From NCBI RefSeq assembly GCF_008801925.2, contig NZ_CP062804.1:2232001-2296000 (forward strand): DNA of 64,000 bases, written 5' to 3'. The notes under the pieces are model-generated. The model did no database searches, was not told the DNA's origin, and saw only the letters and a program-made list of their open reading frames with translations. This document shows, piece by piece, positions 1-64,000 of the stretch. The DNA comes from Cupriavidus basilensis (GTDB taxonomy: Bacteria > Pseudomonadota > Gammaproteobacteria > Burkholderiales > Burkholderiaceae). The stretch's first letter is position 1. Each line of letters starts with the position of its first letter. The position numbers and the translations under genes are program-made.

Positions 1-133
1 GTGGGTCGGGTCTTGGCCCACCGCCGGCAACGCGCCGGCCGGTGAACCAATGAGGGAAAGTCTAGGCATGGCAACCAATTAAAAAAAGCGATATATTTTT
101 GACCTTAGCTACACGAAAATTGATGAATCGATC

Positions 134-1012
134 ATGCTGCGCGAATTCAAGACCTTTATCGCCGTAGCCCGGCACGGCACCTTTGCCAGCGCGGGCGCGC
201 GCATCGGGCTCACCCAGTCGGCGGTCAGCGCGCAGATCCACCGCCTCGAGCAAGAGCTTGGCTTCGCCCTGTTCGACCGCACGGGCCGCTCGGCGCGGCT
301 GAATGCCGCCGGCCGGGAAACCCTGGCGCTGGCCGAGGAACTGATGGCGCTCTACGCGCGCATCGGCGAGCACGGCGGCGCCACGGAGCGCAGCGGCATG
401 GTGCGGGTGGGCTCGATCGCCTCGGCCCAGGTGTCGTTCCTGATCGACGCCATGGCTGCCTTCCGGGCCGAGCTGCCCGGGTGCAGGATCCGTGTAGTGC
501 CGGGCGTGTCCCTGAACCTGCTTGGCCAGGTGGATGCGGGCGAGATCGATATCGCGGTGATGATCCGGCCGCCCTTTGCGCTGCCGTCGGAGCTGGAGTG
601 GCGCACGCTGGTCATGGAGCCGTTCGTGCTGCTGGCGCCGGCCGCGATGGCAGGCCAGGCGTGGAGCGACGCGCTGGAATCCGCGCCTTTCATCCGCTAT
701 GACCGCAGCTCGTTCGGTGGCCGGCTGGTCGACCAGTTCCTGCGACAGTCGCGGCTGGCGGTACAGGACGCCATCGAGCTGGACGAACTGCAGGGCATCG
801 TGCAACTGGTGGCGCGCGGCCTTGGCGTGGCGCTGATTCCGCAAACGGCGGCGCAAGGCCCGTGGCCGCACGGCGTGACAGCCTTGCCGCTTGGCGACGA
901 TACCTTTCACCGCGAGATCGGCCTGGTGGAGCGGCCGCGCCATAGCCGTCAGCCGGTGGCAAGCCGGCTCGCCGAGTACATCAGCGAGGCCGCATCGGGC
1001 TACAAGGTGTAG
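134..1012 (+). CDS. LysR-family transcriptional regulator
   Basis: Predicted DNA-binding regulator of 292 residues, the usual LysR length. The N-terminal winged helix-turn-helix spans about residues 1-60, with the typical SQSAVSAQI-type recognition helix (here TQSAVSAQIHRLE). The rest is a periplasmic-binding-like effector domain, recognisable by GLGVALIP near residue 235. The ATG at 134 is the only start that gives a full HTH. The gene it controls is probably divergent and lies outside the left edge. The 133 bases before it are A/T-rich near 80-130 and should hold the promoter. The effector is unknown. Confidence 0.9.
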   Translation: MLREFKTFIAVARHGTFASAGARIGLTQSAVSAQIHRLEQELGFALFDRTGRSARLNAAGRETLALAEELMALYARIGEHGGATERSGMVRVGSIASAQVSFLIDAMAAFRAELPGCRIRVVPGVSLNLLGQVDAGEIDIAVMIRPPFALPSELEWRTLVMEPFVLLAPAAMAGQAWSDALESAPFIRYDRSSFGGRLVDQFLRQSRLAVQDAIELDELQGIVQLVARGLGVALIPQTAAQGPWPHGVTALPLGDDTFHREIGLVERPRHSRQPVASRLAEYISEAASGYKV

Positions 1013-1247
1013 GCCGACGCACATCCCGCCCGCCGCCTTGCACGACGTCGCCACCCTCCAGCGCGGCCCGTGGCCGCCTGACACGCAAGGCGCAAGGTTG
1101 ACCCCTCGTCAGGGGGATATGGGTTGCACCCGCATCCCGGCGTAATCTCTGCTCATGGTTGGCACGCTGAATCCACCCGAAGCGGCATGATGATGTCTCG
1201 CCCGGGTCATGCAGGCTTGCCTTATAAAAACATAGAGGTACCAGGGA

Positions 1248-1952
1248 ATGCATAACGAAAGCGACGCAAAGTCGCGTAGCGCCAATGGGGTCAATGCGCG
1301 CAACGCTGGTGGATTCACTGCCAGATTCATCCGGCCACAAGTGCGTGAGATGGTGATGGAGGTATCCGCGCGCCTCTGTGTCGCCCTGCTGCTGAGCCTG
1401 TTCGCCTATAGCGCCTACGCGCAGTGGCGCCTGGCGCCCGAGCGCATCACCTTGCTGCTGCTCGTGGTTGCCACGGTGCTGACCGTCGGCTTGTCGCTGT
1501 TCTCGCGCATCCCCGAAAAACGCGACATGCGCCCCTTGAGCTTTGTGCTGTCGATTGGCGGCAGCTTCTATTACCTCGGGATCGAGCTCGACCCCGGCGT
1601 TCGCCTTGTCCCCGAGACTGTCGGCGCCACGCTGGAAATCACCGGCATCCTGTTCCAGCTATTCGCCAAGCTATCGCTGCGCGGCTCCTTCGGCATCCTG
1701 CCCGCCAATCGCGGCGTGGTGTCGCGCGGCGCGTACCGGCTCGTGCGCCATCCCATCTATCTCAGCTATCTGGTGACAGACCTTGGCTTCCTGCTGGCCA
1801 ACTTCGGCTGGCGCAATGCACTGCTCTACGGTGGCCTTTATGCCTTGCAAACCGGCCGTGTGTTCAGGGAAGAACAACTGCTGGGCCAGGATCCCGCCTA
1901 TCGCGCGTATCAGGCCAATGTGCGATATCGCGTCATTCCTGGCGTGTTTTAA
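1248..1952 (+). CDS. Isoprenylcysteine carboxyl methyltransferase-like integral membrane protein
   Basis: A 234-residue membrane protein with several hydrophobic segments. The C-terminal signature of the ICMT/PEMT methyltransferase superfamily is visible: SRGAYRLVRHPIYLSYL followed by a short EEQLLGQDPAYRAYQANVRYR tail that forms the SAM and lipid headgroup site in this family. Family members methylate lipids or prenylated substrates, and the bacterial substrate is generally unknown. The ATG at 1248 has AGGGA just upstream. An internal ATG at 1353, before the first hydrophobic segment, is a shorter alternative. It stands alone, with its end facing the end of the GH3 gene. Confidence 0.75.
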   Translation: MHNESDAKSRSANGVNARNAGGFTARFIRPQVREMVMEVSARLCVALLLSLFAYSAYAQWRLAPERITLLLLVVATVLTVGLSLFSRIPEKRDMRPLSFVLSIGGSFYYLGIELDPGVRLVPETVGATLEITGILFQLFAKLSLRGSFGILPANRGVVSRGAYRLVRHPIYLSYLVTDLGFLLANFGWRNALLYGGLYALQTGRVFREEQLLGQDPAYRAYQANVRYRVIPGVF

Positions 1953-1984
1953 ACAGCGCGCCGTCAACGCTCCAACCCAATCCC

Positions 1985-4306
1985 CTACTGCAGCACGAGG
2001 CCCTGCTCCCGCACCGCTTGCGAATCCAGCCCGATCTGCACCTTGAATTCCCCTGGCTCGGCGGCGTACTCCAGCCTGGCGTTGAAGAACTTCAACTTGT
2101 CCTCGTCAATGGCAAAACGCACCACGCGCTCTTCGCCTGCCTTGAGCATGAGCTTGTGGAAGTCCTTCAGCTCCTTCACCGGCCGCACCACGGAAGCGGC
2201 AACGTCCTGGATATAGAGCTGGACCACGGTTTCGCCATCGCGCTGCCCGGTGTTCTTCACCGTCACGCTCGCCTCGATACGGCCACCGCGTGGCATGGTG
2301 GGGCTCGACAGCGAGATGCCGGACACGTTGAAATCCGTATAGCTCAGTCCGTACCCGAACGGGTACAGCGGGCCGGACGTTTCCTCGAAGTATTGCGAGG
2401 TGTAGTTTGCTGGCTGGCCCGGCACGAACGGGCGCCCGATACGCAGCTGGTTGTAGTAGGTGGGGATCTGCCCGAGCGAGCGCGGGAAGGAAACGGGCAG
2501 CTTGCCCGAAGGGCTGTAGTCGCCAAACAGCACGTCGGCAATGGCATGGCCGCCTTCGGTGCCGGCGTACCAGGTCTCGAGCACGGCGTCGGCGTTGTCC
2601 TTCACCCAGTTGATGGTGAGCGGGCGGCCGTTCATCAGCACCACCACCATCGGCTTGCCGGTGGTCTTGAGCGCCTTGAGCAGGGTCTCCTGGCTGCCCG
2701 GCAGCGACAAGCTGGTGCGACTCGAGGCTTCGTGCGACATGCCGCGCGACTCGCCCACGGCCACCACGATCACGTCGGCGCCGCGCGCTGCCGCCACGGC
2801 TTCGGCAATCATGTCCCCCGGGGCGCGCTTGTCCTGGACAATCTCGGGCTTGTCCCAGTTCATGAAGTTCAGGTACCCGACCACGCCAGCGTCATCGGTC
2901 ACGTTCGCGCCGCGGGCATAGACCACGCGGCCATTACCGCCGAGCGCGTCGCGCACGCCTCGCAGCAGCGTCACCGTCTGCGAGGATTTGCCGGCAGCCG
3001 ACCAGCTCCCCATGGTGTCGATGGGCGCATCGGCCAGCGGCCCGACGACCGCGACCGTGCCGGACTTCTTCAGCGGCAGCGTGCGCTCGCGGTTCTCGAG
3101 CAGCACCAGCGACTTGCGCGCGGCGGCGCGTGCGGCCTCCCGATGCAGGCGGCTCGGTGCGTCGACGTCCGCCGGGTCCTGTTCGGCGGTGCCGATGCGC
3201 TTGAAGGGGTCCTGGAACAGTCCCAGGTCGTACTTGGCGCCCAGTATCTCGCGCACCGCGTCGTCAATGACGCGCATGGGCACTTCGCCGGATTTCACCA
3301 GTTCGGGCAGGTGATCCCGGTAGGCGGAGTCGTGCATGCTCATGTCGACGCCGGCCATGATGGCGAGCTTGGCGGACTCGCGCGCATCCTTGGCCACGCC
3401 ATGCTTGGTCAGCTCGTCGATGGCCCCGTGGTCGCTCACGGTGATGCCCTTGAAGCCCCAGCTCTTGCGCAGCAGGTCCCGCAGCAACCATGTGTTGGAT
3501 GTGGCCGGCACGCCGTTGATCGAGTTCAGCGCGATCATGACGCCGCCGGCGCCGGCATCGACGCCGGCGCGGTACGGCGGCAGGTAGTCCTGGTACATGC
3601 GCAGCGGGCTCATGTCGACCGTGTTGTAGTCGCGCCCGCCTTCCACCGCGCCGTACAGCGCGAAGTGCTTGACCACCGCCATCACGCTATCTGCGTTGGC
3701 CAGGGAGGTGCCCTGAAAGCCCCGGACGCTGGCCTGCGCGCACAGCGAGACCAGGTACGGATCCTCGCCAAACCCTTCCGACGTGCGCCCCCAGCGCGGA
3801 TCGCGCGAGATGTCGACCATCGGCGCGAAGGTCATGTCCAGGCCGTCCGCGCTGGCCTCGATGGCCGAGACGCGCGCGCTCTGCGCCACGGTCTCCATGT
3901 CCCAGCTCGATGCCAGGCCCAGGCTGATCGGGAAGATGGTGCGCTGCCCGTGCACCACATCGTAGGCGAAGAAGATGGGGATCTTCAGGCGGCTGCGCTC
4001 CACCGCCGCTTGCTGCATCGGCCGGTTGTCCTTGCGCGTCACCGAGTTGAACGTGCCGCCTACCCGGCCCGCCGCGATCTCCTTGAGCAACTGGGGCTGG
4101 GGCATGTCCTCGCCGATGCTGATCAGGCGCAATTGCCCGATCTTCTCCTCCAGCGTCATCCGTCCGATGAGATCGGCGACGAAGGCATTCTTGTCGCCGG
4201 CGGCAGCCGGCGCGGTGCCGGCAAGAACCGGCGAACAAACCAGGCTGGCCGACAGGGCCAGCGCAGAGAGCATTCTCATCTGAGCGTGATCCAGGTGGCG
4301 CGACAA
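1985..4306 (-). CDS. bglX: Periplasmic beta-glucosidase, glycoside hydrolase family 3 (BglX type)
   Basis: A 773-residue exported enzyme expected to release glucose from beta-glucosides in the periplasm. Residues 12-30 form a signal peptide (LSALALSASLVCSPVLAG). The GH3 N-terminal barrel contains RDPRWGRTSEGFGEDPYL, the KHF motif near residue 213, and SDHGAIDEL with the probable nucleophile Asp292. The C-terminal sandwich and fibronectin-like domain (LYPFGYGLSYTDF onward) complete a length like E. coli BglX. Met10 and Met12 are alternative starts. It is divergent from opgG, so the substrate could be periplasmic glucan or its breakdown products. That link is inferred from context only. Confidence 0.93.
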   Translation of the reverse strand: MSRHLDHAQMRMLSALALSASLVCSPVLAGTAPAAAGDKNAFVADLIGRMTLEEKIGQLRLISIGEDMPQPQLLKEIAAGRVGGTFNSVTRKDNRPMQQAAVERSRLKIPIFFAYDVVHGQRTIFPISLGLASSWDMETVAQSARVSAIEASADGLDMTFAPMVDISRDPRWGRTSEGFGEDPYLVSLCAQASVRGFQGTSLANADSVMAVVKHFALYGAVEGGRDYNTVDMSPLRMYQDYLPPYRAGVDAGAGGVMIALNSINGVPATSNTWLLRDLLRKSWGFKGITVSDHGAIDELTKHGVAKDARESAKLAIMAGVDMSMHDSAYRDHLPELVKSGEVPMRVIDDAVREILGAKYDLGLFQDPFKRIGTAEQDPADVDAPSRLHREAARAAARKSLVLLENRERTLPLKKSGTVAVVGPLADAPIDTMGSWSAAGKSSQTVTLLRGVRDALGGNGRVVYARGANVTDDAGVVGYLNFMNWDKPEIVQDKRAPGDMIAEAVAAARGADVIVVAVGESRGMSHEASSRTSLSLPGSQETLLKALKTTGKPMVVVLMNGRPLTINWVKDNADAVLETWYAGTEGGHAIADVLFGDYSPSGKLPVSFPRSLGQIPTYYNQLRIGRPFVPGQPANYTSQYFEETSGPLYPFGYGLSYTDFNVSGISLSSPTMPRGGRIEASVTVKNTGQRDGETVVQLYIQDVAASVVRPVKELKDFHKLMLKAGEERVVRFAIDEDKLKFFNARLEYAAEPGEFKVQIGLDSQAVREQGLVLQ

Positions 4307-4479
4307 GGTAGCTGCCCCGCAGGTGGTGCGCGTTTGCTGCCTGCCTGACAGGCACGCGAAGCGAAATGCGCTATCGTTTATCTTTCTGCACTGCGAGCGC
4401 AGTTTACCGCCACTACACTATCTGCTGCCGCAGCATGTGACGCGGCAGCCTTGCTTAACCTGTTTTTCTGGAGAGATTC

Positions 4480-6066
4480 GTGGTTCTTGCCGCCTTCGCC
4501 GCGTCGATTCGTAACAAGATGCAAATCGCCTTGCCAACGCTGCTGGCCGCAGGGGCGCTGCTGGCGGGCAGCCAGGCCAGCGCGTTCTCCCTGGACGACG
4601 TAGTGCCCCGCGCCAAGACCCTGGCCGACAAGCCTTATGCCGCGCCGGTCAGCAACCTGCCTCCGGTGTTCAGCCAGATGCAGTTTGCCGACTACATCAA
4701 GATCCAGCCCCGGCGCGACAACCTGGAGTGGAAGGACCAGGGCACGCCGTTCCGCCTGGGCTTCTACCACCAGGGCATGCAGTTCGGCAGCCCGGTTCGC
4801 ATCAACGAGATCGTGGGCGGCGCGGTCCATGAGATCAGGTACGATCCCGCGCGCTTCGACTTCGGCGACCTGAAGCTGGACAAGTCCGCGACCGGCAACC
4901 TCGGCTATGCCGGCTTCCGGGTGCTCTACCCGATCAACCGGGCCGACAAGCTCGACGAGATCATGAGCGTGCTGGGGGCCAGCTACTTCAGGGTCATCGG
5001 CAAGAACCAGGTTTATGGCCTGTCCAGCCGCGGCCTGGCCATCGATACCGGGCTGCCCGTCGCAGAGGAGTTTCCGGCCTTCCGCGAGTTCTGGATCGAG
5101 CGGCCCGCCCCCCAGGACAAGCACCTGGTGTTCTATGCGCTGCTCGATTCCCAGCGTGCCACCGGCGCCTACCGCTTCGATCTCTATCCCGGCGAGGACG
5201 CGGTCCTCAAGGTGCAGGCGCGCATTTTCCTGCGCGGCCCCGTCGCCAAGCTCGGCGTGGCGCCGCTGACCAGCATGTTCCTGTTCGGGCCGAACCAGCA
5301 GCGCGACCAGTACAACTTCCGCCCCGCCCTGCACGACTCCAACGGCCTTGCCATCCATACCGGCAGCGGCGAATGGCTGTGGCGCCCGCTGAACAATCCG
5401 CGCAACCTCGCCATCAGCACCTTCCAGGTCACCAACCCCAAGGGCTTCGGCCTGCTCCAGCGGGGCCGCGAGTTTTCCTCGTATGAAGACCTGAAGGACC
5501 GTTATGACCTGCGGCCAAGCGCCTGGATCGAGCCCCAGGGCGACTGGGGCAAGGGCAAGGTCGAACTGGTGGAAATCCCCACGCCCGACGAGACCAACGA
5601 CAACATCGTCGCGTTCTGGACGCCGGACCAGTTGCCGCCCAAGGGCCAGCCCTTGAAGGCGGACTACACGATGCACTGGACCCTTGACGAGCGCGCCCTG
5701 ATGGACAAAGACCTGGCCTCGGTCAAGCAGACGCTGCGCTCAGCGGGAGAAATCACGCAGGCCAACCTGATCCGCCACCTGGATGGCAGCACCGGCATCG
5801 TGGTCGACTTCGAAGGCCCCGTGCTGGCGAGCCTCCCCCCGGGCACGCAGGTCGGCGCGCAGGTCAGCGTGAACAGCAACGCCGAGATCATCGACAGGGT
5901 GGTGGAACCCAATCCCGTCATCAAGGGCTGGCGGCTGAACCTGCGGATCAAGGTCAAGGATCCGAAGCAGGTGGTGGAAATGCGCGCGGCGCTGGTGTCC
6001 GGCGACAAGACGCTGAGCGAGACGTGGAGCTACCAGATGCCGCCGTATTCGGTCGGCGGCAAATAG
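4480..6066 (+). CDS. opgG: Periplasmic glucan biosynthesis protein OpgG/MdoG
   Basis: A 528-residue periplasmic protein of the OpgG/OpgD family, needed for osmoregulated periplasmic glucan synthesis. Family members have recently been shown to include beta-1,2-glucan-cleaving enzymes. A GTG start at 4480 follows GGAGAG at a good distance. The ATG at 4519 ([22 protein letters not shown]) would give a cleaner signal peptide. The large N-terminal beta-sandwich domain ([19 protein letters not shown] through the [14 protein letters not shown] region) and the shorter C-terminal Ig-like domain are both present. No opgH glucosyltransferase is adjacent, which is unusual because opgGH often form an operon. 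Confidence 0.92.
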
Positions 6067-6130
6067 TCCTGGCAATACGACATACGACCGCCGGTTACGC
6101 CGCGCCCCGTCTTGCGCCTGGCGTACCGGC

Positions 6131-7474
6131 TCAGGCGAGCGCGCCGCGGGTCGCCGGCATCACGGCCTGCACCGACGCGGCAAAGCGCTCGACGATGCGG
6201 TCGATATCCTGCGCCGTGCAGATGAACGGCGGCGCAAAGAGCACGTGGTCGCCCCGCACGCCATCCACGGTGCCGCCCATCGGATAGATCAGCAGCCCGT
6301 TGTGCATGGCGGTGGACTTGAGCCGGGCATGCATCTTCAGGGCCGGGTCCAGTGTCGCCTTGGTCTCGCGGTCAGCCACGAACTCCACGCCGACAAAGAG
6401 GCCGCGGCCGCGGATGTCGCCAACGTTGGGGTGGTCGCCCAGCGTTTCGCGCAGCCGGGCGCGGAGTTGCTCGCCGCGCGCCAGCACGTTCTCCAGCAGA
6501 CGGTCCTCGGCGATGGTGCGCTGCACGGCCAGTGCCGCCGCGCAAGCCGTGGCATGCCCGATATACGTATGCCCATGCTGGAAGAAGCCGCTGCCGCCCA
6601 CCACCGCGTCATAGATGCGGCTGCTCGATAGCATTGCGCCGATCGGCTGATAGCCCGCGGCCAGGCCCTTGGCGATGGTCACGATATCGGGCACCACGCC
6701 ATCCTCCTCGCACGCGAACAGGTAGCCGGTGCGGCCCATGCCGGACATGATTTCGTCGAGGATCAACAGCACGCCGTACTTGTCGCAGACGGCGCGAATG
6801 CGCCTGAGATAGTCCGCCACCGGCGGCACCGCGCCAGCGGTCGCGCCCACCACCGTCTCCGCCACGAACGCGGCGACGCTCTGCGGGCCAAGCTCGAGGA
6901 TCTTGGCTTCGAGCTCGTCGGCCAGGCGCTGCGCGTACTGCTGGTCGGTTTCACCCGCTTCCTGGTCGCGGTAGGCGTAGCACGGCGCCACATGGTGCGC
7001 CGGCACCAGCAGGGGCAGGAACGGCTCGCGGCGCCATGCATTGCCGCCGATGGCCAGCGCCCCCAGCGTATTGCCGTGGTAGCTCTGGCGGCGCGCGATG
7101 AAGTGGCGGCGCTGCGTTTGCCCGATCTCCACGAAATACTGCCGCGCCAGCTTCAACGCGGCCTCGACCGCCTCCGAGCCGCCCGAGACAAAGTAGACGT
7201 GATTCAGATCGCCGGGCGCCGCTTGCGCCAAGGTGCGGGCCAGTTCTTCCGACACCTCGGTGGTGAAGAACGACGTATGTGCGTAAGCGAGCGAATCGAC
7301 CTGCTGCTTGATCGCCTCGATCACCTTGGGATGCCCGTGGCCCAGGCAGGACACCGCGGCCCCGCCCGAAGCGTCGATATAGTGCTTGCCGTTGCTGTCG
7401 ATGAGCTCGATGCCCTTGCCGGCGACTGCCACGGCAAGCGTCTGGCGGGGATTGCGGTGAAATACGTGGGTCAT
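6131..7474 (-). CDS. Class III PLP-dependent aminotransferase
   Basis: A 447-residue fold-type I aminotransferase that should transfer an amino group from an omega- or alpha-amine to a keto acid. Lys269 in TIAKGLAAGY is the predicted PLP Schiff-base lysine. LDEIMSGMGRTG carries the cofactor-binding Asp, and the VSGGSEAVEAALKLARQY phosphate-binding segment is clear. The ATG at 7474 was chosen because the longer open frame runs into the upstream gene. It starts 29 bases after the D-aminoacylase stop on the same strand, so the two are probably co-transcribed. The amine donor cannot be read from the sequence. Confidence 0.9.
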   Translation of the reverse strand: MTHVFHRNPRQTLAVAVAGKGIELIDSNGKHYIDASGGAAVSCLGHGHPKVIEAIKQQVDSLAYAHTSFFTTEVSEELARTLAQAAPGDLNHVYFVSGGSEAVEAALKLARQYFVEIGQTQRRHFIARRQSYHGNTLGALAIGGNAWRREPFLPLLVPAHHVAPCYAYRDQEAGETDQQYAQRLADELEAKILELGPQSVAAFVAETVVGATAGAVPPVADYLRRIRAVCDKYGVLLILDEIMSGMGRTGYLFACEEDGVVPDIVTIAKGLAAGYQPIGAMLSSSRIYDAVVGGSGFFQHGHTYIGHATACAAALAVQRTIAEDRLLENVLARGEQLRARLRETLGDHPNVGDIRGRGLFVGVEFVADRETKATLDPALKMHARLKSTAMHNGLLIYPMGGTVDGVRGDHVLFAPPFICTAQDIDRIVERFAASVQAVMPATRGALA

Positions 7475-7503
7475 GATGTCTGGTGTGGAAACGAAATGTC
7501 GAA

Positions 7504-8970
7504 TTAGGGACGTGGGCGGTGCGTCAGAACCTGACCGGGAAATGCCGGGATAACGTGTGTGTCTTCCCACACGCGCTGGCCATTGACCCAGACGCCGTGG
7601 ATGCCTTCGCTGAGGCGGATCGGATCCTCGAAGGTGGCGCGGTCCTGCACCCGTTGCGCATCGAACAGGACCAGGTCGGCGAACTGGCCGGCCCGGACCA
7701 GCCCGCGGTCCGTGAGTCCGTATTGCTCGGCGGCAAGCCCGGACATCTTGTGAACGGCTTGCTCAAGCGTCATCAGCCCGGACTCGCGCACCATCCGCGC
7801 AAGGATGCGCGGGAACGTGCCCCACTGGCGCGGATGGGGGCGTGGGTCGAACGGCAGCCCGTCCGAGCCAAAGATGGTCAGGGGAAAGCTGGCGATGCGC
7901 TCGACGTCTGATTCATCCATGATGAAGTAGATGGCGGCGGCGGGCTTGAGCCGTTCCAGCAGGCCATGTTCGTCCAGCCCCAGCGTCTGCATGAGTTCCT
8001 GAAAATCCCGGCCGCCAGCTTCCGGGTAGCCTTTGGACCAGGTGATCATGGTGCGCGTGGATTGTCGTACGCGGTCCAGCCGGAGCATGGTCGAGGTTGC
8101 GGGATAGGGATGGCAGTCCAGGCATAGCGGCTGTAGCCTGGAGGCGTTCTCCAGGATGGCCAGGGTCTCCACGGAGCGGCCGTGATTGCGCTTGCCTGCC
8201 ACTTTGTGATGCGAGAAGACGGTGCGGCAATCCAGCGCCCCGCCGATCCTGAGCGCCTCTTCGATCGCGGGCACGATATCGTCGGTCTCGTCGCGCAGGT
8301 GGGTGGAGTAGATGCCCCCGAATGCCCGCAGCGGCTCGCAGATCTGGATGATCTCCTGCTCCGTGGCGGCGGCGGCCGGCGGATAGAAGGTGCCAGTGGA
8401 GACGCCGAAGGCGCCTGCCTGCATGGCTTTTTCCACCTCCGCGCGCATGGCGGCCACTTCCTGCGCATTGGCCTCGCGGCTCACGTCCGGCATGGCTTTG
8501 ACGCGCAGCGTGGAGTGGCCCAGCAACGGCACCACGTTCACGTTGGCCGGCTTGGCGCGCATGGCATCCAGCCAGTCGGCGAACTCGGCGAACCGGAACA
8601 GTTCCGCCGGCCCCAGCAGGTCCAGTGGCTGCGGCGGATCGCCGGTGACCAGCGGCGCCACGCTGATGCCGCAGTTGCCTGTCACCACCGTGGTGATGCC
8701 CTGCGAAACCTTGGGTTCCATCTCCGGATGCACCAGCAGGTAGCCGTCGTCGTGCGTATGGGAATCGATGAAGCCCGGCGCCAGGACGCGGCCCGCCGCG
8801 TCGATCACTGCCCTGGCCCGCATGCCGGCCAGGTCACCGACGGCAACGACCCGGCCGCCAGCGACGGCGACATCCGCGATCCGCCGCGGCGCGCCCGTGC
8901 CATCGACCAGCGTCGCGCGCCGAAACAGCAGATCTGCAATGCTGGCGGCCTCCATGGGTAATGCCGACAT
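7504..8970 (-). CDS. N-acyl-D-amino-acid deacylase (D-aminoacylase) family amidohydrolase
   Basis: A 488-residue amidohydrolase expected to hydrolyse N-acyl-D-amino acids to free D-amino acids. The metal-site HxH is at His71/His73 (GFIDSHTHDDGYLL) and the characteristic Cys100 of D-aminoacylases is in VVTGNCGIS. Later metal-ligand histidines fall in GIYSTHLRDE and VFSHHKVAG. The ATG at 8970 is preceded by GGGAGAGAC. It is first in a two-gene unit with the aminotransferase and divergent from the RpiR regulator, which suggests regulation by it. A dihydroorotase- or hydantoinase-like activity is less likely given the Cys. Confidence 0.9.
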   Translation of the reverse strand: MSALPMEAASIADLLFRRATLVDGTGAPRRIADVAVAGGRVVAVGDLAGMRARAVIDAAGRVLAPGFIDSHTHDDGYLLVHPEMEPKVSQGITTVVTGNCGISVAPLVTGDPPQPLDLLGPAELFRFAEFADWLDAMRAKPANVNVVPLLGHSTLRVKAMPDVSREANAQEVAAMRAEVEKAMQAGAFGVSTGTFYPPAAAATEQEIIQICEPLRAFGGIYSTHLRDETDDIVPAIEEALRIGGALDCRTVFSHHKVAGKRNHGRSVETLAILENASRLQPLCLDCHPYPATSTMLRLDRVRQSTRTMITWSKGYPEAGGRDFQELMQTLGLDEHGLLERLKPAAAIYFIMDESDVERIASFPLTIFGSDGLPFDPRPHPRQWGTFPRILARMVRESGLMTLEQAVHKMSGLAAEQYGLTDRGLVRAGQFADLVLFDAQRVQDRATFEDPIRLSEGIHGVWVNGQRVWEDTHVIPAFPGQVLTHRPRP

Positions 8971-9168
8971 GACGTCTCTCCCCTGCTTACTGTGGTTCGA
9001 TTCCCGCTTGTTTGACAACCTACGCCCACCTTCCGGCCTCCAGGCCTGCCGGGCCGCGAAGCTGGACCACGCCTGCCCGCCTGGGACTGCGAGCTTCGCC
9101 CTCAAGGCGGGATCGGCGCAATGAAGCGCTGCGGGCACCGGTGAAGTATAAGAAAGCGTGCCCGGTTA

Positions 9169-9182
9169 TGCAACAATTGTTT
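9169..9182. promoter_or_regulatory. Candidate RpiR operator, site 1
   Basis: The sequence GCAACAATTGTTTC contains the perfect palindrome AACAATTGTT (9172-9181). It lies about 200 bases before the D-aminoacylase start and about 120 before the RpiR start. A near-copy occurs at 9267-9280 and another at 14120-14133, all in promoter regions of this cluster. Binding by the neighbouring regulator is inferred. Confidence 0.5.
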
Positions 9183-9266
9183 CTTAATAAATAGATGAGA
9201 TTCACTCGATTCACTCTGCGCCGCGCGACGCCGGAGGCACGCCCCGTGCGTCGGGTGACCAGTTGT

Positions 9267-9280
9267 GCAACAATCGTTAC
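9267..9280. promoter_or_regulatory. Candidate RpiR operator, site 2
   Basis: GCAACAATCGTTAC matches site 1 at 12 of 14 positions. It ends about 23 bases before the chosen ATG of the RpiR gene, a position suited to autorepression. Confidence 0.5.
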
Positions 9281-9302
9281 ATCCGACAATCAGGACACCC
9301 CA

Positions 9303-10196
9303 ATGCCTACCGAAGTCTCCACGCCGCCGCAGAGCCTGGATGAACTGCTCGTTCATCTCCGGGAGAACTTCGCCACGCTCAGTACGCAGTTCCAGGGCGG
9401 GGCGCGCTACCTGCTCGATCATCCGCAGGAGATTCCCATCCTGTCCATGCGCAAGATTGCCGCGAATGCAGGTGTCCAGCCGGCCACCCTGGTACGCCTG
9501 GCGCAGTTCCTTGGCTTCGAGGGCTGGCAGGGCCTGCGCGAGCTCTTTGTCGAGTCGATCCGCGGCGGCCCGCAGCCCTACGCCAAGCGTGCCAAGAAGC
9601 TGGTACGCGAGAGCGGGTCAAGCCGGATGCTCACGGAAATGCTCGACGCCCAGCACCGCAACCTGGACCTGACCGGGGCCAACAATGCCGAGTCGATGCC
9701 GCAAGCCGCCGAGCTGCTCAGCGCCGCGCCGAATGTGTATGTAGCGGGCTTTCGCTCGTGCTACCCCATCGCGTTCACCCTGCACTACGTGTACCGGCTG
9801 TTTCGCCCAACGGTGCACCTGATCCGTGGCGACGCGGGCACGCTCGAAATGGAGCTGCGCGCCCTGACGGCCAAGGATGCCGTGGTGGTCGTGAGCTTTG
9901 CGCCCTACTCGCAGGAAAGCATCCGCGTGGCCGATGCCGCGCGCGAGGCCGGCTGCCGCGTGGTGGCCCTGACCGACAGCACCGTGGCACCGATTGCCTT
10001 GCATGCCGATTGCACGCTGCTGTTCTCCATCGACAGCCCGTCGTTCTTTCCCTCCATCACGGCTGGCGTGGCGGTGGCGGAAGCCCTGGTCGAGCAGTTG
10101 CTGGCCAAGAAGGGCAAGGGCGCGATCAAGGCGCTCGAACTCGCCGAAGGCCAGTTGCACCAGACCGGCGCCTACGTCCCGGCCAGGCGGGGCTAG
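9303..10196 (+). CDS. MurR/RpiR-family transcriptional regulator
   Basis: A 297-residue regulator with an N-terminal HTH_6 domain (about residues 1-80, with ISMRKIAANAGVQPATLVRLAQFLGF typical of the family). A C-terminal SIS domain (about 120-260) usually senses a phosphosugar or a related small ligand. The internal ATG at 9303 was preferred to 9195 because family proteins begin at this point and the upstream stretch holds an operator-like palindrome. It sits between the D-aminoacylase/aminotransferase unit and the amidase operon. RpiR members near amino-acid amide genes are known in proteobacteria, so it is the likely local regulator. Confidence 0.9.
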   Translation: MPTEVSTPPQSLDELLVHLRENFATLSTQFQGGARYLLDHPQEIPILSMRKIAANAGVQPATLVRLAQFLGFEGWQGLRELFVESIRGGPQPYAKRAKKLVRESGSSRMLTEMLDAQHRNLDLTGANNAESMPQAAELLSAAPNVYVAGFRSCYPIAFTLHYVYRLFRPTVHLIRGDAGTLEMELRALTAKDAVVVVSFAPYSQESIRVADAAREAGCRVVALTDSTVAPIALHADCTLLFSIDSPSFFPSITAGVAVAEALVEQLLAKKGKGAIKALELAEGQLHQTGAYVPARRG

Positions 10197-10212
10197 CAGG
10201 CCAGGCATGCGG

Positions 10213-11595
10213 CTAGGCGAGCTGGCCGCAGCCGGCCCGCGCATTGCGGCAAAGCCCTTGCGCTTCCAGGAACAACGCCACGTCCAGGCACCTTGTTTCC
10301 TGCCACGGCGGCGCGATTAGCTGTACGCCGAGGGGCAGGCCAGCCACGGCGCAAGGCGCGGCGACCACGGGCAGCCCCGCCAGCGAGACAGGGCGAGTCA
10401 GGTGGCCGGCATCTGCGCGCGGCACGTAGGTCCGCTTGCCGCCAGCGATCTGCTCCGCTCCGATCAGGGGTGCGGCGTATGGCGTGGTGCATGCCAGCAG
10501 CAGGTCAACCTCATCGAACAGTGCCTCCAGCTTCTCGCGCCACACGGCCTGGTAGGCCTTGGCCAACTGGTACCAGCCCTCGGGGATGGACAGGCCGGCC
10601 AGCATGCGCTGGCGCACAAAGGCGCTATAGCCAGGATGGCGCTCGGCGAAGCCGCGCTGCACATGGTTGCGCCCGACCTCAAACGCGGAAATGATCGACG
10701 CGGCGTCGCGCGCAAGATCGGCTTCCGGTAAATCGATCTTCCGTACAGCATCAAACGCCGAGGCAACGCGCAGCACGGCATCCTGGGCCTCGTCCTGCGC
10801 GAAATCGCCAAAGCCGGCTTGCAGAATCCCCACGCGCAGGCCCGTCATCGACACGCCGGCAGGCCGCACCGGCTCGCCGGGTCCGGGTTCGGCTGCGGAC
10901 CCCAGCATCGCGCGGTATGCCATTGCCAGTCCGGTTGCATCCGAGGCCATCGGACCCACCGCGTCCAGGCTCTCGGCATACGGAAAGCACCCTTGCGCCG
11001 AAATGCGGCCCGTGGTCGGCCGCAGGCCCCAAATGCCGCAGAACGACGCCGGCGCGCGAATGGATCCGTTGGTATCGGACCCGATGCCAATCGGTGCGAT
11101 CCCGGCTGCAATCGCCGCGGCGGTGCCCGCCGACGATCCGCCCGCGATCCTGGCCGGATCCAGCGGATTGCGCACCGGTCCGCCGATCACGTTCTCGCCG
11201 GTAGCGCCGCAGGCATACTCGTCCATCTGTGTCAGCGCCACCGGGATCGCGCCGGCCGCCATCAATGCTTGCACCGCGGCGGCGCTGCGGGTGGCGGGCG
11301 GCTCATTCGCCCGCGCTTGGGCGCCGGCAAGAGTCGCGTGGCCTTCCACGTCCAGCAGGTTCTTGACGACAAAAGGCACGCCAGCCAGGGCAAACGGGGC
11401 CTTGCCGGCGAGGCGGGCCGTGTCGCAGGCGCCCGCGCCGACAATGGCCTCCCGCGCCAGCAGCCGGGAGACACAGTTCAGCGGCGCCACCTGCGCCGCC
11501 CTGGCAAGGCTGGCCCGAACCACGTCTTGCGCGGAATGACTCCCGCCGCGGAGCTGCGCCGCGATGCCAGTGACGGACTGCAAATCAACCGCCAT
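10213..11595 (-). CDS. Amidase signature-family hydrolase, AtzE-like
   Basis: A 460-residue amidase of the GatA/AtzE type. The Ser-cisSer-Lys triad is visible: Lys78 in PFVVKNLLDVEG, Ser154 in GGSSAGTAA, and Ser178 in SDTNGSIRAPASF. AtzE hydrolyses 1-carboxybiuret as a complex with the small protein AtzG, and an AtzG-like gene overlaps this start by 11 bases. The ATG at 11595 was chosen because the sequence before it is the shadow of that partner. No cyanuric acid hydrolase is nearby, so the true substrate may be another amide. It ends 16 bases from the convergent RpiR gene. Confidence 0.88.
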   Translation of the reverse strand: MAVDLQSVTGIAAQLRGGSHSAQDVVRASLARAAQVAPLNCVSRLLAREAIVGAGACDTARLAGKAPFALAGVPFVVKNLLDVEGHATLAGAQARANEPPATRSAAAVQALMAAGAIPVALTQMDEYACGATGENVIGGPVRNPLDPARIAGGSSAGTAAAIAAGIAPIGIGSDTNGSIRAPASFCGIWGLRPTTGRISAQGCFPYAESLDAVGPMASDATGLAMAYRAMLGSAAEPGPGEPVRPAGVSMTGLRVGILQAGFGDFAQDEAQDAVLRVASAFDAVRKIDLPEADLARDAASIISAFEVGRNHVQRGFAERHPGYSAFVRQRMLAGLSIPEGWYQLAKAYQAVWREKLEALFDEVDLLLACTTPYAAPLIGAEQIAGGKRTYVPRADAGHLTRPVSLAGLPVVAAPCAVAGLPLGVQLIAPPWQETRCLDVALFLEAQGLCRNARAGCGQLA

Positions 11596-11788
11596 CGCCG
11601 CCCCCCACCCTGCTCCGCACCGGCCCGCTTGCCAAGGCATTGGCAAGCCCCTGCGCCATGCCCTCCATGCCCTGCACCAGCGCCACGACAGCCTCGATAT
11701 CCTGCGCCGAAACCGGCGGCCGGACTTTGCCAATGGCCGTATCGACGGCAGCCCGCAGTTCCGCCTGCGTCATGCGTTGCGTCGCCAT
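11585..11788 (-). CDS. AtzG-like small subunit (DUF4089 type)
   Basis: A 67-residue protein that resembles AtzG, the GatC-like companion that stabilises AtzE amidases. It is almost entirely helical, with MTQAELRAAVDTAIGKVRPPVS then a second helix EAVVALVQGMEGMAQGLANAL. Its end overlaps the AtzE-like start, as in known atzE/atzG pairs, and it starts directly after the MFS stop. Recognition rests on size, position and helical pattern. Confidence 0.8.
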   Translation of the reverse strand: MATQRMTQAELRAAVDTAIGKVRPPVSAQDIEAVVALVQGMEGMAQGLANALASGPVRSRVGGGDGG

Positions 11789-11789
11789 C

Positions 11790-13124
11790 TCACACCTGCC
11801 GGTCGGACATGAGCTCGCGCGGAATGGCGAGGATCAGCACCGCAGCAATCAGCATCATGGCCGCCAGTGCCAGCACCCCCAGCGAGATGCTGCCGGTGGA
11901 CTGCTTGATGCCACCCATGAGCACGGGGCCGATCAAGCCAGCGAGGCTGGCGGCACTGTTGATCATGGCGATGCCGCCAGCGGCGGCCGTACCGGCCAGC
12001 ACGCGGCCCGGCAGGCCCCAGAACATCGCCAGCGTCGCCATCAGGCCGGAGATGCCGATGGTCAGGAACACCATGGCCATGACGGTATTGTGCGCAAACA
12101 GCGTGCTGGCCCACATGGCGGCGGCCGCGACAAAGAGCGGGACGGCGGCATGCAGGCGCCGCTCGCCCACGCGCTGCGCATGCGCCGCGTTGCGGTTCAT
12201 CACCACGCAGGCAACGCCATACGGGATTGCCGTCAGCAAGGCAATCTCGAGGGGAGACTGCATGCCCGTGGACTGGATGATGGTCGGGAGCCAGAACACC
12301 AGGCCATAGTTGCCGATATTGAACAGCAGGCAAATGCCCATCAGCATCCACAGCACCGGGGATTTGAGCGCGGCCACGAAGCTCGTGTTCTTGCGGGCGT
12401 TTTCCGTGGATAGCGTGGTGGTGATCGCCGCCGCTTCCGCCTTGGTCAGCCAGGGCGCGGCCTGAGGCGACTCCGGCAGCATCTTGAGCACGAGCAGGCC
12501 CAGCACGATCGCCGGCAACGCTTCGATCAGGAACATCCACTGCCAGCCCTGCAAGCCATGCAGGTCATGCGTGCCGGACATCAGCGCGCCAGAAATCGGC
12601 CCGCCCAGCACCATCCCCAGCGGCATCGCCAGGAACAGGATCGACATGATCTTCGACTGCCGGGCCGCCGGATACCATTTGTTCAGGTACATGACCGCGG
12701 CAGGGAAGAAGCCGGCTTCCGTCACGCCCAGCATGAAACGGGCGAAGTAGAACTCCGCTGGCGTGCTCACCAGCATGGTCGCGGCGGAAACCAGCCCCCA
12801 CACGATCATGATGGCGGCCATGCTCTTGCGCATGCCCAGCCGATAGATCAGCAGGCTGCTGGGCACCTGGCAGAGCATGTAGCCCCAGAAGAAGATACCG
12901 GCCCCGACGCCGTACACCACGTCGCTCAGCCCCAGCGCCTGCTGCATCTGCAGCTTGGCAAAGCCAACATTCACCCGGTCCAGGTAGCTGAAGAAATAGC
13001 AAAGGACGATGAACGGCACGATGCGCCTGGTCACCTTGGCGAAGGCGGCGGCGTCCAGCCCGCTCTCAACGCGGGGCGCTTGCCCCGCATCACCCAGGGT
13101 GGCGGGGTTCTTGACAACGGTCAT
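11790..13124 (-). CDS. MFS transporter, anion:cation symporter (ACS) type
   Basis: A 444-residue inner-membrane transporter with about 12 hydrophobic segments. The N-terminal YFFSYLDRVNVGFAKLQM signature is typical of the ACS family, which imports organic anions such as glucarate, phthalate or tartrate with protons. It lies one base upstream of the AtzG-like gene and 23 bases downstream of the binding-protein gene, so it belongs to the same operon. It is probably the uptake system for the operon's amide or acylated amino-acid substrate. The substrate itself is not readable. Confidence 0.9.
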   Translation of the reverse strand: MTVVKNPATLGDAGQAPRVESGLDAAAFAKVTRRIVPFIVLCYFFSYLDRVNVGFAKLQMQQALGLSDVVYGVGAGIFFWGYMLCQVPSSLLIYRLGMRKSMAAIMIVWGLVSAATMLVSTPAEFYFARFMLGVTEAGFFPAAVMYLNKWYPAARQSKIMSILFLAMPLGMVLGGPISGALMSGTHDLHGLQGWQWMFLIEALPAIVLGLLVLKMLPESPQAAPWLTKAEAAAITTTLSTENARKNTSFVAALKSPVLWMLMGICLLFNIGNYGLVFWLPTIIQSTGMQSPLEIALLTAIPYGVACVVMNRNAAHAQRVGERRLHAAVPLFVAAAAMWASTLFAHNTVMAMVFLTIGISGLMATLAMFWGLPGRVLAGTAAAGGIAMINSAASLAGLIGPVLMGGIKQSTGSISLGVLALAAMMLIAAVLILAIPRELMSDRQV

Positions 13125-13147
13125 GCTGGTCTCCTCCTGGTACGAAA

Positions 13148-14059
13148 TTACTCAAACGCTTCGTCGTTGGGCTGGTCGTAAGCTCTCTTGACCGCGGCGC
13201 TCATCGGGAACTCGAAATTGATGTTCTTAGGCGGCACCGGCTTGCTGAACCATTTGTCGTACAGGCCCTTGATCTCGCCGCTCTTCATCAGGCCGGTGAT
13301 CACGCCGTCGACCAGCTTCTTGAACTCGGGATCGTCCTTGCGCATCATGAAGCCGTAGGCCTCGAACGACTGGGGCGTGCCAACCACTTCCCATTCCGCC
13401 GGGTTCGGCGCCAGCGTTTTCGCGCCCGACAGCAGCACGTCGTCCATCATGAAGGCGGAAACGCGGCCCGATTGCAGGATCAGGAACGACTCGCCGTAGT
13501 CCTTGGCGCTCTGGATCGTGATGTTGGCCTTCTTGTCGTCGTTGAGCTTGCGCAGGATCCGCTCGGACGTGGTGCCCGCGTTGGTGACCACGGCCTTGCC
13601 GCCAAGGTCCGGGAAGTCGTGCACCGGGCCGCCCTTCTTGACCAGCAAGCGCGTGCCGGCAACAAAGAAGGTGGTGGAGAACGCCACCTGCTGCTGGCGC
13701 GCTTTCAGGTTGGTGGTGACCCCGCACTCCAGGTCGACCGTGCCGTTCTGGACCAGGGATATGCGGTTCTGCGACGTGACCGGCACCATGCGCACATCAA
13801 GCTTGGCCAACCCCGCCTGCTTCTTGACCTCGGCCACCACCTTGTCGCAGATGTCCTGCGAGTAGCCGATCACCTTCTGGTTGCTGTCGTAGTAGGAAAA
13901 CGGGATCGAGGTGGTGCGATGCCCGATCGTGATCGTTCCCGACGCCTTGATCCGGGTCAGCGTGGGGCTGGCAGCCACATCCGAGGCCTGGACCGCCCCC
14001 ACGCCAAGCATCGCTCCCAGCATTGCCAATCCGAGGCAGGTGGCTTTCACAGCTTTCAT
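13148..14059 (-). CDS. Amino-acid ABC-type periplasmic substrate-binding protein
   Basis: A 303-residue secreted binding protein of the GltI/PBP-II family. A signal peptide covers about residues 1-25 (LGLAMLGAMLGVGAVQA), followed by GTITIGHRTTSIPFSYYD, the usual start of the amino-acid-binding lobe, and SLVQNGTVDLECGVTTN, a glutamate/aspartate-type pocket segment. It leads the operon with MFS, AtzG-like and AtzE-like genes, but no ABC permease or ATPase is present here. It must borrow a distant transporter or serve as a sensor. An operator-like repeat lies about 60-75 bases upstream. Confidence 0.88.
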   Translation of the reverse strand: MKAVKATCLGLAMLGAMLGVGAVQASDVAASPTLTRIKASGTITIGHRTTSIPFSYYDSNQKVIGYSQDICDKVVAEVKKQAGLAKLDVRMVPVTSQNRISLVQNGTVDLECGVTTNLKARQQQVAFSTTFFVAGTRLLVKKGGPVHDFPDLGGKAVVTNAGTTSERILRKLNDDKKANITIQSAKDYGESFLILQSGRVSAFMMDDVLLSGAKTLAPNPAEWEVVGTPQSFEAYGFMMRKDDPEFKKLVDGVITGLMKSGEIKGLYDKWFSKPVPPKNINFEFPMSAAVKRAYDQPNDEAFE

Positions 14060-14119
14060 TTATCGCTCCTTGTTTAGCAGACATGCGACGGGCCATCGCG
14101 TTTGAATACTATTCACTGA

Positions 14120-14133
14120 GCAACAACTGTTCC
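14120..14133. promoter_or_regulatory. Candidate RpiR operator, site 3
   Basis: GCAACAACTGTTCC is the third member of the set GCAACAA(T/C)(T/C)GTTnC. It sits upstream of the binding-protein/MFS/AtzG/AtzE operon, between it and a divergent LysR gene. It would place the whole cluster under one regulator if real. Confidence 0.45.
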
Positions 14134-14318
14134 ATCATGGATAACCATGAAACATATGTATTTTTTGCGGGAAAAATGAAGTAACAGACGCATCACGCAC
14201 CAAATAAGGCGATACAAATGGTGCATGACCGGCCTCATTTTGAGGCACGACGGAACCAGCAGGCCTGCGCAACCAGGCGTAGCATGTCGCGCTCGCCTCC
14301 AGCTTTTGACCCAGCCTC

Positions 14319-15236
14319 ATGCGTTCCATGCGATCCCTGCCGCCTCTCGTCACCCTGCGCGCGTTCGAAGCTGCCGCCAGGCGCCTGAGCTTTAGCCTGG
14401 CGGGGCAAGAGCTTTTTGTGTCACAGAGCGCCGTCAGCCACCATATCCAGCGCCTGGAGAACGACCTGGGCGTGACGCTGTTCGAGCGGCGCGCGCGCGC
14501 GGTTGTGCTGACGCCCGCGGGGCAGGTGTATTACGCCAAGGTACATGCAGCGTTCGAGCTGCTGCGCGACGGCACGGAGCAGGTACGGACGCCCGGCACG
14601 GCGCGCACGACGCTGACCGTGGGGCTGCTGGCGTCGTTTGGCACGCGCTGGCTGGCGCCGCGCTTGCAGGCGTTCTACCTGGCGCATCCCGGCATCGACC
14701 TGCAGTTGCGGCCGGATATCGGCCTGGCCGATGTGGCCGGCGGCGAGGTCGACGTAGCGATCCGCTACGGGCGCGGCGCCTGGCCGGGCGTGCAGGCGCA
14801 GCAACTCATGCCGGAGCGCCTGTCGGTGGTCTGCGTGCCCGGCCTGATCGCCGGGCCGGACCGGCCCGCCACGCCACAGGACCTGCTGCGCTTTGCGTTT
14901 TTATCGTCGCATGCCCGGCAGCCGTTCGAGTGGGACGCTTGGTCGCGCCGCTTTGGCCTGGACCTGAGCCAGGCGCAGACCGTGCATCTGCACGACTACA
15001 ACATCGTGGTGGAAGCGGCGCTCGCCGGCCAGGGCATCGCCATGGGCCGCCACCGCCTGATCGCCCAGCAACTGGCCAGCGGCGCGCTGGTGCAGGCCCT
15101 GCCCGACGCGGTACTGGATGATCCCGGCATCGGCTGGTGGCTGGTCGCACCGCGCGGCGCGCTGGGCGAGGCCGCGTCGGCGTTCCGTGGCTGGCTGATG
15201 GCGGCGGCCGCCGAGGATACGCTGGACCGCGCCTGA
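14319..15236 (+). CDS. LysR-family regulator, GcvA-like subgroup
   Basis: A 305-residue regulator with the GcvA-type N-terminus (LPPLVTLRAFEAAARRLSFSLAGQELFVSQSAVSHHIQRLE) and a standard effector-binding domain. GcvA-like members usually control neighbouring amino-acid or amine genes. It is divergent from the binding-protein operon and runs toward ridA and a class V aminotransferase, so either unit may be its target. The ATG at 14328 is an equally good start three codons in. The ligand is unknown. Confidence 0.9.
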   Translation: MRSMRSLPPLVTLRAFEAAARRLSFSLAGQELFVSQSAVSHHIQRLENDLGVTLFERRARAVVLTPAGQVYYAKVHAAFELLRDGTEQVRTPGTARTTLTVGLLASFGTRWLAPRLQAFYLAHPGIDLQLRPDIGLADVAGGEVDVAIRYGRGAWPGVQAQQLMPERLSVVCVPGLIAGPDRPATPQDLLRFAFLSSHARQPFEWDAWSRRFGLDLSQAQTVHLHDYNIVVEAALAGQGIAMGRHRLIAQQLASGALVQALPDAVLDDPGIGWWLVAPRGALGEAASAFRGWLMAAAAEDTLDRA

Positions 15237-15375
15237 TGCCACGTGGCGCCGCATGGCATCACATGATCACCCACGGATTAGTTTTACTCATGTGTGGCAG
15301 GGCAAGAATTGATTGGTTTCCCGGCCGCCAAGCCGATAGGATGGGCCTTCCCAATCTCTTTCCCGCGCAACCCCC

Positions 15376-15849
15376 ATGACTCTCTCCCTCTCCGCCCGCG
15401 TGGCCGAACTCGGGCTGACCCTCGAAGCCGCGGCCGCGCCCGCTGCCAACTATGTGTCGTTCGTGCAGGACGGCAACCAGCTCTTTATCTCCGGCCAGAT
15501 CTCCCGCGAACATGGCCAGGCCGCGTACCTGGGCCGCCTGGGCGACAATATTTCGGACGAAGACGGCGTGCGGGCGGCGCGGCTGTCGGCGCTCGGCATC
15601 CTGTCGCAGATCGCCGCCGCCACGGGTGACCGGCTCGACCGGGTGGCCCGTGTGGTGCGGCTGGGCGTGTTCGTGGCTTGTACGCCGGACTTCAATCGCC
15701 AGAGCGCCATCGCCAACGGTGCGTCGGACCTGATGGTGCAAGTCTTCGGCGATGCGGGCCGCCATGCGCGCAGTGCCGTGGGCGTGGCCGCGCTGCCTGC
15801 CGGCGTTGCCGTGGAAGTCGAAGCGGTCATCTCGCTGACTTCGGCCTGA
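15376..15849 (+). CDS. RidA-family (YjgF/UK114) enamine/imine deaminase
   Basis: A 157-residue RidA-superfamily protein of the longer COG0251 subgroup. RidA proteins hydrolyse reactive enamine/imine intermediates released by PLP enzymes. The conserved active-site Arg is present in HARSAVGVAALP, with the family's closing VEVEAVI. It lies 26 bases before a PLP-dependent class V aminotransferase gene, which fits a role in clearing that enzyme's intermediates. Expected to be cytosolic and trimeric. Confidence 0.9.
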   Translation: MTLSLSARVAELGLTLEAAAAPAANYVSFVQDGNQLFISGQISREHGQAAYLGRLGDNISDEDGVRAARLSALGILSQIAAATGDRLDRVARVVRLGVFVACTPDFNRQSAIANGASDLMVQVFGDAGRHARSAVGVAALPAGVAVEVEAVISLTSA

Positions 15850-15875
15850 ACCGAACGCGCATCACAGGAACTCCC

Positions 15876-17072
15876 ATGCCAGCCCCCCTCACCGCTGCCG
15901 CCATCGACGCCCTGCGCGCCCTTACCCCGGGTGTGCAAGGCACCACGCACTTCAACCACGGCGGCGCCTCCCTGCCGTCAGCGGCCACGCTCGAGGCGAT
16001 CTACAGCCACCTGCAGCGCGAGGCCACGCTGGGACCGATGGAAGCCGGCGTCGCGGCGCGCGAACAAACGGAACGCGCGCGCACCCTCGCCGCGCAACTG
16101 CTCAACGCCCAGCCGGCGGAAATCGCGCTGACCACGGGCAATTCGCCCGGCTGGGGCGCTGCGTTCGCCGCCCTGGGAGCCTGGCAACCCGGCGACAGGA
16201 TCCTGGTCGGGCGCCACGAATGGGGCGGCAACCTGGCCACCATGCGCCTCACGGCGCAGCGCGCGGGCGCGTCGATCGAAGCCATTCCGTCCGACGACAG
16301 CGGCGCGGTGGATCCCGAGGCGCTGGAGGCCATGCTGGACGACCGCGTGCGCCTGATTGCGCTGACCTGGCTGCCGGCCAACGGCGGGCTGATCAACCCC
16401 GCAGCGGCCATCGGAAAGGTAGCGCGGCGCCACGGCATCCCCTACTTCATCGACGCCGCGCAGGCGGTGGGGCAATTGCCGATCGATGTCGCCCAGTTGG
16501 GCTGCGACGTGCTCAGCGGCGCAGGGCGCAAGGCACTGCGCGGCCCAAGGGGAACAGGCCTGCTCTATGTGCGGCAGGACTTCCTGCCCCGGCTCACGCC
16601 GGCATTCGTCGACACGTACTCTGCGCCGCTGAACGCAGACGGCGAGCCGGTGTTGCTGGCCGGCGCGGCCCGCTTCGAATCGGCGGAAGCATCGATGGCG
16701 CTGCGCTGCGGCCTGGCCAACGCCTTGCAGGAAGCGCTGGAAATCGGCCTCGAGAACATCCGTGCGCGGATCGATGCCACCGCGCAGGCGCTGCGTGCGC
16801 AGCTGGCCGGCATACCCGGCGTGACGGTGCTGGACCAGGGCCACGAGCGCTCCGGACTGGTGGCGTTCAACCTGGCCGGCCAGGACCCGGTCTCGGTGCA
16901 GCGCAGCCTGGCGGCGCAGGGCGTGGTGATCGGCAGCAACGGCGTCGCCTATACGCCCCTGGATATGCACGCCCGCGGACTCAGCCAGATCGCCCGCGCA
17001 TCGGTCAGCTACCTGACCACCGAGGCGGAGATCGGGAGGTTGCTGGAGGGCTTGCGGGCGCTGGTGCGTTAG
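15876..17072 (+). CDS. Class V aminotransferase / cysteine-desulfurase-like PLP enzyme
   Basis: A 398-residue PLP enzyme of the NifS/IscS fold group. The chosen ATG at 15876 begins MPAPLTAAAIDAL and leads to HFNHGGASLPS, the usual opening of this family. The PLP-lysine region is DVLSGAGRKALRGPRGTGLLYV, and FIDAAQAVGQLPID carries the cofactor Asp. There is no obvious desulfurase-type catalytic Cys loop near the C-terminus, so a lyase or aminotransferase role is more likely than sulfur transfer. The longer frame from 15678 only shadows ridA. Paired with ridA. Confidence 0.87.
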   Translation: MPAPLTAAAIDALRALTPGVQGTTHFNHGGASLPSAATLEAIYSHLQREATLGPMEAGVAAREQTERARTLAAQLLNAQPAEIALTTGNSPGWGAAFAALGAWQPGDRILVGRHEWGGNLATMRLTAQRAGASIEAIPSDDSGAVDPEALEAMLDDRVRLIALTWLPANGGLINPAAAIGKVARRHGIPYFIDAAQAVGQLPIDVAQLGCDVLSGAGRKALRGPRGTGLLYVRQDFLPRLTPAFVDTYSAPLNADGEPVLLAGAARFESAEASMALRCGLANALQEALEIGLENIRARIDATAQALRAQLAGIPGVTVLDQGHERSGLVAFNLAGQDPVSVQRSLAAQGVVIGSNGVAYTPLDMHARGLSQIARASVSYLTTEAEIGRLLEGLRALVR

Positions 17073-17330
17073 GGCGCCGGACCGGGCTTCTCATCGTGCT
17101 GCGCATCGCGCGACATCGAGGCCACCGCGCACGTGCACGAAGTGTGCGAACTGGCCAAACTAGCGGCAGCGCTCCTCCGGCTGCCTGAATAGGGGTTTAT
17201 GCCAACTTCTCTGCGGCCCCGGGTTGCGGTCTACTGGAAGCGAATCAAGACGTGGCTGGAGCGTGGATTGGCACTGCTTAGCTTGCCACTACATGCCAGC
17301 CGTGGGATTCCGACTCCAGGAGACAACACC

Positions 17331-17444
17331 ATGGTGACCAAGCAGGACGAAAGCTTCATTTTGAAGAACCTTCTCGCGCTGGCAGCAGTGGAGGCCCTCG
17401 GCGGCGCGATTGCGCTAGGCTTCGCCTTCAATCTCCTGACCTGA
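17331..17444 (+). CDS. Small hydrophobic peptide, 37 residues, unknown function
   Basis: The ATG at 17331 is preceded by AGGAG (17318-17322) at ideal spacing. The peptide MVTKQDESFILKNLLALAAV then ends in a hydrophobic EALGGAIALGFAFNLLT tail, giving one likely transmembrane helix with a short charged N-terminus. A longer frame from 17199 exists but lacks a matching ribosome site. It is not a shadow of another gene. No family recognised. Confidence 0.5.
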   Translation: MVTKQDESFILKNLLALAAVEALGGAIALGFAFNLLT

Positions 17445-17530
17445 CTCAAAGGACAACAGAGATCCTCCATCGTTGTCAGGTATCAAAGGTATAAAGAGAA
17501 TCCAGAAAGAATCCAGGCTTTATTAAAGCT

Positions 17531-17567
17531 CCCCGGCACTGGCTTTGATCCGGCCAGTTTTCCGGGG
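17531..17567. terminator. Strong bipartite hairpin, possible bidirectional terminator
   Basis: CCCCGG (17531-17536) pairs with CCGGGG (17562-17567), and ACTGGC (17538-17543) pairs with GCCAGT (17553-17558). TTTATT-rich sequence flanks the left side. It lies about 85 bases past the small peptide and about 105 past the EF-hand gene stop, which converge here. Confidence 0.45.
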
Positions 17568-17671
17568 ATCTCTGTCGTCAGGGACCCGTATTTTCAGTGC
17601 TGTCCCGTCGTCCGCTGCCGGCGGAACCTGGGCGCATTTCAGCTCGCAAGCGCCCTGCCGGCAGCGCCAGG

Positions 17672-18028
17672 TCAGTTCAGGCTTCCCGGATTCTGCGCCG
17701 CGGCTTTCTGCTTGGCCTTGGCCGCAAAGTACGCGCCAATCTGCTTCTGCGTAATCTCGCCCTTCTTCTTCGTATCGATCTTGTCGAAGTTCTTGTAGAC
17801 CTCCGGCATGCCGGCCTCTGCTTCCTCGCGGCTCAGCTTGCCGTCGTGGTTGGTATCGGCGGCAGCGAACTTCTCTGCGAATTTCGCCTTGGCTTCCTTT
17901 GGATTCATGGGCGCTTGCGGCGCCGCCTGGGGGGCGGGTTGCGGCGCGGGTTGTTGCGCGCCGACAGTGCCGGATGCAAAGAATGCGACCAGCGCCAGGC
18001 TGGCGGTCGACAGTAGCCGTGGAATCAT
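17672..18028 (-). CDS. Secreted EF-hand calcium-binding protein
   Basis: A 118-residue exported protein. The start at 18028 follows AGGAGACTC and gives a signal peptide (residues 1-24, ending GTVGA), then a short Pro/Ala/Gln-rich linker. One canonical EF-hand loop DTNHDGKLSREEAE and a weaker second one, DKIDTKKKGEIT, follow, so it is a pair with one degenerate loop. It is probably periplasmic. The open frame extends to 18268, but that extension is not credible coding sequence. Confidence 0.85.
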   Translation of the reverse strand: MIPRLLSTASLALVAFFASGTVGAQQPAPQPAPQAAPQAPMNPKEAKAKFAEKFAAADTNHDGKLSREEAEAGMPEVYKNFDKIDTKKKGEITQKQIGAYFAAKAKQKAAAQNPGSLN

Positions 18029-18245
18029 TAGAGTCTCCTGGAACACTTCGATGGTATCGCCGGCCGGTCCCGCGGTCGTCGGCGGCCGGTTGGCTTGTGC
18101 AGAGATCGGGAGCAATCGATCCCCCGGGCCCGCGGCTAAGATCATCGTCGGCTTTCCGGTATTGCGGAATTTAGTTATTTCGGTATCTGATATTAGCGTT
18201 TTGCCAGTCAGGCGGTGGTGACGCGCGGCAATGCGCGCTGGCGGG

Positions 18246-19532
18246 TCAGGGCCGGGGAGCCCCAGCATCCCGCGCCCGCCCCAGCAAGAACTCGCGCTCG
18301 CGGGTGTTGCGGGTCATGCCGGCGGCGCGCTCGAACTCGGCGCGGGCCTCGGCGAAACGGCCAAGCTTGTACAACAAGTCGCCGCGCACGCTGGGCAGCA
18401 AGTGGTACTTCGCCAGCGAGGACTCGGTGAGAAGCGCATTCACCAGTTCCAGGCCGGCCTCGGGGCCGAAAGCCATGCCGATCGCGACCGCGCGGTTCAG
18501 CTCCACCACGGGTGATGGCGCCACCTCCGACAGCGCGTCGTAGATGGCGGCGATCTGTGCCCAGTCGGTATCTGCGGCGGCGGTGGCGCGGGCGTGGCAG
18601 GCGGCCAGCGCCGCCTGCAAGGCGTAGGGGCCGAGCGCGCCGCCCAGCTCTTGCGCGCGCGCCAGCGCCGCCAGCCCACGCCGGATCAGCAGGCGGTCCC
18701 AGCGGCTGCGGTCCTGTTCAAGCAGCAGCACCGGGCGGCCTTGCGCATCGACCCGTGCATGCGTGCGCGAGGCCTGGATCTCCATCAGCGCCACCAGTCC
18801 GTGCACCTCGCTTTCCTGCGGCGCCAGGCCGGCCAGCGTGCGGCCCAGGCGCAGTGCTTCCTCGCACAGCGCCGGGCGCATCCAGTCGTCGCCAGCCGTA
18901 GCGGAATAACCTTCGTTGAAAATCAGGTAGATCACCTCCAGCACCGACGCCAGGCGCGGCGCCCGTGCCTGCGGGCCTGGCACTTCGAAAGGCACGCGGG
19001 CCGCACCGAGGGTGCGCTTGGCACGCACGATGCGCTGGGCGATGGCGGCCTCCGGCGTGAGAAAGGCGCGCGCGATTTCCTCGGTGGTCAGCCCGCCCAG
19101 CAGGCGCAGCGTCATGGCGACCCGCGCATCGGTGGAGAGCACCGGGTGGCAGGCGGTGAAGACCAGCCGCAGCAGGTCGTCGCCAATATCGTCCGCGCGC
19201 GCGGCGTCCAGCGCATCGACAAAATCCGGCACCACGTGAGCCTCCATCGCTTCGAGATCGTGGCCGATCTGCTCGTGCTTGCGGGCGTGCAGTGCCTGCT
19301 GGCGCAGATGGTCGAGCGCGCGGTTCTTTGCCGTGGTCATCAGCCAGGCGCCCGGGTTGTCCGGCACGCCGGTCTCGCCCCAGCGCTCCAGCGCGGCAAC
19401 GAGCGCATCCTGGGCCAGTTCTTCGGCCAGGCCCACGTCGCGCACCACGCGCGCAACGTGGGCGATGACCTTGGCGGATTCGATGCGCCAGACGGCTTCG
19501 ATCGCCCGCTGCGTCGGTGTCGTCGTCACCAT
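18246..19532 (-). CDS. ECF sigma factor of the ECF42 type (long, with C-terminal TPR-like domain)
   Basis: A 428-residue RNA polymerase sigma factor. Sigma region 2 is at about residues 10-80 (VRDVGLAEELAQDALVAALERW) and region 4 at about 110-170 (LGGLTTEEIARAFLTPEAAIAQRIVRAKRTL). A long helical C-terminal extension (DUF6596/TPR-like) replaces the usual anti-sigma partner in this class. ECF42 members are known to be encoded beside YCII/DGPF proteins, and two such genes lie just upstream here. It is last in the run, 5 bases after the VOC gene, consistent with co-expression. Confidence 0.92.
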   Translation of the reverse strand: MVTTTPTQRAIEAVWRIESAKVIAHVARVVRDVGLAEELAQDALVAALERWGETGVPDNPGAWLMTTAKNRALDHLRQQALHARKHEQIGHDLEAMEAHVVPDFVDALDAARADDIGDDLLRLVFTACHPVLSTDARVAMTLRLLGGLTTEEIARAFLTPEAAIAQRIVRAKRTLGAARVPFEVPGPQARAPRLASVLEVIYLIFNEGYSATAGDDWMRPALCEEALRLGRTLAGLAPQESEVHGLVALMEIQASRTHARVDAQGRPVLLLEQDRSRWDRLLIRRGLAALARAQELGGALGPYALQAALAACHARATAAADTDWAQIAAIYDALSEVAPSPVVELNRAVAIGMAFGPEAGLELVNALLTESSLAKYHLLPSVRGDLLYKLGRFAEARAEFERAAGMTRNTREREFLLGRARDAGAPRP

Positions 19533-19537
19533 GTGTT

Positions 19538-19954
19538 TCAGGCCGCGCTGGTCGCGCCGGGTGCCGAGGGCTCCATGTACACCAACTCCCAGATATGCCC
19601 GTCAAGATCATCGAACCCGTGCCCGTACATGAAGCCGTGGTCCTGCGGCGCGCGTGGCGCCGTAGCGCCTGCGGCCAAGGCTTTGGCGACCAGGGCGTCC
19701 ACCTCGGCGCGGCTCTCGCAGGAGATGCAGATCAGCACTTCGGTGCTCTCGGAGGTATCGCACAGCTTGCGGGTAGTGAAAGTCTTGAAGAATTCGTGCT
19801 TGAGCAGCATCGCGTGGATGTTCTCGCCGATGATCATGCAGGCGGCGCTGTCGTTGGTGAACTGCGGGTTGAAGGTGAACCCGAGGCCCATGAAGAAATC
19901 CTGCGAGCGCTGCAGGTCGGCCACGGGAAGGTTCAGGTAGATTTGCTTATGCAT
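19538..19954 (-). CDS. VOC/glyoxalase-superfamily protein
   Basis: A 138-residue protein of two beta-alpha-beta-beta-beta modules, opening MHKQIYLNLPVADLQRSQDFF and closing DHGFMYGHGFDDLDGHIWELVYME. It resembles PhnB/glyoxalase-like members often found with ECF42 sigma factors. Substrate unknown. The family includes dioxygenases, isomerases and antibiotic-resistance proteins. It sits between the SRPBCC gene and the sigma gene on the same strand. Confidence 0.88.
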   Translation of the reverse strand: MHKQIYLNLPVADLQRSQDFFMGLGFTFNPQFTNDSAACMIIGENIHAMLLKHEFFKTFTTRKLCDTSESTEVLICISCESRAEVDALVAKALAAGATAPRAPQDHGFMYGHGFDDLDGHIWELVYMEPSAPGATSAA

Positions 19955-20012
19955 GATTCGTCCTTGGATTCGGTTTCGCGTGATTGGGGGGAAGCTCGGC
20001 GGGTTGCCCCGC

Positions 20013-20546
20013 TTAACGGGCCAGGGCCGCCGGGGCCTCGGCTAGCGTCTTCAGGTTGACCAGCCCTTGCTCGAAATCGTTGCCGACCATCTTGAAGACG
20101 AGATGCATCAACTTGGCAAAGTACGGCACGCCGCCTTCCATCGACCAGGTCACGTTGGTGGCATCGGCCTGCGGCCTGAGCGTGAATTCGACGGTGTTGT
20201 GCGCCTCGAACGGCTTGATGAAATCCAGCCGCATCGTGACCTTGGAGGCCGGCTCCGCATGGAGGATTTCCATGCTGCCCACGCCTACCTTGTCGCTCTC
20301 CCAGGCGTAGGCGGCGCCCTGCCCGCTGCGTGTGGCGCCGTAGGTGCCCTTCAGGGACGGGTCCTTCTTTTCATAGGGGTTCCACTGGTTGAAGTTGTGG
20401 AGGTCGTTGATGAGCGCGAACACGCGCTCCGGCGGCGCCTTGACGCTGGCGCTGCGCTCAACCCGGAAGGTATCGGGCCGCGTGGCGGCGTAGATCAGCA
20501 GCAGGGCGATGGCGGCGAAAGCGGCGAGCAGGATGGGCTTGAGCAT
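20013..20546 (-). CDS. SRPBCC-family protein with N-terminal membrane anchor
   Basis: A 177-residue START/Bet v1-like (polyketide cyclase/AHSA1-like) protein. The start at 20546 gives one hydrophobic segment at residues 4-22 (LLAAFAAIALLLIYA). The conserved RVERSASVKAPPERVFALINDLHNFNQWNPYEKKD opening of the fold follows. It likely binds a hydrophobic small molecule at the membrane. It is part of the ECF42 neighbourhood and probably belongs to the sigma factor's output set. Function not established. Confidence 0.85.
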   Translation of the reverse strand: MLKPILLAAFAAIALLLIYAATRPDTFRVERSASVKAPPERVFALINDLHNFNQWNPYEKKDPSLKGTYGATRSGQGAAYAWESDKVGVGSMEILHAEPASKVTMRLDFIKPFEAHNTVEFTLRPQADATNVTWSMEGGVPYFAKLMHLVFKMVGNDFEQGLVNLKTLAEAPAALAR

Positions 20547-20604
20547 GGTGTCGGGATCCGGCAATGGTTGGGGTGGGCTCGGGTGTGATCGTGGGATCGT
20601 TGGC

Positions 20605-21018
20605 TCAGTGCTGGCCAACGTCCAGGTCGCGAAAGCGCTCCACCGCAGGACTCGGCGCGAAGTCCTCCAGCTCGAACAGCTGCCGTACCTCGATCTCGCC
20701 GTCGGCCATATCGCCATGCGGCGATGGGAAGCGCCGCGCCCATTCCATCGCTTCCTCGCGGCTGCGCACCTGGATCAGCGTGTAGCCCGCCACTATTTCC
20801 TCGCTTTGCGCAAACGGCCCGTCGATGATGGTGCGCTGGCCACCGGCATAGCGGATGCGCCAGCCGGCGGAAGTGGGCTTGAGCCCGGCGGCGTCGAGCA
20901 GCACGCCCGCCTTGGCCAGTTGCTCGTGATATGCCGCCATCGCGGCGAAGCGGCTTTCGTCCGGCATCGCGCCGGCTTCACTGCCTTGCGTGGCTTTCAC
21001 CAGGATCATGAATCGCAT
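20605..21018 (-). CDS. YCII/DGPF-family protein (ECF42-associated)
   Basis: A 137-residue protein that begins MRFMILVKATQGSEAGAMPD after AGGAGAACCG. It contains the DGPF motif in IIDGPFAQSEEIVAGYTLIQV that names the family. DGPF proteins are predicted small enzymes related to YciI and are the main targets of ECF42 sigma factors in several bacteria. A promoter-like TGTCGA site lies about 115 bases upstream. It is the first of the compact genes preceding the sigma factor. Confidence 0.9.
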   Translation of the reverse strand: MRFMILVKATQGSEAGAMPDESRFAAMAAYHEQLAKAGVLLDAAGLKPTSAGWRIRYAGGQRTIIDGPFAQSEEIVAGYTLIQVRSREEAMEWARRFPSPHGDMADGEIEVRQLFELEDFAPSPAVERFRDLDVGQH

Positions 21019-21106
21019 CGCGGTTCTCCTTAGCTTGAGGTTGCTGGTTGTCGGTGGTAAGCCGTGGCGGTGGCACGCCGCTGCCATCTCGTTGGCTCTT
21101 ACCGGT

Positions 21107-21135
21107 ACGACGAACCGCGCGCCGCCAGATCGACA
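21107..21135 (-). promoter_or_regulatory. Candidate ECF42-type promoter
   Basis: On the minus strand TGTCGA (21135-21130) is followed after 17 bases by CGTCGT. From memory of published ECF42 work, TGTCGA resembles the reported -35 element. It would drive the YCII gene at 20605-21018. No second copy was found before the other genes of the set. Confidence 0.35.
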
Positions 21136-21207
21136 TCCTGTACAAATATCCCTGCAAACCAAGGGTAACTACCTAGGTAAAGCCGCGCACCCCATCCGCT
21201 TGCGGCT

Positions 21208-21561
21208 TTACAGGAAGCAAGGCCCGACCTCGCGGACCTCCACGGTGCACCATGCCGCGGCGGGGCACTCGGCGGCGATGGCAATGGCCTCGTCCTGCGT
21301 GGCGCAGTCGAGCAGGAAGTAGCCGCCGATCATTTCCTTGGCCTCGGCAAAGGGGCCGTCGAGCAGGTCGCGGCGGCCTTCGCGCACCTGCACGCGCACG
21401 CCATTGGCCTGCGACGTGAGCGAGTTGACACCCAGCAGCAGCCCGCGCTCATTCAGGCCTTCGGCAAAACGCTGCATGCTGGCGTAAGCCTGGCGCCCTT
21501 CTTCCGGGGAACGCTCGGCGCGCTGGCCAACGGGTTCGACAATCAACAGCATGTACGACAT
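21208..21561 (-). CDS. YCII/DGPF-family protein, second copy
   Basis: A 117-residue DGPF protein (MSYMLLIVEPVGQRAERSPE, then DLLDGPFAEAKEMIGGYFLLDC). It is shorter than its neighbour and clearly divergent in sequence, so it is an old paralogue rather than a recent duplication. GGAGAC precedes the ATG at 21561. A 189-base gap separates it from the next YCII gene, so it may have its own promoter. No TGTCGA element was seen ahead of it. Confidence 0.88.
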   Translation of the reverse strand: MSYMLLIVEPVGQRAERSPEEGRQAYASMQRFAEGLNERGLLLGVNSLTSQANGVRVQVREGRRDLLDGPFAEAKEMIGGYFLLDCATQDEAIAIAAECPAAAWCTVEVREVGPCFL

Positions 21562-21776
21562 AGGGTCTCCACTTTGTCTTGCGCATTTTCGGGTATGGCT
21601 TGCCGCCCACATCCTGCACGCCTCGGCCGCCGGCCGCAAGCGGCCGGCGCGCCACGGATGGATGGCAGAAATGCTTGGCCGTTAATTGCAATGAAGGAGG
21701 ATTCGCCAACCATTGCCGATCCGGGCGGACAGTTTAATATGTCGGCCTTGCTCCACCTGGCACCCAACGCCTTCCC

Positions 21777-23312
21777 ATGACCGCATCGCGCCAGCCAACC
21801 AACCATCCCTCGTACTTCATCGAGGGCGACACCGTGATCTGGTCGCACAACGACCGGCCGCTCTGGGCCAAGGACGGCAGCCCGCTGCCCATTGCCCATC
21901 CGCAGGCGTTCCGCTGCATCGACGGGCGCTGGTTCACCGACGGCGAGCACGTCATCGTGCAGGCCCAGCAAGGCAGCGCCGCGGTCTGGTACTACTTCTA
22001 CCGGATCGAGAACGCCGACATCGCCACTTTCGAAGTCCTCAACGAGCGCTACGCCCGCGACGCCCGCCAGGCTTACTTCATTACCGGCAAGACCATCCGC
22101 ACCCGCAGCCCGCAGGCCTTCCGGCCGCTGGTCTACCAGGACTGGCGCTGGCCCGAGAATGGCCCGCTGGAGCCGGTGACCTGCATGCATGACTACTACG
22201 CCGTGGACGCCGAGTCGGCCTACTTCAACGGCAAGCGTGTGATCGGCGCGGATGGCGCCACCGTGGTGGGCTTGCCGGGCAACTACATCGCCGATGCCGG
22301 GCATGCGTACTACTTCGGCCAGCGCATCGAAGCCGACCGCGCCAGCCTGGTGGTAGCGCCCAGTGGCGACGGCCCGCTGCGCATGACCGACAAGATCGGC
22401 CCCATCGAAGACGGCCAGCGCATGACCGCGCTCGACCACCGCCAGGTCGAGCACTGGCGGGAGTTCTTCACTGCCCTGCCCGCGCTGCAGGACTATTGGT
22501 GGCACCGCCTGCAGGCGCCCGCCGCGCCAGCCACGCCAGCCACGCCAGCCACGCCAGCGCAAGAAGTGGAATACGGCGGCCATCGCCTCACCGGGCTCGA
22601 TCCGGCCACCTTTGCCGCGAGGGAAATGCCCGTTGGCCACGGCCTGATGGGCGTGTTCTGTGGCGATGCGCATGGCATCCACTGGCTGCACTGGTACGCT
22701 GACGGCCCGTGCGAGCTGACCTTGCTCTCCTCGCGGCCGATATCCAGCCTGGAAACGCTGGGGGATGGCTATCTCAGTGACGGCGTCACCGTGTTCTACG
22801 CGCCGAACCATTACCAAACGCCGCAAGCCCTGCGCAAGGTCGATCCCGCCGGGTTTACCGTGCTGCAGGGCTCGTGGGCCCGCGATGCCAGCCGTGCCTT
22901 CCATCGCGGCAAGGCCAAGAAAGGCGTGAACCCGGATGCCTTGCGCATCGCAGGCTGCTACGCATGGGACGACGCGCAATTGTTCTGCGACGACAAGCCG
23001 CTCAAGGTAGCCGTGCCGCACGATACGCTGCAGGTACCGCACCCTGGCTTCCTGCTGGCCGGAGACCAGTTGTTCTTCGGGCGCCGGCCGGTCTCGGCCA
23101 AGCGTGTGCACCTGCCCACACTGGAGTTCCTCGACGCGGACTTTGCGCGCGACCGCAAGCACGCCTATATCATCGGCTATGTGAACCTGGTAGCAATCGA
23201 CGGCGCCGATCCGGCCAGCTTCCGCGTGCTGGAAAACGGCCGCGCTGCCGATGCTGTGCGCGAGTACGACGCGGCCGCACTGAAAGAAGCGAGCGCACCG
23301 GCAACCGACTAG
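21777..23312 (+). CDS. DKNYY-repeat protein
   Basis: A 511-residue protein built of repeated units of the DKNYY type. In each, a short stretch such as DARQAYFITGKTI, DAESAYFNGKRVI, DAGHAYYFGQRI or DRKHAYIIGYVNL alternates with sentences like GADGATVVGLPGNYIA or GADPASFRVLENG. No signal peptide is visible and no enzyme motif is present. The family is of unknown function and is widespread in proteobacteria. A Pro-Ala-Thr linker at about residues 251-261 divides the protein. It is monocistronic and divergent from the YCII gene. Confidence 0.85.
   Translation: MTASRQPTNHPSYFIEGDTVIWSHNDRPLWAKDGSPLPIAHPQAFRCIDGRWFTDGEHVIVQAQQGSAAVWYYFYRIENADIATFEVLNERYARDARQAYFITGKTIRTRSPQAFRPLVYQDWRWPENGPLEPVTCMHDYYAVDAESAYFNGKRVIGADGATVVGLPGNYIADAGHAYYFGQRIEADRASLVVAPSGDGPLRMTDKIGPIEDGQRMTALDHRQVEHWREFFTALPALQDYWWHRLQAPAAPATPATPATPAQEVEYGGHRLTGLDPATFAAREMPVGHGLMGVFCGDAHGIHWLHWYADGPCELTLLSSRPISSLETLGDGYLSDGVTVFYAPNHYQTPQALRKVDPAGFTVLQGSWARDASRAFHRGKAKKGVNPDALRIAGCYAWDDAQLFCDDKPLKVAVPHDTLQVPHPGFLLAGDQLFFGRRPVSAKRVHLPTLEFLDADFARDRKHAYIIGYVNLVAIDGADPASFRVLENGRAADAVREYDAAALKEASAPATD
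22527..22557 (+). repeat. 9-bp tandem repeat inside the DKNYY gene
   Basis: The unit CCAGCCACG is repeated three times, with a partial fourth, and encodes Pro-Ala-Thr triplets. Because the unit is a multiple of three, copy changes would alter linker length without breaking the frame. Confidence 0.8.
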
Positions 23313-23380
23313 CCGCTGAGCATCGCCGGTACAATGGCTCGGACTTGGGACGCGAGCTATTTCCTGACCCCGACGCCATC

Positions 23381-24496
23381 ATGACCCAGGCTTATTCAGA
23401 CACCGTCAGCCGGATCCTGGCTTCCCATCTGCAAAGGCATGCCCAGCCGGCTGCGTCCGCCAGCGCTGCCGCAACCCCGCCGCTAGTCGTGCACCAGCAT
23501 TTCACCGTCGCGAACGAGGCGGTGACGCTGCAGTTGCCGGCCTGGCGCGACTATGTCGGCCGCATACTCGATGTCCCGGTGTCGCGCGCGCAGGTTGCCG
23601 GCGGCTTCCGGGGCGAAATCGATACCTATGTGCTCAAGGACCTGACCTACCTGGACAGCCGCACCGACCCGGTGAGCCAGATTCGCACCACCGCGCGCAT
23701 CTCCACCGACAGCGTGCGCGACTACGTGTTCCATGTGGCCATGGACGGGATCGCCGAAACGGTGACGGACTTCTCCCGGCAGCGCAAATCCGCCCAGTTC
23801 GTGCCAGGCATCCTGGCGCTCGACATGAACCAGCCGATGCACATGCACCGCCCCACGCGCGCCCGGGTGCTGGCCTTCTTCGTGCCGCGCGCCACGGTGG
23901 AGGCGGCCATCCCCGATGCCGAGTCCATTCATGGCCGCGTGGTGACCTATACCTCGCCGCTGACGCGCCTGATCTTCGACCACGTGACGGCGCTCTGCCG
24001 CAGCCTCCCGGCACGGTCCGAGGCCGATGCGGAAAGCACCATCCAGGGCTGCGCGCACCTGATCGTTGCCGCATTCGGCAAGCAGGCGCGCCTTGCCGGC
24101 AACGCGCGCGCGGCGGCCCGCGCCGCCATGCTGGAGCGGGTGCAGCGCTACGTGCAGGCCAACTTACACCACGAGGACCTCTCGCCCGAGAGCATCCTGC
24201 AAGCGTTCGGGCTGCCGCGCCCAACCCTGTACCGGATGTTCGAGCACGAAGGCGGCCTTGGCGCGTATATCCGCAACTGCAGGTTGCGGGCGGCAGCCGA
24301 CGATCTCCTGCGCCATGCGCACATCGGCATCGGCGAGATCGCCTATGGCGCCGGCTTCAACAGTGCCTCGGACTTTACCCGCGCATTCCGCAGGGCCTAC
24401 GGCGTGTCCCCAAGGGATTTCCGGGGGCTTTCAGGCGCTGGCGACGGCGCCCGCGAGATACCCCCGGACGGGCCGCATGCGCCATATGTCACGTAA
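23381..24496 (+). CDS. AraC-family transcriptional regulator
   Basis: A 371-residue regulator. The N-terminal portion (about 40-220) resembles the AraC_binding_2 sensor domain of FeaR-like proteins. The C-terminal double helix-turn-helix (about 270-365) has LSPESILQAFGLPRPTLYRMFEHEGG and the classic IGEIAYGAGFNSASDFTRAFRRAYGVSPRDFR. The ATG at 23381 was selected because the frame upstream only shadows the DKNYY gene. No obvious target is adjacent apart from DKNYY (69 bases before) and the Sia module (56 bases after). Confidence 0.9.
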   Translation: MTQAYSDTVSRILASHLQRHAQPAASASAAATPPLVVHQHFTVANEAVTLQLPAWRDYVGRILDVPVSRAQVAGGFRGEIDTYVLKDLTYLDSRTDPVSQIRTTARISTDSVRDYVFHVAMDGIAETVTDFSRQRKSAQFVPGILALDMNQPMHMHRPTRARVLAFFVPRATVEAAIPDAESIHGRVVTYTSPLTRLIFDHVTALCRSLPARSEADAESTIQGCAHLIVAAFGKQARLAGNARAAARAAMLERVQRYVQANLHHEDLSPESILQAFGLPRPTLYRMFEHEGGLGAYIRNCRLRAAADDLLRHAHIGIGEIAYGAGFNSASDFTRAFRRAYGVSPRDFRGLSGAGDGAREIPPDGPHAPYVT

Positions 24497-24552
24497 TCGT
24501 CATGCGCGCGCCATACAATCGGTGACTTCCCAATAGTCCGAATGCCCTGGCG

Positions 24553-25788
24553 ATGCCTGACGTTCCGGTTGACTCACACGTGGCTCGTTCCCGCTTCCGG
24601 CAGCCCTGTGCCGAGGATCTCTGCGTCACCACGCCATCGGTGACCACGGAACAGAACAATCAGGAAGTCCTCGATGTGTTCGGCAAGCACCGGGACCTTG
24701 CCAGCTTGCCGGTGACCGAGAACGACACGCCGATCGGCCTGATCAATCGCGCGATCTTCATGTCGCAGATGAGCAAGCCCTATCACCGCGAGCTGTACAA
24801 CCGCAAGAGCTGCATCGCCTTCATGGACAAGGAGCCGCTGGTGGTCGATGCCGCGATGAGCATCGAGGCCCTGACCTTCAAGGCGGTGGAGTACGGCGAG
24901 AAGGCACTTGCCGATGGCTTCATCATCGCGCGCGACGGCCGTTTCCTTGGCATCGGGCATGGCTTGCAGCTCATGCGCGTGGTGGCGGACATGCAGGCCG
25001 AGAAGAACCGCCAGATCATGCACAGCATCGACTACGCCAGCACCATCCAGCGCTCGATGCTGCGCCCCTCGCGCGAGGCGCTGGCCAGGACGCTCGGCGA
25101 CGCGGGCCTGGTGTGGGAGCCGCGCGATGTGGTTGGCGGAGATTTCTATCACTTTGCCGCGTTCGAGGACGGCTGGTTTGCCGCGCTGGCCGATTGCACG
25201 GGCCACGGCGTACCGGGTGCGTTCCTGACCCTGATCTCCTCATCCATCCTGATCCAGGCCATCGAGCAGCGCGGCCCGCGCGACCCCGGCGCGCTCCTGA
25301 TGGCGGTGAACCGCGGCATCAAGCAGATGCTCGGGCAGCTCGACGGCGATGATGAAACGCCTGGCTCGAATGACGGCATGGATGCGGCGTTCTTCTGGTT
25401 TGACAACGCCAGCCGCCAGCTCGTGTTCGCCGGCGCCAAGTGCGCCTTGTTCGTGCTCCATCCCGGCGAGGAGGAAGGCGAGATGGTGGACGGCGAGCGC
25501 ATGGGCGTCGGCTACGTGGACACCGACCTGAACTTTGCCTGGCAGAACCGCCTTGTCCAGACCCTGCCGGACAGCGTGGTGTTTGTCACCACCGATGGCC
25601 TGATCGACCAGATCGGCGGCCCCAAGGAAATCGCCTTTGGCAAGCGCCGCATCCGCGAAGCGATCCGCGCAAGCCGGCATGCCTCGGCGGCGCAGATCAA
25701 CGAAGCGGTGCTGGACCAGTATCGCGCGTGGCAAGGCCATCACCGCCGCCGCGACGACCTTACTTTTTTCTGCTTTCGCGTTCAATAG
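24553..25788 (+). CDS. siaA: SiaA-type PP2C/SpoIIE phosphatase with N-terminal CBS-like region
   Basis: A 411-residue serine/threonine phosphatase. The SpoIIE/PP2C domain spans about 185-411, with metal-site Asp192 and Asp197 in EPRDVVGGDFYH, Asp214 in ADCTGHGVPGAF and the terminal Asp401-Asp402 in RRDDLTFF. In place of the membrane/HAMP sensor of Pseudomonas SiaA, the first 140 residues look like paired CBS motifs (LPVTENDTPIGLINR and GFIIARDGRFLGIGHG). A short coiled linker (145-175) follows. It should dephosphorylate the SiaC partner. First of four tightly packed genes. Confidence 0.85.
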   Translation: MPDVPVDSHVARSRFRQPCAEDLCVTTPSVTTEQNNQEVLDVFGKHRDLASLPVTENDTPIGLINRAIFMSQMSKPYHRELYNRKSCIAFMDKEPLVVDAAMSIEALTFKAVEYGEKALADGFIIARDGRFLGIGHGLQLMRVVADMQAEKNRQIMHSIDYASTIQRSMLRPSREALARTLGDAGLVWEPRDVVGGDFYHFAAFEDGWFAALADCTGHGVPGAFLTLISSSILIQAIEQRGPRDPGALLMAVNRGIKQMLGQLDGDDETPGSNDGMDAAFFWFDNASRQLVFAGAKCALFVLHPGEEEGEMVDGERMGVGYVDTDLNFAWQNRLVQTLPDSVVFVTTDGLIDQIGGPKEIAFGKRRIREAIRASRHASAAQINEAVLDQYRAWQGHHRRRDDLTFFCFRVQ

Positions 25789-25795
25789 TCCTGCA

Positions 25796-26386
25796 ATGGC
25801 CTGTTATAGCACTGAGATGAACTGCAATTCGATTGACCATGAATATGGGCCATTCTTTGAAATGGCCCGGGAACGCAACGTGATCTTCTACTACGTCGGC
25901 TACTTTTCCCAAAACATCATCGCGGCAATGTCCGATGCGGTCCGGCTGCAGCTGACGGTGAGCGGCGTCGATGGCTCGACCCGGCGCAAGCTGTTCTCCT
26001 CGTTCGTGGAGATGGCGCAGAACATCGTCCACTATTCGTCCGACGCGCTCACGCCGCCCACCCAGGACACCAACCAGCTGCGCCACGGCTCGGTGTGCAT
26101 CTGCATGGTGGATGACCGCTACCGGCTGATGTGCTCCAACCCGGTGGCGATCACCCGCGTGGGGCAACTGCGCGCCGCGCTGGAGCCATTGCGCACCATG
26201 ACGCTGGACCAGATCAAGCAGGCCTACAAGGAAACCATGCGCGCCGAAGCGCCACAAGGCAGCAAGGGCGCCGGCCTGGGATTCCTGACGGTAGCCCGCG
26301 ACGCCAGCGCACCGCTGGAGTACAGCTTCCAGCCCATCGACGCGGACCCGGTATCGACGATGTTCTTCCTTACCGCAACCATCTGA
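25796..26386 (+). CDS. siaB: SiaB-family protein kinase
   Basis: A 196-residue GHKL-related kinase. The N-box-like segment RKLFSSFVEMAQNIVHYSS and the Gly-rich GSKGAGLGFLTVARD match the SiaB (DUF6272) family, which phosphorylates SiaC on a threonine. The ATG at 25796 lies 7 bases after siaA. Met8 at 25817 is an alternative. Together with siaA it should set the phosphorylation state of SiaC and thus the activity of the downstream cyclase. Confidence 0.85.
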   Translation: MACYSTEMNCNSIDHEYGPFFEMARERNVIFYYVGYFSQNIIAAMSDAVRLQLTVSGVDGSTRRKLFSSFVEMAQNIVHYSSDALTPPTQDTNQLRHGSVCICMVDDRYRLMCSNPVAITRVGQLRAALEPLRTMTLDQIKQAYKETMRAEAPQGSKGAGLGFLTVARDASAPLEYSFQPIDADPVSTMFFLTATI

Positions 26387-26415
26387 ATGACTGAACGGGA
26401 TCGAAAGGGAACCTG

Positions 26416-26805
26416 ATGGAAAACCTGTTCATTGCCGCCACACCGACCTCGCCCGAGGTGAGCTTTGATTTCAAGCAGCACACGCTCTCCCTCAAAGGCG
26501 AGTCCTATCCGGAGAACGCCGCGTTGTTCTACGGTGACGTGATCCTGCGCCTGCGCAAATACCTGGCTGCCTGCGAGGACACCGAAGTCACCGTGCACGT
26601 GGCGCTGACGTACTTCAACAGCTCCAGCACCAAGGTGCTGTTCAGCATGTTCGACGCCATGAACGACGCAGCCGACAAGGGCAACCGGGTCATCGTGCAC
26701 TGGTATCACGACGTGGACGACGACACCATCCTGGAATTCGGCCAGGACCTGCACGCCGACTTCCCCGCCATCGATTTCCTCGACCACGCCACCACGGCGA
26801 GCTGA
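26416..26805 (+). CDS. siaC: SiaC-family partner-switch protein (DUF1987)
   Basis: A 129-residue STAS-like antagonist. The segment VALTYFNSSSTKVLFSMFDAM contains Thr72, the probable counterpart of the regulatory threonine phosphorylated in Pseudomonas SiaC. The rest (VSFDFKQHTLSLKGESYPEN, then VIVHWYHDVDDDTILEFGQDL) is typical of the family. In the known system unphosphorylated SiaC binds and activates the SiaD diguanylate cyclase. Gene spacing to siaB and siaD (29 and 7 bases) supports one transcript. Confidence 0.9.
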   Translation: MENLFIAATPTSPEVSFDFKQHTLSLKGESYPENAALFYGDVILRLRKYLAACEDTEVTVHVALTYFNSSSTKVLFSMFDAMNDAADKGNRVIVHWYHDVDDDTILEFGQDLHADFPAIDFLDHATTAS

Positions 26806-26812
26806 GCAGCGC

Positions 26813-27550
26813 ATGTCCGAGCCAGATCTCTTCGAGTCGGAAAACGGCGTCCTGGCGCGCGCCAGGGCGGTATTCGGCAATCCCGATGCCGGTGCCCAGG
26901 CGTACCGCGACACGCTGGGCGAACTGATCGGCTACTACGAGCGGCTGATGCGCGAAACCCGGCGCCTGATACGGCGCAGCGACCGCGAAGAGCTCGAAAT
27001 GAACCGGCTCAACCACCGCCTGCAGGACCTGGCCCGGGAGCTGGAGTTCCGCGCCACGCGCGACACGCTCACCGGCGCGCTGAACCGCGGCGCCATCATC
27101 GAGCGGGCCGGCGCGGTGCTGGCCAGGGACAGCCTGTCGTTGATCGTGCTCGACATCGATCACTTCAAGCGGGTCAACGACTCGATGGGCCACCCTGTCG
27201 GCGATACCGTGATCCGCGGCGTCGTCGACTGCCTGGAGCAATCGGTGCAAGGCGCGGGCGTCATCGGCCGGGTGGGCGGCGAAGAGTTCGCTGCGCTGCT
27301 GCCTGCGTGCGCGCTGGACGCCGCTGTCGAACTGGCGGAGCGCATGCGGCTGCAGATCGAGCAGCATGTGTTTCCGGTCAAGGCAGGGCTGCAGGTGACG
27401 GCTAGTTTCGGCGTGAGCTGGAGCCCCCCTGGGACGAGCTTCGAGCAGGCCTATGCGCGCGCTGACGAGGCCTTATATCAGGCCAAGCGCAGCGGGCGTA
27501 ACCGGGTCGTCAGTCTGCGGGAGAGCGAGCTGGTGGTGCCTTTGCGTTGA
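26813..27550 (+). CDS. siaD: SiaD-type diguanylate cyclase (GGEEF)
   Basis: A 245-residue cyclase that makes cyclic di-GMP. An N-terminal helical stalk (about 30-80, with repeated charged heptads) precedes a GGDEF domain with an intact GGEEF at 155-159 and the substrate-site DIDHFKRVND. No RxxD inhibitory site is visible in the usual position five residues before it. No membrane segment is present, so it depends on SiaC binding for control. It ends the operon. c-di-GMP output suggests control of aggregation or biofilm. Confidence 0.92.
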   Translation: MSEPDLFESENGVLARARAVFGNPDAGAQAYRDTLGELIGYYERLMRETRRLIRRSDREELEMNRLNHRLQDLARELEFRATRDTLTGALNRGAIIERAGAVLARDSLSLIVLDIDHFKRVNDSMGHPVGDTVIRGVVDCLEQSVQGAGVIGRVGGEEFAALLPACALDAAVELAERMRLQIEQHVFPVKAGLQVTASFGVSWSPPGTSFEQAYARADEALYQAKRSGRNRVVSLRESELVVPLR

Positions 27551-27551
27551 G

Positions 27552-27616
27552 GCGCCGCGCCGGTCAGGTTCACGCGAAACGACAAGCCACAAACAAGCCA
27601 CATCATGGCGCGGCGC
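27552..27616. terminator. Inverted repeat between convergent genes
   Basis: GCGCCGCGCC (27552-27561) and GGCGCGGCGC (27607-27616) form a perfect 10-bp inverted repeat with a 45-base loop. It lies between siaD and the convergent sulfonate-binding gene. A terminator role is possible, but the loop is long and there is no T-run. Confidence 0.3.
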
Positions 27617-27649
27617 GCTCGGCGCCACCTGCGGCCGCTCGCGGCCCGG

Positions 27650-28618
27650 TCAGCTCACCGGGTTGGCCTGCACCGCCAGCGGAAAACCGGTATCGAACGT
27701 GGTCCGCACATCCAGCCGCTGCTTGAGCAGCCCGGCCTTCAGGTAGAAATCCGCCGTGCGCTGCTGCTCGGCAATCACTGCCGCATCGATGTTGCGCCAC
27801 TGCGTACGGCGCCGCTCGAACTGCAGCCGCGCGGCTTCGGGCGGGATGCCGATGATGCGTGCCAGCGCCGCTGAAAAGCCGTCCACATGCTGGTACGACC
27901 ACACCTGCGCGCGCACCACGCGCTGCAGGAAATCGCGCAGCACCTCGCGCTTGGCGGCCAGCGCGCTGTCCGTCGCCGCCAGATAGCTCAGGCCGGACCA
28001 CAGCCCGCGCCCGCTCACCAGCACGCGGGCATGACCGCTGGTCTCGGCCAGCGCGGTGTATGGCTCCCATGTGGCCCATGCATCGATCGAGCCGTTGACC
28101 AGCGCCAGCTTGGCGTCGGCCGGCGGCAGGAAGCGCAGGCTGGCGTCCTCGGGCTTCAAGCCGGCCGATTCCAGCGCCTTCAAAGCAACGAAGTGACCAA
28201 TCGAGCCACGGTTGGTGCCGATATTCTTGCCGCGCAGGTCCGCCGCCGTCTTCAAGGGCGAACTGGCGCGTACCAGCACGGCGGTGCCGAACGGGTCCGA
28301 GCGGTTGGCGCCGATGATCTTGATCGGCGTGCCGGCGGCCAGCGCGAAGATGGCGGGCGCGTCGCCGATCGGGCCGGAATCCACCGCGCCGGCGTTCAGC
28401 GCCTCGGCCAGCGGCGCGGCGGCGGGAAACTCCGTCCACTGGATGTCGTAGGCCAGGCCTTTGAGCTCGCCTGCGCTCTCCAGCAAGGCGCGCAGGCCAC
28501 CCTTCTGGTCGCCGGCCTTGAGCACGGGCCGGCCCTGGGCCGACACGGAAAACGGCAAGGTGCAGCTGGCCGCCGCCAATGCGCCGTAGCGCAGGAATTG
28601 TCTTCGGGATGCCGTCAT
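27650..28618 (-). CDS. Aliphatic sulfonate/taurine-type periplasmic binding protein
   Basis: A 322-residue SsuA-like protein. The start SRRQFLRYGALAAASCTLPFSVSAQG shows a Tat-like twin-arginine signal. An alternative ATG at 28633 adds five residues. The binding fold is clear from the LADLRGKNIGTNRGS-type hinge (here AADLRGKNIGTNRGSIGHFV) and NGSIDAWATWEPY, hallmarks of the SsuA/TauA/NrtA group. It starts just after the monooxygenase stop (21 bases, or 5 with the longer start). The permease and ATPase are not in this operon. Confidence 0.9.
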   Translation of the reverse strand: MTASRRQFLRYGALAAASCTLPFSVSAQGRPVLKAGDQKGGLRALLESAGELKGLAYDIQWTEFPAAAPLAEALNAGAVDSGPIGDAPAIFALAAGTPIKIIGANRSDPFGTAVLVRASSPLKTAADLRGKNIGTNRGSIGHFVALKALESAGLKPEDASLRFLPPADAKLALVNGSIDAWATWEPYTALAETSGHARVLVSGRGLWSGLSYLAATDSALAAKREVLRDFLQRVVRAQVWSYQHVDGFSAALARIIGIPPEAARLQFERRRTQWRNIDAAVIAEQQRTADFYLKAGLLKQRLDVRTTFDTGFPLAVQANPVS

Positions 28619-28638
28619 GATGCCGCTCGCCATCCCCT

Positions 28639-29748
28639 TCAGGCTGCCTTGCGGCCAGCACCGGAACCAGCGCCGGCCGCGGCTTCGCGCTGCGCCACCA
28701 GCGCGCGCACGCGGGGGATCAGCTCGCGGCCGTAGTCCACGGCATCTTCGAGCGGATCGAAGCCGCGGATCAGGAACGTGGTCACGCCAAGGTCGTAGTA
28801 ATCCAGCAGCGCGTCGGCGACTTGCTCCGGCGTGCCGACCAGCGCGGTGGAGTTGGAGCGCGCACCGGTGAGCTTGGCGATCTCCGTCCACAGGCGCTTG
28901 TCCACGCGCGGGCCCTTGTCGGCGGCGGCCAGCAGGCGGCGCGCGCCTTCGCTTTGCTGCGGCCCGCCCTGCCCCAGGCCAGCCGCCTCGCGCAGGCGGC
29001 GCGTTTGTTCGAGGATGGCATTGGCGCGTGCCCATGCCGCCGTCTCGGTTTGCGCCAGGATCGGCCGGAACGAGACCGAGAAGCGCACCTGCCGCCCATG
29101 CCTGGCCGCCTCGGCGCGCACCCGCGTGGTGATGTCGCGGACCTGCTCGAGCGATTCGCCCCACAGTGCGTACACATCGGCATGACGTCCGGCGACATCA
29201 ATCGCCGCGTCCGAAGCCCCACCGAAGAAGATCGGCACGTGTGGCTGCTGGGCCGGCTTCACTTCGGAGAAGCCCTGGGTGAAGCGGTAATACTTGCCTT
29301 CGTGGTCGAACGGCTTGTCCTGTGTCCAGATGCGCCGCAGGATGCCGAGGTACTCGTCGGTGCGCGCATAGCGCTCGTCGTGGCTGAGGAAATCGCCGTC
29401 GCGCTGCTGCTCGGAATCGGAGCCGCCGGAGATGAAGTGCACGCCAAGCCGGCCACCGCTGAACTGATCAAGCGAGGCGATCTGTCGGGCCGCCAGCGTG
29501 GGCGCGGTAAAGCCCGGCCGGTGTGCGAGCATGAAATGCACGCGCTCGGTCACGGCAGCTGCGTAGGCAATGGTGAGCGTGGCGGACGGGCCGGTGGAGT
29601 GATGCGGCACCAGCACGCGGTCGAAGCCGGCGTTCTCATGCGCTTGCGCAAATGCCCGCACATAGTCTCGATCCACCACCGGGCCGCTGGCCGGATGGAT
29701 CTCCGACTGCTTCTGGCTCTGGATCATGCCAATGATTTCCACGCTCAT
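28639..29748 (-). CDS. ssuD: FMNH2-dependent alkanesulfonate monooxygenase (SsuD/MsuD type)
   Basis: A 369-residue bacterial luciferase-like monooxygenase that should desulfonate alkanesulfonates to aldehyde and sulfite. Start at 29748 after CAGGAGCCTA. Diagnostic segments are VPHHSTGPSATLTIAYAAAVTERVHFMLAHRPGF, the FMN-contacting GGRLGVHFISGGSD and HDERYARTDEYLGILRRIW. It needs a separate FMN reductase, not encoded nearby. It heads a two-gene sulfur-scavenging unit with the binding protein. Expression is presumably induced by sulfate starvation, though no CysB/Cbl site was identified. Confidence 0.92.
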   Translation of the reverse strand: MSVEIIGMIQSQKQSEIHPASGPVVDRDYVRAFAQAHENAGFDRVLVPHHSTGPSATLTIAYAAAVTERVHFMLAHRPGFTAPTLAARQIASLDQFSGGRLGVHFISGGSDSEQQRDGDFLSHDERYARTDEYLGILRRIWTQDKPFDHEGKYYRFTQGFSEVKPAQQPHVPIFFGGASDAAIDVAGRHADVYALWGESLEQVRDITTRVRAEAARHGRQVRFSVSFRPILAQTETAAWARANAILEQTRRLREAAGLGQGGPQQSEGARRLLAAADKGPRVDKRLWTEIAKLTGARSNSTALVGTPEQVADALLDYYDLGVTTFLIRGFDPLEDAVDYGRELIPRVRALVAQREAAAGAGSGAGRKAA

Positions 29749-29986
29749 CGTAGGCTCCTGTTCCTGGTTTGCGATGATTTGAAGCGGCTGCGCGGAAGTT
29801 GCGCGCCGTATCGCCAAAGCATGAACATACGCCGTGGATAGGCGATCTTTAAGGAATAAGAACGAGGGAAGATATGCGGTTTTGCACGATGAGGGACAGC
29901 GCTTGCCTGGCTGGCGCCGAACCAGCGCCATCGTCCGATAGCGCTGGTTCGGGCAGCCGAATGCGATTTCTTTCGACGCCGCGTGA

Positions 29987-30376
29987 TTAGCCGGCAGCCG
30001 CGCTCTTCAAACCATCCGACACGCCTTGTGCCGAGTCCTTGCACCACTGCTTGGCGCCGAGCGGGCTGCTTTCAATCCCTTGTTCCTTGCCGTCCGGCAT
30101 CAGCACGTTGCCGCGCAGCCCGGCGGCCTCGCTGGCTTCGCCACCACTTGTATCTACCCCGGGGATGCCCGCGATCAGGCCGACCATCTTCCTGGCGTTC
30201 TTGACACTGTCGGCTTTCAGGAAGCCCTTTCCGACACAGTAGCTGGTGAGGCCAGCGACGTTGCGGGACATGTCATACATGCCCTTGAGCACGGCCGGGT
30301 CTGCTTGCGCGTGCGCCGGAGCGGCAAGCACGATCATGCTTGCGGCCATCAGGATGGCTGGCATCTTCTTGTTCAT
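29987..30376 (-). CDS. Small secreted protein, unknown function
   Basis: A 129-residue protein with a clear signal peptide (MNKKMPAILMAASMIVLAAPAHA). The mature part is about 106 residues with two cysteines (in SYCVGKGFL and KQWCKDSA) that could form a disulfide. It has no membrane segment or enzyme motif. It resembles unnamed small exported proteins of Burkholderiales. It is divergent from the first of the tandem secreted paralogues, so the shared 168-base gap holds both promoters. Confidence 0.75.
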   Translation of the reverse strand: MNKKMPAILMAASMIVLAAPAHAQADPAVLKGMYDMSRNVAGLTSYCVGKGFLKADSVKNARKMVGLIAGIPGVDTSGGEASEAAGLRGNVLMPDGKEQGIESSPLGAKQWCKDSAQGVSDGLKSAAAG

Positions 30377-30409
30377 GGTTCTCTGCGTTTCCCGTCATTG
30401 GTGCCCGAC

Positions 30410-30438
30410 TTCAATTAGCCGGCGTTGCCAAGTATACT
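30410..30438 (+). promoter_or_regulatory. Possible sigma-70 promoter
   Basis: TTCAAT (30410-30415) and TATACT (30433-30438) are separated by 17 bases. The -10 box is good and the -35 box is weak. Transcription would start near 30445 and pass through the leader hairpin. The second paralogue has TACACT at the same place but no clear -35. Confidence 0.35.
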
Positions 30439-30470
30439 GTCAGTCACATCAGGCTCCGTGACCTACCGTC

Positions 30471-30502
30471 AAAGCGGCCCCTTCAGGGCCCGCTTTCTTG
30501 TT
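30471..30502 (+). promoter_or_regulatory. Leader hairpin with T-rich tail upstream of paralogue 1 (attenuator-like)
   Basis: AAAGCGGCCCC (30471-30481) pairs with GGGCCCGCTTT (30486-30496) apart from one C-C mismatch, followed by CTTGTT. It ends 49 bases before the ATG. The upstream gene is divergent, so this cannot be the terminator of a preceding plus-strand gene. It looks like an intrinsic terminator placed inside the 5' leader. Confidence 0.55.
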
Positions 30503-30544
30503 GATCGGACTGACACCCCCCTCCTACCTTTTCCTCCTCTCTGC

Positions 30545-31444
30545 ATGGCTCTTCGATTTCGTCCCATCCCCTGCGCTCTATCGGCCTTGCTTCTTTCCGC
30601 CGTCGCCGCCTCGCCCCATGCCCTGGCCAACGACTACGTCCTGGTCCCGATCACTGGCAGCGAGCAGGAGACCAGGGAGGTTTCGGCGCTGGAACCAGCC
30701 GTGGCCCGATTCGCCGGCCTGGCCTCCGGCTCCTACTATTGGGAGGACGGTCTGCTGGCCGAGCAACTGCTGACCGGCCTGGCATCGCGCCCGGACAGGC
30801 TCGAGCAGGCGCTGCCCGGTGGCCAGCGCCTGCTAGCGTCGCGCCGGGAGTTTTCCGACGGCGCCGAGCGCGCGGCCGCGCTGGTCGACGCGCGCGGCGA
30901 CGTGCTGGCCGCGGCGCTGGTGCACCGGCAGTGCGGCAAGGAATCCGTCTGCCAGGACAGCCAGCACGCCGTGCTGTCGGTTTTCCTGCGGCCCGGCTTC
31001 GACCGCGCCCAGGCGCAGCCGCTGGTCGCGTGGAGCCAGGATGTGCCCAAGAACCTGATGCTTGGCAAGGGCGAGACGATCGCCACGGTGGAGACCATCA
31101 CGCTGGATGCCGGCCACACGGGCGCCAGCCCGGTCCAGCGCCCCACGGGATTCCCGGCGCAGGTGCCGCTGTACCCGAGGGCGATCCTCTATCGCACCGG
31201 GCAGAATGCACTGAGCGACGCCCGGGCCAGGCGCGTGGTGCGGCTGCAGACCACCGATAGCATCGAGCAGGTACTGGCCTTCTACAAACGGTTGTCGCCG
31301 CCGATGAGGCAGCTGGAGACCGGCAAGAATGACAACAGCGGCTACGTGAGCGGCAAGCGCAAGGGCGTGGCGTTTTCCGTCGAGGCGCAGCGCAATGAAC
31401 ACTTCCCAAGCCTCACCAACGTGGAGGTGGAGATCGCCGACTGA
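30545..31444 (+). CDS. Secreted protein of unknown function, tandem paralogue 1
   Basis: A 299-residue exported protein (signal peptide about 1-27, ending PHALA). No known domain was recognised. Blocks shared with the next gene include SGSYYWEDGLLAEQLLTGL, ALVDARGDVLAAALVHRQCGK, LSVFLRPGFDRAQAQPLVAWSQDVP, QVPLYPRAI and LQTTDSIEQVLAFYKRL. The last is reminiscent of motifs in periplasmic sensor-like proteins, but that is only an impression. Start chosen at 30545, where both paralogues begin MALRFRP. The upstream leader is also duplicated. Confidence 0.8.
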   Translation: MALRFRPIPCALSALLLSAVAASPHALANDYVLVPITGSEQETREVSALEPAVARFAGLASGSYYWEDGLLAEQLLTGLASRPDRLEQALPGGQRLLASRREFSDGAERAAALVDARGDVLAAALVHRQCGKESVCQDSQHAVLSVFLRPGFDRAQAQPLVAWSQDVPKNLMLGKGETIATVETITLDAGHTGASPVQRPTGFPAQVPLYPRAILYRTGQNALSDARARRVVRLQTTDSIEQVLAFYKRLSPPMRQLETGKNDNSGYVSGKRKGVAFSVEAQRNEHFPSLTNVEVEIAD

Positions 31445-31537
31445 GCGCGGCGAGGACGATATCGGCGCCGTTTCAGGCCGGTCGCCCGGCATTACCAAGT
31501 ACACTTACGATCACATCAGGCTTCGCAGCCTCCCGTC

Positions 31538-31569
31538 AAAACGGACCCTCCCGGGCCCGTTTTCTTGTT
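31538..31569 (+). promoter_or_regulatory. Leader hairpin with T-rich tail upstream of paralogue 2 (attenuator-like)
   Basis: AAAACGGACCC (31538-31548) pairs with GGGCCCGTTTT (31553-31563) around a TCCC loop, followed by CTTGTTTA. Relative to the first leader, one stem pair changes G-C to A-T on both sides and the single mismatch keeps its position. This preserves the fold. It ends 43 bases before the ATG of the second paralogue. Confidence 0.55.
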
Positions 31570-31606
31570 TACCGGACTGACAATCCCTACCATTTCTCCT
31601 ATCCGT

Positions 31607-32503
31607 ATGGCTCTTCGATTTCGTCCCGCCTCCTGTGCAGCGCTGGCATTGCTGCTTTCCACCCTCGGCGCCGCGCCCCTTGCCCTGGCCGCGGATGCCG
31701 TCCTGGTCCTGGACAGCAGCCGCCAGCAGGAAACCCGGGAAGCCCCCGCGCTGGATCTCGCCATCACCCGGTTTGCCGGCAATGCGTCCGGTACTTACTA
31801 CTGGGAGGACGGCCTGCTCGCCGAGCAGATCCTGTCGGGGCTGCAGTCGCGCGCCAACCGGGTCCAGCAGGAACTGCCCGATGGCCAGCGCGTGCTGTCG
31901 TCGCGCCGCCAGCTATCGCATGGCGCCGAGCGCGCGGCCGTGCTGGTAGACGAGCGCGGTGACGTGCTGGCTGCAGCGCTGGTGCACCGCGAATGCGGCA
32001 AGGATGGCTGCCAGGACGACCAGCACGGCCGGCTGTCCGTCTTCCTGCGGCCCGGCTTCGATCGTGCCAAGGCGCAACCGCTGGTTGCGTGGAGCCAGGA
32101 CGTGCCCGAAGACCTGCAGACCGACTCCGGCGAGAAGATCACCAAGGTGGAGACCATCACGCTGGATGCCGCCAACACCACGGCCAAGCCGATCAAGCCC
32201 CCCAAGGGATTTTCGTCGCAAGTGCCGCTATACCCGCGGGCCATCGTTCACCGCACCGCGCAGGATGCGCTGAGCAACGCCAAGGCCAACCGTGTGCTGC
32301 GGTTGCAGACTACCGACAGCATCGAGCAGGTGCTGGCCTTCTACAAGCAACTGACGCCGCCGCTGCAGGATGCTGTGTCCGACCTGGATCGCAACACCGG
32401 CTTCATGGCGGGCAAGCGCAAGGGGGTGGCCTTTACCGTCAACCTGAAGCAAGACAAGCACTTCCCGACCATCACCAACATGGAGGTCGAGATCAGCGAA
32501 TGA
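31607..32503 (+). CDS. Secreted protein of unknown function, tandem paralogue 2
   Basis: A 298-residue exported protein, signal peptide about 1-27 (ending PLALA). It aligns with the previous gene along its whole length with almost no gaps: SGTYYWEDGLLAEQILSGL, ERGDVLAAALVHRECGK, LSVFLRPGFDRAKAQPLVAW and LQTTDSIEQVLAFYKQL. It arose by duplication of gene plus leader. The copies have diverged enough to have separate roles. No catalytic motif is apparent. Its end converges on the LprI-type gene 37 bases away. Confidence 0.8.
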   Translation: MALRFRPASCAALALLLSTLGAAPLALAADAVLVLDSSRQQETREAPALDLAITRFAGNASGTYYWEDGLLAEQILSGLQSRANRVQQELPDGQRVLSSRRQLSHGAERAAVLVDERGDVLAAALVHRECGKDGCQDDQHGRLSVFLRPGFDRAKAQPLVAWSQDVPEDLQTDSGEKITKVETITLDAANTTAKPIKPPKGFSSQVPLYPRAIVHRTAQDALSNAKANRVLRLQTTDSIEQVLAFYKQLTPPLQDAVSDLDRNTGFMAGKRKGVAFTVNLKQDKHFPTITNMEVEISE

Positions 32504-32540
32504 TCCGGCTACGGGGCGGCGGGCGGCGGCAAGCGGTGGA

Positions 32541-33989
32541 TTACATATCGTTGTCGCCCTCCATCTTGCCGATCGACGCCTTGATCCCGACAGCGGTGCG
32601 CAAGCCCTTGACGGAATACGTTTGCGCCTGCTCTTGGTCCTCCGGCTTGCGCATCCACAGCTGCGCGAACAGCCCGTCCTTGGGTGAATAGCCGCCAAAC
32701 CAGTCGACCAGTCGTCCGATGTAGCACTGGCGCCCCACCCAGACGGGCATGTCTGCCACGATTTCAAAGGTGTAGTGGCCCGTGCCGTAGCTGTAGTAGG
32801 CACCACGGTCATCGCCCTTGACCGTGTCCGGAACCGGGCAAAGGGGCTTGTCCATGCTGCCGGCATCGCGTGCCACCTCGCTGCTTGCCTGCGCAAGCGC
32901 GCGTGTCAGGGCTGCATGCAGGGTGCTGTCCAGCGTCGCGACCGTGCCCTTCTCTTCGTCCTTCTGGACCTTGGGGATGGAGAGCTGGTAGCGGTAGTGC
33001 ACGGCAAGCCTTGGCACCTCGCCAACCACCGTCAGCGGCCTCAGCAGGTGAACGTTGTCCACCCCGTAGTAGCTGTTCCAGTACGCTACATAGACGCGTC
33101 CGCGCAGGCGGACCCAGTCCGCCGCCTGGTTGGCGCCGCGTCCGTTGATCGAGTAAAGGTAGCCTCCTTCCTCGAACGCGTCGGCCCGGCCCGTCGAGCC
33201 ATCGGCGCCTGCGAATTTTCCGCCCTCCCGCCGCAGCGCGCTCACGAAGGAAAACAGCCCGGTCCCACCGGAATAGGTGTCGATGATGAGATCACGCTGC
33301 CCGTCGCCGTCGATATCCATCAGCGTGTAGGAAGCGTTGCCGTTCTCCCCGCCGCCTTCGATGCCGGAGGCCAGCAAGGCGCGCCATTCGTCGCTGGTGA
33401 CGCCCGGGGGGCGCGTCGCCGGGAAATGCGCGTCGTCGCCCGTCTGCTTGCCGTCTTTCACGTTGGCGAACGTCGTCACGCCCGTCTTGATGCGGATCGC
33501 ATCGAGGGCCTTCTCAAGCGGGAATACCGGCTCGGTCTTGCGCATGGCTTCCACGGCTTGGCGCAGGTCCTCCAGCGCCTGCCGGTCCACGCTGTCCGGC
33601 TTGTAGGCGGCGGCTTCGCGCAGCTGCGCCTGCAATGCCGCAAGTCGCTCGTCATACTGCGCGTTGATACAGCTCTTGTCCGCGCCACACTGATCCCGGG
33701 TCTTCAGCCACGCAAGCTGGGCTTGCCGTAGCGCGGCACGCTGCCGGGCCTGGGCGCTGGCGAGCTTGCCATACACGGCAGAGAGCTTGCTGTCGAGCTT
33801 GCGCAGATCCTCATTGGCGCAGATCGCGATCTCCGTGCTGCTCGCCGCGCGCTCGCATTGCATGCCGGCCTGCGCCGCCTGTGCGGCAGGGACATACAGC
33901 GCCAACAAGGCGATCAGCGACGAGTAATTCCTGATTTTCACATTCACAACGCGCGTTCTCTTCTGAGTGGTTCCAGCCTGGGAAGGCAA
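32541..33989 (-). CDS. Secreted protein with LprI-like (DUF1311) N-terminal domain
   Basis: A 482-residue exported protein. After a hydrophobic signal segment (SLIALLALYVPAAQA), residues about 45-115 form an LprI/DUF1311 lysozyme-inhibitor-like domain with the paired cysteines of QCERAASSTEIAICANEDLRKLD and DQCGADKSCINAQYDERL. The rest includes TLMDIDGDGQRDLIIDTYSGGTG, an FG-GAP-like calcium-binding stretch. The first ATG is at 33989. GTG codons at 33947 and 33941 follow AGAAGAGA and may be the true start, because they put the signal peptide at the N-terminus. Function unknown. Confidence 0.8.
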   Translation of the reverse strand: MPSQAGTTQKRTRVVNVKIRNYSSLIALLALYVPAAQAAQAGMQCERAASSTEIAICANEDLRKLDSKLSAVYGKLASAQARQRAALRQAQLAWLKTRDQCGADKSCINAQYDERLAALQAQLREAAAYKPDSVDRQALEDLRQAVEAMRKTEPVFPLEKALDAIRIKTGVTTFANVKDGKQTGDDAHFPATRPPGVTSDEWRALLASGIEGGGENGNASYTLMDIDGDGQRDLIIDTYSGGTGLFSFVSALRREGGKFAGADGSTGRADAFEEGGYLYSINGRGANQAADWVRLRGRVYVAYWNSYYGVDNVHLLRPLTVVGEVPRLAVHYRYQLSIPKVQKDEEKGTVATLDSTLHAALTRALAQASSEVARDAGSMDKPLCPVPDTVKGDDRGAYYSYGTGHYTFEIVADMPVWVGRQCYIGRLVDWFGGYSPKDGLFAQLWMRKPEDQEQAQTYSVKGLRTAVGIKASIGKMEGDNDM

Positions 33990-34108
33990 GCAGGCACTGC
34001 CCCGTCAACAAGCGCATATGGAAGCGCAATATGCTTCTTTGTGCCGATGCGCACCGGCCGGTAGTCTAGCAAGTCCTTGTTCATGGCAAGCCTGCCGCTA
34101 CCTGCTCC

Positions 34109-35527
34109 ATGCCTCAAAGCTTCTCCACGCTGCCCGATGGCGCCATCCCGCTCCACGTGGCGGCACCGCAAACGCTTGCGGCCTTGCTGGAACAATTGCC
34201 GCCGGTGCAAGCACAGTGGGCACGCGCAACCGGCTTCGTCCCGTTGCCTGGCAAGATGCTGCTGCTGCCGGATGCCGAAGGCGCTCTGGCGGGCGTGATC
34301 GTTGGCGCCGATCCGGCCCAGCCATTGTGGCAACTGGCGGGCCTGCCGAAGCAGTTGCCACCAGGGCGCTATGCCATCACCGCCGCGCACAATGAACCGC
34401 CGCTGGCCGCGCTCGGCTGGGCTATCGGTGCCTTGCCGGCGAGCTGGGACGACACGGTGGACGACGCGGCGAATGGCGCCGAAGACCTCGCGCAACTGGT
34501 CGTGCCACAGGCCACGCAGCAAACCCTCCAGCCACTGGCCACAGCCATCGGCCTGGTACGCCGGCTGGTCAACACACCGGCCAACGTCCTCGGCCCCGCA
34601 CGCTTGTCGGAAGAAGTCCGCGCACTGGCTCAGGCGCATGGCGCCGAGTTCCGGGAATGGATCGGCGACGCCCTGCCGGATGCGGGCTTCCCGCTGGTCC
34701 ATGCCGTGGGCCGCGCGGCTGCCGAAGCGCCGCGCGTGGCCACGCTGCATTGGGGCGACCCGGCTGCGCCGCGCGTGGTGCTGATCGGCAAGGGCGTGTG
34801 CTTCGATTCAGGCGGGCTGGATATCAAGCCGGCGCAGGGCATGCGCTGGATGAAGAAAGACATGGGCGGCGCGGCCCACGCCATTGCGCTGGCGCAGCTG
34901 GTGATGCAGGCGCGCCTGCCCGTGCTGCTGACCTTGGTGGTGCCGGCCGTGGAAAACGCCGTCGGCGCCGGCGCGCTGCGCCCGGGCGATGTGCTCCGTG
35001 CGGCCAATGGCACGTCGGTGGAAATCGAAAACACCGATGCGGAGGGCCGGCTGGTGCTGGCCGATGCCCTGCTTCACGCGCTGGGCGAGCGCCAGGAGAG
35101 CGCCGCCATCGCCATCGACCTGGCCACGCTGACCGGCGCGGCCCGCGTCGCGCTTGGGCCGGAGCTGCCCGCGCTGTTCAGCAATGACGACGCCCTTGCC
35201 GCCGACCTGCTTGCGCAGGCCCGGCGGCTGGCCGATCCGCTGTGGCGCATGCCGCTGTGGCAGCCCTATCACACCATGCTGAAGTCGTCGTTCGCGGATA
35301 CGCAGAATGCCGCCGCCGCGCCGCTGGCCGGCGCCATTACCGCCGCCCTGTTCCTGCAGCGCTTTATCCCGGACGGTACGCCCTGGCTGCACCTGGACCT
35401 GTTCGCCTGGAACCAGGAAGACCGCCCGGGCCGTCCGCGCGGCGGGGAGGCGCAGGGACTGCGCGCGCTCTTTGGCTTGCTGTCGCAGCGCTTTCCCGCG
35501 GTTGCCGGCGAGCCCATGCACTCCTGA
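34109..35527 (+). CDS. Leucyl aminopeptidase family (M17) metallopeptidase
   Basis: A 472-residue cytosolic dizinc aminopeptidase. The metal-site motifs are present: IGKGVCFDSGGLDIKP (about 226-241) and NTDAEGRL at 308-315. It is closer to the PepA-like/LAP2 subgroup than to classical PepA, having a short divergent N-terminal domain. It lies 35 bases before a dipeptide/oligopeptide ABC operon on the same strand, so imported peptides are likely cut by this enzyme. The start follows no strong ribosome site, but matches the family. Confidence 0.92.
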   Translation: MPQSFSTLPDGAIPLHVAAPQTLAALLEQLPPVQAQWARATGFVPLPGKMLLLPDAEGALAGVIVGADPAQPLWQLAGLPKQLPPGRYAITAAHNEPPLAALGWAIGALPASWDDTVDDAANGAEDLAQLVVPQATQQTLQPLATAIGLVRRLVNTPANVLGPARLSEEVRALAQAHGAEFREWIGDALPDAGFPLVHAVGRAAAEAPRVATLHWGDPAAPRVVLIGKGVCFDSGGLDIKPAQGMRWMKKDMGGAAHAIALAQLVMQARLPVLLTLVVPAVENAVGAGALRPGDVLRAANGTSVEIENTDAEGRLVLADALLHALGERQESAAIAIDLATLTGAARVALGPELPALFSNDDALAADLLAQARRLADPLWRMPLWQPYHTMLKSSFADTQNAAAAPLAGAITAALFLQRFIPDGTPWLHLDLFAWNQEDRPGRPRGGEAQGLRALFGLLSQRFPAVAGEPMHS

Positions 35528-35562
35528 TTGCAAGACAACGACCGTAAGTGAGAACAACAGAC

Positions 35563-37152
35563 ATGATCCAACGACTGGCGCTGGCCGCCACCCTGGCCGC
35601 CGCATTGCTGGCCGCTCCCGCGCTGCATGCCGAAACCCTGCGCTGGGCGCGTTCGGCCGACGCCTCCACGCTGGACCCGCACGCGGTCAACAACGGGCCC
35701 AACCACAACCTGCTGCATCAGGTCTACGAGCCGCTGATCATCCGCACCGCCGATGGCAAGCTGCTGCCCACCCTGGCCACCTCGTGGCGGCGCACGGACG
35801 ACCCCACGGTATGGGAGTTCCAGCTGCGCAAGGGCGTGAAGTTCCACGATGGCAGCGTGTTCACCGCCGACGATGCGGTGTTCTCTCTGTTGCGCGCCAA
35901 GTCGCCCACCTCGGACATGAAATCGCTGCTGGTCTCGATTACCGAGGTGACCAAGGTTTCGCCATTCGTCATCCGCATCAAGACCGCCGGCCCCAACCCG
36001 CTGCTGCCCGACAACCTGACCAATATCCAGATCCTGAGCGCGGCATGGTCCAGGTCGCACAACGTGGAGCAACCGCAGAACGCCTCGGCCAAGGAAGAGA
36101 CCTACGCCACGCGCAATGTGAACGGCACCGGCCCGTACACGCTGGTGTCGCGCGAGCAGGACGTGCGCACGGTGCTCAAGCTCTTCCCGCAGTACTGGGG
36201 CCGCGGCCAGTTCCCGCTGGAGATCGACGAGCTGGTCTACCTGCCGATCAAGTCGCCCGCCACCCGCGTGGCCGCGCTGCTCTCCGGCGAGGTGGACTTC
36301 GTGCAGGACCTGCCAATCCAGGACACGGCGCGGCTGCGCGCCGACCCCAGGCTGCGGGTGAACCAGGCAGCGGAAAACCGCGTGATCTTCTTCGGCCTGA
36401 ACGTGGGCAACGCGCCCTTGAAGTACTCGGACGTGAAAGACCGCAACCCGCTGGCCGACCGCCGCGTGCGCGAGGCGTTCCAGCTCGCCATCGATCGCAA
36501 CGCCATCAAGACGGCCGTGATGCGCGGCCTGTCGGTGCCGACCAATATCATCGCGCCGCCGTTCGTGCATGGCTATGACAAGGCCTTCGACGTGGTCGGC
36601 AAGCCCGACGTGGCGCGCGCCAAGGCGCTGCTGGCGCAAGCCGGCTACCCCAACGGCTTTGGCATCACCCTGCATTGCACCAACGACCGCTACCTCAACG
36701 ACGAGGCGATCTGCCAGGCCGCTGCCGGCTTCCTGGGCCGCATTGGCGTCAAGACCACGGTGGTCTCGCGCCCGCTGGCGATCCAGACCGCCGCCATCAA
36801 CAACCTGGATACGGACTTCTACCTGTACGGCTGGGGCGTGCCGACCTACGACTCCGCCTACATCTTCGACTACCTGGTCCACACGCGCGGCAAGAATGCG
36901 CGCGGCGCCACCAATGCCACGCGCTACAGCAACCCGGAGCTGGATGCGAAGATCGTCTCGCTCTCAAGCGAGGGCGACCAGAAGCAGCGCGACGCCACCA
37001 TCAAGAGTATCTGGGCCACGGTGCAGAACGAACTGGTCTACCTGCCGCTGCATGACCAGATCCAGACCTATGCCATGGCGCGCAAGTTCGACATCCCGGT
37101 GAACCCGTCGAACACGCCCTACTTCAAGCTGTTCAAGCTGGCGAAGTCGTGA
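35563..37152 (+). CDS. Dipeptide/oligopeptide ABC transporter substrate-binding protein (family 5)
   Basis: A 529-residue DppA/OppA-like periplasmic receptor. Signal peptide 1-24 (LALAATLAAALLAAPALHA), then ETLRWARSADASTLDPHAVN, the standard opening of the family, and WRRTDDPTVWEFQLRKGVKFHDG. The frame begins at 35548, but the ATG at 35563 puts the signal at the N-terminus. It is the first gene of a transporter operon with two permeases and a fused ATPase, directly behind the M17 peptidase. Confidence 0.93.
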   Translation: MIQRLALAATLAAALLAAPALHAETLRWARSADASTLDPHAVNNGPNHNLLHQVYEPLIIRTADGKLLPTLATSWRRTDDPTVWEFQLRKGVKFHDGSVFTADDAVFSLLRAKSPTSDMKSLLVSITEVTKVSPFVIRIKTAGPNPLLPDNLTNIQILSAAWSRSHNVEQPQNASAKEETYATRNVNGTGPYTLVSREQDVRTVLKLFPQYWGRGQFPLEIDELVYLPIKSPATRVAALLSGEVDFVQDLPIQDTARLRADPRLRVNQAAENRVIFFGLNVGNAPLKYSDVKDRNPLADRRVREAFQLAIDRNAIKTAVMRGLSVPTNIIAPPFVHGYDKAFDVVGKPDVARAKALLAQAGYPNGFGITLHCTNDRYLNDEAICQAAAGFLGRIGVKTTVVSRPLAIQTAAINNLDTDFYLYGWGVPTYDSAYIFDYLVHTRGKNARGATNATRYSNPELDAKIVSLSSEGDQKQRDATIKSIWATVQNELVYLPLHDQIQTYAMARKFDIPVNPSNTPYFKLFKLAKS

Positions 37153-37168
37153 CAATGGGCGCGCGCTG

Positions 37169-38134
37169 ATGCTGGTCCACCTTCTCCGCCGCCTCGGCCA
37201 GTCGCTGCTGGTGCTGCTGGCCGTGTCCTTTATCGCCTTCCTGGTGTTTCGCCATATCGGCGACCCCACGGTCAGCCTGCTGGGCGAGGATGCCTCGATC
37301 GAAGATCGCCAGGCACTGGTGGCCGAACTGGGCTTTGACCGGCCCGTGCCGGTGCAGTACGCGCGCTATCTCGGCAACGTGCTGCGCGGCCAGTTCGGCA
37401 TCTCCTACCGGGTCAAGCGGCCGGTAACGCAAGTCATCCTGGAGCGCGCGCCTGCCACGCTGGAGCTGGCGCTGGTGGCGGCGGTGGTGGCCGTGCTGGG
37501 CGGCGTGGCGCTGGGCGTCTACACGGCGATACAGCGCGACGGCTGGGCCAGCCGCGTGCTGATGACGGTGTCGCTGGTCGGCGTCTCGCTGCCGACCTTC
37601 CTGATCGGCATCCTGCTGATCTACCTGTTTGCCGTGGAGCTGCGCTGGCTGCCCTCGTTCGGGCGCGGCGACACCGTAGCCTTGGGCGGGTGGAACACGG
37701 GCCTGCTCACGCGCTCAGGCTGGGCGTCGCTGGTGCTGCCAGTGGCCACGCTTGGCCTGTTCAAGCTGACACTCATCATGCGCCTGGTGCGTGCGGAAAT
37801 GATGGAGGCGCTGCGCACCGACTACGTGCGCTTTGCCCGCGCGCGCGGCCTGCCCGAGCGGCGCATCCACTACGGCCACGCGCTGCGCAATACGCTGATC
37901 CCGGTGGTCACCATCACCGGGCTGCAGATCGGCTCGCTGATCGCCTTCGCCATCGTCACCGAGACGGTGTTCCAGTGGCCCGGCGTGGGGCTGCTGTTCA
38001 TCTCGTCGATCCAGGCAGTGGACGTGCCGGTGATCGCGGCCTACCTGCTGATGATCGCGGTGCTGTACGTGTGCATCAACCTGGCGGTGGACCTGGTCTA
38101 CCTGCTGGTTGACCCGCGCCTGCGCCGTGCCTGA
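37169..38134 (+). CDS. ABC transporter permease, DppB type
   Basis: A 321-residue inner-membrane permease with six predicted helices. Its N-terminal RRLGQSLLVLLAVSFIAFLVFRHIGDP is characteristic of DppB/OppB. The cytoplasmic EAA loop is DYVRFARARGLPERRIHYGHALRNTLIPVV. It starts 16 bases after the binding-protein stop. It forms a heterodimer with the DppC-type permease that follows. Confidence 0.94.
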   Translation: MLVHLLRRLGQSLLVLLAVSFIAFLVFRHIGDPTVSLLGEDASIEDRQALVAELGFDRPVPVQYARYLGNVLRGQFGISYRVKRPVTQVILERAPATLELALVAAVVAVLGGVALGVYTAIQRDGWASRVLMTVSLVGVSLPTFLIGILLIYLFAVELRWLPSFGRGDTVALGGWNTGLLTRSGWASLVLPVATLGLFKLTLIMRLVRAEMMEALRTDYVRFARARGLPERRIHYGHALRNTLIPVVTITGLQIGSLIAFAIVTETVFQWPGVGLLFISSIQAVDVPVIAAYLLMIAVLYVCINLAVDLVYLLVDPRLRRA

Positions 38135-38141
38135 CCTCTCC

Positions 38142-39097
38142 ATGACCTCAATGCAGAACGCCCCCGCTCCACCCGCCCCGGCCGCCCCGGCGCAAGCCCG
38201 CTGGCGCAATGCCGAGTCTCCCGTGGTGCGGGCGCTGGCGCGCTCGCGCACCACGCAATGTGCCGTGCTGCTGCTGGCGCTGCTGGTGCTCGCCGCCCTG
38301 TTCGCGCCCTGGCTGGCGCGGCAAAACCCCTTCGATCCCGCCGGGCTGGAACTGCTCGACGCCTTCACGCCACCTTGGGGGCATGGCGCGTCCGGCGCCT
38401 TCTATCCGCTTGGCAGCGACGACCAGGGGCGCGACATTTTCTCCGCCATCCTCTACGGCTTGCGCATGTCCTTGCTGGTGGGCGCGGCGGCGGTGGCGCT
38501 GTCGCTGGCCATCGGCGTCACGCTTGGCCTGGTGGCCGGCTATGCCGGCGGCTGGTTCGACACCGTGGTGATGCGCCTTGCCGATGTCCAGCTCACCTTT
38601 CCGGTGCTGCTGGTGGCGCTGCTGATCTTTGGCATCGCGCGCGGCATCCTGCCCGCTGGCTACCGCGACGAGATGGCCCTCTACGTGATCGTGACCGCCA
38701 TCGGCCTGTCGGAGTGGGTGCAATACGCGCGCACCGTGCGCGGCGCGGTGATGGTGGAGAAGCACAAGGATTACGTGCTGGCGGCCCGCATCATCGGGCG
38801 CTCGCGCACGGCCATCCTGCTGCGCCATATCCTGCCCAACCTGCTGGCGCCGGTACTGGTGATCGGCACCATCAGCTTTGCGCTGGCGGTGGTGGCGGAG
38901 TCCACGCTGTCCTATCTGGGCGTGGGCCTGCCGCCCACCCAGCCCTCGCTGGGCACGCTGATCCGCATTGGCCAGGGTTTCCTGTTCTCCGGCGAGTGGT
39001 GGATCCTGCTGTTCCCCGCGCTGGTGCTGCTGGCGCTGGCGCTCTCGGTCAACCTCGCGGGCGACTGGCTGCGCGACGCACTCAACCCCAAGCTCCA

Positions 39098-39101
<4 letters not shown>
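38142..39101 (+). CDS. ABC transporter permease, DppC type
   Basis: A 319-residue permease. The ATG at 38142 follows the DppB stop by 7 bases. A TTG frame start at 38109 would overlap that gene and is less likely. The segments HGASGAFYPLGSDDQGRDIFSAILYGLRMS and DYVLAARIIGRSRTAILLRHILPN (the EAA loop) define the DppC/OppC family. The first 30 residues are Pro/Ala-rich. Its stop overlaps the ATPase start as ATGA, so translation is coupled. Confidence 0.94.
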
Positions 39102-40825
<1,724 letters not shown>

Positions 40826-40872
40826 TGATGGCGCGCCTGGTGAGTGGCGCTCGTCGGCGAAGGAACGCAAGC

Positions 40873-41046
40873 ATGATGCAAGAGAACCATGGCAGGACGC
40901 GCAAATGGCACGGGCGTGCGGGCACGGCCGCCGGCGCTGCGGGGCTCTATCTGTCGCTGGGGACGGAACTGGCGTGGATACAGCTCGGGGGTGTCTTCCT
41001 GACCACCCTGGGGATTCACTTCTGGGTGATGTCCCGCCAGCAATGA
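40873..41046 (+). CDS. Small membrane protein, 57 residues, unknown function
   Basis: The frame opens at a GTG at 40825. The ATG at 40873 gives MMQENHGRTRKWHGRAGTAA followed by two hydrophobic stretches (AAGLYLSLGTELAWIQLGG and VFLTTLGIHFWVM). It may insert as a hairpin in the membrane. It sits 47 bases after the ATPase gene, so it could be the last gene of the transporter operon. No family recognised. Confidence 0.45.
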   Translation: MMQENHGRTRKWHGRAGTAAGAAGLYLSLGTELAWIQLGGVFLTTLGIHFWVMSRQQ

Positions 41047-41126
41047 TGTCCCGCCAGCGGGATTGAGCGATCACCGGGGAACCCCGGCGATCGTCATGGC
41101 GCAATGGCCTTCAGTGTGCCGAACGC

Positions 41127-41897
41127 TTAGCCAACAAATGCCTTTTCAAGCACAAAATGGCCCGGCTCGCTCATATTGCCTTCCGTGAAGTGCTGCTCGG
41201 TCAGCATCGCGCGGATGTCCTTGAGCATGTCCGGGCTGCCGCACAGCATGATGCGGTCGTTCTCGAGCGAGAACGGCTCCACGCCCAGGCGCTCGAACAG
41301 CTCGCCGTTGGCAATCAGGTCGGTGATGCGGCCCTGGTTGTCGAACTCTTCGCGGGTCACGGTGGGGAAATAGACCAGCTTTTCGCGGATCAGCTCGCCC
41401 AGGTGTTCGTGCTGCGGCAGGTGTTCCTGGATCAGCTCGCGGTAGGCCAGTTCCTCGACGAAGCGGCAGGTGTGGGTCAGCACGACCTTGTCATAGCGCT
41501 CGTACACGTCCGGGTCGCGGATGATCGACAGGAACGGGGCCAGGCCGGTGCCGGTGGCCAGCAGCCACAGGGTCTTGCCCGGCAGCAGGTTGTCGACCAG
41601 CAGCGTGCCGGTGGGCTTCTTGCCGACGAAGATCTGGTCGCCTTCCTTCAGGTGCTGCAGGCGCGACGTCAGGGGGCCGTCCGGCACCTTGATGCTGAAG
41701 AACTCCAGCGTTTCCTCGTAGTTGGCACTGGCGATGCTGTAGGCACGCAGAAGCGGACGACCGTTCACTTCCAGGCCAACCATTGCGAACTGGCCGTTTT
41801 CGAAACGGAAGCCGGGGTCGCGGGTGCAGGTGAAGCTGAAGAGCGTGTCGGTCCAGTGGTGGACGGAGAGGATGGCTTGCTGGTTGAGATTGCTCAT
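41127..41897 (-). CDS. fpr: Ferredoxin/flavodoxin-NADP reductase
   Basis: A 256-residue FAD enzyme of bacterial Fpr length. FAD contacts are in RAYSIASANYEETLEFF, and the NADP-binding ATGTGLAPFLSIIRDP is intact. It ends in VLEKAFVG, a typical bacterial subclass I tail. The ATG at 41897 (MSNLNQQAILSVHHW) was taken because the longer frame has no family counterpart. It lies 235 bases downstream of the encapsulin/desulfurase operon on the same strand and probably has its own promoter. It could supply electrons for Fe-S or sulfur chemistry. Confidence 0.93.
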   Translation of the reverse strand: MSNLNQQAILSVHHWTDTLFSFTCTRDPGFRFENGQFAMVGLEVNGRPLLRAYSIASANYEETLEFFSIKVPDGPLTSRLQHLKEGDQIFVGKKPTGTLLVDNLLPGKTLWLLATGTGLAPFLSIIRDPDVYERYDKVVLTHTCRFVEELAYRELIQEHLPQHEHLGELIREKLVYFPTVTREEFDNQGRITDLIANGELFERLGVEPFSLENDRIMLCGSPDMLKDIRAMLTEQHFTEGNMSEPGHFVLEKAFVG

Positions 41898-42132
41898 GAA
41901 TAAGGCGCTGTATGCGCTGGATGGCGCCGGCGTCGATGGCCTGTTGTGGCCTGATACCAAAGGCTTGGCGGTAGCTTGCCGGTTGCGTTCAACAAGGCGG
42001 GCCCCGGTCCGAAGGCTGGAAGGCGCGCCGATCAAGGTGAGAAGATAGCGGATTTTAGAAGAAAACGCAGGGCGCGTCCCGATTCATGCAGTTTCAGGGG
42101 GGTTATCAGCCCCACGCCCCGCGTTTTCCGGC

Positions 42133-44019
42133 TCAACGGCGCCCCGAAAGCCGCCTGACCACCGAAATCAGCCGGTCCACCTCGTCCGTGGTGTTGTAGA
42201 AGGCCAGCGACGGCCGCACCGTGGCCTCCACGCCAAAGCGGCGCAGGATAGGCTGGGCGCAGTGATGCCCGGAGCGCACGGCGATGCCTTCCTCGTTGAG
42301 CGCGCGGCCCACTTCCTCGGTTTCATAGCCCTTGAGCACGAAGGACAGCACGCTGGCCTTGTCGCGCGCCGTGCCTACCAGCCGCACGCCCGGGATGGGC
42401 TGCAGCAGGTGGGTGGCGTACTCCAGCAGGTCGTGCTCGTAGCGGGCGATGTTCTCGATGCCGACCCGCTCCACGTAGTCCAGCGCGGCGCCCAGCCCCA
42501 CCGCGTCGGCGATGTTGCCGGTGCCGGCCTCGAAGCGGTTGGGCGGCGGCTGGAACACGGTGCGCTCGAAGGTCACATCCGCAATCATGTTGCCGCCGCC
42601 TTGCCAGGGCGGCATGGCCTCCAGCAGTTCGCGCTTGCCATAGACCACGCCGATGCCGGTGGGCCCGAACACCTTGTGGCCCGAGAACACGAAGAAATCC
42701 GCGTCGATGGCCTGCACGTCCACCCGCATGTGCGAGACCGACTGCGCGCCGTCGACCAGCGCGCGGGCGCCGGCACTGTGGGCCAGGTCGACGATCTCCC
42801 TGACCGGCACCACGGTGCCCAGCGCATTCGAGACCTGCGTCACGGACACGATCCTGGTGCGGTCATTGAGCAGCCGCCGGTATTCATCCAGCAGCACCTG
42901 CCCGGAATCGTCCACCGGAATCACCCGCAGCCTGGCCCCGGTCTGCGCGGCAAGCTGCTGCCACGGCACGATATTGGCGTGATGCTCCAGGTGCGAGACG
43001 ATGATCTCGTCGCCCTCGCCCACGTTCTGCACGCCCCAGGTCTTGGCGATCAGGTTGATGGCCTCGGTGGTGCCGCGCACGAAGATGATCTCGTCGGGCG
43101 AGGACGCGCCGATAAAACGCTGCACCTTGCTGCGCGCGGCCTCGTAGGCATCCGTGGCGCGCCCGGCCAGTGCATGGGCAGCGCGGTGGATGTTGGAGTT
43201 CTCGTGCGCGTAGAAGTACGAGATGCGGTCAATCACCGACTGCGGCTTGTGCGTGGTGGCGGCGTTGTCGAACCACACCAGCTGGCGGCCGTTGACGCGT
43301 TCCTGCAAGATCGGGAAATCGCGCCGGATGGCGTTGACGTCGAACGGCACGCGCGCCGAAGACGATGCCCACGGTAGCGTCTGCTCTTGCTCGCGCCCAG
43401 AGCCGTAAGCGCCCGGCCCTTGCTGCGGCGCATGCAGCGAAAGCGGATCGCCGAACGTGGCGATCTCGCGCAGGCTCGATGCGCCGCCATGCAGGTCGCG
43501 GCCCGCGCCCTCCAGGAAGTAGTAAGCAGGCGCGGCCGAGGACTGCGGCGACGGCGACGCCGCATGCGGCACGCCCAGCGCCTGGCCGCCGAAGCGGCTT
43601 TCCACCGCGGGCGCCACCGTGGCTACCGTGTCGGGCAGGCTATTCTGCGCCACCGAGGTTGGCCGCAAGGCCGGCGCGCGATTAGCCAGCGAGAGCACAT
43701 GGGTTGGCGCGGCGGGCAGCAGGTTGGCGCCGGGCACGTGGCCCTGCGGGATCGCCGCACCCGGCACGCCGGTGCCCGTGCCGCCTGGACCCGCCACGGG
43801 CGAGCCAGGCGGCGCCGGGTTGTTCACCACGGGCAGCGACTGCGCGGCGGCGGGCGACGTCCCCGGCAGGGCCGAGAAAAACGCCCCCGCCAGGCGCGCC
43901 AGCACCGCCGGATCCGGCAGGCCGGGCGGCACCGAAGGCGCGCCCGGCAGCGCCGCCGACGGGCTGGCCGGCGGATTCGGCAGATTCACCGGATTACTTG
44001 TAGGTGTCAGGATAGTCAT
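42133..44019 (-). CDS. Family 2A encapsulin cargo: cysteine desulfurase with long disordered N-terminus
   Basis: A 628-residue enzyme in two parts. Residues 226-628 are a SufS-like desulfurase with PLP lysine Lys449 (FSGHKVFGPTG) and catalytic Cys587 (SGHHCAQP). They convert cysteine to alanine and enzyme-bound sulfur. Residues 1-225 are low-complexity Pro/Ala/Gly sequence interrupted by short hydrophobic motifs, LARLAGAFFSAL (40-51) and YYFLEG (166-171). Such N-termini load cargo into family 2A encapsulins. The start overlaps the shell gene by 26 bases. The product should be elemental sulfur inside the compartment. Confidence 0.92.
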   Translation of the reverse strand: MTILTPTSNPVNLPNPPASPSAALPGAPSVPPGLPDPAVLARLAGAFFSALPGTSPAAAQSLPVVNNPAPPGSPVAGPGGTGTGVPGAAIPQGHVPGANLLPAAPTHVLSLANRAPALRPTSVAQNSLPDTVATVAPAVESRFGGQALGVPHAASPSPQSSAAPAYYFLEGAGRDLHGGASSLREIATFGDPLSLHAPQQGPGAYGSGREQEQTLPWASSSARVPFDVNAIRRDFPILQERVNGRQLVWFDNAATTHKPQSVIDRISYFYAHENSNIHRAAHALAGRATDAYEAARSKVQRFIGASSPDEIIFVRGTTEAINLIAKTWGVQNVGEGDEIIVSHLEHHANIVPWQQLAAQTGARLRVIPVDDSGQVLLDEYRRLLNDRTRIVSVTQVSNALGTVVPVREIVDLAHSAGARALVDGAQSVSHMRVDVQAIDADFFVFSGHKVFGPTGIGVVYGKRELLEAMPPWQGGGNMIADVTFERTVFQPPPNRFEAGTGNIADAVGLGAALDYVERVGIENIARYEHDLLEYATHLLQPIPGVRLVGTARDKASVLSFVLKGYETEEVGRALNEEGIAVRSGHHCAQPILRRFGVEATVRPSLAFYNTTDEVDRLISVVRRLSGRR

Positions 44020-44926
44020 GGTACTTGCCGATCTCCACGTCATCGAGAACCGCCAGCGCATCCGGCGCGTGCACGGCCAGCGAGCAGTACAGCGAGATCA
44101 GGTACGAAGCGATAGCCTGGTCGTTGATGCCCATGAAGCGCACCGACAGGCCCGGGCCCTGCTCGCCCGCCACGCCCGGCTGGAACAGGCCGACCACGCC
44201 CTGGCGCTTGTCGCCCACGCGCAGCAGCAGGATCTTGCTCTTGCCGTCAGCCACCGGCACCTTGTCGGACGGGATCAGCGGAATACCGCGCCAGGTGATG
44301 AACTGCGAGCCGAACAGGCTGACGGTGGGCGGCGGCACGCCACGGCGCGTGCATTCGCGGCCAAAAGCGGCAATCGCCAGCGGGTGGGTCAGGAAGAACG
44401 CGGGCTCCTTCCACACCTTGCTGAGCAACTCGTCCATGTCGTCCGGCGTGGGCGCGCCGGTCAGCGGGAAGACGCGCTGCGCTTCGGCCACGTTGGCCAG
44501 CAGGCCGTAGTCCGGGTTGTTGATCAGCTCGCCTTCCTGATGCTCCTTGATGGTCTCGATGGTGAGGCGCAGCTGTTCCTTGATCTGGTCGTGCGGGCTG
44601 CTGTACAGGTCCGAGACGCGGGTATGCACGTCCAGCACGGTGCTGACCGCGTTCAGGAAATACTCGCGCGGCTGCTCTTCGTAGTTGACGAAGGTGCGCG
44701 GCAGCTTGCCTTCGTCGTCGCGCTGGGTGCAGGCGACCTTGACGGACTCGGGGTCCTGCACCTTGTTGAGGCGGTAGATGCCGGCTTCCACCGGCACCCA
44801 TTGCAGGAAATGCGTCAGCCAGCGCGGCGTGATGGTCGCGAGCTGGGGGATGGTCTTGGTGGCATTGGCTAGTTGCCGTGCTGCGTTATCGCCGAGCGCC
44901 GTCTGGCCGCTCCCGTTTACCGACAT
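43994..44926 (-). CDS. Family 2A encapsulin shell protein (SrpI-like)
   Basis: A 310-residue HK97-fold shell protein that self-assembles into a nanocompartment. Recognised by TITPRWLTHFLQWVPVEAGIYRLNKV, the central FVNYEEQPREYFLNAVSTVLDVHTRVSDLYSSPHDQ and the end VLDDVEIGKYHDYPDTYK, all typical of SrpI-type family 2A encapsulins. GGAG precedes the ATG at 44926. It lies upstream of and overlaps its desulfurase cargo. No cyclic-nucleotide-binding insertion of the family 2B kind is present. Confidence 0.95.
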   Translation of the reverse strand: MSVNGSGQTALGDNAARQLANATKTIPQLATITPRWLTHFLQWVPVEAGIYRLNKVQDPESVKVACTQRDDEGKLPRTFVNYEEQPREYFLNAVSTVLDVHTRVSDLYSSPHDQIKEQLRLTIETIKEHQEGELINNPDYGLLANVAEAQRVFPLTGAPTPDDMDELLSKVWKEPAFFLTHPLAIAAFGRECTRRGVPPPTVSLFGSQFITWRGIPLIPSDKVPVADGKSKILLLRVGDKRQGVVGLFQPGVAGEQGPGLSVRFMGINDQAIASYLISLYCSLAVHAPDALAVLDDVEIGKYHDYPDTYK

Positions 44927-44940
44927 GTGCTACTCCGTTT

Positions 44941-44958
44941 AGCTGTGAGCTGTGAGCT
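44941..44958. repeat. 7-bp tandem repeat in the encapsulin leader
   Basis: AGCTGTG occurs twice, followed by a partial third copy, 15 bases upstream of the encapsulin start. It overlaps the untranslated leader. The remaining 183-base gap shows no clear promoter by eye. Confidence 0.6.
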
Positions 44959-45109
44959 GATGGCTGATTGCTATATGAGAAAAACAAGAATCGTTATTAC
45001 CGCAGCGATTATCGGGAGACGGCCCGGCCCGTTCAACATGCTATAGACGGCAATGCGCATGGATCTGCGCAAGGATTGGCGCGTGGTTCGTGGGCATCGG
45101 CGGCGATGG

Positions 45110-45366
45110 CTAGGACCGCGTGCCTACCACCTGCGCATCACGCAGCGAGACGTGCGCGGCGCCCGATCCGAGCAGCCACGAGATCGGCACGCCCAGCGCC
45201 ACGGCCAGCTTTTCCACCGTGACGATCGAGGCAATCGCGCTGCCACGCTCGATCTCGCCGATATACGAGCGGTTCATGCCCGCATGCTCGGCAAGCTCCT
45301 CCTGCGACCACGCATGCGCCTCGCGCAACTGGCGCACGGTGGCGCCCAAAGTCCGCACCAGGTCAG

Positions 45367-45370
<4 letters not shown>
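45110..45370 (-). CDS. XRE-family helix-turn-helix regulator in the encapsulin locus
   Basis: An 86-residue Cro/C1-type DNA-binding protein. The HTH (about 5-60) reads LGATVRQLREAHAWSQEELAEHAGMNRSYIGEIERG, then IVTVEKLAVALGVPISWLLG. No effector domain follows, so it may respond through oligomer state or another protein. The ATG at 45370 overlaps the serine acetyltransferase stop (ATGA). It is therefore co-translated with sulfur metabolism and precedes the shell gene by 183 bases. Confidence 0.9.
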
Positions 45371-46320
<950 letters not shown>

Positions 46321-46423
46321 TGTGGTACTCCCCGTTCTGCGTTGTCCGCGTGATGGCTCGCGCGGCTTGTTGAGCGCTATGCTCGTTGATCTCTATGGAT
46401 CGATTGCTTGCGCCAGCCGCGGC

Positions 46424-46891
46424 TCAGTCCTGGATCCACGGCAGATCGTGAAAGCGCCAGCCGCCGCGCTTGCCGCGCCGTTGCCGCTCGTCGATCTCAC
46501 CTTCGAAGCCTTCGAGCACGTTGAACACATGCGCGATCCCCGCCTTGGTGGCGGCTTCGGCAGCCAGCGCGGAGCGGTTGCCGCTGCGGCACAGCAGCAG
46601 CACCACGGCGTCCTTGCCGGTCTTGGCTTCGAGCTCGCGCGCAAAGCGCGGGTTGCGGGTCAGGCTGGTGCCGGTGGCCCAGGGCACGTGCAGGGTATCG
46701 GGCACATAGCCGACGAACTTGCGCTCTTCCGCTGTGCGTACGTCGACCAGCACCGCATCGCCGGCGCTGAACAGCGCCCAGGCCTGCTGCGGCGTCACGC
46801 GGCCGGCATAGGGCAGGCCGGAGGAACGTGCCACGCCGCGAGCGGCTTCCAGCACGGGATGCTTGATCTTGTCTTCCGATGCGACTGTCAT
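46424..46891 (-). CDS. Rhodanese-like sulfurtransferase of the encapsulin locus
   Basis: A 155-residue single-domain rhodanese. Catalytic Cys101 sits in LLLCRSGNRSALAA, and VLVDVRTAEERKFVGYVPDTLHVPW is the conserved N-terminal half. The start at 46891 (MTVASED) has a better ribosome site than 46912. Rhodaneses move persulfide sulfur. In family 2A loci they are thought to help feed or empty the sulfur store. It is the first gene of the run transcribed toward the shell and desulfurase. Confidence 0.92.
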   Translation of the reverse strand: MTVASEDKIKHPVLEAARGVARSSGLPYAGRVTPQQAWALFSAGDAVLVDVRTAEERKFVGYVPDTLHVPWATGTSLTRNPRFARELEAKTGKDAVVLLLCRSGNRSALAAEAATKAGIAHVFNVLEGFEGEIDERQRRGKRGGWRFHDLPWIQD

Positions 46892-47194
46892 GAAACGCTC
46901 TCCTTGCAGCATGTTGTCCGCGTGCGGGCTAAGCCGGGCCTGCCCGATGCACGCTTTGTCGTTGACGGCAACCGCCTATAGCCATCACGGCTCAACTATG
47001 AAATGACGCTGCCGGATTGAGAACGAATAAAAACGCATTTCCTAAGACGCTTCCTCGAGGGCGGCACGGGCCAACGCGGGAAAGGCATGAGCCGGCTTGA
47101 CAAACCTGCCTGGCTGCGTCCAGATTCAGGGGCGGCTATGGATAACCACAGTTCACCGCGCATCGTTCACCGCTCACCTGCAGCAAGGAATGCC

Positions 47195-48043
47195 ATGACT
47201 CCCTCCCCTGCCCGGCGCCGTTTCGTGCGGCACGCCCTGCTGCTGGCCGGCGCCGGCATGTTGGCCAGCGCGGCAAGCGCAGCGCCTGCCGCGGCAGACG
47301 AAGCCCTCGCCGCCGCCATCGCAGGTCCGCAGCGCAGTGCCGCCAACAAGGCCCGCGACGTGTACCGCCATCCGTTGCAAACGCTGCGGTTCTTCGGCTT
47401 GCAGCCGGATCAGGCAGTGATCGAAATCGCGCCGGGCGGCGGCTGGTACACGGAGATCCTGGCACCGGTGCTGCGCGACCACGGCAAGCTATACGCCGCG
47501 CACTATGATGTGAGCGCCGCGGATGCCAGCGAGGAAGGCAAGCGCTCAAGGGCGAACTTCGAGAAGAAACTGGCGCAAGATCCGGGCAACTACGGCAAGG
47601 TCACGGTCGGCACGCTGCCGGTGCGCGCCTTTACCGATATCGCCCCGCCGGGCGGCGCCGACCTGGTGCTGACCTTTCGCAACATCCACAACTGGATCAA
47701 GGACGGCCACCTGGACGACAGCCTGCGCGCCTTCTACGCCGTGCTCAAACCCGGCGGCGTGCTGGGCGTGGAGGAGCACTGGGCCACGCCCGGCACCTCG
47801 CTGGAGCAGATGATCGCCACCGGCTACGTCACCGAAGACTACGTCATCGACCACGCCCGCGCGGCCGGCTTTGCGCTTGCCGGGCGCAGCGAGATCAATG
47901 CCAACCCCCGCGACAACCACGACCATCCCGATGGCGTGTGGTCGTTGCCGCCGACGTTACGCGGCGGCGAGCGCGACCGTGTGAGCTTCATGGCCATCGG
48001 CGAATCGGACCGCATGACGCTGAAGTTCATCAAGCCGCGCTGA
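47195..48043 (+). CDS. Exported class I SAM-dependent methyltransferase-like protein (COG4798 type)
   Basis: A 282-residue protein with a Tat-like signal (ARRRFVRHALLLAGAGMLASAASA). The Rossmann motif I is VIEIAPGGGWYTEILAPVL, followed by LVLTFRNIHNWIKDGHLDDSL and LKPGGVLGVEEH. The export signal is odd for a SAM-dependent enzyme, because SAM is cytosolic, but is common in this family. The ATG at 47195 follows AAGGA. The longer frame from 47087 has no family match. Substrate unknown. Divergent from the encapsulin locus. Confidence 0.83.
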   Translation: MTPSPARRRFVRHALLLAGAGMLASAASAAPAAADEALAAAIAGPQRSAANKARDVYRHPLQTLRFFGLQPDQAVIEIAPGGGWYTEILAPVLRDHGKLYAAHYDVSAADASEEGKRSRANFEKKLAQDPGNYGKVTVGTLPVRAFTDIAPPGGADLVLTFRNIHNWIKDGHLDDSLRAFYAVLKPGGVLGVEEHWATPGTSLEQMIATGYVTEDYVIDHARAAGFALAGRSEINANPRDNHDHPDGVWSLPPTLRGGERDRVSFMAIGESDRMTLKFIKPR

Positions 48044-48060
48044 GGCACGCTCCACGCTTG

Positions 48061-51000
48061 TCAGGCGATCGACGCCAGGCGGTCGCCCACCTTGATCGCC
48101 GAGCCCGCGCGGCAGCGCATGGCCAGCAGCGTGCCCGCCACCGGGGCCAGCACGGTCAGCTCCATCTTCATGGCCTCGACCACCAGCAGCGGCTGCCCGG
48201 CCCGCACCTGCTCGCCGGGCTGAACCAGCACCTTCCACACGCTGCCGCTCATCTCCGCCATCACGGCATGGCCGTCGTGCTCGTCATGGCGCAAGGCGGC
48301 CGGCACTTCGATGGGCGCGGCGTTGGCCTCATGGGCTTTCCAGTGCGCCACCTCCGCGCTGAAAGCCGCCTGCTGCCGCGCCTGGAAGGCGGCAATGCTG
48401 TGCGCGCTGTCCACGAGCGACTGCCGGTACGCGGCATAGTCGAAGACATCGTGCTCGATGCGCACCGTGGCGCGTCCTTCGCGGAAATCCTCGCGCAGCC
48501 GGTCCAGCTCCGCCTCTGACACCGGGTAGAACTGCACCTGGTCAAAGAAGCGCAACAGCCACGGCGCGCCGCGCGCGAACAGCGGGTTCTTGAGGAACTT
48601 GTTCCAGATCGGCAGCGTCCGCCCGATCAACTGGTAACCGCCCGGGGAGTCCATGCCATAGATGCACATATAGACCCCGCCGATGCCGACCGTGCCTTCC
48701 GCGGTGAAGGTGCGCGCGGGGCTGTACTTGGAGGTGAGCAGCCGGTGGCGCGGATCAAGCGGCACGGCGCAAGGCGCGCCAAGGTAGACGTCGCCCAACC
48801 CCAGCACCAGATAGCGCGCGGCGAACGCAATGTCCCGCACGTCGTCGCGATGCGCCAGGCCGTTGATGCGCTGGATGAAGTCGACATTGTTGGGCAGCCA
48901 CGGCGCATCAGCGCAGACCGTCTCGCGGTAGCGCTGCACGGCATCCAGCGTGGCACCATCCTCGAAGGCCATCGGCAGGTGCACCACGCGCGTGGGAATC
49001 TTCAGCGTGGCCACGTCCGGCAGGCCGGCCTCGATGGCGAGCAGCGCCTCGATCAACGCCGCCTGATGGATGCGCTGGCCGTCGTAGCGCACCTGCAGCG
49101 AGCGCACGCCGGGCGATAGCTCCAGCACGCCGTCAATCGGCTGCGCCTTGAGCGCCTCCATCATCAGGTACACCCGCAGCCGCAGGCCGATGTCGAGCAC
49201 GTTCTCGCCGTACTCCAGCAGCAAATAGCCGTCGCCCGCCTGCCGGTAGGCGATGGCCGGGTGATAGCCGCTGGCCGCGCGCGCGGCAAGAATGGCGGTG
49301 GAACGCCCCGGCGCCGGCAGCGGCGGCGCGCGCGTGATTTGCCGCAGCCCGGCAATGTCCTGATCCTGCGCCGCCTGCAAGGCACGCGCGGCATCGAAGC
49401 TGATTGGCCGGAAGCGGATCCGGTCGCCCGGCTTGACCTGGCCAACCTTCCATAGCTCGGCCTTGGCGACCGTGACGGGACACACAAAGCCGCCGAGGCT
49501 CGGGCCATCATTGGTAAGGATCACCGGGAAGTCGCCGGTGAAGTTGATGGCGCCGATTGCGTATTCGCAGTCGTGCACGTTGGATGGGTGCAGCCCCGCC
49601 TCACCGCCGTCGCGCCGCGCCCATTCGGGCCGGGGCCCGACCAGGCGCACGCCAAGGCGGTTGGCGTTGTAGTGCACCTCCCAGTCCGTGGCGAAAAAAA
49701 TCTCCATGGATGCCGGCGTAAAGAAGTCGGGAGCGCCATGCGGGCCGTGCAGGACCGCGATCTCCCAATGCTGGCCGTAGGTCGGCACCAGTGCCGCGGG
49801 GGCGGCCTGTGGCGCCGTCACCGGGGCCTCGACGCCGCTGGCGGCCAGATGTGGCTGGCCGAGCGGGAGCATGTCGCCCGGCCGTAGCGTGCGCCCGGCA
49901 TGCCCGCCGAACTGCCCGAGCGCGAAGGTGGACCGGCTGCCCAGATAGCGCGGCACATCGAAGCCATTGCGCACGGCAAGGTAGGTGCGGCAGCCTTGCG
50001 TGGCCTTGCCCAGCGCCAGGACCTGGCCCGGGGCCACGCTGATTGGCGCCCAGAACGGGACGTTCATTCCGTCGAGCGTTGCCGTGCAAGGCGCGCCGGC
50101 CAGCGCCACCACGGCCGCGCCATGAAAGCGCAGGCGTGGCCCTGTCAGCGTGCATTCCAGCCCGGCCGCGCCCGGATGATTGCCGACGATGCGGTTGGCC
50201 AGCCGGAAGGCGTAGTCGTCCATCGGGCCGGATGGCGGCACGCCGATATGCCAGTAGCCCGTGCGGCCCGGCACGTCCTGGATGCTGGTGTAGGTGCCCG
50301 GCTCCAGCACCTCGATGACCGCCGGCGCGTAGGGAAAGCCGTCGAGCATGCGCGTGAAGGCGCGGCCCGTGGTGAACTCGGGCGAGTCGACGATCTGGCG
50401 CAGGTAGTCCAGGTTGGTGGCGATGCCGCACAGGCGCGTGGCGGCCAGCGCTGCCGCGAGCCTTGCGCGCGCGGCTTCGCGGGTGGGGCCGTGAACGATC
50501 AGCTTGGCCAGCAGAGGATCGTAGAAAGCGGATACCTCCGTGCCGGTCTCGACCCAGCCGTCGACGCGCACGCCGTCCGGAAAAGCCACCTCGGTCAAGG
50601 TGCCCGGCGAGGGCTGGAACTGCTTGAGCGGATCCTCCGCATAGAGCCGCACCTCCATGGCAGCACCCTGCGGCGGGCGGGAGATGGCATCCCAGTCCAG
50701 CGCGTCGCCCGCGGCCAGCTTCAGCATGCAGGCGACCAGGTCCAGCCCGGTGACCAGTTCGGTCACGGGATGCTCCACCTGCAGCCGGGTATTGACCTCC
50801 AGGAAGTAGAAATCCTCCCGCTCCACGTCGTAGATGAACTCCACCGTGCCGGCAGAGCGGTAGCGCACCGATTCGCCCAGCTGGATCGCGGCCCGATGCA
50901 GCGCGTGGCGCGTGGCCTCGCTCAAGTGCGGCGCCGGGGTTTCCTCCACCACCTTCTGGTTGCGGCGCTGCGTGGAGCAATCCCGCTCGCCCAGCGCCAC

Positions 51001-51660
51001 CACGCGGCCCGCGCCGTCGCCAAAGATCTGCACCTCGATATGCCGCGCGCGGTCCAGGCAGCGCTCGATAAAGGCGCCGCCATGCTTGAAAAATTGCTCG
51101 CCCAGCCGCTGCACGCTGTCAAAGGCCGCGCTCAGCTCGGCATCATCAGCGCAGCGCGACAGGCCGATACCGCCTCCGCCGGCCGTGCTCTTGAGCATGA
51201 CGGGGTAGCCGATACGCGCGGCCTCCCGCAGGGCTTGTTCCACGCTGGAGAGCAGGCCGGTGCCGGGCGTCATCGGTACGCCCGCCTCGGCCGCCAGCTC
51301 GCGCGCCCGGTGCTTGAGCCCGAACTCGCGGAGCTGGTGCGGCGTCGGGCCAATGAACACCAGGCCCGCCGCCTCGCAGGCCTCGGCAAACGCCGCGCTC
51401 TCCGACAGAAAGCCGTAACCCGGAAACACGGCTTGCGCACCGGTATCCAACGCGGCTTGCAGCACGCGCTCGGCCACCAGGTAGCTATCCGCCGCACGCT
51501 CGCCACCTAGCGGCACCGCCACATCCGCCAGCCGGGCATGCGCGGCATTGCGATCGGCATCCGAATACACGGCCACGCTCTTGATACCTAGCGCACGCAA
51601 GGTGCGAATGGCGCGCACGGCAATCTCGCCACGATTGGCGATCAGTACGGTGTGGAACAT
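48061..51660 (-). CDS. uca: Urea carboxylase-type biotin enzyme (possibly guanidine carboxylase)
   Basis: A 1199-residue enzyme with domains in order: biotin carboxylase (about 1-450, with MLKSTAGGGGIGLSRC and EVNTRLQVEHPVTE), a carboxyltransferase pair related to 5-oxoprolinase subunits PxpC/PxpB (about 470-1060, with IGVPPSGPMDDYAFRLANR), and a C-terminal biotinyl domain with Lys1165 in VEAMKMEL. It makes allophanate from urea, which the neighbour then hydrolyses. Some members of this family use guanidine instead, and the motif distinguishing them was not resolved. It follows the allophanate hydrolase stop by 13 bases. Confidence 0.93.
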   Translation of the reverse strand: MFHTVLIANRGEIAVRAIRTLRALGIKSVAVYSDADRNAAHARLADVAVPLGGERAADSYLVAERVLQAALDTGAQAVFPGYGFLSESAAFAEACEAAGLVFIGPTPHQLREFGLKHRARELAAEAGVPMTPGTGLLSSVEQALREAARIGYPVMLKSTAGGGGIGLSRCADDAELSAAFDSVQRLGEQFFKHGGAFIERCLDRARHIEVQIFGDGAGRVVALGERDCSTQRRNQKVVEETPAPHLSEATRHALHRAAIQLGESVRYRSAGTVEFIYDVEREDFYFLEVNTRLQVEHPVTELVTGLDLVACMLKLAAGDALDWDAISRPPQGAAMEVRLYAEDPLKQFQPSPGTLTEVAFPDGVRVDGWVETGTEVSAFYDPLLAKLIVHGPTREAARARLAAALAATRLCGIATNLDYLRQIVDSPEFTTGRAFTRMLDGFPYAPAVIEVLEPGTYTSIQDVPGRTGYWHIGVPPSGPMDDYAFRLANRIVGNHPGAAGLECTLTGPRLRFHGAAVVALAGAPCTATLDGMNVPFWAPISVAPGQVLALGKATQGCRTYLAVRNGFDVPRYLGSRSTFALGQFGGHAGRTLRPGDMLPLGQPHLAASGVEAPVTAPQAAPAALVPTYGQHWEIAVLHGPHGAPDFFTPASMEIFFATDWEVHYNANRLGVRLVGPRPEWARRDGGEAGLHPSNVHDCEYAIGAINFTGDFPVILTNDGPSLGGFVCPVTVAKAELWKVGQVKPGDRIRFRPISFDAARALQAAQDQDIAGLRQITRAPPLPAPGRSTAILAARAASGYHPAIAYRQAGDGYLLLEYGENVLDIGLRLRVYLMMEALKAQPIDGVLELSPGVRSLQVRYDGQRIHQAALIEALLAIEAGLPDVATLKIPTRVVHLPMAFEDGATLDAVQRYRETVCADAPWLPNNVDFIQRINGLAHRDDVRDIAFAARYLVLGLGDVYLGAPCAVPLDPRHRLLTSKYSPARTFTAEGTVGIGGVYMCIYGMDSPGGYQLIGRTLPIWNKFLKNPLFARGAPWLLRFFDQVQFYPVSEAELDRLREDFREGRATVRIEHDVFDYAAYRQSLVDSAHSIAAFQARQQAAFSAEVAHWKAHEANAAPIEVPAALRHDEHDGHAVMAEMSGSVWKVLVQPGEQVRAGQPLLVVEAMKMELTVLAPVAGTLLAMRCRAGSAIKVGDRLASIA

Positions 51661-51673
51661 CGGCGCTCCCGGG

Positions 51674-53539
51674 TCAGGTTGCGCTGGCATTTGCGCTGGC
51701 GTCCGCGCTGGCGCGATACGCGCGCCAGCCGCCAAATGCCGTGATATCGCGGGCACCTTCCAGGCCCCGGGGTTCGCAGATGAACCCGGTCACTTGCCGG
51801 CCGTCTTCCAGCAGCAGCTTGCCGATGCCAAGGGGCGCGGGAATCTCCGCGACGAAGGCACCAAAGCCGGCCAGTGGCACATCCCAGAGCTCGACTTCGA
51901 TCGGCGCGCCCTGCCCTGTGCCGCTATGCACCAACCCGGGCTTGGGCGGGATCGTATCCGCCAGCGCATAAAGCCGGTAGCACGGCGCCGTGCGGCAAGC
52001 CTCCACAAAGGCCGCGTGGCGCGTGAGCAGTTGATGGTTAAGCGGCATGCCGCTAAGGTGGGCGCCGACCACGGCCAGCCGCACCGATCCCGGCGTGACC
52101 GGCGTGGCGCGCTGCGCACCAACGGGACAAGCCCGCCCGGTGGCGCCCAGCGGCAACGCTTGCGCCGCCTGCCACTGCCGGCCAAAGCGGGCCAGCGCGC
52201 GGTCCGCCCAGGCCGGGGCAATCAGCGTGATGCCCGCCGGCAGGCCGTCCTCGCGCGCACCGGCCGGCAGCGCCAGCGCCGACAGGTCGGCCAGGTTGGT
52301 GAAGTTGGTATAGGTGCCAAGCCGCGCGTTCAGGCGGATCGGATCGTCCTGCACGGCGGCCAGCGTATAGATCGACGGCGCGCTCGGCACCACCAGCGCA
52401 TCGACCGTTGCCAGCGCCAGGTGGATAGCGCGGGTCAGCGCCGCGCGCCGGTACTCGGCGCTGAACGCGTCCAGCGCGCTATAGCGGCCCGCTTCCTCCA
52501 CGATCACGCGAACGACCGGATCGATGGCTTCCGGCTGGCTGGCGTGAAGCTGGCTCACCGCCAGGAAACGCTCAGCCACCCATGGCCCCTGGTAGAGCAG
52601 CGCGGCCAGCTCGGCGAATGGCGAAAAATCAATCGGCACCAGCTTGGCGCCCATCGCCTGCAAGTCCGCCTGCGCTTGCGCGAAACTGGCCTGCGCCTGC
52701 GTATCGCCAAAGAAAGCCAGCGCATCGGGAATGCCCAGCACGGGCGATGGCGCCAGCGCGGCGGGCGCGCTCAGCGGATAGGTGCGCGAGTAAGGATCGT
52801 CGTGGTCAAAACCGCCCGCGATCTCCGCCACCAGCGCGGCATCCTCGACCGTCAGCGCAAACACGGAGACGCAATCCAGCGTGCGGCAGGCCGGCACCAC
52901 GCCGGCGCTGGAGAGCCAGCCCCGGGTCGGCTTGAGGCCCACGATATTGTTGAATGCCGCGGGAATGCGCCCCGACCCCGCCGTATCTGTCCCGAGCGAG
53001 AACGGCACCCAGCCGCGCGCCACCGAAGACGCCGAGCCCGAACTGGAGCCACCGCTGACGTACGCCGCGTCGAAGGTGTTGGGCACCGCGCCGTAGGGCG
53101 AACGAACGCCCACCAGGCCGGTGGCGAACTGATCGAGGTTAGCCTTGGCCACCACGATGGCCCCGGCCGCGCGCAGCCGCGCCACCGTGCCGGCATCGCG
53201 CTCGGCCACATACGCAAACGCGGGACACGCCGCCGTGGTGGGCCACCCCGCCACGTCGATGTTGTCTTTCACCACGAACGGCACACCGTAGAGGGGAAAC
53301 GCATCGCGCTTGCCGCCCGCTTCTTCAACCCGCGCCGCCAGCGCAGCCAGCTGGGACTGCAGCCGCGCCGCATCCAGCCGCGCGATCCAGGCCGGGTCCG
53401 CTGCGTCCAGGTCCAGGAACGGCGCCAGCGCGTCCGCGGGCGACGCGCCTTGCGTCTTGTAGAGCTGTTGCCACTCAGGCAGGCTTCGGCAACTGCCAAG
53501 GCTGGCGGCGGATCGGCGCAGAGGCGTCTTGCTGGTCAT
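51674..53539 (-). CDS. atzF: Allophanate hydrolase (AtzF type)
   Basis: A 621-residue amidase that cleaves allophanate to ammonia and carbon dioxide. The N-terminal amidase-signature domain has the catalytic Lys in PFVVKDNIDVAGWPTTA, SGGSSSGSAS for the cis-Ser, and TDTAGSGRIPAAFN for the nucleophilic Ser. The C-terminal domain (about 450-621, VRLAVVGAHLSGMPLNHQLL through VTGFICEPRGLEGARDITAFGGW) is specific to allophanate hydrolases. The ATG at 53539 precedes urea carboxylase, and the two form one operon. Confidence 0.95.
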   Translation of the reverse strand: MTSKTPLRRSAASLGSCRSLPEWQQLYKTQGASPADALAPFLDLDAADPAWIARLDAARLQSQLAALAARVEEAGGKRDAFPLYGVPFVVKDNIDVAGWPTTAACPAFAYVAERDAGTVARLRAAGAIVVAKANLDQFATGLVGVRSPYGAVPNTFDAAYVSGGSSSGSASSVARGWVPFSLGTDTAGSGRIPAAFNNIVGLKPTRGWLSSAGVVPACRTLDCVSVFALTVEDAALVAEIAGGFDHDDPYSRTYPLSAPAALAPSPVLGIPDALAFFGDTQAQASFAQAQADLQAMGAKLVPIDFSPFAELAALLYQGPWVAERFLAVSQLHASQPEAIDPVVRVIVEEAGRYSALDAFSAEYRRAALTRAIHLALATVDALVVPSAPSIYTLAAVQDDPIRLNARLGTYTNFTNLADLSALALPAGAREDGLPAGITLIAPAWADRALARFGRQWQAAQALPLGATGRACPVGAQRATPVTPGSVRLAVVGAHLSGMPLNHQLLTRHAAFVEACRTAPCYRLYALADTIPPKPGLVHSGTGQGAPIEVELWDVPLAGFGAFVAEIPAPLGIGKLLLEDGRQVTGFICEPRGLEGARDITAFGGWRAYRASADASANASAT

Positions 53540-53554
53540 CGCTTGTATCCCAGG

Positions 53555-53564
53555 TTGTATACAT
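53555..53564. promoter_or_regulatory. Candidate GntR-type operator
   Basis: TTGTATACAT is a near-palindrome around GTATAC, 16 bases ahead of the allophanate hydrolase start. GntR/FCD regulators often bind TNGTNTACNA sites like this, and GntR genes commonly accompany urea carboxylase loci. No GntR gene is inside the window. Confidence 0.35.
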
Positions 53565-53600
53565 GAGGGCGTTGCAGACCAGCAAAGCAGGAGACATGCC

Positions 53601-53631
53601 ATGTAAGACAAAAAGTACATTGATCTTACAT
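53601..53631. promoter_or_regulatory. Candidate operator: perfect 8-bp inverted repeat
   Basis: ATGTAAGA (53601-53608) and TCTTACAT (53624-53631) form a perfect inverted repeat with a 15-base spacer. Their centres are 23 bp apart, about two helical turns. It lies in the A/T-rich promoter region upstream of the allophanate hydrolase gene. Confidence 0.45.
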
Positions 53632-53661
53632 TTCGAGGAAATCAAGGGAGCCGGGATCAGA

Positions 53662-53684
53662 GCGCCTTCGCGGGCCGAAGGCGC
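53662..53684. terminator. Perfect hairpin, possible terminator
   Basis: GCGCCTTCG (53662-53670) and CGAAGGCGC (53676-53684) form a 9-bp stem around a 5-base loop, in the gap between the autotransporter end and the urea operon promoter. There is no long T-run. Confidence 0.4.
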
Positions 53685-53752
53685 ATGCGCGGCACGCACC
53701 CGCACCGCACCATGGGGCGGCGCGGGTAGAGCTAAATCAGTGCCAGCCGGCA

Positions 53753-53781
53753 GGACGACGCCGCAATGTGGTGCGTCGTCC
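53753..53781 (-). terminator. Hairpin just after the autotransporter stop
   Basis: GGACGACGC (53753-53761) pairs with GCGTCGTCC (53773-53781). It begins 8 bases past the autotransporter stop on the minus strand, a normal place for a terminator, but lacks a clear T-tract. Confidence 0.45.
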
Positions 53782-53788
53782 CGGCGCC

Positions 53789-56752
53789 TTAGAACCGCAC
53801 GCGCAGGCTCCCGACCAGCGCGTGCTCCTGCACCTGCGAGGCCAGTTGCCCACGATAGCTCACGCCAACGCTGACATTCGCCGCGACGCCGGCTTCCACG
53901 CCAAGCTCGGCCACCAGCGCGTCGCGCGCGATGGGCGTGCCTTGCACGGCAAAGCTGTCGCCGCCGGCAAACCCAAGGGTGGCCGTCGGGATGACATCGC
54001 CATAGGCATGGCGCCAGCCCAGCCGGGCACGCAGCGTCCCCGGCATGGCGGAACGCACGGCAAACGGGATGGCGGCCCGGGCGCCCAAGGTCGAGAACGT
54101 GGTGTCCTGCGCGGTGCTGCCAGCCTTCAGGCCGGCGGCGCGGGCGCTCTCCTGATAGCCGTCGGTACGCAAATGCGTGTACGCGAGGCCCGCGAACGGC
54201 TCCAGCGACGCCGCGCCCAGCGCGAAGGTGTAGCCGGTTTCGCCGAAGACCTGCGCCGCGCCGGCGGCGTAGCTGCTCTGTGCCGTGTCGCTGAATCCGG
54301 CGAAGGCGATCCGTCGGGTCGCATCGATGTGGCTCCAGGTATAGGAGGTGCCCAGGCGCACGCCAAGGCCGTCGCGCTGCGTCCCGGCATACGCGGCCAG
54401 GGTGTAGTTGTCGATGCCCGCCGACGACGACAGCGAGCTGACCTCCATGCGCGTATGGTCGTAGCCGGCCGCCAGGCCCGCACGCCAGCCTGCGCCTACA
54501 TCGGCGTCGGCCCCGGCCAGCAAGCCCCCGCCAGATTGCGTGGTGCGGGCAGTGCCGCCGTCGCCCGCGCGCTGGCCCCAAGAGCCAAACGTGGTGGCCC
54601 AGGCGCCGTTGCGCGCGGCCACCGGCATGGGTACCGGGCCCAGCGATGCCACCAGGATGGGCTGGGGCAGGCCCGCATCGAACGCGCCGCGCAGGCGCGC
54701 GCCGAGGCTGTCGCGCATGACCTGGCCGCTATCGATGAGCTGGCTGGCGATGCTCGCATGCGCCTCGCCCGACAAGGCATCGAAGGCCTGCCGCGCAGCG
54801 GCGGCGGACGGCGAATTCAGCACGGCCCGATGCAGCTCGCCGCTGCCGATGCGCTCGACCGCGCCAGCCACGCCGCGCTGGTTCGCGGTGAACGCCACCG
54901 CGGGGAAGGCCACCGCGCTGCGCGCCACGTCCAGATAGACATGGCTGGCATCATAGGCCAGCCCCAGGTCGACAAACGGCTGGTTCTGCGTGAGCGCGCC
55001 GAAGGTGCCACTCACCCCGCCGCTGGCGCTGAGCAGCGTGTAGCGCTGCCCCGGGCTGTAGAGGCCGGCGGTCTTGATCACGTCGAGCGTGCCGGCGAGT
55101 GCCGCCGAGCCGGTGGCGTTGATGCGGTCGGACGCGCCGGCGGCGTTGATCTGCGCGACATACGTTGAGCCGGCCGCAAAGCGGATATCGCCGGCCACGT
55201 TCAGCGTGCCGATGAAGTTGCCCGGCGCGACCGTGCCGCCGCTGGCCACCGTCACGCTCCCGACCGTGCCATTGCCGCCCAGGGTGGCGCCACTGTTGAC
55301 CTGGAAGCTAGATGCGGCATTGCTGCCGTTCACGGCCAGGCGGCCGGCATTGATAGTGGTCGCGCCGCCAAGGCTGCTGTTGCCGGTCAGGACCAGCGCG
55401 CCCGCGCCGTTCTTGGCCAGCGTGCCGGTGCCGCTGAGCGCGCCGGCAAACACGCCATCGGTGTCCTGGTTGAAGACCAGTGCCGCGTTGTTGACGATAT
55501 TGCCTTGCAGGCTGGTCGCATTGCCCTGCAGCGTGCCGGCCGAGATCACAGTGCCGCCGCTGTAGCGGTTGGCACCGCCAAGCGTCAGCGTGCCGGCCCC
55601 GGTCTTGGCCAGGCTGCCGCTGCCGCTGATGGCGCCGTTGAAGGCGCCATCAACGGCCTGGTTGAAGACCAGGGCCGCATTGTTGACGATATTGCCTTGC
55701 AAGCTGGTGGTATTGCCTTGCAGCGTGCCGGCGGAGATCAAGGTGCCGCCGCTGTATGTGTTGGTGCCGCCAAGCGTCAGCGTGCCCGCGCCCGCCTTGG
55801 CCAGGCTGCCGCTGCCGCTGATGGCGCCACCGAATGTGCCATCGGTGCCCTGGTTGAAAACCAGCGCCGCATTGTTGACGATATTGCCTTGCAGGCTGTT
55901 GGTGTCGCCCTGCAGCGTGCCGGCCGAGATCGTCGTGCCGCCGCTGTAATGGTTGGCGCCGCTGAGCGTCAGCGTGCCCGCGCCGGCCTTGACCAGCGCG
56001 CCGGTGCCGCTGATGCTGCCGGCATAGGTGCCGTCGCTGGCCTGGTCGAACGCCAGCGTGCCGTTATTGCTGATGCTGCTGCCGCGCAGGCTGTCCGTAT
56101 TGCCCTGCAGTACGCCGGACTGGATCGCCCAGTTGATGCCCGTGCTATCGGTCCCGCCCAGCACCCAGGTGCCGCCGCCGGTCTTCTGGAACGTGGAAAA
56201 GCCCCGGTACGCAGCCGCCGCGCCGACGTCCCCGGCATTGAACGATGCGTTGCCCGCGCCGCCGAGGATCAGCGTATTGCTGCCCAGGGTGCCATCGACC
56301 ACACCGTTGATGCTGCTGCCGCTCTGCAGCTCCAGCGAATTGGTGCCGCCAGTGAAGCGAATCGCGGCGGCACGCGTGCTGCCATCCCCGGCGTTGCCAC
56401 CCGAAATGGCGCCGCTGTTGACGATGGTGAGGTCGCTGCCGACGATGCCGATGCCACCCGCGCCAGCGACGCCGATGCCGGGCCCGCCCGCACCGCCATT
56501 GCCCCCGCTGATGGCCCCGGTGTTGGTCAGGCTGATGCCGGTGCCGCTGACGCCGACGCCGCCTTGCCCGCCCACGCCGCCCGTCGACTGCGTGGCACCG
56601 CCCGCACCGCCATTGCCGCCCGTGATGGCGCCACTATTGGACAGGCCACCGCCAGGAAAACGGAACACGACGCCTGCACCGCCATCGCCGCCATTGCCGC
56701 CCGGGATGAGGCTAGCTGGGCAGGCCATCTCCACCTGCCCCGCCAGCGCCAC
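53789..56752 (-). CDS. Autotransporter, passenger repeats and C-terminal beta-barrel (downstream part of a frameshifted gene)
   Basis: A 987-residue frame. It begins in Gly/Asn-rich sequence, then passenger-associated transport repeats (about 240-440: AGTLTLSGANHYSGGTTIS and variants). An AIDA-like linker follows, and a C-terminal barrel of about 270 residues ends in SLRVRF with the terminal Phe expected for outer-membrane insertion. The apparent GTG start at 56752 is artificial, because the true signal peptide lies in the overlapping frame 56712-57323. One indel near 56700-56750 would join them. It may be a pseudogene or a sequencing error. Confidence 0.85.
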   Translation of the reverse strand: MALAGQVEMACPASLIPGGNGGDGGAGVVFRFPGGGLSNSGAITGGNGGAGGATQSTGGVGGQGGVGVSGTGISLTNTGAISGGNGGAGGPGIGVAGAGGIGIVGSDLTIVNSGAISGGNAGDGSTRAAAIRFTGGTNSLELQSGSSINGVVDGTLGSNTLILGGAGNASFNAGDVGAAAAYRGFSTFQKTGGGTWVLGGTDSTGINWAIQSGVLQGNTDSLRGSSISNNGTLAFDQASDGTYAGSISGTGALVKAGAGTLTLSGANHYSGGTTISAGTLQGDTNSLQGNIVNNAALVFNQGTDGTFGGAISGSGSLAKAGAGTLTLGGTNTYSGGTLISAGTLQGNTTSLQGNIVNNAALVFNQAVDGAFNGAISGSGSLAKTGAGTLTLGGANRYSGGTVISAGTLQGNATSLQGNIVNNAALVFNQDTDGVFAGALSGTGTLAKNGAGALVLTGNSSLGGATTINAGRLAVNGSNAASSFQVNSGATLGGNGTVGSVTVASGGTVAPGNFIGTLNVAGDIRFAAGSTYVAQINAAGASDRINATGSAALAGTLDVIKTAGLYSPGQRYTLLSASGGVSGTFGALTQNQPFVDLGLAYDASHVYLDVARSAVAFPAVAFTANQRGVAGAVERIGSGELHRAVLNSPSAAAARQAFDALSGEAHASIASQLIDSGQVMRDSLGARLRGAFDAGLPQPILVASLGPVPMPVAARNGAWATTFGSWGQRAGDGGTARTTQSGGGLLAGADADVGAGWRAGLAAGYDHTRMEVSSLSSSAGIDNYTLAAYAGTQRDGLGVRLGTSYTWSHIDATRRIAFAGFSDTAQSSYAAGAAQVFGETGYTFALGAASLEPFAGLAYTHLRTDGYQESARAAGLKAGSTAQDTTFSTLGARAAIPFAVRSAMPGTLRARLGWRHAYGDVIPTATLGFAGGDSFAVQGTPIARDALVAELGVEAGVAANVSVGVSYRGQLASQVQEHALVGSLRVRF
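55480..56060 (-). repeat. 192-bp (64-residue) passenger repeats of the autotransporter
   Basis: Three consecutive units with a 192-base period are visible, for example at about 55555, 55747 and 55939, plus partial copies. Each encodes a segment such as SLQGNIVNNAALVFNQ followed by an AGTLTLGG-type transport repeat. High DNA similarity makes the array prone to recombination. Confidence 0.8.
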
Positions 56753-57323
56753 CGGTAATGGCGGCGGTATTGCCGAAACTGCTGCCGAAACTGGTCAGGA
56801 GCACCCCGCCGCCGCCTTCGCCGCCACCGCCACCGCCGCCACCCAGGCCGGGCAGAGCCACTGGGGTGACGAGGCCGCCCTTGCCGCCCGCGCCGCCGGC
56901 GATGCTCGCGCTGCTCGCTGAGCCATCGGCGCCCGTGATGACCATGCCGTATCCGCCTGCCCCGCCCCCGCCGCCGCCCTGCACGGGGGCGAAGGTGTCG
57001 GCGCCGTCGCCGCCCGCCAGCGGCGAGCCATTGAACCAGCTGTCCGCGACCAGGCCAGCTGCGCCACCCGCACCGCCAGGCGCCGCTCCGGCCCCATTGG
57101 CGCCTGCCGCGCCATTGCCAGTGCCTTGATTGACGCTGCCCCCCGCGCCGCCGCCGCCGACGGCGGCGCCCCCGGCCGCCTGGGCCGGGCCGGAGATCAC
57201 ACCGGCCAGCGCCAGCACGCACACCGCTCCCCGCGGTCCCGCATAGCGCGACGGCGCCTGCGCAAAAGCCGCCTGCAAGGCAATACTCAGCCGGCTGCGG
57301 ATAAATCGATCGATTCGTTGCAT
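56712..57323 (-). CDS. Autotransporter N-terminal part (extended signal peptide and glycine-rich start)
   Basis: A 203-residue frame with an extended signal region (RSRLSIALQAAFAQAPSRYAGPRGAVCVLALAGVISGPAQA), typical of autotransporters. Dense Gly/Ala repeats of the GGAGG kind follow. It stops in GGDGLPS at a TAG, where the next frame continues with the same style of Gly-rich sequence (GGNGGDGGAGVVF). The overlap and continuity show that the two frames are one gene broken by a one-base shift. There is no other reason for it to end here. Confidence 0.75.
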   Translation of the reverse strand: MQRIDRFIRSRLSIALQAAFAQAPSRYAGPRGAVCVLALAGVISGPAQAAGGAAVGGGGAGGSVNQGTGNGAAGANGAGAAPGGAGGAAGLVADSWFNGSPLAGGDGADTFAPVQGGGGGGAGGYGMVITGADGSASSASIAGGAGGKGGLVTPVALPGLGGGGGGGGEGGGGVLLTSFGSSFGNTAAITGGAGGAGGDGLPS

Positions 57324-57585
57324 ATTGTTTTTGCCTGTTTATCTGTGTTCTTTTAATGGGCTTTTATGTGACCTGACACTGCGGGACCCTGTTTTCCCGG
57401 CGCAACTATCCTGCGCGCCGGCGCATTTTCCGAATTTCGGCTTGAGGTAGCAAGCCGAAATTGATCAGTATTCGATCCATATTCAATCCGGTGACGGGCG
57501 GGATAGAAGCGCACCGCGATTTGAATGGTTTATATTGCCCGAGGCTGCATGTACGCAGACATTTGATTTTCGATAGAGGATCTCG

Positions 57586-58923
57586 ATGATGAGCACCGGC
57601 GTTCCCGGCCGCGCGGCGATCGCGCTGGCCCTTTGCGGTTTCGGGCTGATGCCCCTGGCATGGGCCGACGCCCCGACACCACCGGCACCCGATGCCGCCG
57701 CCAGCGATCCCGCCGGCCTTGGCTGGATGAAGGGCGCGCCACCGCCGCCTGAGCGCACGGTGCGCTTCGACGACGGCAGCTACTGGCGCTTCCCCGCCCT
57801 GCGCTGGAGCGTGTCGCACTTCCGCGAACTGATGCCCACCGTCAATGTCTCGCGCGGGCTTGGCGCGCCGGTGCCGCTGCCGCGCGCACTGCGCACCGAT
57901 ATCGACGCGCTGCAGTTCATGCCGATCGGCGCCACCCGGCCGATGACCTGGGCGCAATCCCTGGCGGCCAACTACACCGATGGCATCGTGGTGCTGCATC
58001 GCGGGCGCATTGTCTACGAGCGCTACCTCGGCGCGCTGAAGGACGACGGCCAGCATGCGGCCATGTCGGTCACCAAGTCGGTCATCGGCACGCTCGGCGC
58101 CATGCTGGTGGCAGAAGGCCGCCTGGATGCCAGCAAGCGCGTGGCGGACTACGTGCCGGAGCTGGCGCAATCGGCGTTCGGCAATGCCACGGTGCGCCAG
58201 GTGCTGGACATGACCACGGGGCTCAAATACAGCGAGGATTACGCCGATCCCGACGCCGAGGTCTGGATGCACGCCCAGGCGGGCAGCCCGCTGCCCAAGC
58301 CCAAGGACTACACCGGCCCACGCAATTACTACGAGTCGCTCCAGGCCATCCAGGCGCAAGGCGAGCATGGCGCGGCCTTTGGCTACAAGACGGTCAACAC
58401 CGACGCGCTGGGCTGGATCATCGCGCGCGTGACCGGGCGCTCGGTGGCCGAGCTGCTGTCCGAGCGCATCTGGCGCCGGCTGGGCGCGGAGCAGGATGCG
58501 TACTTCACCGTCGACTCCATCGGCACGCCCTTTGCCGGCGGCGGCCTGAACACCGGCCTGCGCGACCTGGCGCGCTTTGGCGAGATGCTGCGCAACGACG
58601 GCAAGTTCAACGGGCAGCAGATCCTGCCCAAGACGGTGGTCGACGACATCCGCGGCGGCGGCGACAAGGCCGCGTTTGCCAAGGCCGACTACCCGCTGCT
58701 CAAGGGCGGCAGCTATCGCGACATGTGGTGGGTCACCCATAACGAGCATGCCGCCTACATGGCTCGCGGCGTGCATGGCCAGCGCATCTATATCGACCCG
58801 AAGGCCGAGATGGTGATCGTGCGCTACGCCTCCAACCCGGTCGCCGGCAATGCCGCCAACGACCCGACGACGATCCCGGCGTTTCACGCGCTGGCGAAGT
58901 ACCTGCTGTCCCGGCCGCGCTGA
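57586..58923 (+). CDS. Serine hydrolase, beta-lactamase class C / NylB-like, exported
   Basis: A 445-residue exported hydrolase (signal peptide about 1-27, ending PLAWA). The active-site SxxK is Ser161-Val-Thr-Lys164 in HAAMSVTKSVIG, followed by TGLKYSEDYADPDAEVW at 212-228, which resembles 6-aminohexanoate-dimer hydrolases more than true beta-lactamases. No KTG-like triad of class C was identified with certainty. Possible activities are esterase, carboxypeptidase or amide hydrolase. It is divergent from the autotransporter and convergent with a LysR gene. Confidence 0.88.
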   Translation: MMSTGVPGRAAIALALCGFGLMPLAWADAPTPPAPDAAASDPAGLGWMKGAPPPPERTVRFDDGSYWRFPALRWSVSHFRELMPTVNVSRGLGAPVPLPRALRTDIDALQFMPIGATRPMTWAQSLAANYTDGIVVLHRGRIVYERYLGALKDDGQHAAMSVTKSVIGTLGAMLVAEGRLDASKRVADYVPELAQSAFGNATVRQVLDMTTGLKYSEDYADPDAEVWMHAQAGSPLPKPKDYTGPRNYYESLQAIQAQGEHGAAFGYKTVNTDALGWIIARVTGRSVAELLSERIWRRLGAEQDAYFTVDSIGTPFAGGGLNTGLRDLARFGEMLRNDGKFNGQQILPKTVVDDIRGGGDKAAFAKADYPLLKGGSYRDMWWVTHNEHAAYMARGVHGQRIYIDPKAEMVIVRYASNPVAGNAANDPTTIPAFHALAKYLLSRPR

Positions 58924-58937
58924 TCGCGGCGGGCTGG

Positions 58938-59924
58938 CTACTTCGTGCGCCGCGGCGCGCGCGCCGGCCGTTTCGCGCCGGCCGGCGGCGCGGCCAATTG
59001 CCCGGCCGCTGCCCGCAGGCATTCGACCAGCTGGATACTGCTGGGCGTAGGCCGCCCTTCGCGCAGCGTGATCACGCCCACTGGCGGCAGCTCCAGCGCT
59101 ATGTCCATGGGCAGGATATGGAAGCGGCCTTCCCGCTCGAACTGCTGCCCCACCGACCTGGCCAGGAAGCCCACGGCATCTAGCTGGGAGACGAAGGTGG
59201 TGATGGCAAGGTAGGACGACGACTCGATCAGGTCGCTTGGTGGCTGCAGCCCAAAGCGGTAGAACTCCTGCTCGATCTTGACCCGTAGCGAGGCCCATGG
59301 CGGCGGCACCACGCAAGGCATGCCGGCCAGGTCCGCCCAGCCCGGTGCGCGCTTGCTTGCCAGCGCGTGGCCGCTGCGCACCACCGCCACCATCGGCTCG
59401 TTATAGAGCGGCTCGGTGATGAGGTCCGGGGCGGCGTAGCCGGGCTCCAGCCGCCCGACGATCAGATCCAGTTCGCTGATGCGCAGCTTGGGCAGCAGGT
59501 GGGGCAGGTCGCCCTCCTCCACCAGCACGGTGGCCTGGGCCGAGCGCTGCTTGAGCTGGCCTATGGCTTGCGCCAGCAACACCGGCAGGGCCGCACCCAT
59601 CGATCCCACCCGGGTGCGCCCGGCGGCGCCGCTGGCCTCCGCGGCGATTTCATCGCGCGTGCGCTCGTATTGCGCCAGCACCGAACGGGCAAAACGCACC
59701 AGCGACGCGCCCGCCGGCGTGGGCTCGGTGCCGCGCGTGGAGCGCGTGAAGAGCGTCAGGCCCAGCGTCTTCTCCACCTCGGTGAGCATCTTGGAGACGG
59801 CTGGCTGGCTGACGGAGAGGAACTCGGCGGTGTGGCCGAGATGGCGAAACTCGTCCAGCGCCACCACCAGTTGCAGGTGGCGTAGCTTGATATTGGAGCG
59901 CAGGGCACGGTCGATCTGGGGCAT
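58938..59924 (-). CDS. LysR-family regulator of the sugar-acid cluster
   Basis: A 328-residue LysR protein. The HTH begins at about residue 12 (IKLRHLQLVVALDEFRHLGHTAEFLSVSQPAVSKMLTEVEKTLG), a style seen in GalR-like or CbbR-like sugar-acid regulators. The C-terminal tail is Arg/Ala-rich. It is divergent from the TctC receptor and dehydratase genes, with an inverted repeat in the shared 146-base gap, so it very likely controls that unit. Confidence 0.9.
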   Translation of the reverse strand: MPQIDRALRSNIKLRHLQLVVALDEFRHLGHTAEFLSVSQPAVSKMLTEVEKTLGLTLFTRSTRGTEPTPAGASLVRFARSVLAQYERTRDEIAAEASGAAGRTRVGSMGAALPVLLAQAIGQLKQRSAQATVLVEEGDLPHLLPKLRISELDLIVGRLEPGYAAPDLITEPLYNEPMVAVVRSGHALASKRAPGWADLAGMPCVVPPPWASLRVKIEQEFYRFGLQPPSDLIESSSYLAITTFVSQLDAVGFLARSVGQQFEREGRFHILPMDIALELPPVGVITLREGRPTPSSIQLVECLRAAAGQLAAPPAGAKRPARAPRRTK

Positions 59925-59954
59925 GGTGCGATTCTACTTAACTTTAAGGTTATG

Positions 59955-59994
59955 AAGCCATTCCGATGATTGATTGGATTGTTATGAATGGCTT
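59955..59994. promoter_or_regulatory. Candidate LysR operator: perfect 9-bp inverted repeat
   Basis: AAGCCATTC (59955-59963) and GAATGGCTT (59986-59994) are separated by 22 bases in the gap between the LysR gene and the divergent receptor gene. This matches the paired-site layout expected for a tetrameric LysR regulator. Confidence 0.5.
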
Positions 59995-60070
59995 TGCCAC
60001 AATCCGGCCTGACCGGTGGACATTGCCACCAGCCCATGACTCCAATAACGACACCCTGCGAGGACGACAC

Positions 60071-61093
60071 ATGACCGCATCCCACGGCATCAACCACGGG
60101 CGACGCCGCCTGCTCATCAGCGGCGCCGCTGCCGCCACGGCTGCGACGGCTGGTAGTGCCGGCCTGCTGCTGCCGGGCCTCGCACGTGCCGCCGACTATC
60201 CGGACCGGCCCATCACCTTCATCTGCCCGTGGCCCGTCGGCGGCACCGCCGACCAGTCCATGCGCGCGCTGTGCCAGGTGGCGTCCGGCGTACTCAAGCA
60301 ATCCATCGTGGTGGAGAACCGCGCCGGCGCATCGGGCATGATCGGCACCAAGGCATTGGCCCGCGCCAAGCCGGACGGCTACACCATCGGCCAGGTGCCG
60401 ATCTCGGTGACGCGCTTCTCGCAGCTAGGCATGCTGCAGATGGACCCGCGCAGCGAGCTGACCTACCTGGCGCGCACCTCAGGCCAGACCTTCGGCATCG
60501 CGGTGCCGGCGAACTCGCGCTTCAAGTCGCTCAAGGACGTCGTGGCCGAGGCCAAGGCGCATCCGGGCAAGCTCACCTATGCGCATGCCGGCATCGGCGG
60601 CGCCACCCACGTGGGCATGGAAGAATTCGCGCAGGCCGCCGGTGTGCGCTTCAATGCCATCGCCTACAAGGGCGGCGCGCAGGCCTTGCAGGACGTGCTC
60701 GCCGGGCAAGTGGACCTGCTGGCCGATTCCAGCTCGTGGGCGCCCCATGTGGAAGCCGGCAAGCTGCGCCTGCTGGCCACCTGGGGCGACCAGCGCACGC
60801 CGCGCTTCAAGGACACGCCGACGCTCAAGGAGCTGGGCTACAACGTGGTGGTGGAGGCGCCCAACGGCATCGGCGCGCCCGTCGGACTGGACCCGGCGGT
60901 GGAAAAGAAGCTGCGCGACGCCTTCCGCCAGGCTGTGGCCAGCAAGGAATTCCAGCAGGTCGCGGCCCGCATCGATGCGCCGGTGATGTACCTGGACGGC
61001 CCGGAATACAAGCGCTACATCAGCACGGTGTACGACCAGGAAACCCACCTGATCCAGCGCCTCAAGCTCAAAGAACTGCTGCAACAAGGCTGA
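60071..61093 (+). CDS. Tripartite tricarboxylate transporter receptor (TctC/Bug family)
   Basis: A 340-residue periplasmic receptor. A Tat-like signal (GRRRLLISGAAAATAATAG) precedes ADYPDRPITFICPWPVGGTADQ, the defining start of Bug proteins, which are hugely expanded in Burkholderiales. GLPVGLDPAV-like (here GIGAPVGLDPAVEKKLRDAF) closes the second lobe. The ATG at 60071 was chosen over 59966. It lies 6 bases before the dehydratase gene, so it probably captures that enzyme's sugar-acid substrate. The TctA/TctB membrane partners are absent. Confidence 0.94.
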   Translation: MTASHGINHGRRRLLISGAAAATAATAGSAGLLLPGLARAADYPDRPITFICPWPVGGTADQSMRALCQVASGVLKQSIVVENRAGASGMIGTKALARAKPDGYTIGQVPISVTRFSQLGMLQMDPRSELTYLARTSGQTFGIAVPANSRFKSLKDVVAEAKAHPGKLTYAHAGIGGATHVGMEEFAQAAGVRFNAIAYKGGAQALQDVLAGQVDLLADSSSWAPHVEAGKLRLLATWGDQRTPRFKDTPTLKELGYNVVVEAPNGIGAPVGLDPAVEKKLRDAFRQAVASKEFQQVAARIDAPVMYLDGPEYKRYISTVYDQETHLIQRLKLKELLQQG

Positions 61094-61099
61094 CCCAAC

Positions 61100-62623
61100 G
61101 TGAACTCCGCCGCCCTCATCCGCCTGCATGCGAACGACAACGTCCTGATCGCCCGGGACGCCCTGAGCCTTGGCCAGAGCCTGCCGGAACTGGGGCTGCG
61201 CGTGCGCGCCCAGGTGCCCGCGGGGCACAAGATTGCCGCCTGCGCCATTGCCAAGGGCACCCAGATCCGCAAGTTCGACACCGTGATCGGCGTGGCCGAG
61301 CGCGACATCGAGGCCGGCGATCACGTGCATTCGCACAACCTGGCGCTGGTGGATTTCTATCGTGACCCGGGTTTCTGCCAGGACGTGCGGCCGGTGGACT
61401 ACGTGCCCGAGGCCGAGCGCGCCACCTTCATGGGGTTCGTGCGGCCCGACGGCCGCGTTGGCACGCGCAACTTCATCGGCATCTTGTCGTCGGTGAACTG
61501 CTCGGCCACGGTGATCCGGCATATCGCGGACCACTTCACGCCCGAGCGCATGGCGGCCTATCCCAATGTGGACGGCGTGGCCGCCTTCGCGCAAAGCAGC
61601 GGCTGCGGCATGTCCTCGCCCAGCGAGCACTTCGACGTGCTGCGGCGCACACTGGCGGGCTATGCGCGCCACCCCAACCTGGCCGGTGTGCTGATCGTGG
61701 GCCTGGGCTGCGAGCGCAACCAGGTAGCGGGCCTGATGGAGTCGCAAGGCCTGGTGCCCGGCAGCCACGTGCGCACCATGGTCATGCAGGACAGCGGCGG
61801 CACGGCGGCCACCATCCAGGCCGGCATCCGCGCCATCGAGGCAATGCTGCCCGGCGCCAATACCGCCACGCGCCAGCCCGTGCCCGCCAGCCACCTGAAG
61901 ATCGGCCTGGAATGCGGTGGCTCCGATGGCTTCTCCGGCATCAGCGCCAACCCGGCGCTCGGCGCGGCCATGGACATCCTGGTGCGCCACGGCGGCACCG
62001 CCATCCTGTCGGAAACCCCCGAGATCCACGGCGTGGAATACATGCTCACGCGCCGCGCCGTCACGCCGGAAGTCGGCCAGAAACTGCTGGACCGCCTGGC
62101 CTGGTGGGAGCGCTACACCGCCGGGCAGAACGCCCAGTTCAACGGCGTGGTCGGCCACGGCAACCAGCAAGGCGGCCTCGCCAACATCTTCGAAAAATCG
62201 CTCGGCTCCGCCATGAAAGGCGGCACCACGCCGTTGCAGGCCGTCTATGAATACGCCGAGCCCATCGAGCAATCCGGCTTCGTCTTCATGGACTCCCCCG
62301 GCTACGACCCCGTCGCCGCCACCGGCCAGATCGCCAGCGGCGCCAACCTGATCTGCTTCACCACCGGGCGCGGATCGATGTTCGGCTCCAAGCCAGCGCC
62401 GACCATCAAGCTTGCGAGCAATACGCCGATGTACACGCGGCTCGAAGGCGATATGGACATCAACTGCGGGCTGGTGCTGGACGGCGAATTGACTGTGGAC
62501 GAGATGGGCCAGCGGATTTTTGAACACATCCTGGAAGCGGCCTCCGGACGACCAACCAAGAGCGAAGCACTCGGGCTGGGCGACAACGAGTTTGTGCCTT
62601 GGCACTTGGGGATTGTCAGTTAG
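61100..62623 (+). CDS. Altronate/galactarate dehydratase family enzyme
   Basis: A 507-residue UxaA/GarD-family dehydratase. The N-terminal SAF-like domain (about 1-95, LHANDNVLIARDALSLGQ) is fused to the catalytic C-terminal domain (FMGFVRPDGRVGTRNFIGI onward). Cysteines in SSGCGMSS, VGLGCERNQ and LECGGSDGFSG are candidate metal ligands. A GTG start at 61100 is used. It removes water from a hexonate or hexarate such as altronate. It sits between a TctC receptor and an aldehyde dehydrogenase, a layout for uronic or aldaric acid breakdown. Confidence 0.93.
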   Translation: MNSAALIRLHANDNVLIARDALSLGQSLPELGLRVRAQVPAGHKIAACAIAKGTQIRKFDTVIGVAERDIEAGDHVHSHNLALVDFYRDPGFCQDVRPVDYVPEAERATFMGFVRPDGRVGTRNFIGILSSVNCSATVIRHIADHFTPERMAAYPNVDGVAAFAQSSGCGMSSPSEHFDVLRRTLAGYARHPNLAGVLIVGLGCERNQVAGLMESQGLVPGSHVRTMVMQDSGGTAATIQAGIRAIEAMLPGANTATRQPVPASHLKIGLECGGSDGFSGISANPALGAAMDILVRHGGTAILSETPEIHGVEYMLTRRAVTPEVGQKLLDRLAWWERYTAGQNAQFNGVVGHGNQQGGLANIFEKSLGSAMKGGTTPLQAVYEYAEPIEQSGFVFMDSPGYDPVAATGQIASGANLICFTTGRGSMFGSKPAPTIKLASNTPMYTRLEGDMDINCGLVLDGELTVDEMGQRIFEHILEAASGRPTKSEALGLGDNEFVPWHLGIVS

Positions 62624-62686
62624 AAAGTAGAAAGCCTCGCAGCCTGGAACCATCACGAAATTGCGATCGCCCGCCCTCTCCCCCGT

Positions 62687-62710
62687 CCCTCTCCCGCAGG
62701 CGGGAGAGGG
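62687..62710. repeat. Palindromic repeat 1 (10-bp perfect stem)
   Basis: CCCTCTCCCG and CGGGAGAGGG around a 4-base loop, 64 bases after the dehydratase stop. There is no T-run. Such CT-rich palindromes are frequent between genes in beta- and gamma-proteobacteria. It may stabilise the transcript end. Confidence 0.7.
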
Positions 62711-62747
62711 GAGCAAACCAGCGCAAGATCAACCAACTGTGGTAGCC

Positions 62748-62777
62748 GGGATTCCCGCCCGAAGGGGCGGGAATCCC
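62748..62777. repeat. Palindromic repeat 2 (13-bp perfect stem)
   Basis: GGGATTCCCGCCC and GGGCGGGAATCCC around GAAG. Part of a run of four palindromes in the 515-base gap before the aldehyde dehydrogenase. Confidence 0.75.
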
Positions 62778-62820
62778 CCTCGGCGATGCGAAGCGAGCCG
62801 TGGAGGTGTGCCAAGGCCGT

Positions 62821-62948
62821 ATGGGGCGCCTCGTGATCCGGCGAAAAGAGCGGAAAAGAGGGACCCATGTCTGAGTATCGCCTTAAGGCGATGCGAGTTT
62901 GGGTCCCGGCCGCTCTTTTCGTTGGATCACGAGGGGTAGTCGCCCCAT
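62821..62948. repeat. 128-bp nested palindromic element
   Basis: ATGGGGCG and CGCCCCAT form the outer ends. Inside are CCTCGTGATCC with GGATCACGAGG, then CGAAAAGAGCGG with CCGCTCTTTTCG, then GGGACCCA with TGGGTCCC, and finally ATCGCC with GGCGAT at the centre. The whole block folds as one interrupted hairpin. It contains no gene. Confidence 0.75.
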
Positions 62949-62965
62949 CCGGCGCGCCTTCTTTG

Positions 62966-62995
62966 CCTACTTTCTTGGCAAGACAAGAAAGTAGG
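62966..62995. repeat. Palindromic repeat 4 (12-bp perfect stem)
   Basis: CCTACTTTCTTG and CAAGAAAGTAGG around a 6-base loop. From memory, the AAGAAAGTAGG...AAGAAGGCG motif recurs between genes in Burkholderiales and Xanthomonadaceae. Confidence 0.7.
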
Positions 62996-63052
62996 TCGCC
63001 GCCCCGCAGGGGTGGTGAAACGGCAGTTGCAGTTGTCCTTGAATTCAAGCAG

Positions 63053-63080
63053 TTGCGGTTGCGGTTGCAGTTGCGGTTGC
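63053..63080. repeat. 6-bp tandem repeat TTGC(A/G)G
   Basis: Four full units and a partial fifth, just ahead of the aldehyde dehydrogenase, with further scattered units from about 63024. Replication slippage could change its length. Confidence 0.75.
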
Positions 63081-63138
63081 ACTCACCCCCATATCCAAAA
63101 ACCATGCCATCCACCCCACTCCCCTAACCCACCCAGCC

Positions 63139-64000
63139 CTGCTCCGCACCAGCAACCTGATCGGCCAAGCGTGGTCAGCCTCCCACACCGGCCACCACCT
63201 GGATGTCACCAACCCTGCCACCAACACCGTCTTCGCCTGCGTGCCCGACAGCGACGCCCAGGACGCCATCCAGGCAGCCGATGCCGCGGCAGCGGCATTC
63301 CCCACCTGGAGCCGTCGCACCGCCCGCGACCGCGCGCAGATCATCAAGCGCTGGCACGCCCTGATCCTCGAGCACCAGGAAGACCTGGCCCGGATCATCT
63401 CCACCGAACAAGGCAAGCCCATCAAGGAGGCCCGCGGCGAAGTGCTGTACGGCGCCTCCTACGTAGAGTGGTTCGCCGAGGAAGCCGCCCGCATCAGCGG
63501 CGAGATCGTCGCCGAGTCCGTCCCCGGCCGCAAGATGCTGGTGCTCAAGGAACCGGTGGGCGTGGTAGCCGCCATCACGCCGTGGAACTTCCCGCTCGCC
63601 ATGATCGCGCGCAAGATCGCGCCCGCGCTGGCCGCCGGCTGCACCGTGGTGGCCAAGCCCGCGGAAGACACCCCGCTGACCGCGCTGGCGCTGGTCTACC
63701 TGGCGCAGCAAGCCGGCCTGCCCGCCGGTGTGCTCAACATCGTCACCGCCTCGCGCGCCAATACCCCCGCCGTGGTCGACGCCTGGCTGGCCGACAGCCG
63801 CGTGCGCAAGATCACCTTCACCGGCTCCACCCCGGTGGGCAAGCACCTGGCCCGCGAATCCGCCGGCACGCTCAAGAAGCTGTCGCTGGAGCTCGGTGGC
63901 AATGCGCCGTTCATCGTGTTCGACGACGCGGACATCGAGGCCGCCGTCGATGGCCTGATGGCCTCCAAGTTCCGCAACGGGGGCCAGACCTGCGTCTGCC
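63139..64000 (+). CDS. NAD(P)-dependent aldehyde dehydrogenase (succinate- or ketoglutarate-semialdehyde type), partial, start codon abnormal
   Basis: The frame runs from a CTG at 63139 to the window end, about 287 residues without the C-terminal part. It is a clear GabD-like dehydrogenase: VGVVAAITPWNFPLAMIARK, KPAEDTPLTALAL, FTGSTPVGKHL, LELGGNAPFIVFDDAD and the active-site Cys in GGQTCVC. It would oxidise the semialdehyde at the end of sugar-acid breakdown. No in-frame ATG, GTG or TTG exists before residue 1. An ATG at 63104 is out of frame by one base, with a CCCC run at 63121-63124 between. Confidence 0.88.
   Translation, partial: MLRTSNLIGQAWSASHTGHHLDVTNPATNTVFACVPDSDAQDAIQAADAAAAAFPTWSRRTARDRAQIIKRWHALILEHQEDLARIISTEQGKPIKEARGEVLYGASYVEWFAEEAARISGEIVAESVPGRKMLVLKEPVGVVAAITPWNFPLAMIARKIAPALAAGCTVVAKPAEDTPLTALALVYLAQQAGLPAGVLNIVTASRANTPAVVDAWLADSRVRKITFTGSTPVGKHLARESAGTLKKLSLELGGNAPFIVFDDADIEAAVDGLMASKFRNGGQTCVC

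Follow-up and report, generated by a model that had tools for sequence, protein, structure and literature searches.

A family 2A desulfurase-encapsulin locus of Cupriavidus basilensis and its candidate XRE switch

Five genes on one strand

The window analysed here, a stretch of 64,000 nucleotides from C. basilensis, contains at positions 42133-46891 a set of five genes, all on the minus strand, which encode in order a rhodanese, a serine O-acetyltransferase, an XRE regulator, an encapsulin shell protein and a cysteine desulfurase. A first-pass annotation made from the letters alone had described these genes as lying side by side on a single strand; the minus-strand positions were verified, the identities are given by curated models, and the two overlaps mentioned at the time were recovered (26 nt between the shell and desulfurase genes, 4 nt between the acetyltransferase and XRE genes). 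No RNA family reaches its gathering threshold in 41000-47500.

The shell gene (43994..44926, minus strand; 310 aa) is assigned to encapsulin family 2A by NF041162, PF19307 and the solved homologues 8t6r and 6x8m. Its product scores 530 bits against the 2A equivalog model NF041162 (cut-off 380), as the earlier family assignment predicted, and 341 bits against PF19307. It also exceeds the 2B model NF041163 (416 vs a cut-off of 400 bits), a match limited to the common shell part (protein 62-300, model 212-449 of 450), and no cNMP domain is reported by Pfam in the shell. The top solved match, 8t6r (Major membrane protein I; 558 bits), presumably originates from Acinetobacter; shells from Acinetobacter records are 80% identical to the C. 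basilensis protein, and that of the SrpI/CyD system of Synechococcus elongatus is 71.5% identical. Phage capsids are not a better match, annotated ones reaching only 23-30% identity: of the 12 matching records of a phage collection, 10 lie in this range with E-values of 4e-4 or weaker, and the remaining two, at 80% identity, are annotated with mmpI and sufS and are apparently bacterial. The top score against PHROGs is 19.8 bits.

The desulfurase gene (42133..44019, minus strand; 628 aa) scores 947 bits against NF041166 (cut-off 800). Its start is most likely the ATG at 44019 rather than that of the 642-aa open reading frame; it overlaps the end of the shell gene (43994) by 26 nt, an offset found exactly in 32 of the 33 named relatives that align to residue 1. 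A SufS-like domain begins at about residue 225, after an N-terminal extension of about 225 residues that contains LARLAGAFFS and AAPAYYFLEG, corresponding to both published cargo motifs (types LARLANEFFS and AASPYYFLDG; PMC8049743). The cargo of S. elongatus is described in the same paper as SufS-like, with a 225-residue disordered N-terminus and the same two motifs; the terms "serine o-acetyl", "rhodanese" and "regulator" have no occurrence in its main text. Searched with simple patterns, each motif is present in 59 of 84 relatives. The segments SGHK and RSGHHCAQP align to GHK and GHHCAQP of 8kg1, the closest solved desulfurase, and are taken here to hold the PLP-lysine and the catalytic cysteine. 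The original proposal of a family 2A shell with a dedicated desulfurase cargo is supported by the curated models, the cargo motifs and the solved homologues.

The rhodanese gene (46424..46891, minus strand; 155 aa; PF00581 46 bits) is the first of the five, starts with the ATG at 46891, preceded by AAGGAGAG, and encodes a loop, CRSGNRS, that resembles an active site. The serine O-acetyltransferase, of the EpsC/CysE type (45367..46320, minus strand; 317 aa; GTG start), is over the cut-off of NF041874 (159 bits, cut-off 150) and below that of TIGR01172 (166 bits, cut-off 210.65); a housekeeping-type cysE, over its own cut-off, lies elsewhere in the genome. The five locus genes include no cysteine synthase. 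The shell-cargo core is a known system, and the rhodanese and the acetyltransferase are its known companions, presented as such for family 2A CD operons by Andreas and Giessen (2021; PMC8346489).

The XRE/HTH_3 regulator (45110..45370, minus strand; 86 aa; PF01381 61 bits) starts with the ATG at 45370, overlapping the acetyltransferase stop by 4 nt; outside Cupriavidus, a gap replaces this overlap in most relatives. Its closest solved chains are the controller (C) proteins C.BclI and C.AhdI, with which it shares a small HTH family by sequence; C.Esp1396I is not among its sequence matches. Several homologues carry the JGI label "regulator of sulfur utilization", a likeness by label only to SutR (YdcN), the E. 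coli XRE protein that regulates sulfur utilization, which differs by an extra C-terminal domain. Neither "XRE" nor "helix-turn-helix" occurs in the main text of PMC8346489, and no earlier published account of an XRE regulatory circuit in these loci was found.

Related loci were compared using the best 80 of at least 594, whose kinship means that the counts are not independent; in 66 of these 80 named loci the genes follow the order rhodanese, acetyltransferase, XRE, shell, desulfurase on the same strand, so the arrangement is no accident. The rhodanese is seen in 78 and the XRE gene in 72 (missing in 8); the acetyltransferase is missing in 2 and a contig end interrupts 4. L096-L098 were left out as duplicates of L015-L017. 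The five genes are not simply a single unit, since the 183-nt gap between the XRE and shell genes holds a promoter-like site.

Operator-like sites at two promoters

This site, TTGAAC-17-GATAAT (45008..45036, minus strand), is the sole match of a sigma-70 consensus scan in 41800-47150 (shuffle mean 0.4). The final four bases of a 21-mer (45033..45053, minus strand; zero-mismatch pattern match; core CTATAG at 45046-45041), a candidate XRE operator, are the first four of its -35. Across the related loci, with the remnant L104 excluded from the tree and the box counts, a near-invariant TTGnYGGCTATAGCmTGTTGA stands upstream of the shell gene, beside the -35 TTGA, in all 74 XRE-positive loci; twelve of its columns are identical across the 74, and the flanks are near background. 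All 73 matched loci have 4 nt between the core and TTGA. None of the 12 XRE-negative loci has CTATAG or the box at the shell side. A -10 with at least 4 of 6 matches at a spacing of 17-18 is found in 40 of the 74 loci, and it is weaker, mostly GACACT-like, in the other 34.

The presence of the box in 74/74 XRE-positive and 0/12 XRE-negative loci argues for an operator, as do the constant 4-nt phase to the -35 and the resemblance of XRE to controller proteins. In 30 of the 74 loci the core falls inside the XRE gene, at its 3' end, usually encoding ...AIAC, so that loss of the gene would take the box with it, and conservation could conceivably serve this C-terminal tail, or the -35 itself, with no operator involved; this is very improbable, given that the core is conserved outside the XRE reading frame in 44 loci (9 of these at most 6 nt from the stop) and found again in the rhodanese leader.

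The latter copy, the second candidate XRE operator (46969..46987, minus strand; zero-mismatch match), lies just downstream of the -10-like CATAGT (47000-46995) of the rhodanese promoter. A more complete dyad with this core follows that -10 directly in 57 of the 72 XRE-positive loci that have a rhodanese, at distances that vary between 34 and 52 nt from an upstream anchor, unlike the constant spacing at the shell promoter; the other 15 have no accepted box, some having a weak anchor and hence being unscored, as only loci with an anchor score of at least 13 were scored (a value of 81 nt in L022 reflects a misplaced anchor). Upstream of the rhodanese promoter lies a conserved activator-like box, TTAGGAAATGCGTTTTTATTCGTT (47022..47045, minus strand), which also scores at least 12 of 19 in 6 of 9 XRE-negative loci with a rhodanese. 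Within the host genome, at most 3 mismatches are found at 2 sites (0 and 3 mismatches; reversed control 2), and none of nine stretches around SsuD-like and sulfate-binding genes contains a box scoring at least 14 of 19. A global sulfur-starvation activator, presumably of the CysB type, had been considered for this promoter and is not supported by this genome-wide search. Short ATTCGTT-like or TTATTC-like pieces occur near some SsuD-like and sulfate-binding genes and may be chance occurrences.

With zero mismatches, the operator pattern is found in the 8.94 Mb host genome at two sites, both at the locus (reversed control 0); the pattern was derived from these very sites, and their uniqueness shows the lack of any other near-identical site and nothing beyond. 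A wider XRE regulon is unsupported in this genome. Allowing 3 mismatches yields 292 sites vs 217 in the control, a moderate excess, and among the matches listed there is one 1-mismatch site, which lacks the CTATAG core.

Regulation and function of the compartment

We consider it probable, at roughly 0.7 and from sequence comparison, that the locus is a family 2A desulfurase-encapsulin operon and that a dedicated XRE switch controls it. The earlier proposal of one local regulator stands in part: operator-like sites at two promoters speak for it, and against it the XRE gene is absent from 12 of 86 loci and does not belong to the family 2A definition. C.Esp1396I binds pseudo-symmetric sites upstream of two genes, with two short arms around TATA; in the optimal C-protein operator, TATA is flanked by two trinucleotides, with TG contacts further out, and at one controller-protein site the TATA forms part of the -35 box (PMC3758141). 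The candidate XRE sites, recognized from sequence alone, have a comparable layout and lie at its own and a partner promoter; XRE differs from C proteins in its place within a metabolic operon rather than a restriction-modification system, and the arms are GGC/GTC-like, not GAC.

Under a dedicated switch, an XRE dimer would bind the dyad TTGAYGGC-TATM-GCCRTCAA and repress its own rhodanese-acetyltransferase-XRE transcript, since the rhodanese-side site covers the transcription start. XRE would also control the second promoter, for shell and cargo, and perhaps activate it, as the site is centred near -42.5 in a fixed phase with the -35. This is the usual position of activators touching RNA polymerase. 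A repressor role is also possible there. The result would be separate tuning of feeder enzymes and container. Alternatively, XRE may be a plain repressor at both promoters, covering the shell -35 and the rhodanese start and relieved under sulfur limitation. We hold this to be possible without favouring it: four bases at the end of the shell box also belong to the -35, and the 40 loci with the better -10 may need no help, whereas the strict phasing exceeds what occlusion requires and the -10 is weaker in the other 34 loci. A more specific and rather doubtful proposal is that, in Burkholderiales family 2A encapsulins, a controller-like XRE represses the feeder transcript and activates the shell-cargo promoter, the resulting delay letting feeders come first and the container after, with XRE possibly sensing sulfur directly.

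As to function, published relatives suggest that the desulfurase is packed into the shell via its N-terminus and frees sulfur from cysteine there, that the acetyltransferase raises O-acetylserine, which would feed cysteine synthesis or signal sulfur limitation, and that the rhodanese handles sulfur outside the shell. By homology only, the compartment may store sulfur, and we infer no more than this for the scheme of supply, conversion, storage and release outlined in the first-pass annotation. In 2024, Benisch et al. reportedly found storage of elemental sulfur in a relative, which weighs against a compartment mainly devoted to redox or sulfur relay, with sulfur passed to the rhodanese. Such a relay, unlikely in our view, draws on the rhodanese of 78 of the 80 named relatives and on the channelling to a co-regulated rhodanese proposed by Andreas and Giessen (PMC8346489). 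In the literature covered, the sulfur-starvation response of S. elongatus is the only account of how sulfur encapsulins are induced. A regulator gene and two short conserved sites make induction a testable question in an ordinary soil bacterium, and the XRE switch, if true, would provide a handle for inducing or silencing the compartment.

Distribution in Cupriavidus

The locus is patchy in the genus: 6 of 60 species carry it, and a decayed remnant (G023) was also found, with absence uncertain in three genomes that are less than 90% complete. Two neighbouring genes were rejected as operon members: a methyltransferase, which 4 of the 60 Cupriavidus genomes encode (the operon accompanies it in three and the remnant in one), and a ferredoxin-NADP reductase, whose place beside the operon is limited to loci of the C. 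basilensis type and to the G023 remnant. Separately, a 61% homologue of the reductase lies about 5 kb from the rhodanese gene of L084.

Gene content, cargo and conservation of the operon

The locus is a genuine and complete family 2A desulfurase-encapsulin operon, whose enzymes and shell are ordinary. As the first-pass annotation had proposed, five contiguous genes lie on one strand, the minus strand of the window, and are transcribed in the order rhodanese (46891-46424), serine O-acetyltransferase (46320-45367), XRE regulator (45370-45110), shell (44926-43994) and cysteine desulfurase (44019-42133). The family 2A assignment of the shell made there was upheld by the equivalog model NF041162 (530 bits, cut-off 380), and a profile search with the Pfam SrpI-like model PF19307 gave 341 bits; the 2B model was also passed (416, cut-off 400), but through the shell part only. 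Among solved structures, the shell best matches 8t6r (558 bits) and SrpI of S. elongatus, 6x8m (489 bits), and it is the single shell-family match in the host genome (8.94 Mb, eight contigs).

The desulfurase was likewise correctly called as encapsulin cargo (model NF041166, 947 bits, cut-off 800), and its announced 225-residue N-terminal extension has that approximate length ahead of the SufS-like domain. According to the eLife study PMC8049743, a disordered 225-residue N-terminal domain loads the S. elongatus cargo, with two motifs, LARLANEFFS and AASPYYFLDG; the extension found here carries LARLAGAFFS and AAPAYYFLEG. Simple patterns recovered each of the two motifs in 59 of 84 relatives, the patterns being strict and some sequences being clipped by contig ends. 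The SGHK and RSGHHCAQP segments align with those of the closest solved desulfurase.

Andreas and Giessen (PMC8346489) count 1281 family 2A desulfurase operons, in which the accessory genes with the strongest enrichment encode serine O-acetyltransferases and rhodaneses; four of the five genes are therefore the expected set. Neither "XRE" nor "helix-turn-helix" appears in the main text of that paper, and among the papers listed by a literature search that reached few subscription titles and no supplements, none deals with a regulator for operons of this kind. The part worth pursuing is the conserved XRE gene together with its two operator-like sites.

A shell scan with one genome per species brought up at least 594 related stretches, from which the best 80 were taken for comparison; these are the ones closest to the query and, judging from their titles, mostly Burkholderiales. 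The closest named loci come from two strains of Cupriavidus basilensis and from Burkholderiaceae bacterium 16, which makes Cupriavidus, the genus assumed in the first-pass annotation, very likely correct. Among these best 80, the five genes occur in identical order on one strand in 66 loci, XRE is absent from eight, rhodanese and XRE occur with no acetyltransferase found in two (L018, L081), and contig ends clip four. Four remoter relatives of the same order (L100-L103) likewise lack XRE.

Two operator-like sites accompanying XRE

The XRE-shell interval contains a near-invariant 21-mer, TTGnYGGCTATAGCmTGTTGA, which was counted over 86 loci (the best 80 of at least 594, plus L095 and L099-L103), 74 with XRE and 12 without. 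In 71 of the 74 XRE-positive loci, the 260 bases ahead of the shell gene contain CTATAG, the other three reading CGATAG, whereas none of the 12 XRE-negative loci has CTATAG there; with CGATAG also admitted, the box is followed by TTGA in all 74. When the 74 loci are aligned by this core, twelve columns (-5, -2, 0, 2, 3, 4, 5 and 9 to 13 in core numbering) are invariant, and the flanking columns mostly hold 0.0-0.7 bits. The core is embedded in the XRE frame, at its 3' end, in 30 loci; in the other 44 it lies beyond the frame, at no more than 6 nt from the stop codon in nine. Since the box is kept even outside the frame, a DNA function explains its conservation better than protein sequence. XRE-negative loci L086, L087, L088, L090 and L091 have XRE-positive near neighbours in the tree, and the box tracks XRE in every such comparison, a link that is partly automatic in those loci where the box sits within the XRE gene.

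Upstream of the rhodanese gene lies a fuller dyad with the same core, which reads TGATGGCTATAGGCGG in the window, TGCCGTCTATAGACGGC in locus L039 and GATGGTTATCGCCATCAA in Variovorax. Accepted at 10 or more of 11 positions, this box is present in 57 of 72 XRE-positive loci having rhodanese, the other 15 having no such box or being unscored. Throughout the host genome, a 19-base pattern has two perfect matches, both within the operon and on the minus strand (45052-45034, shell side; 46987-46969, rhodanese side), and its reversed control none; as the pattern was derived from both sites, this uniqueness means the absence of another near-identical site, not binding by XRE.

Among solved chains, those of C.BclI and C.AhdI, both controller proteins, come nearest to XRE. 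PMC3758141 gives GAC-TATA-GTC, with additional contacts to an outer TG, as the optimal site of C.Esp1396I, and assigns the TATA of one site to a -35 box. The operon sites are similarly built (TG..GNC-TATA-GNC), which by analogy provides an independent hint that both belong to XRE.

The XRE proteins of Comamonadaceae and some Oxalobacteraceae loci (L053, L055-L060, L062, L063, L065 and others) share a C-terminal ...AIAC tail that is missing from those of Burkholderia and Cupriavidus; its terminal cysteine could be a sulfur sensor.

Promoter geometry and proposed control

A sigma-70 scan of 41800-47150 returned one match (shuffle mean 0.4), the promoter-like site TTGAAC-17-GATAAT ahead of the shell gene (45036-45008, minus strand). 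CTATAG and TTGA stand 4 nt apart in all 73 loci that the spacing pattern matched, and inspection by eye shows the same for L021, which it missed. A -10 with at least four matches at spacing 17-18 occurs in 40 of 74 loci, the remainder being mostly GACACT-like. If transcription is assumed to start 7 nt past the -10, the centre of the box falls near -42.5, the position where activators contact polymerase. The fixed phase with the -35 fits a model in which XRE would activate the shell promoter from this box. The 21-mer terminates inside the -35, and it is possible that XRE would instead occlude this element.

The rhodanese-side box lies downstream of a CATAGT, centred at about +10, and 34 to 52 nt from a conserved upstream box, the 81 nt obtained for L022 reflecting a misplaced anchor. 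Such variable placement over the start fits a model in which XRE would act there as a roadblock. The upstream box, TTWGGAAATGnnTTTTTATTSGTT, precedes the -10 by about 21 nt. Among loci having rhodanese, it scores at least 12 of 19 in 70 of the 72 with XRE and in 6 of the 9 without; each score is the best of many positions, so that the lowest could have arisen by chance, and a few anchors sit in the wrong place. The box resembles a LysR-type activator site; no tie of this box to known sulfur genes was found in the host genome. About 12 kb from the operon, a flavin-dependent monooxygenase gene (28711-29679, minus strand; alkanesulfonate monooxygenase model, 238 bits, under the cut-off of 518) is possibly another sulfur-scavenging gene.

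History and distribution

A complete shell gene is present in 6 of 60 Cupriavidus species, and the desulfurase search is concordant. In a seventh species (G023, a two-contig genome), one shell fragment and two desulfurase fragments (L104:7740-8474) form a decayed remnant flanked by the same methyltransferase and reductase genes as the operon, which indicates loss of the locus. In a tree built from acetyltransferase, shell and desulfurase domain, some deep nodes of which have support below 0.1, the window groups with C. basilensis loci (support 1.0), and this group is sister to a Burkholderia/Paraburkholderia group. The locus of another Cupriavidus genome, G057, is nested among Paraburkholderia (0.90), a placement suggestive of a second arrival by transfer.

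A contig labelled as a Moraxellaceae MAG carries L080, a five-gene locus that resembles those of Burkholderiales and includes the shell-side box; its sister in the tree is L087, from a Candidatus Dactylopiibacterium MAG. Either transfer or mis-binning would account for it. Two phage-collection records of 328-379 kb named Acinetobacter phage MD-2021a (CAKLQH020000001.1 and CAKLQF020000001.1) encode an 80% identical shell together with sufS, and appear to be contigs of bacterial origin that received a phage name in error. Finally, two short contigs of one genome, G089, each carry a shell gene (L010 and L014; 74% identity to the query), a pair that reflects duplication or an assembly artefact.
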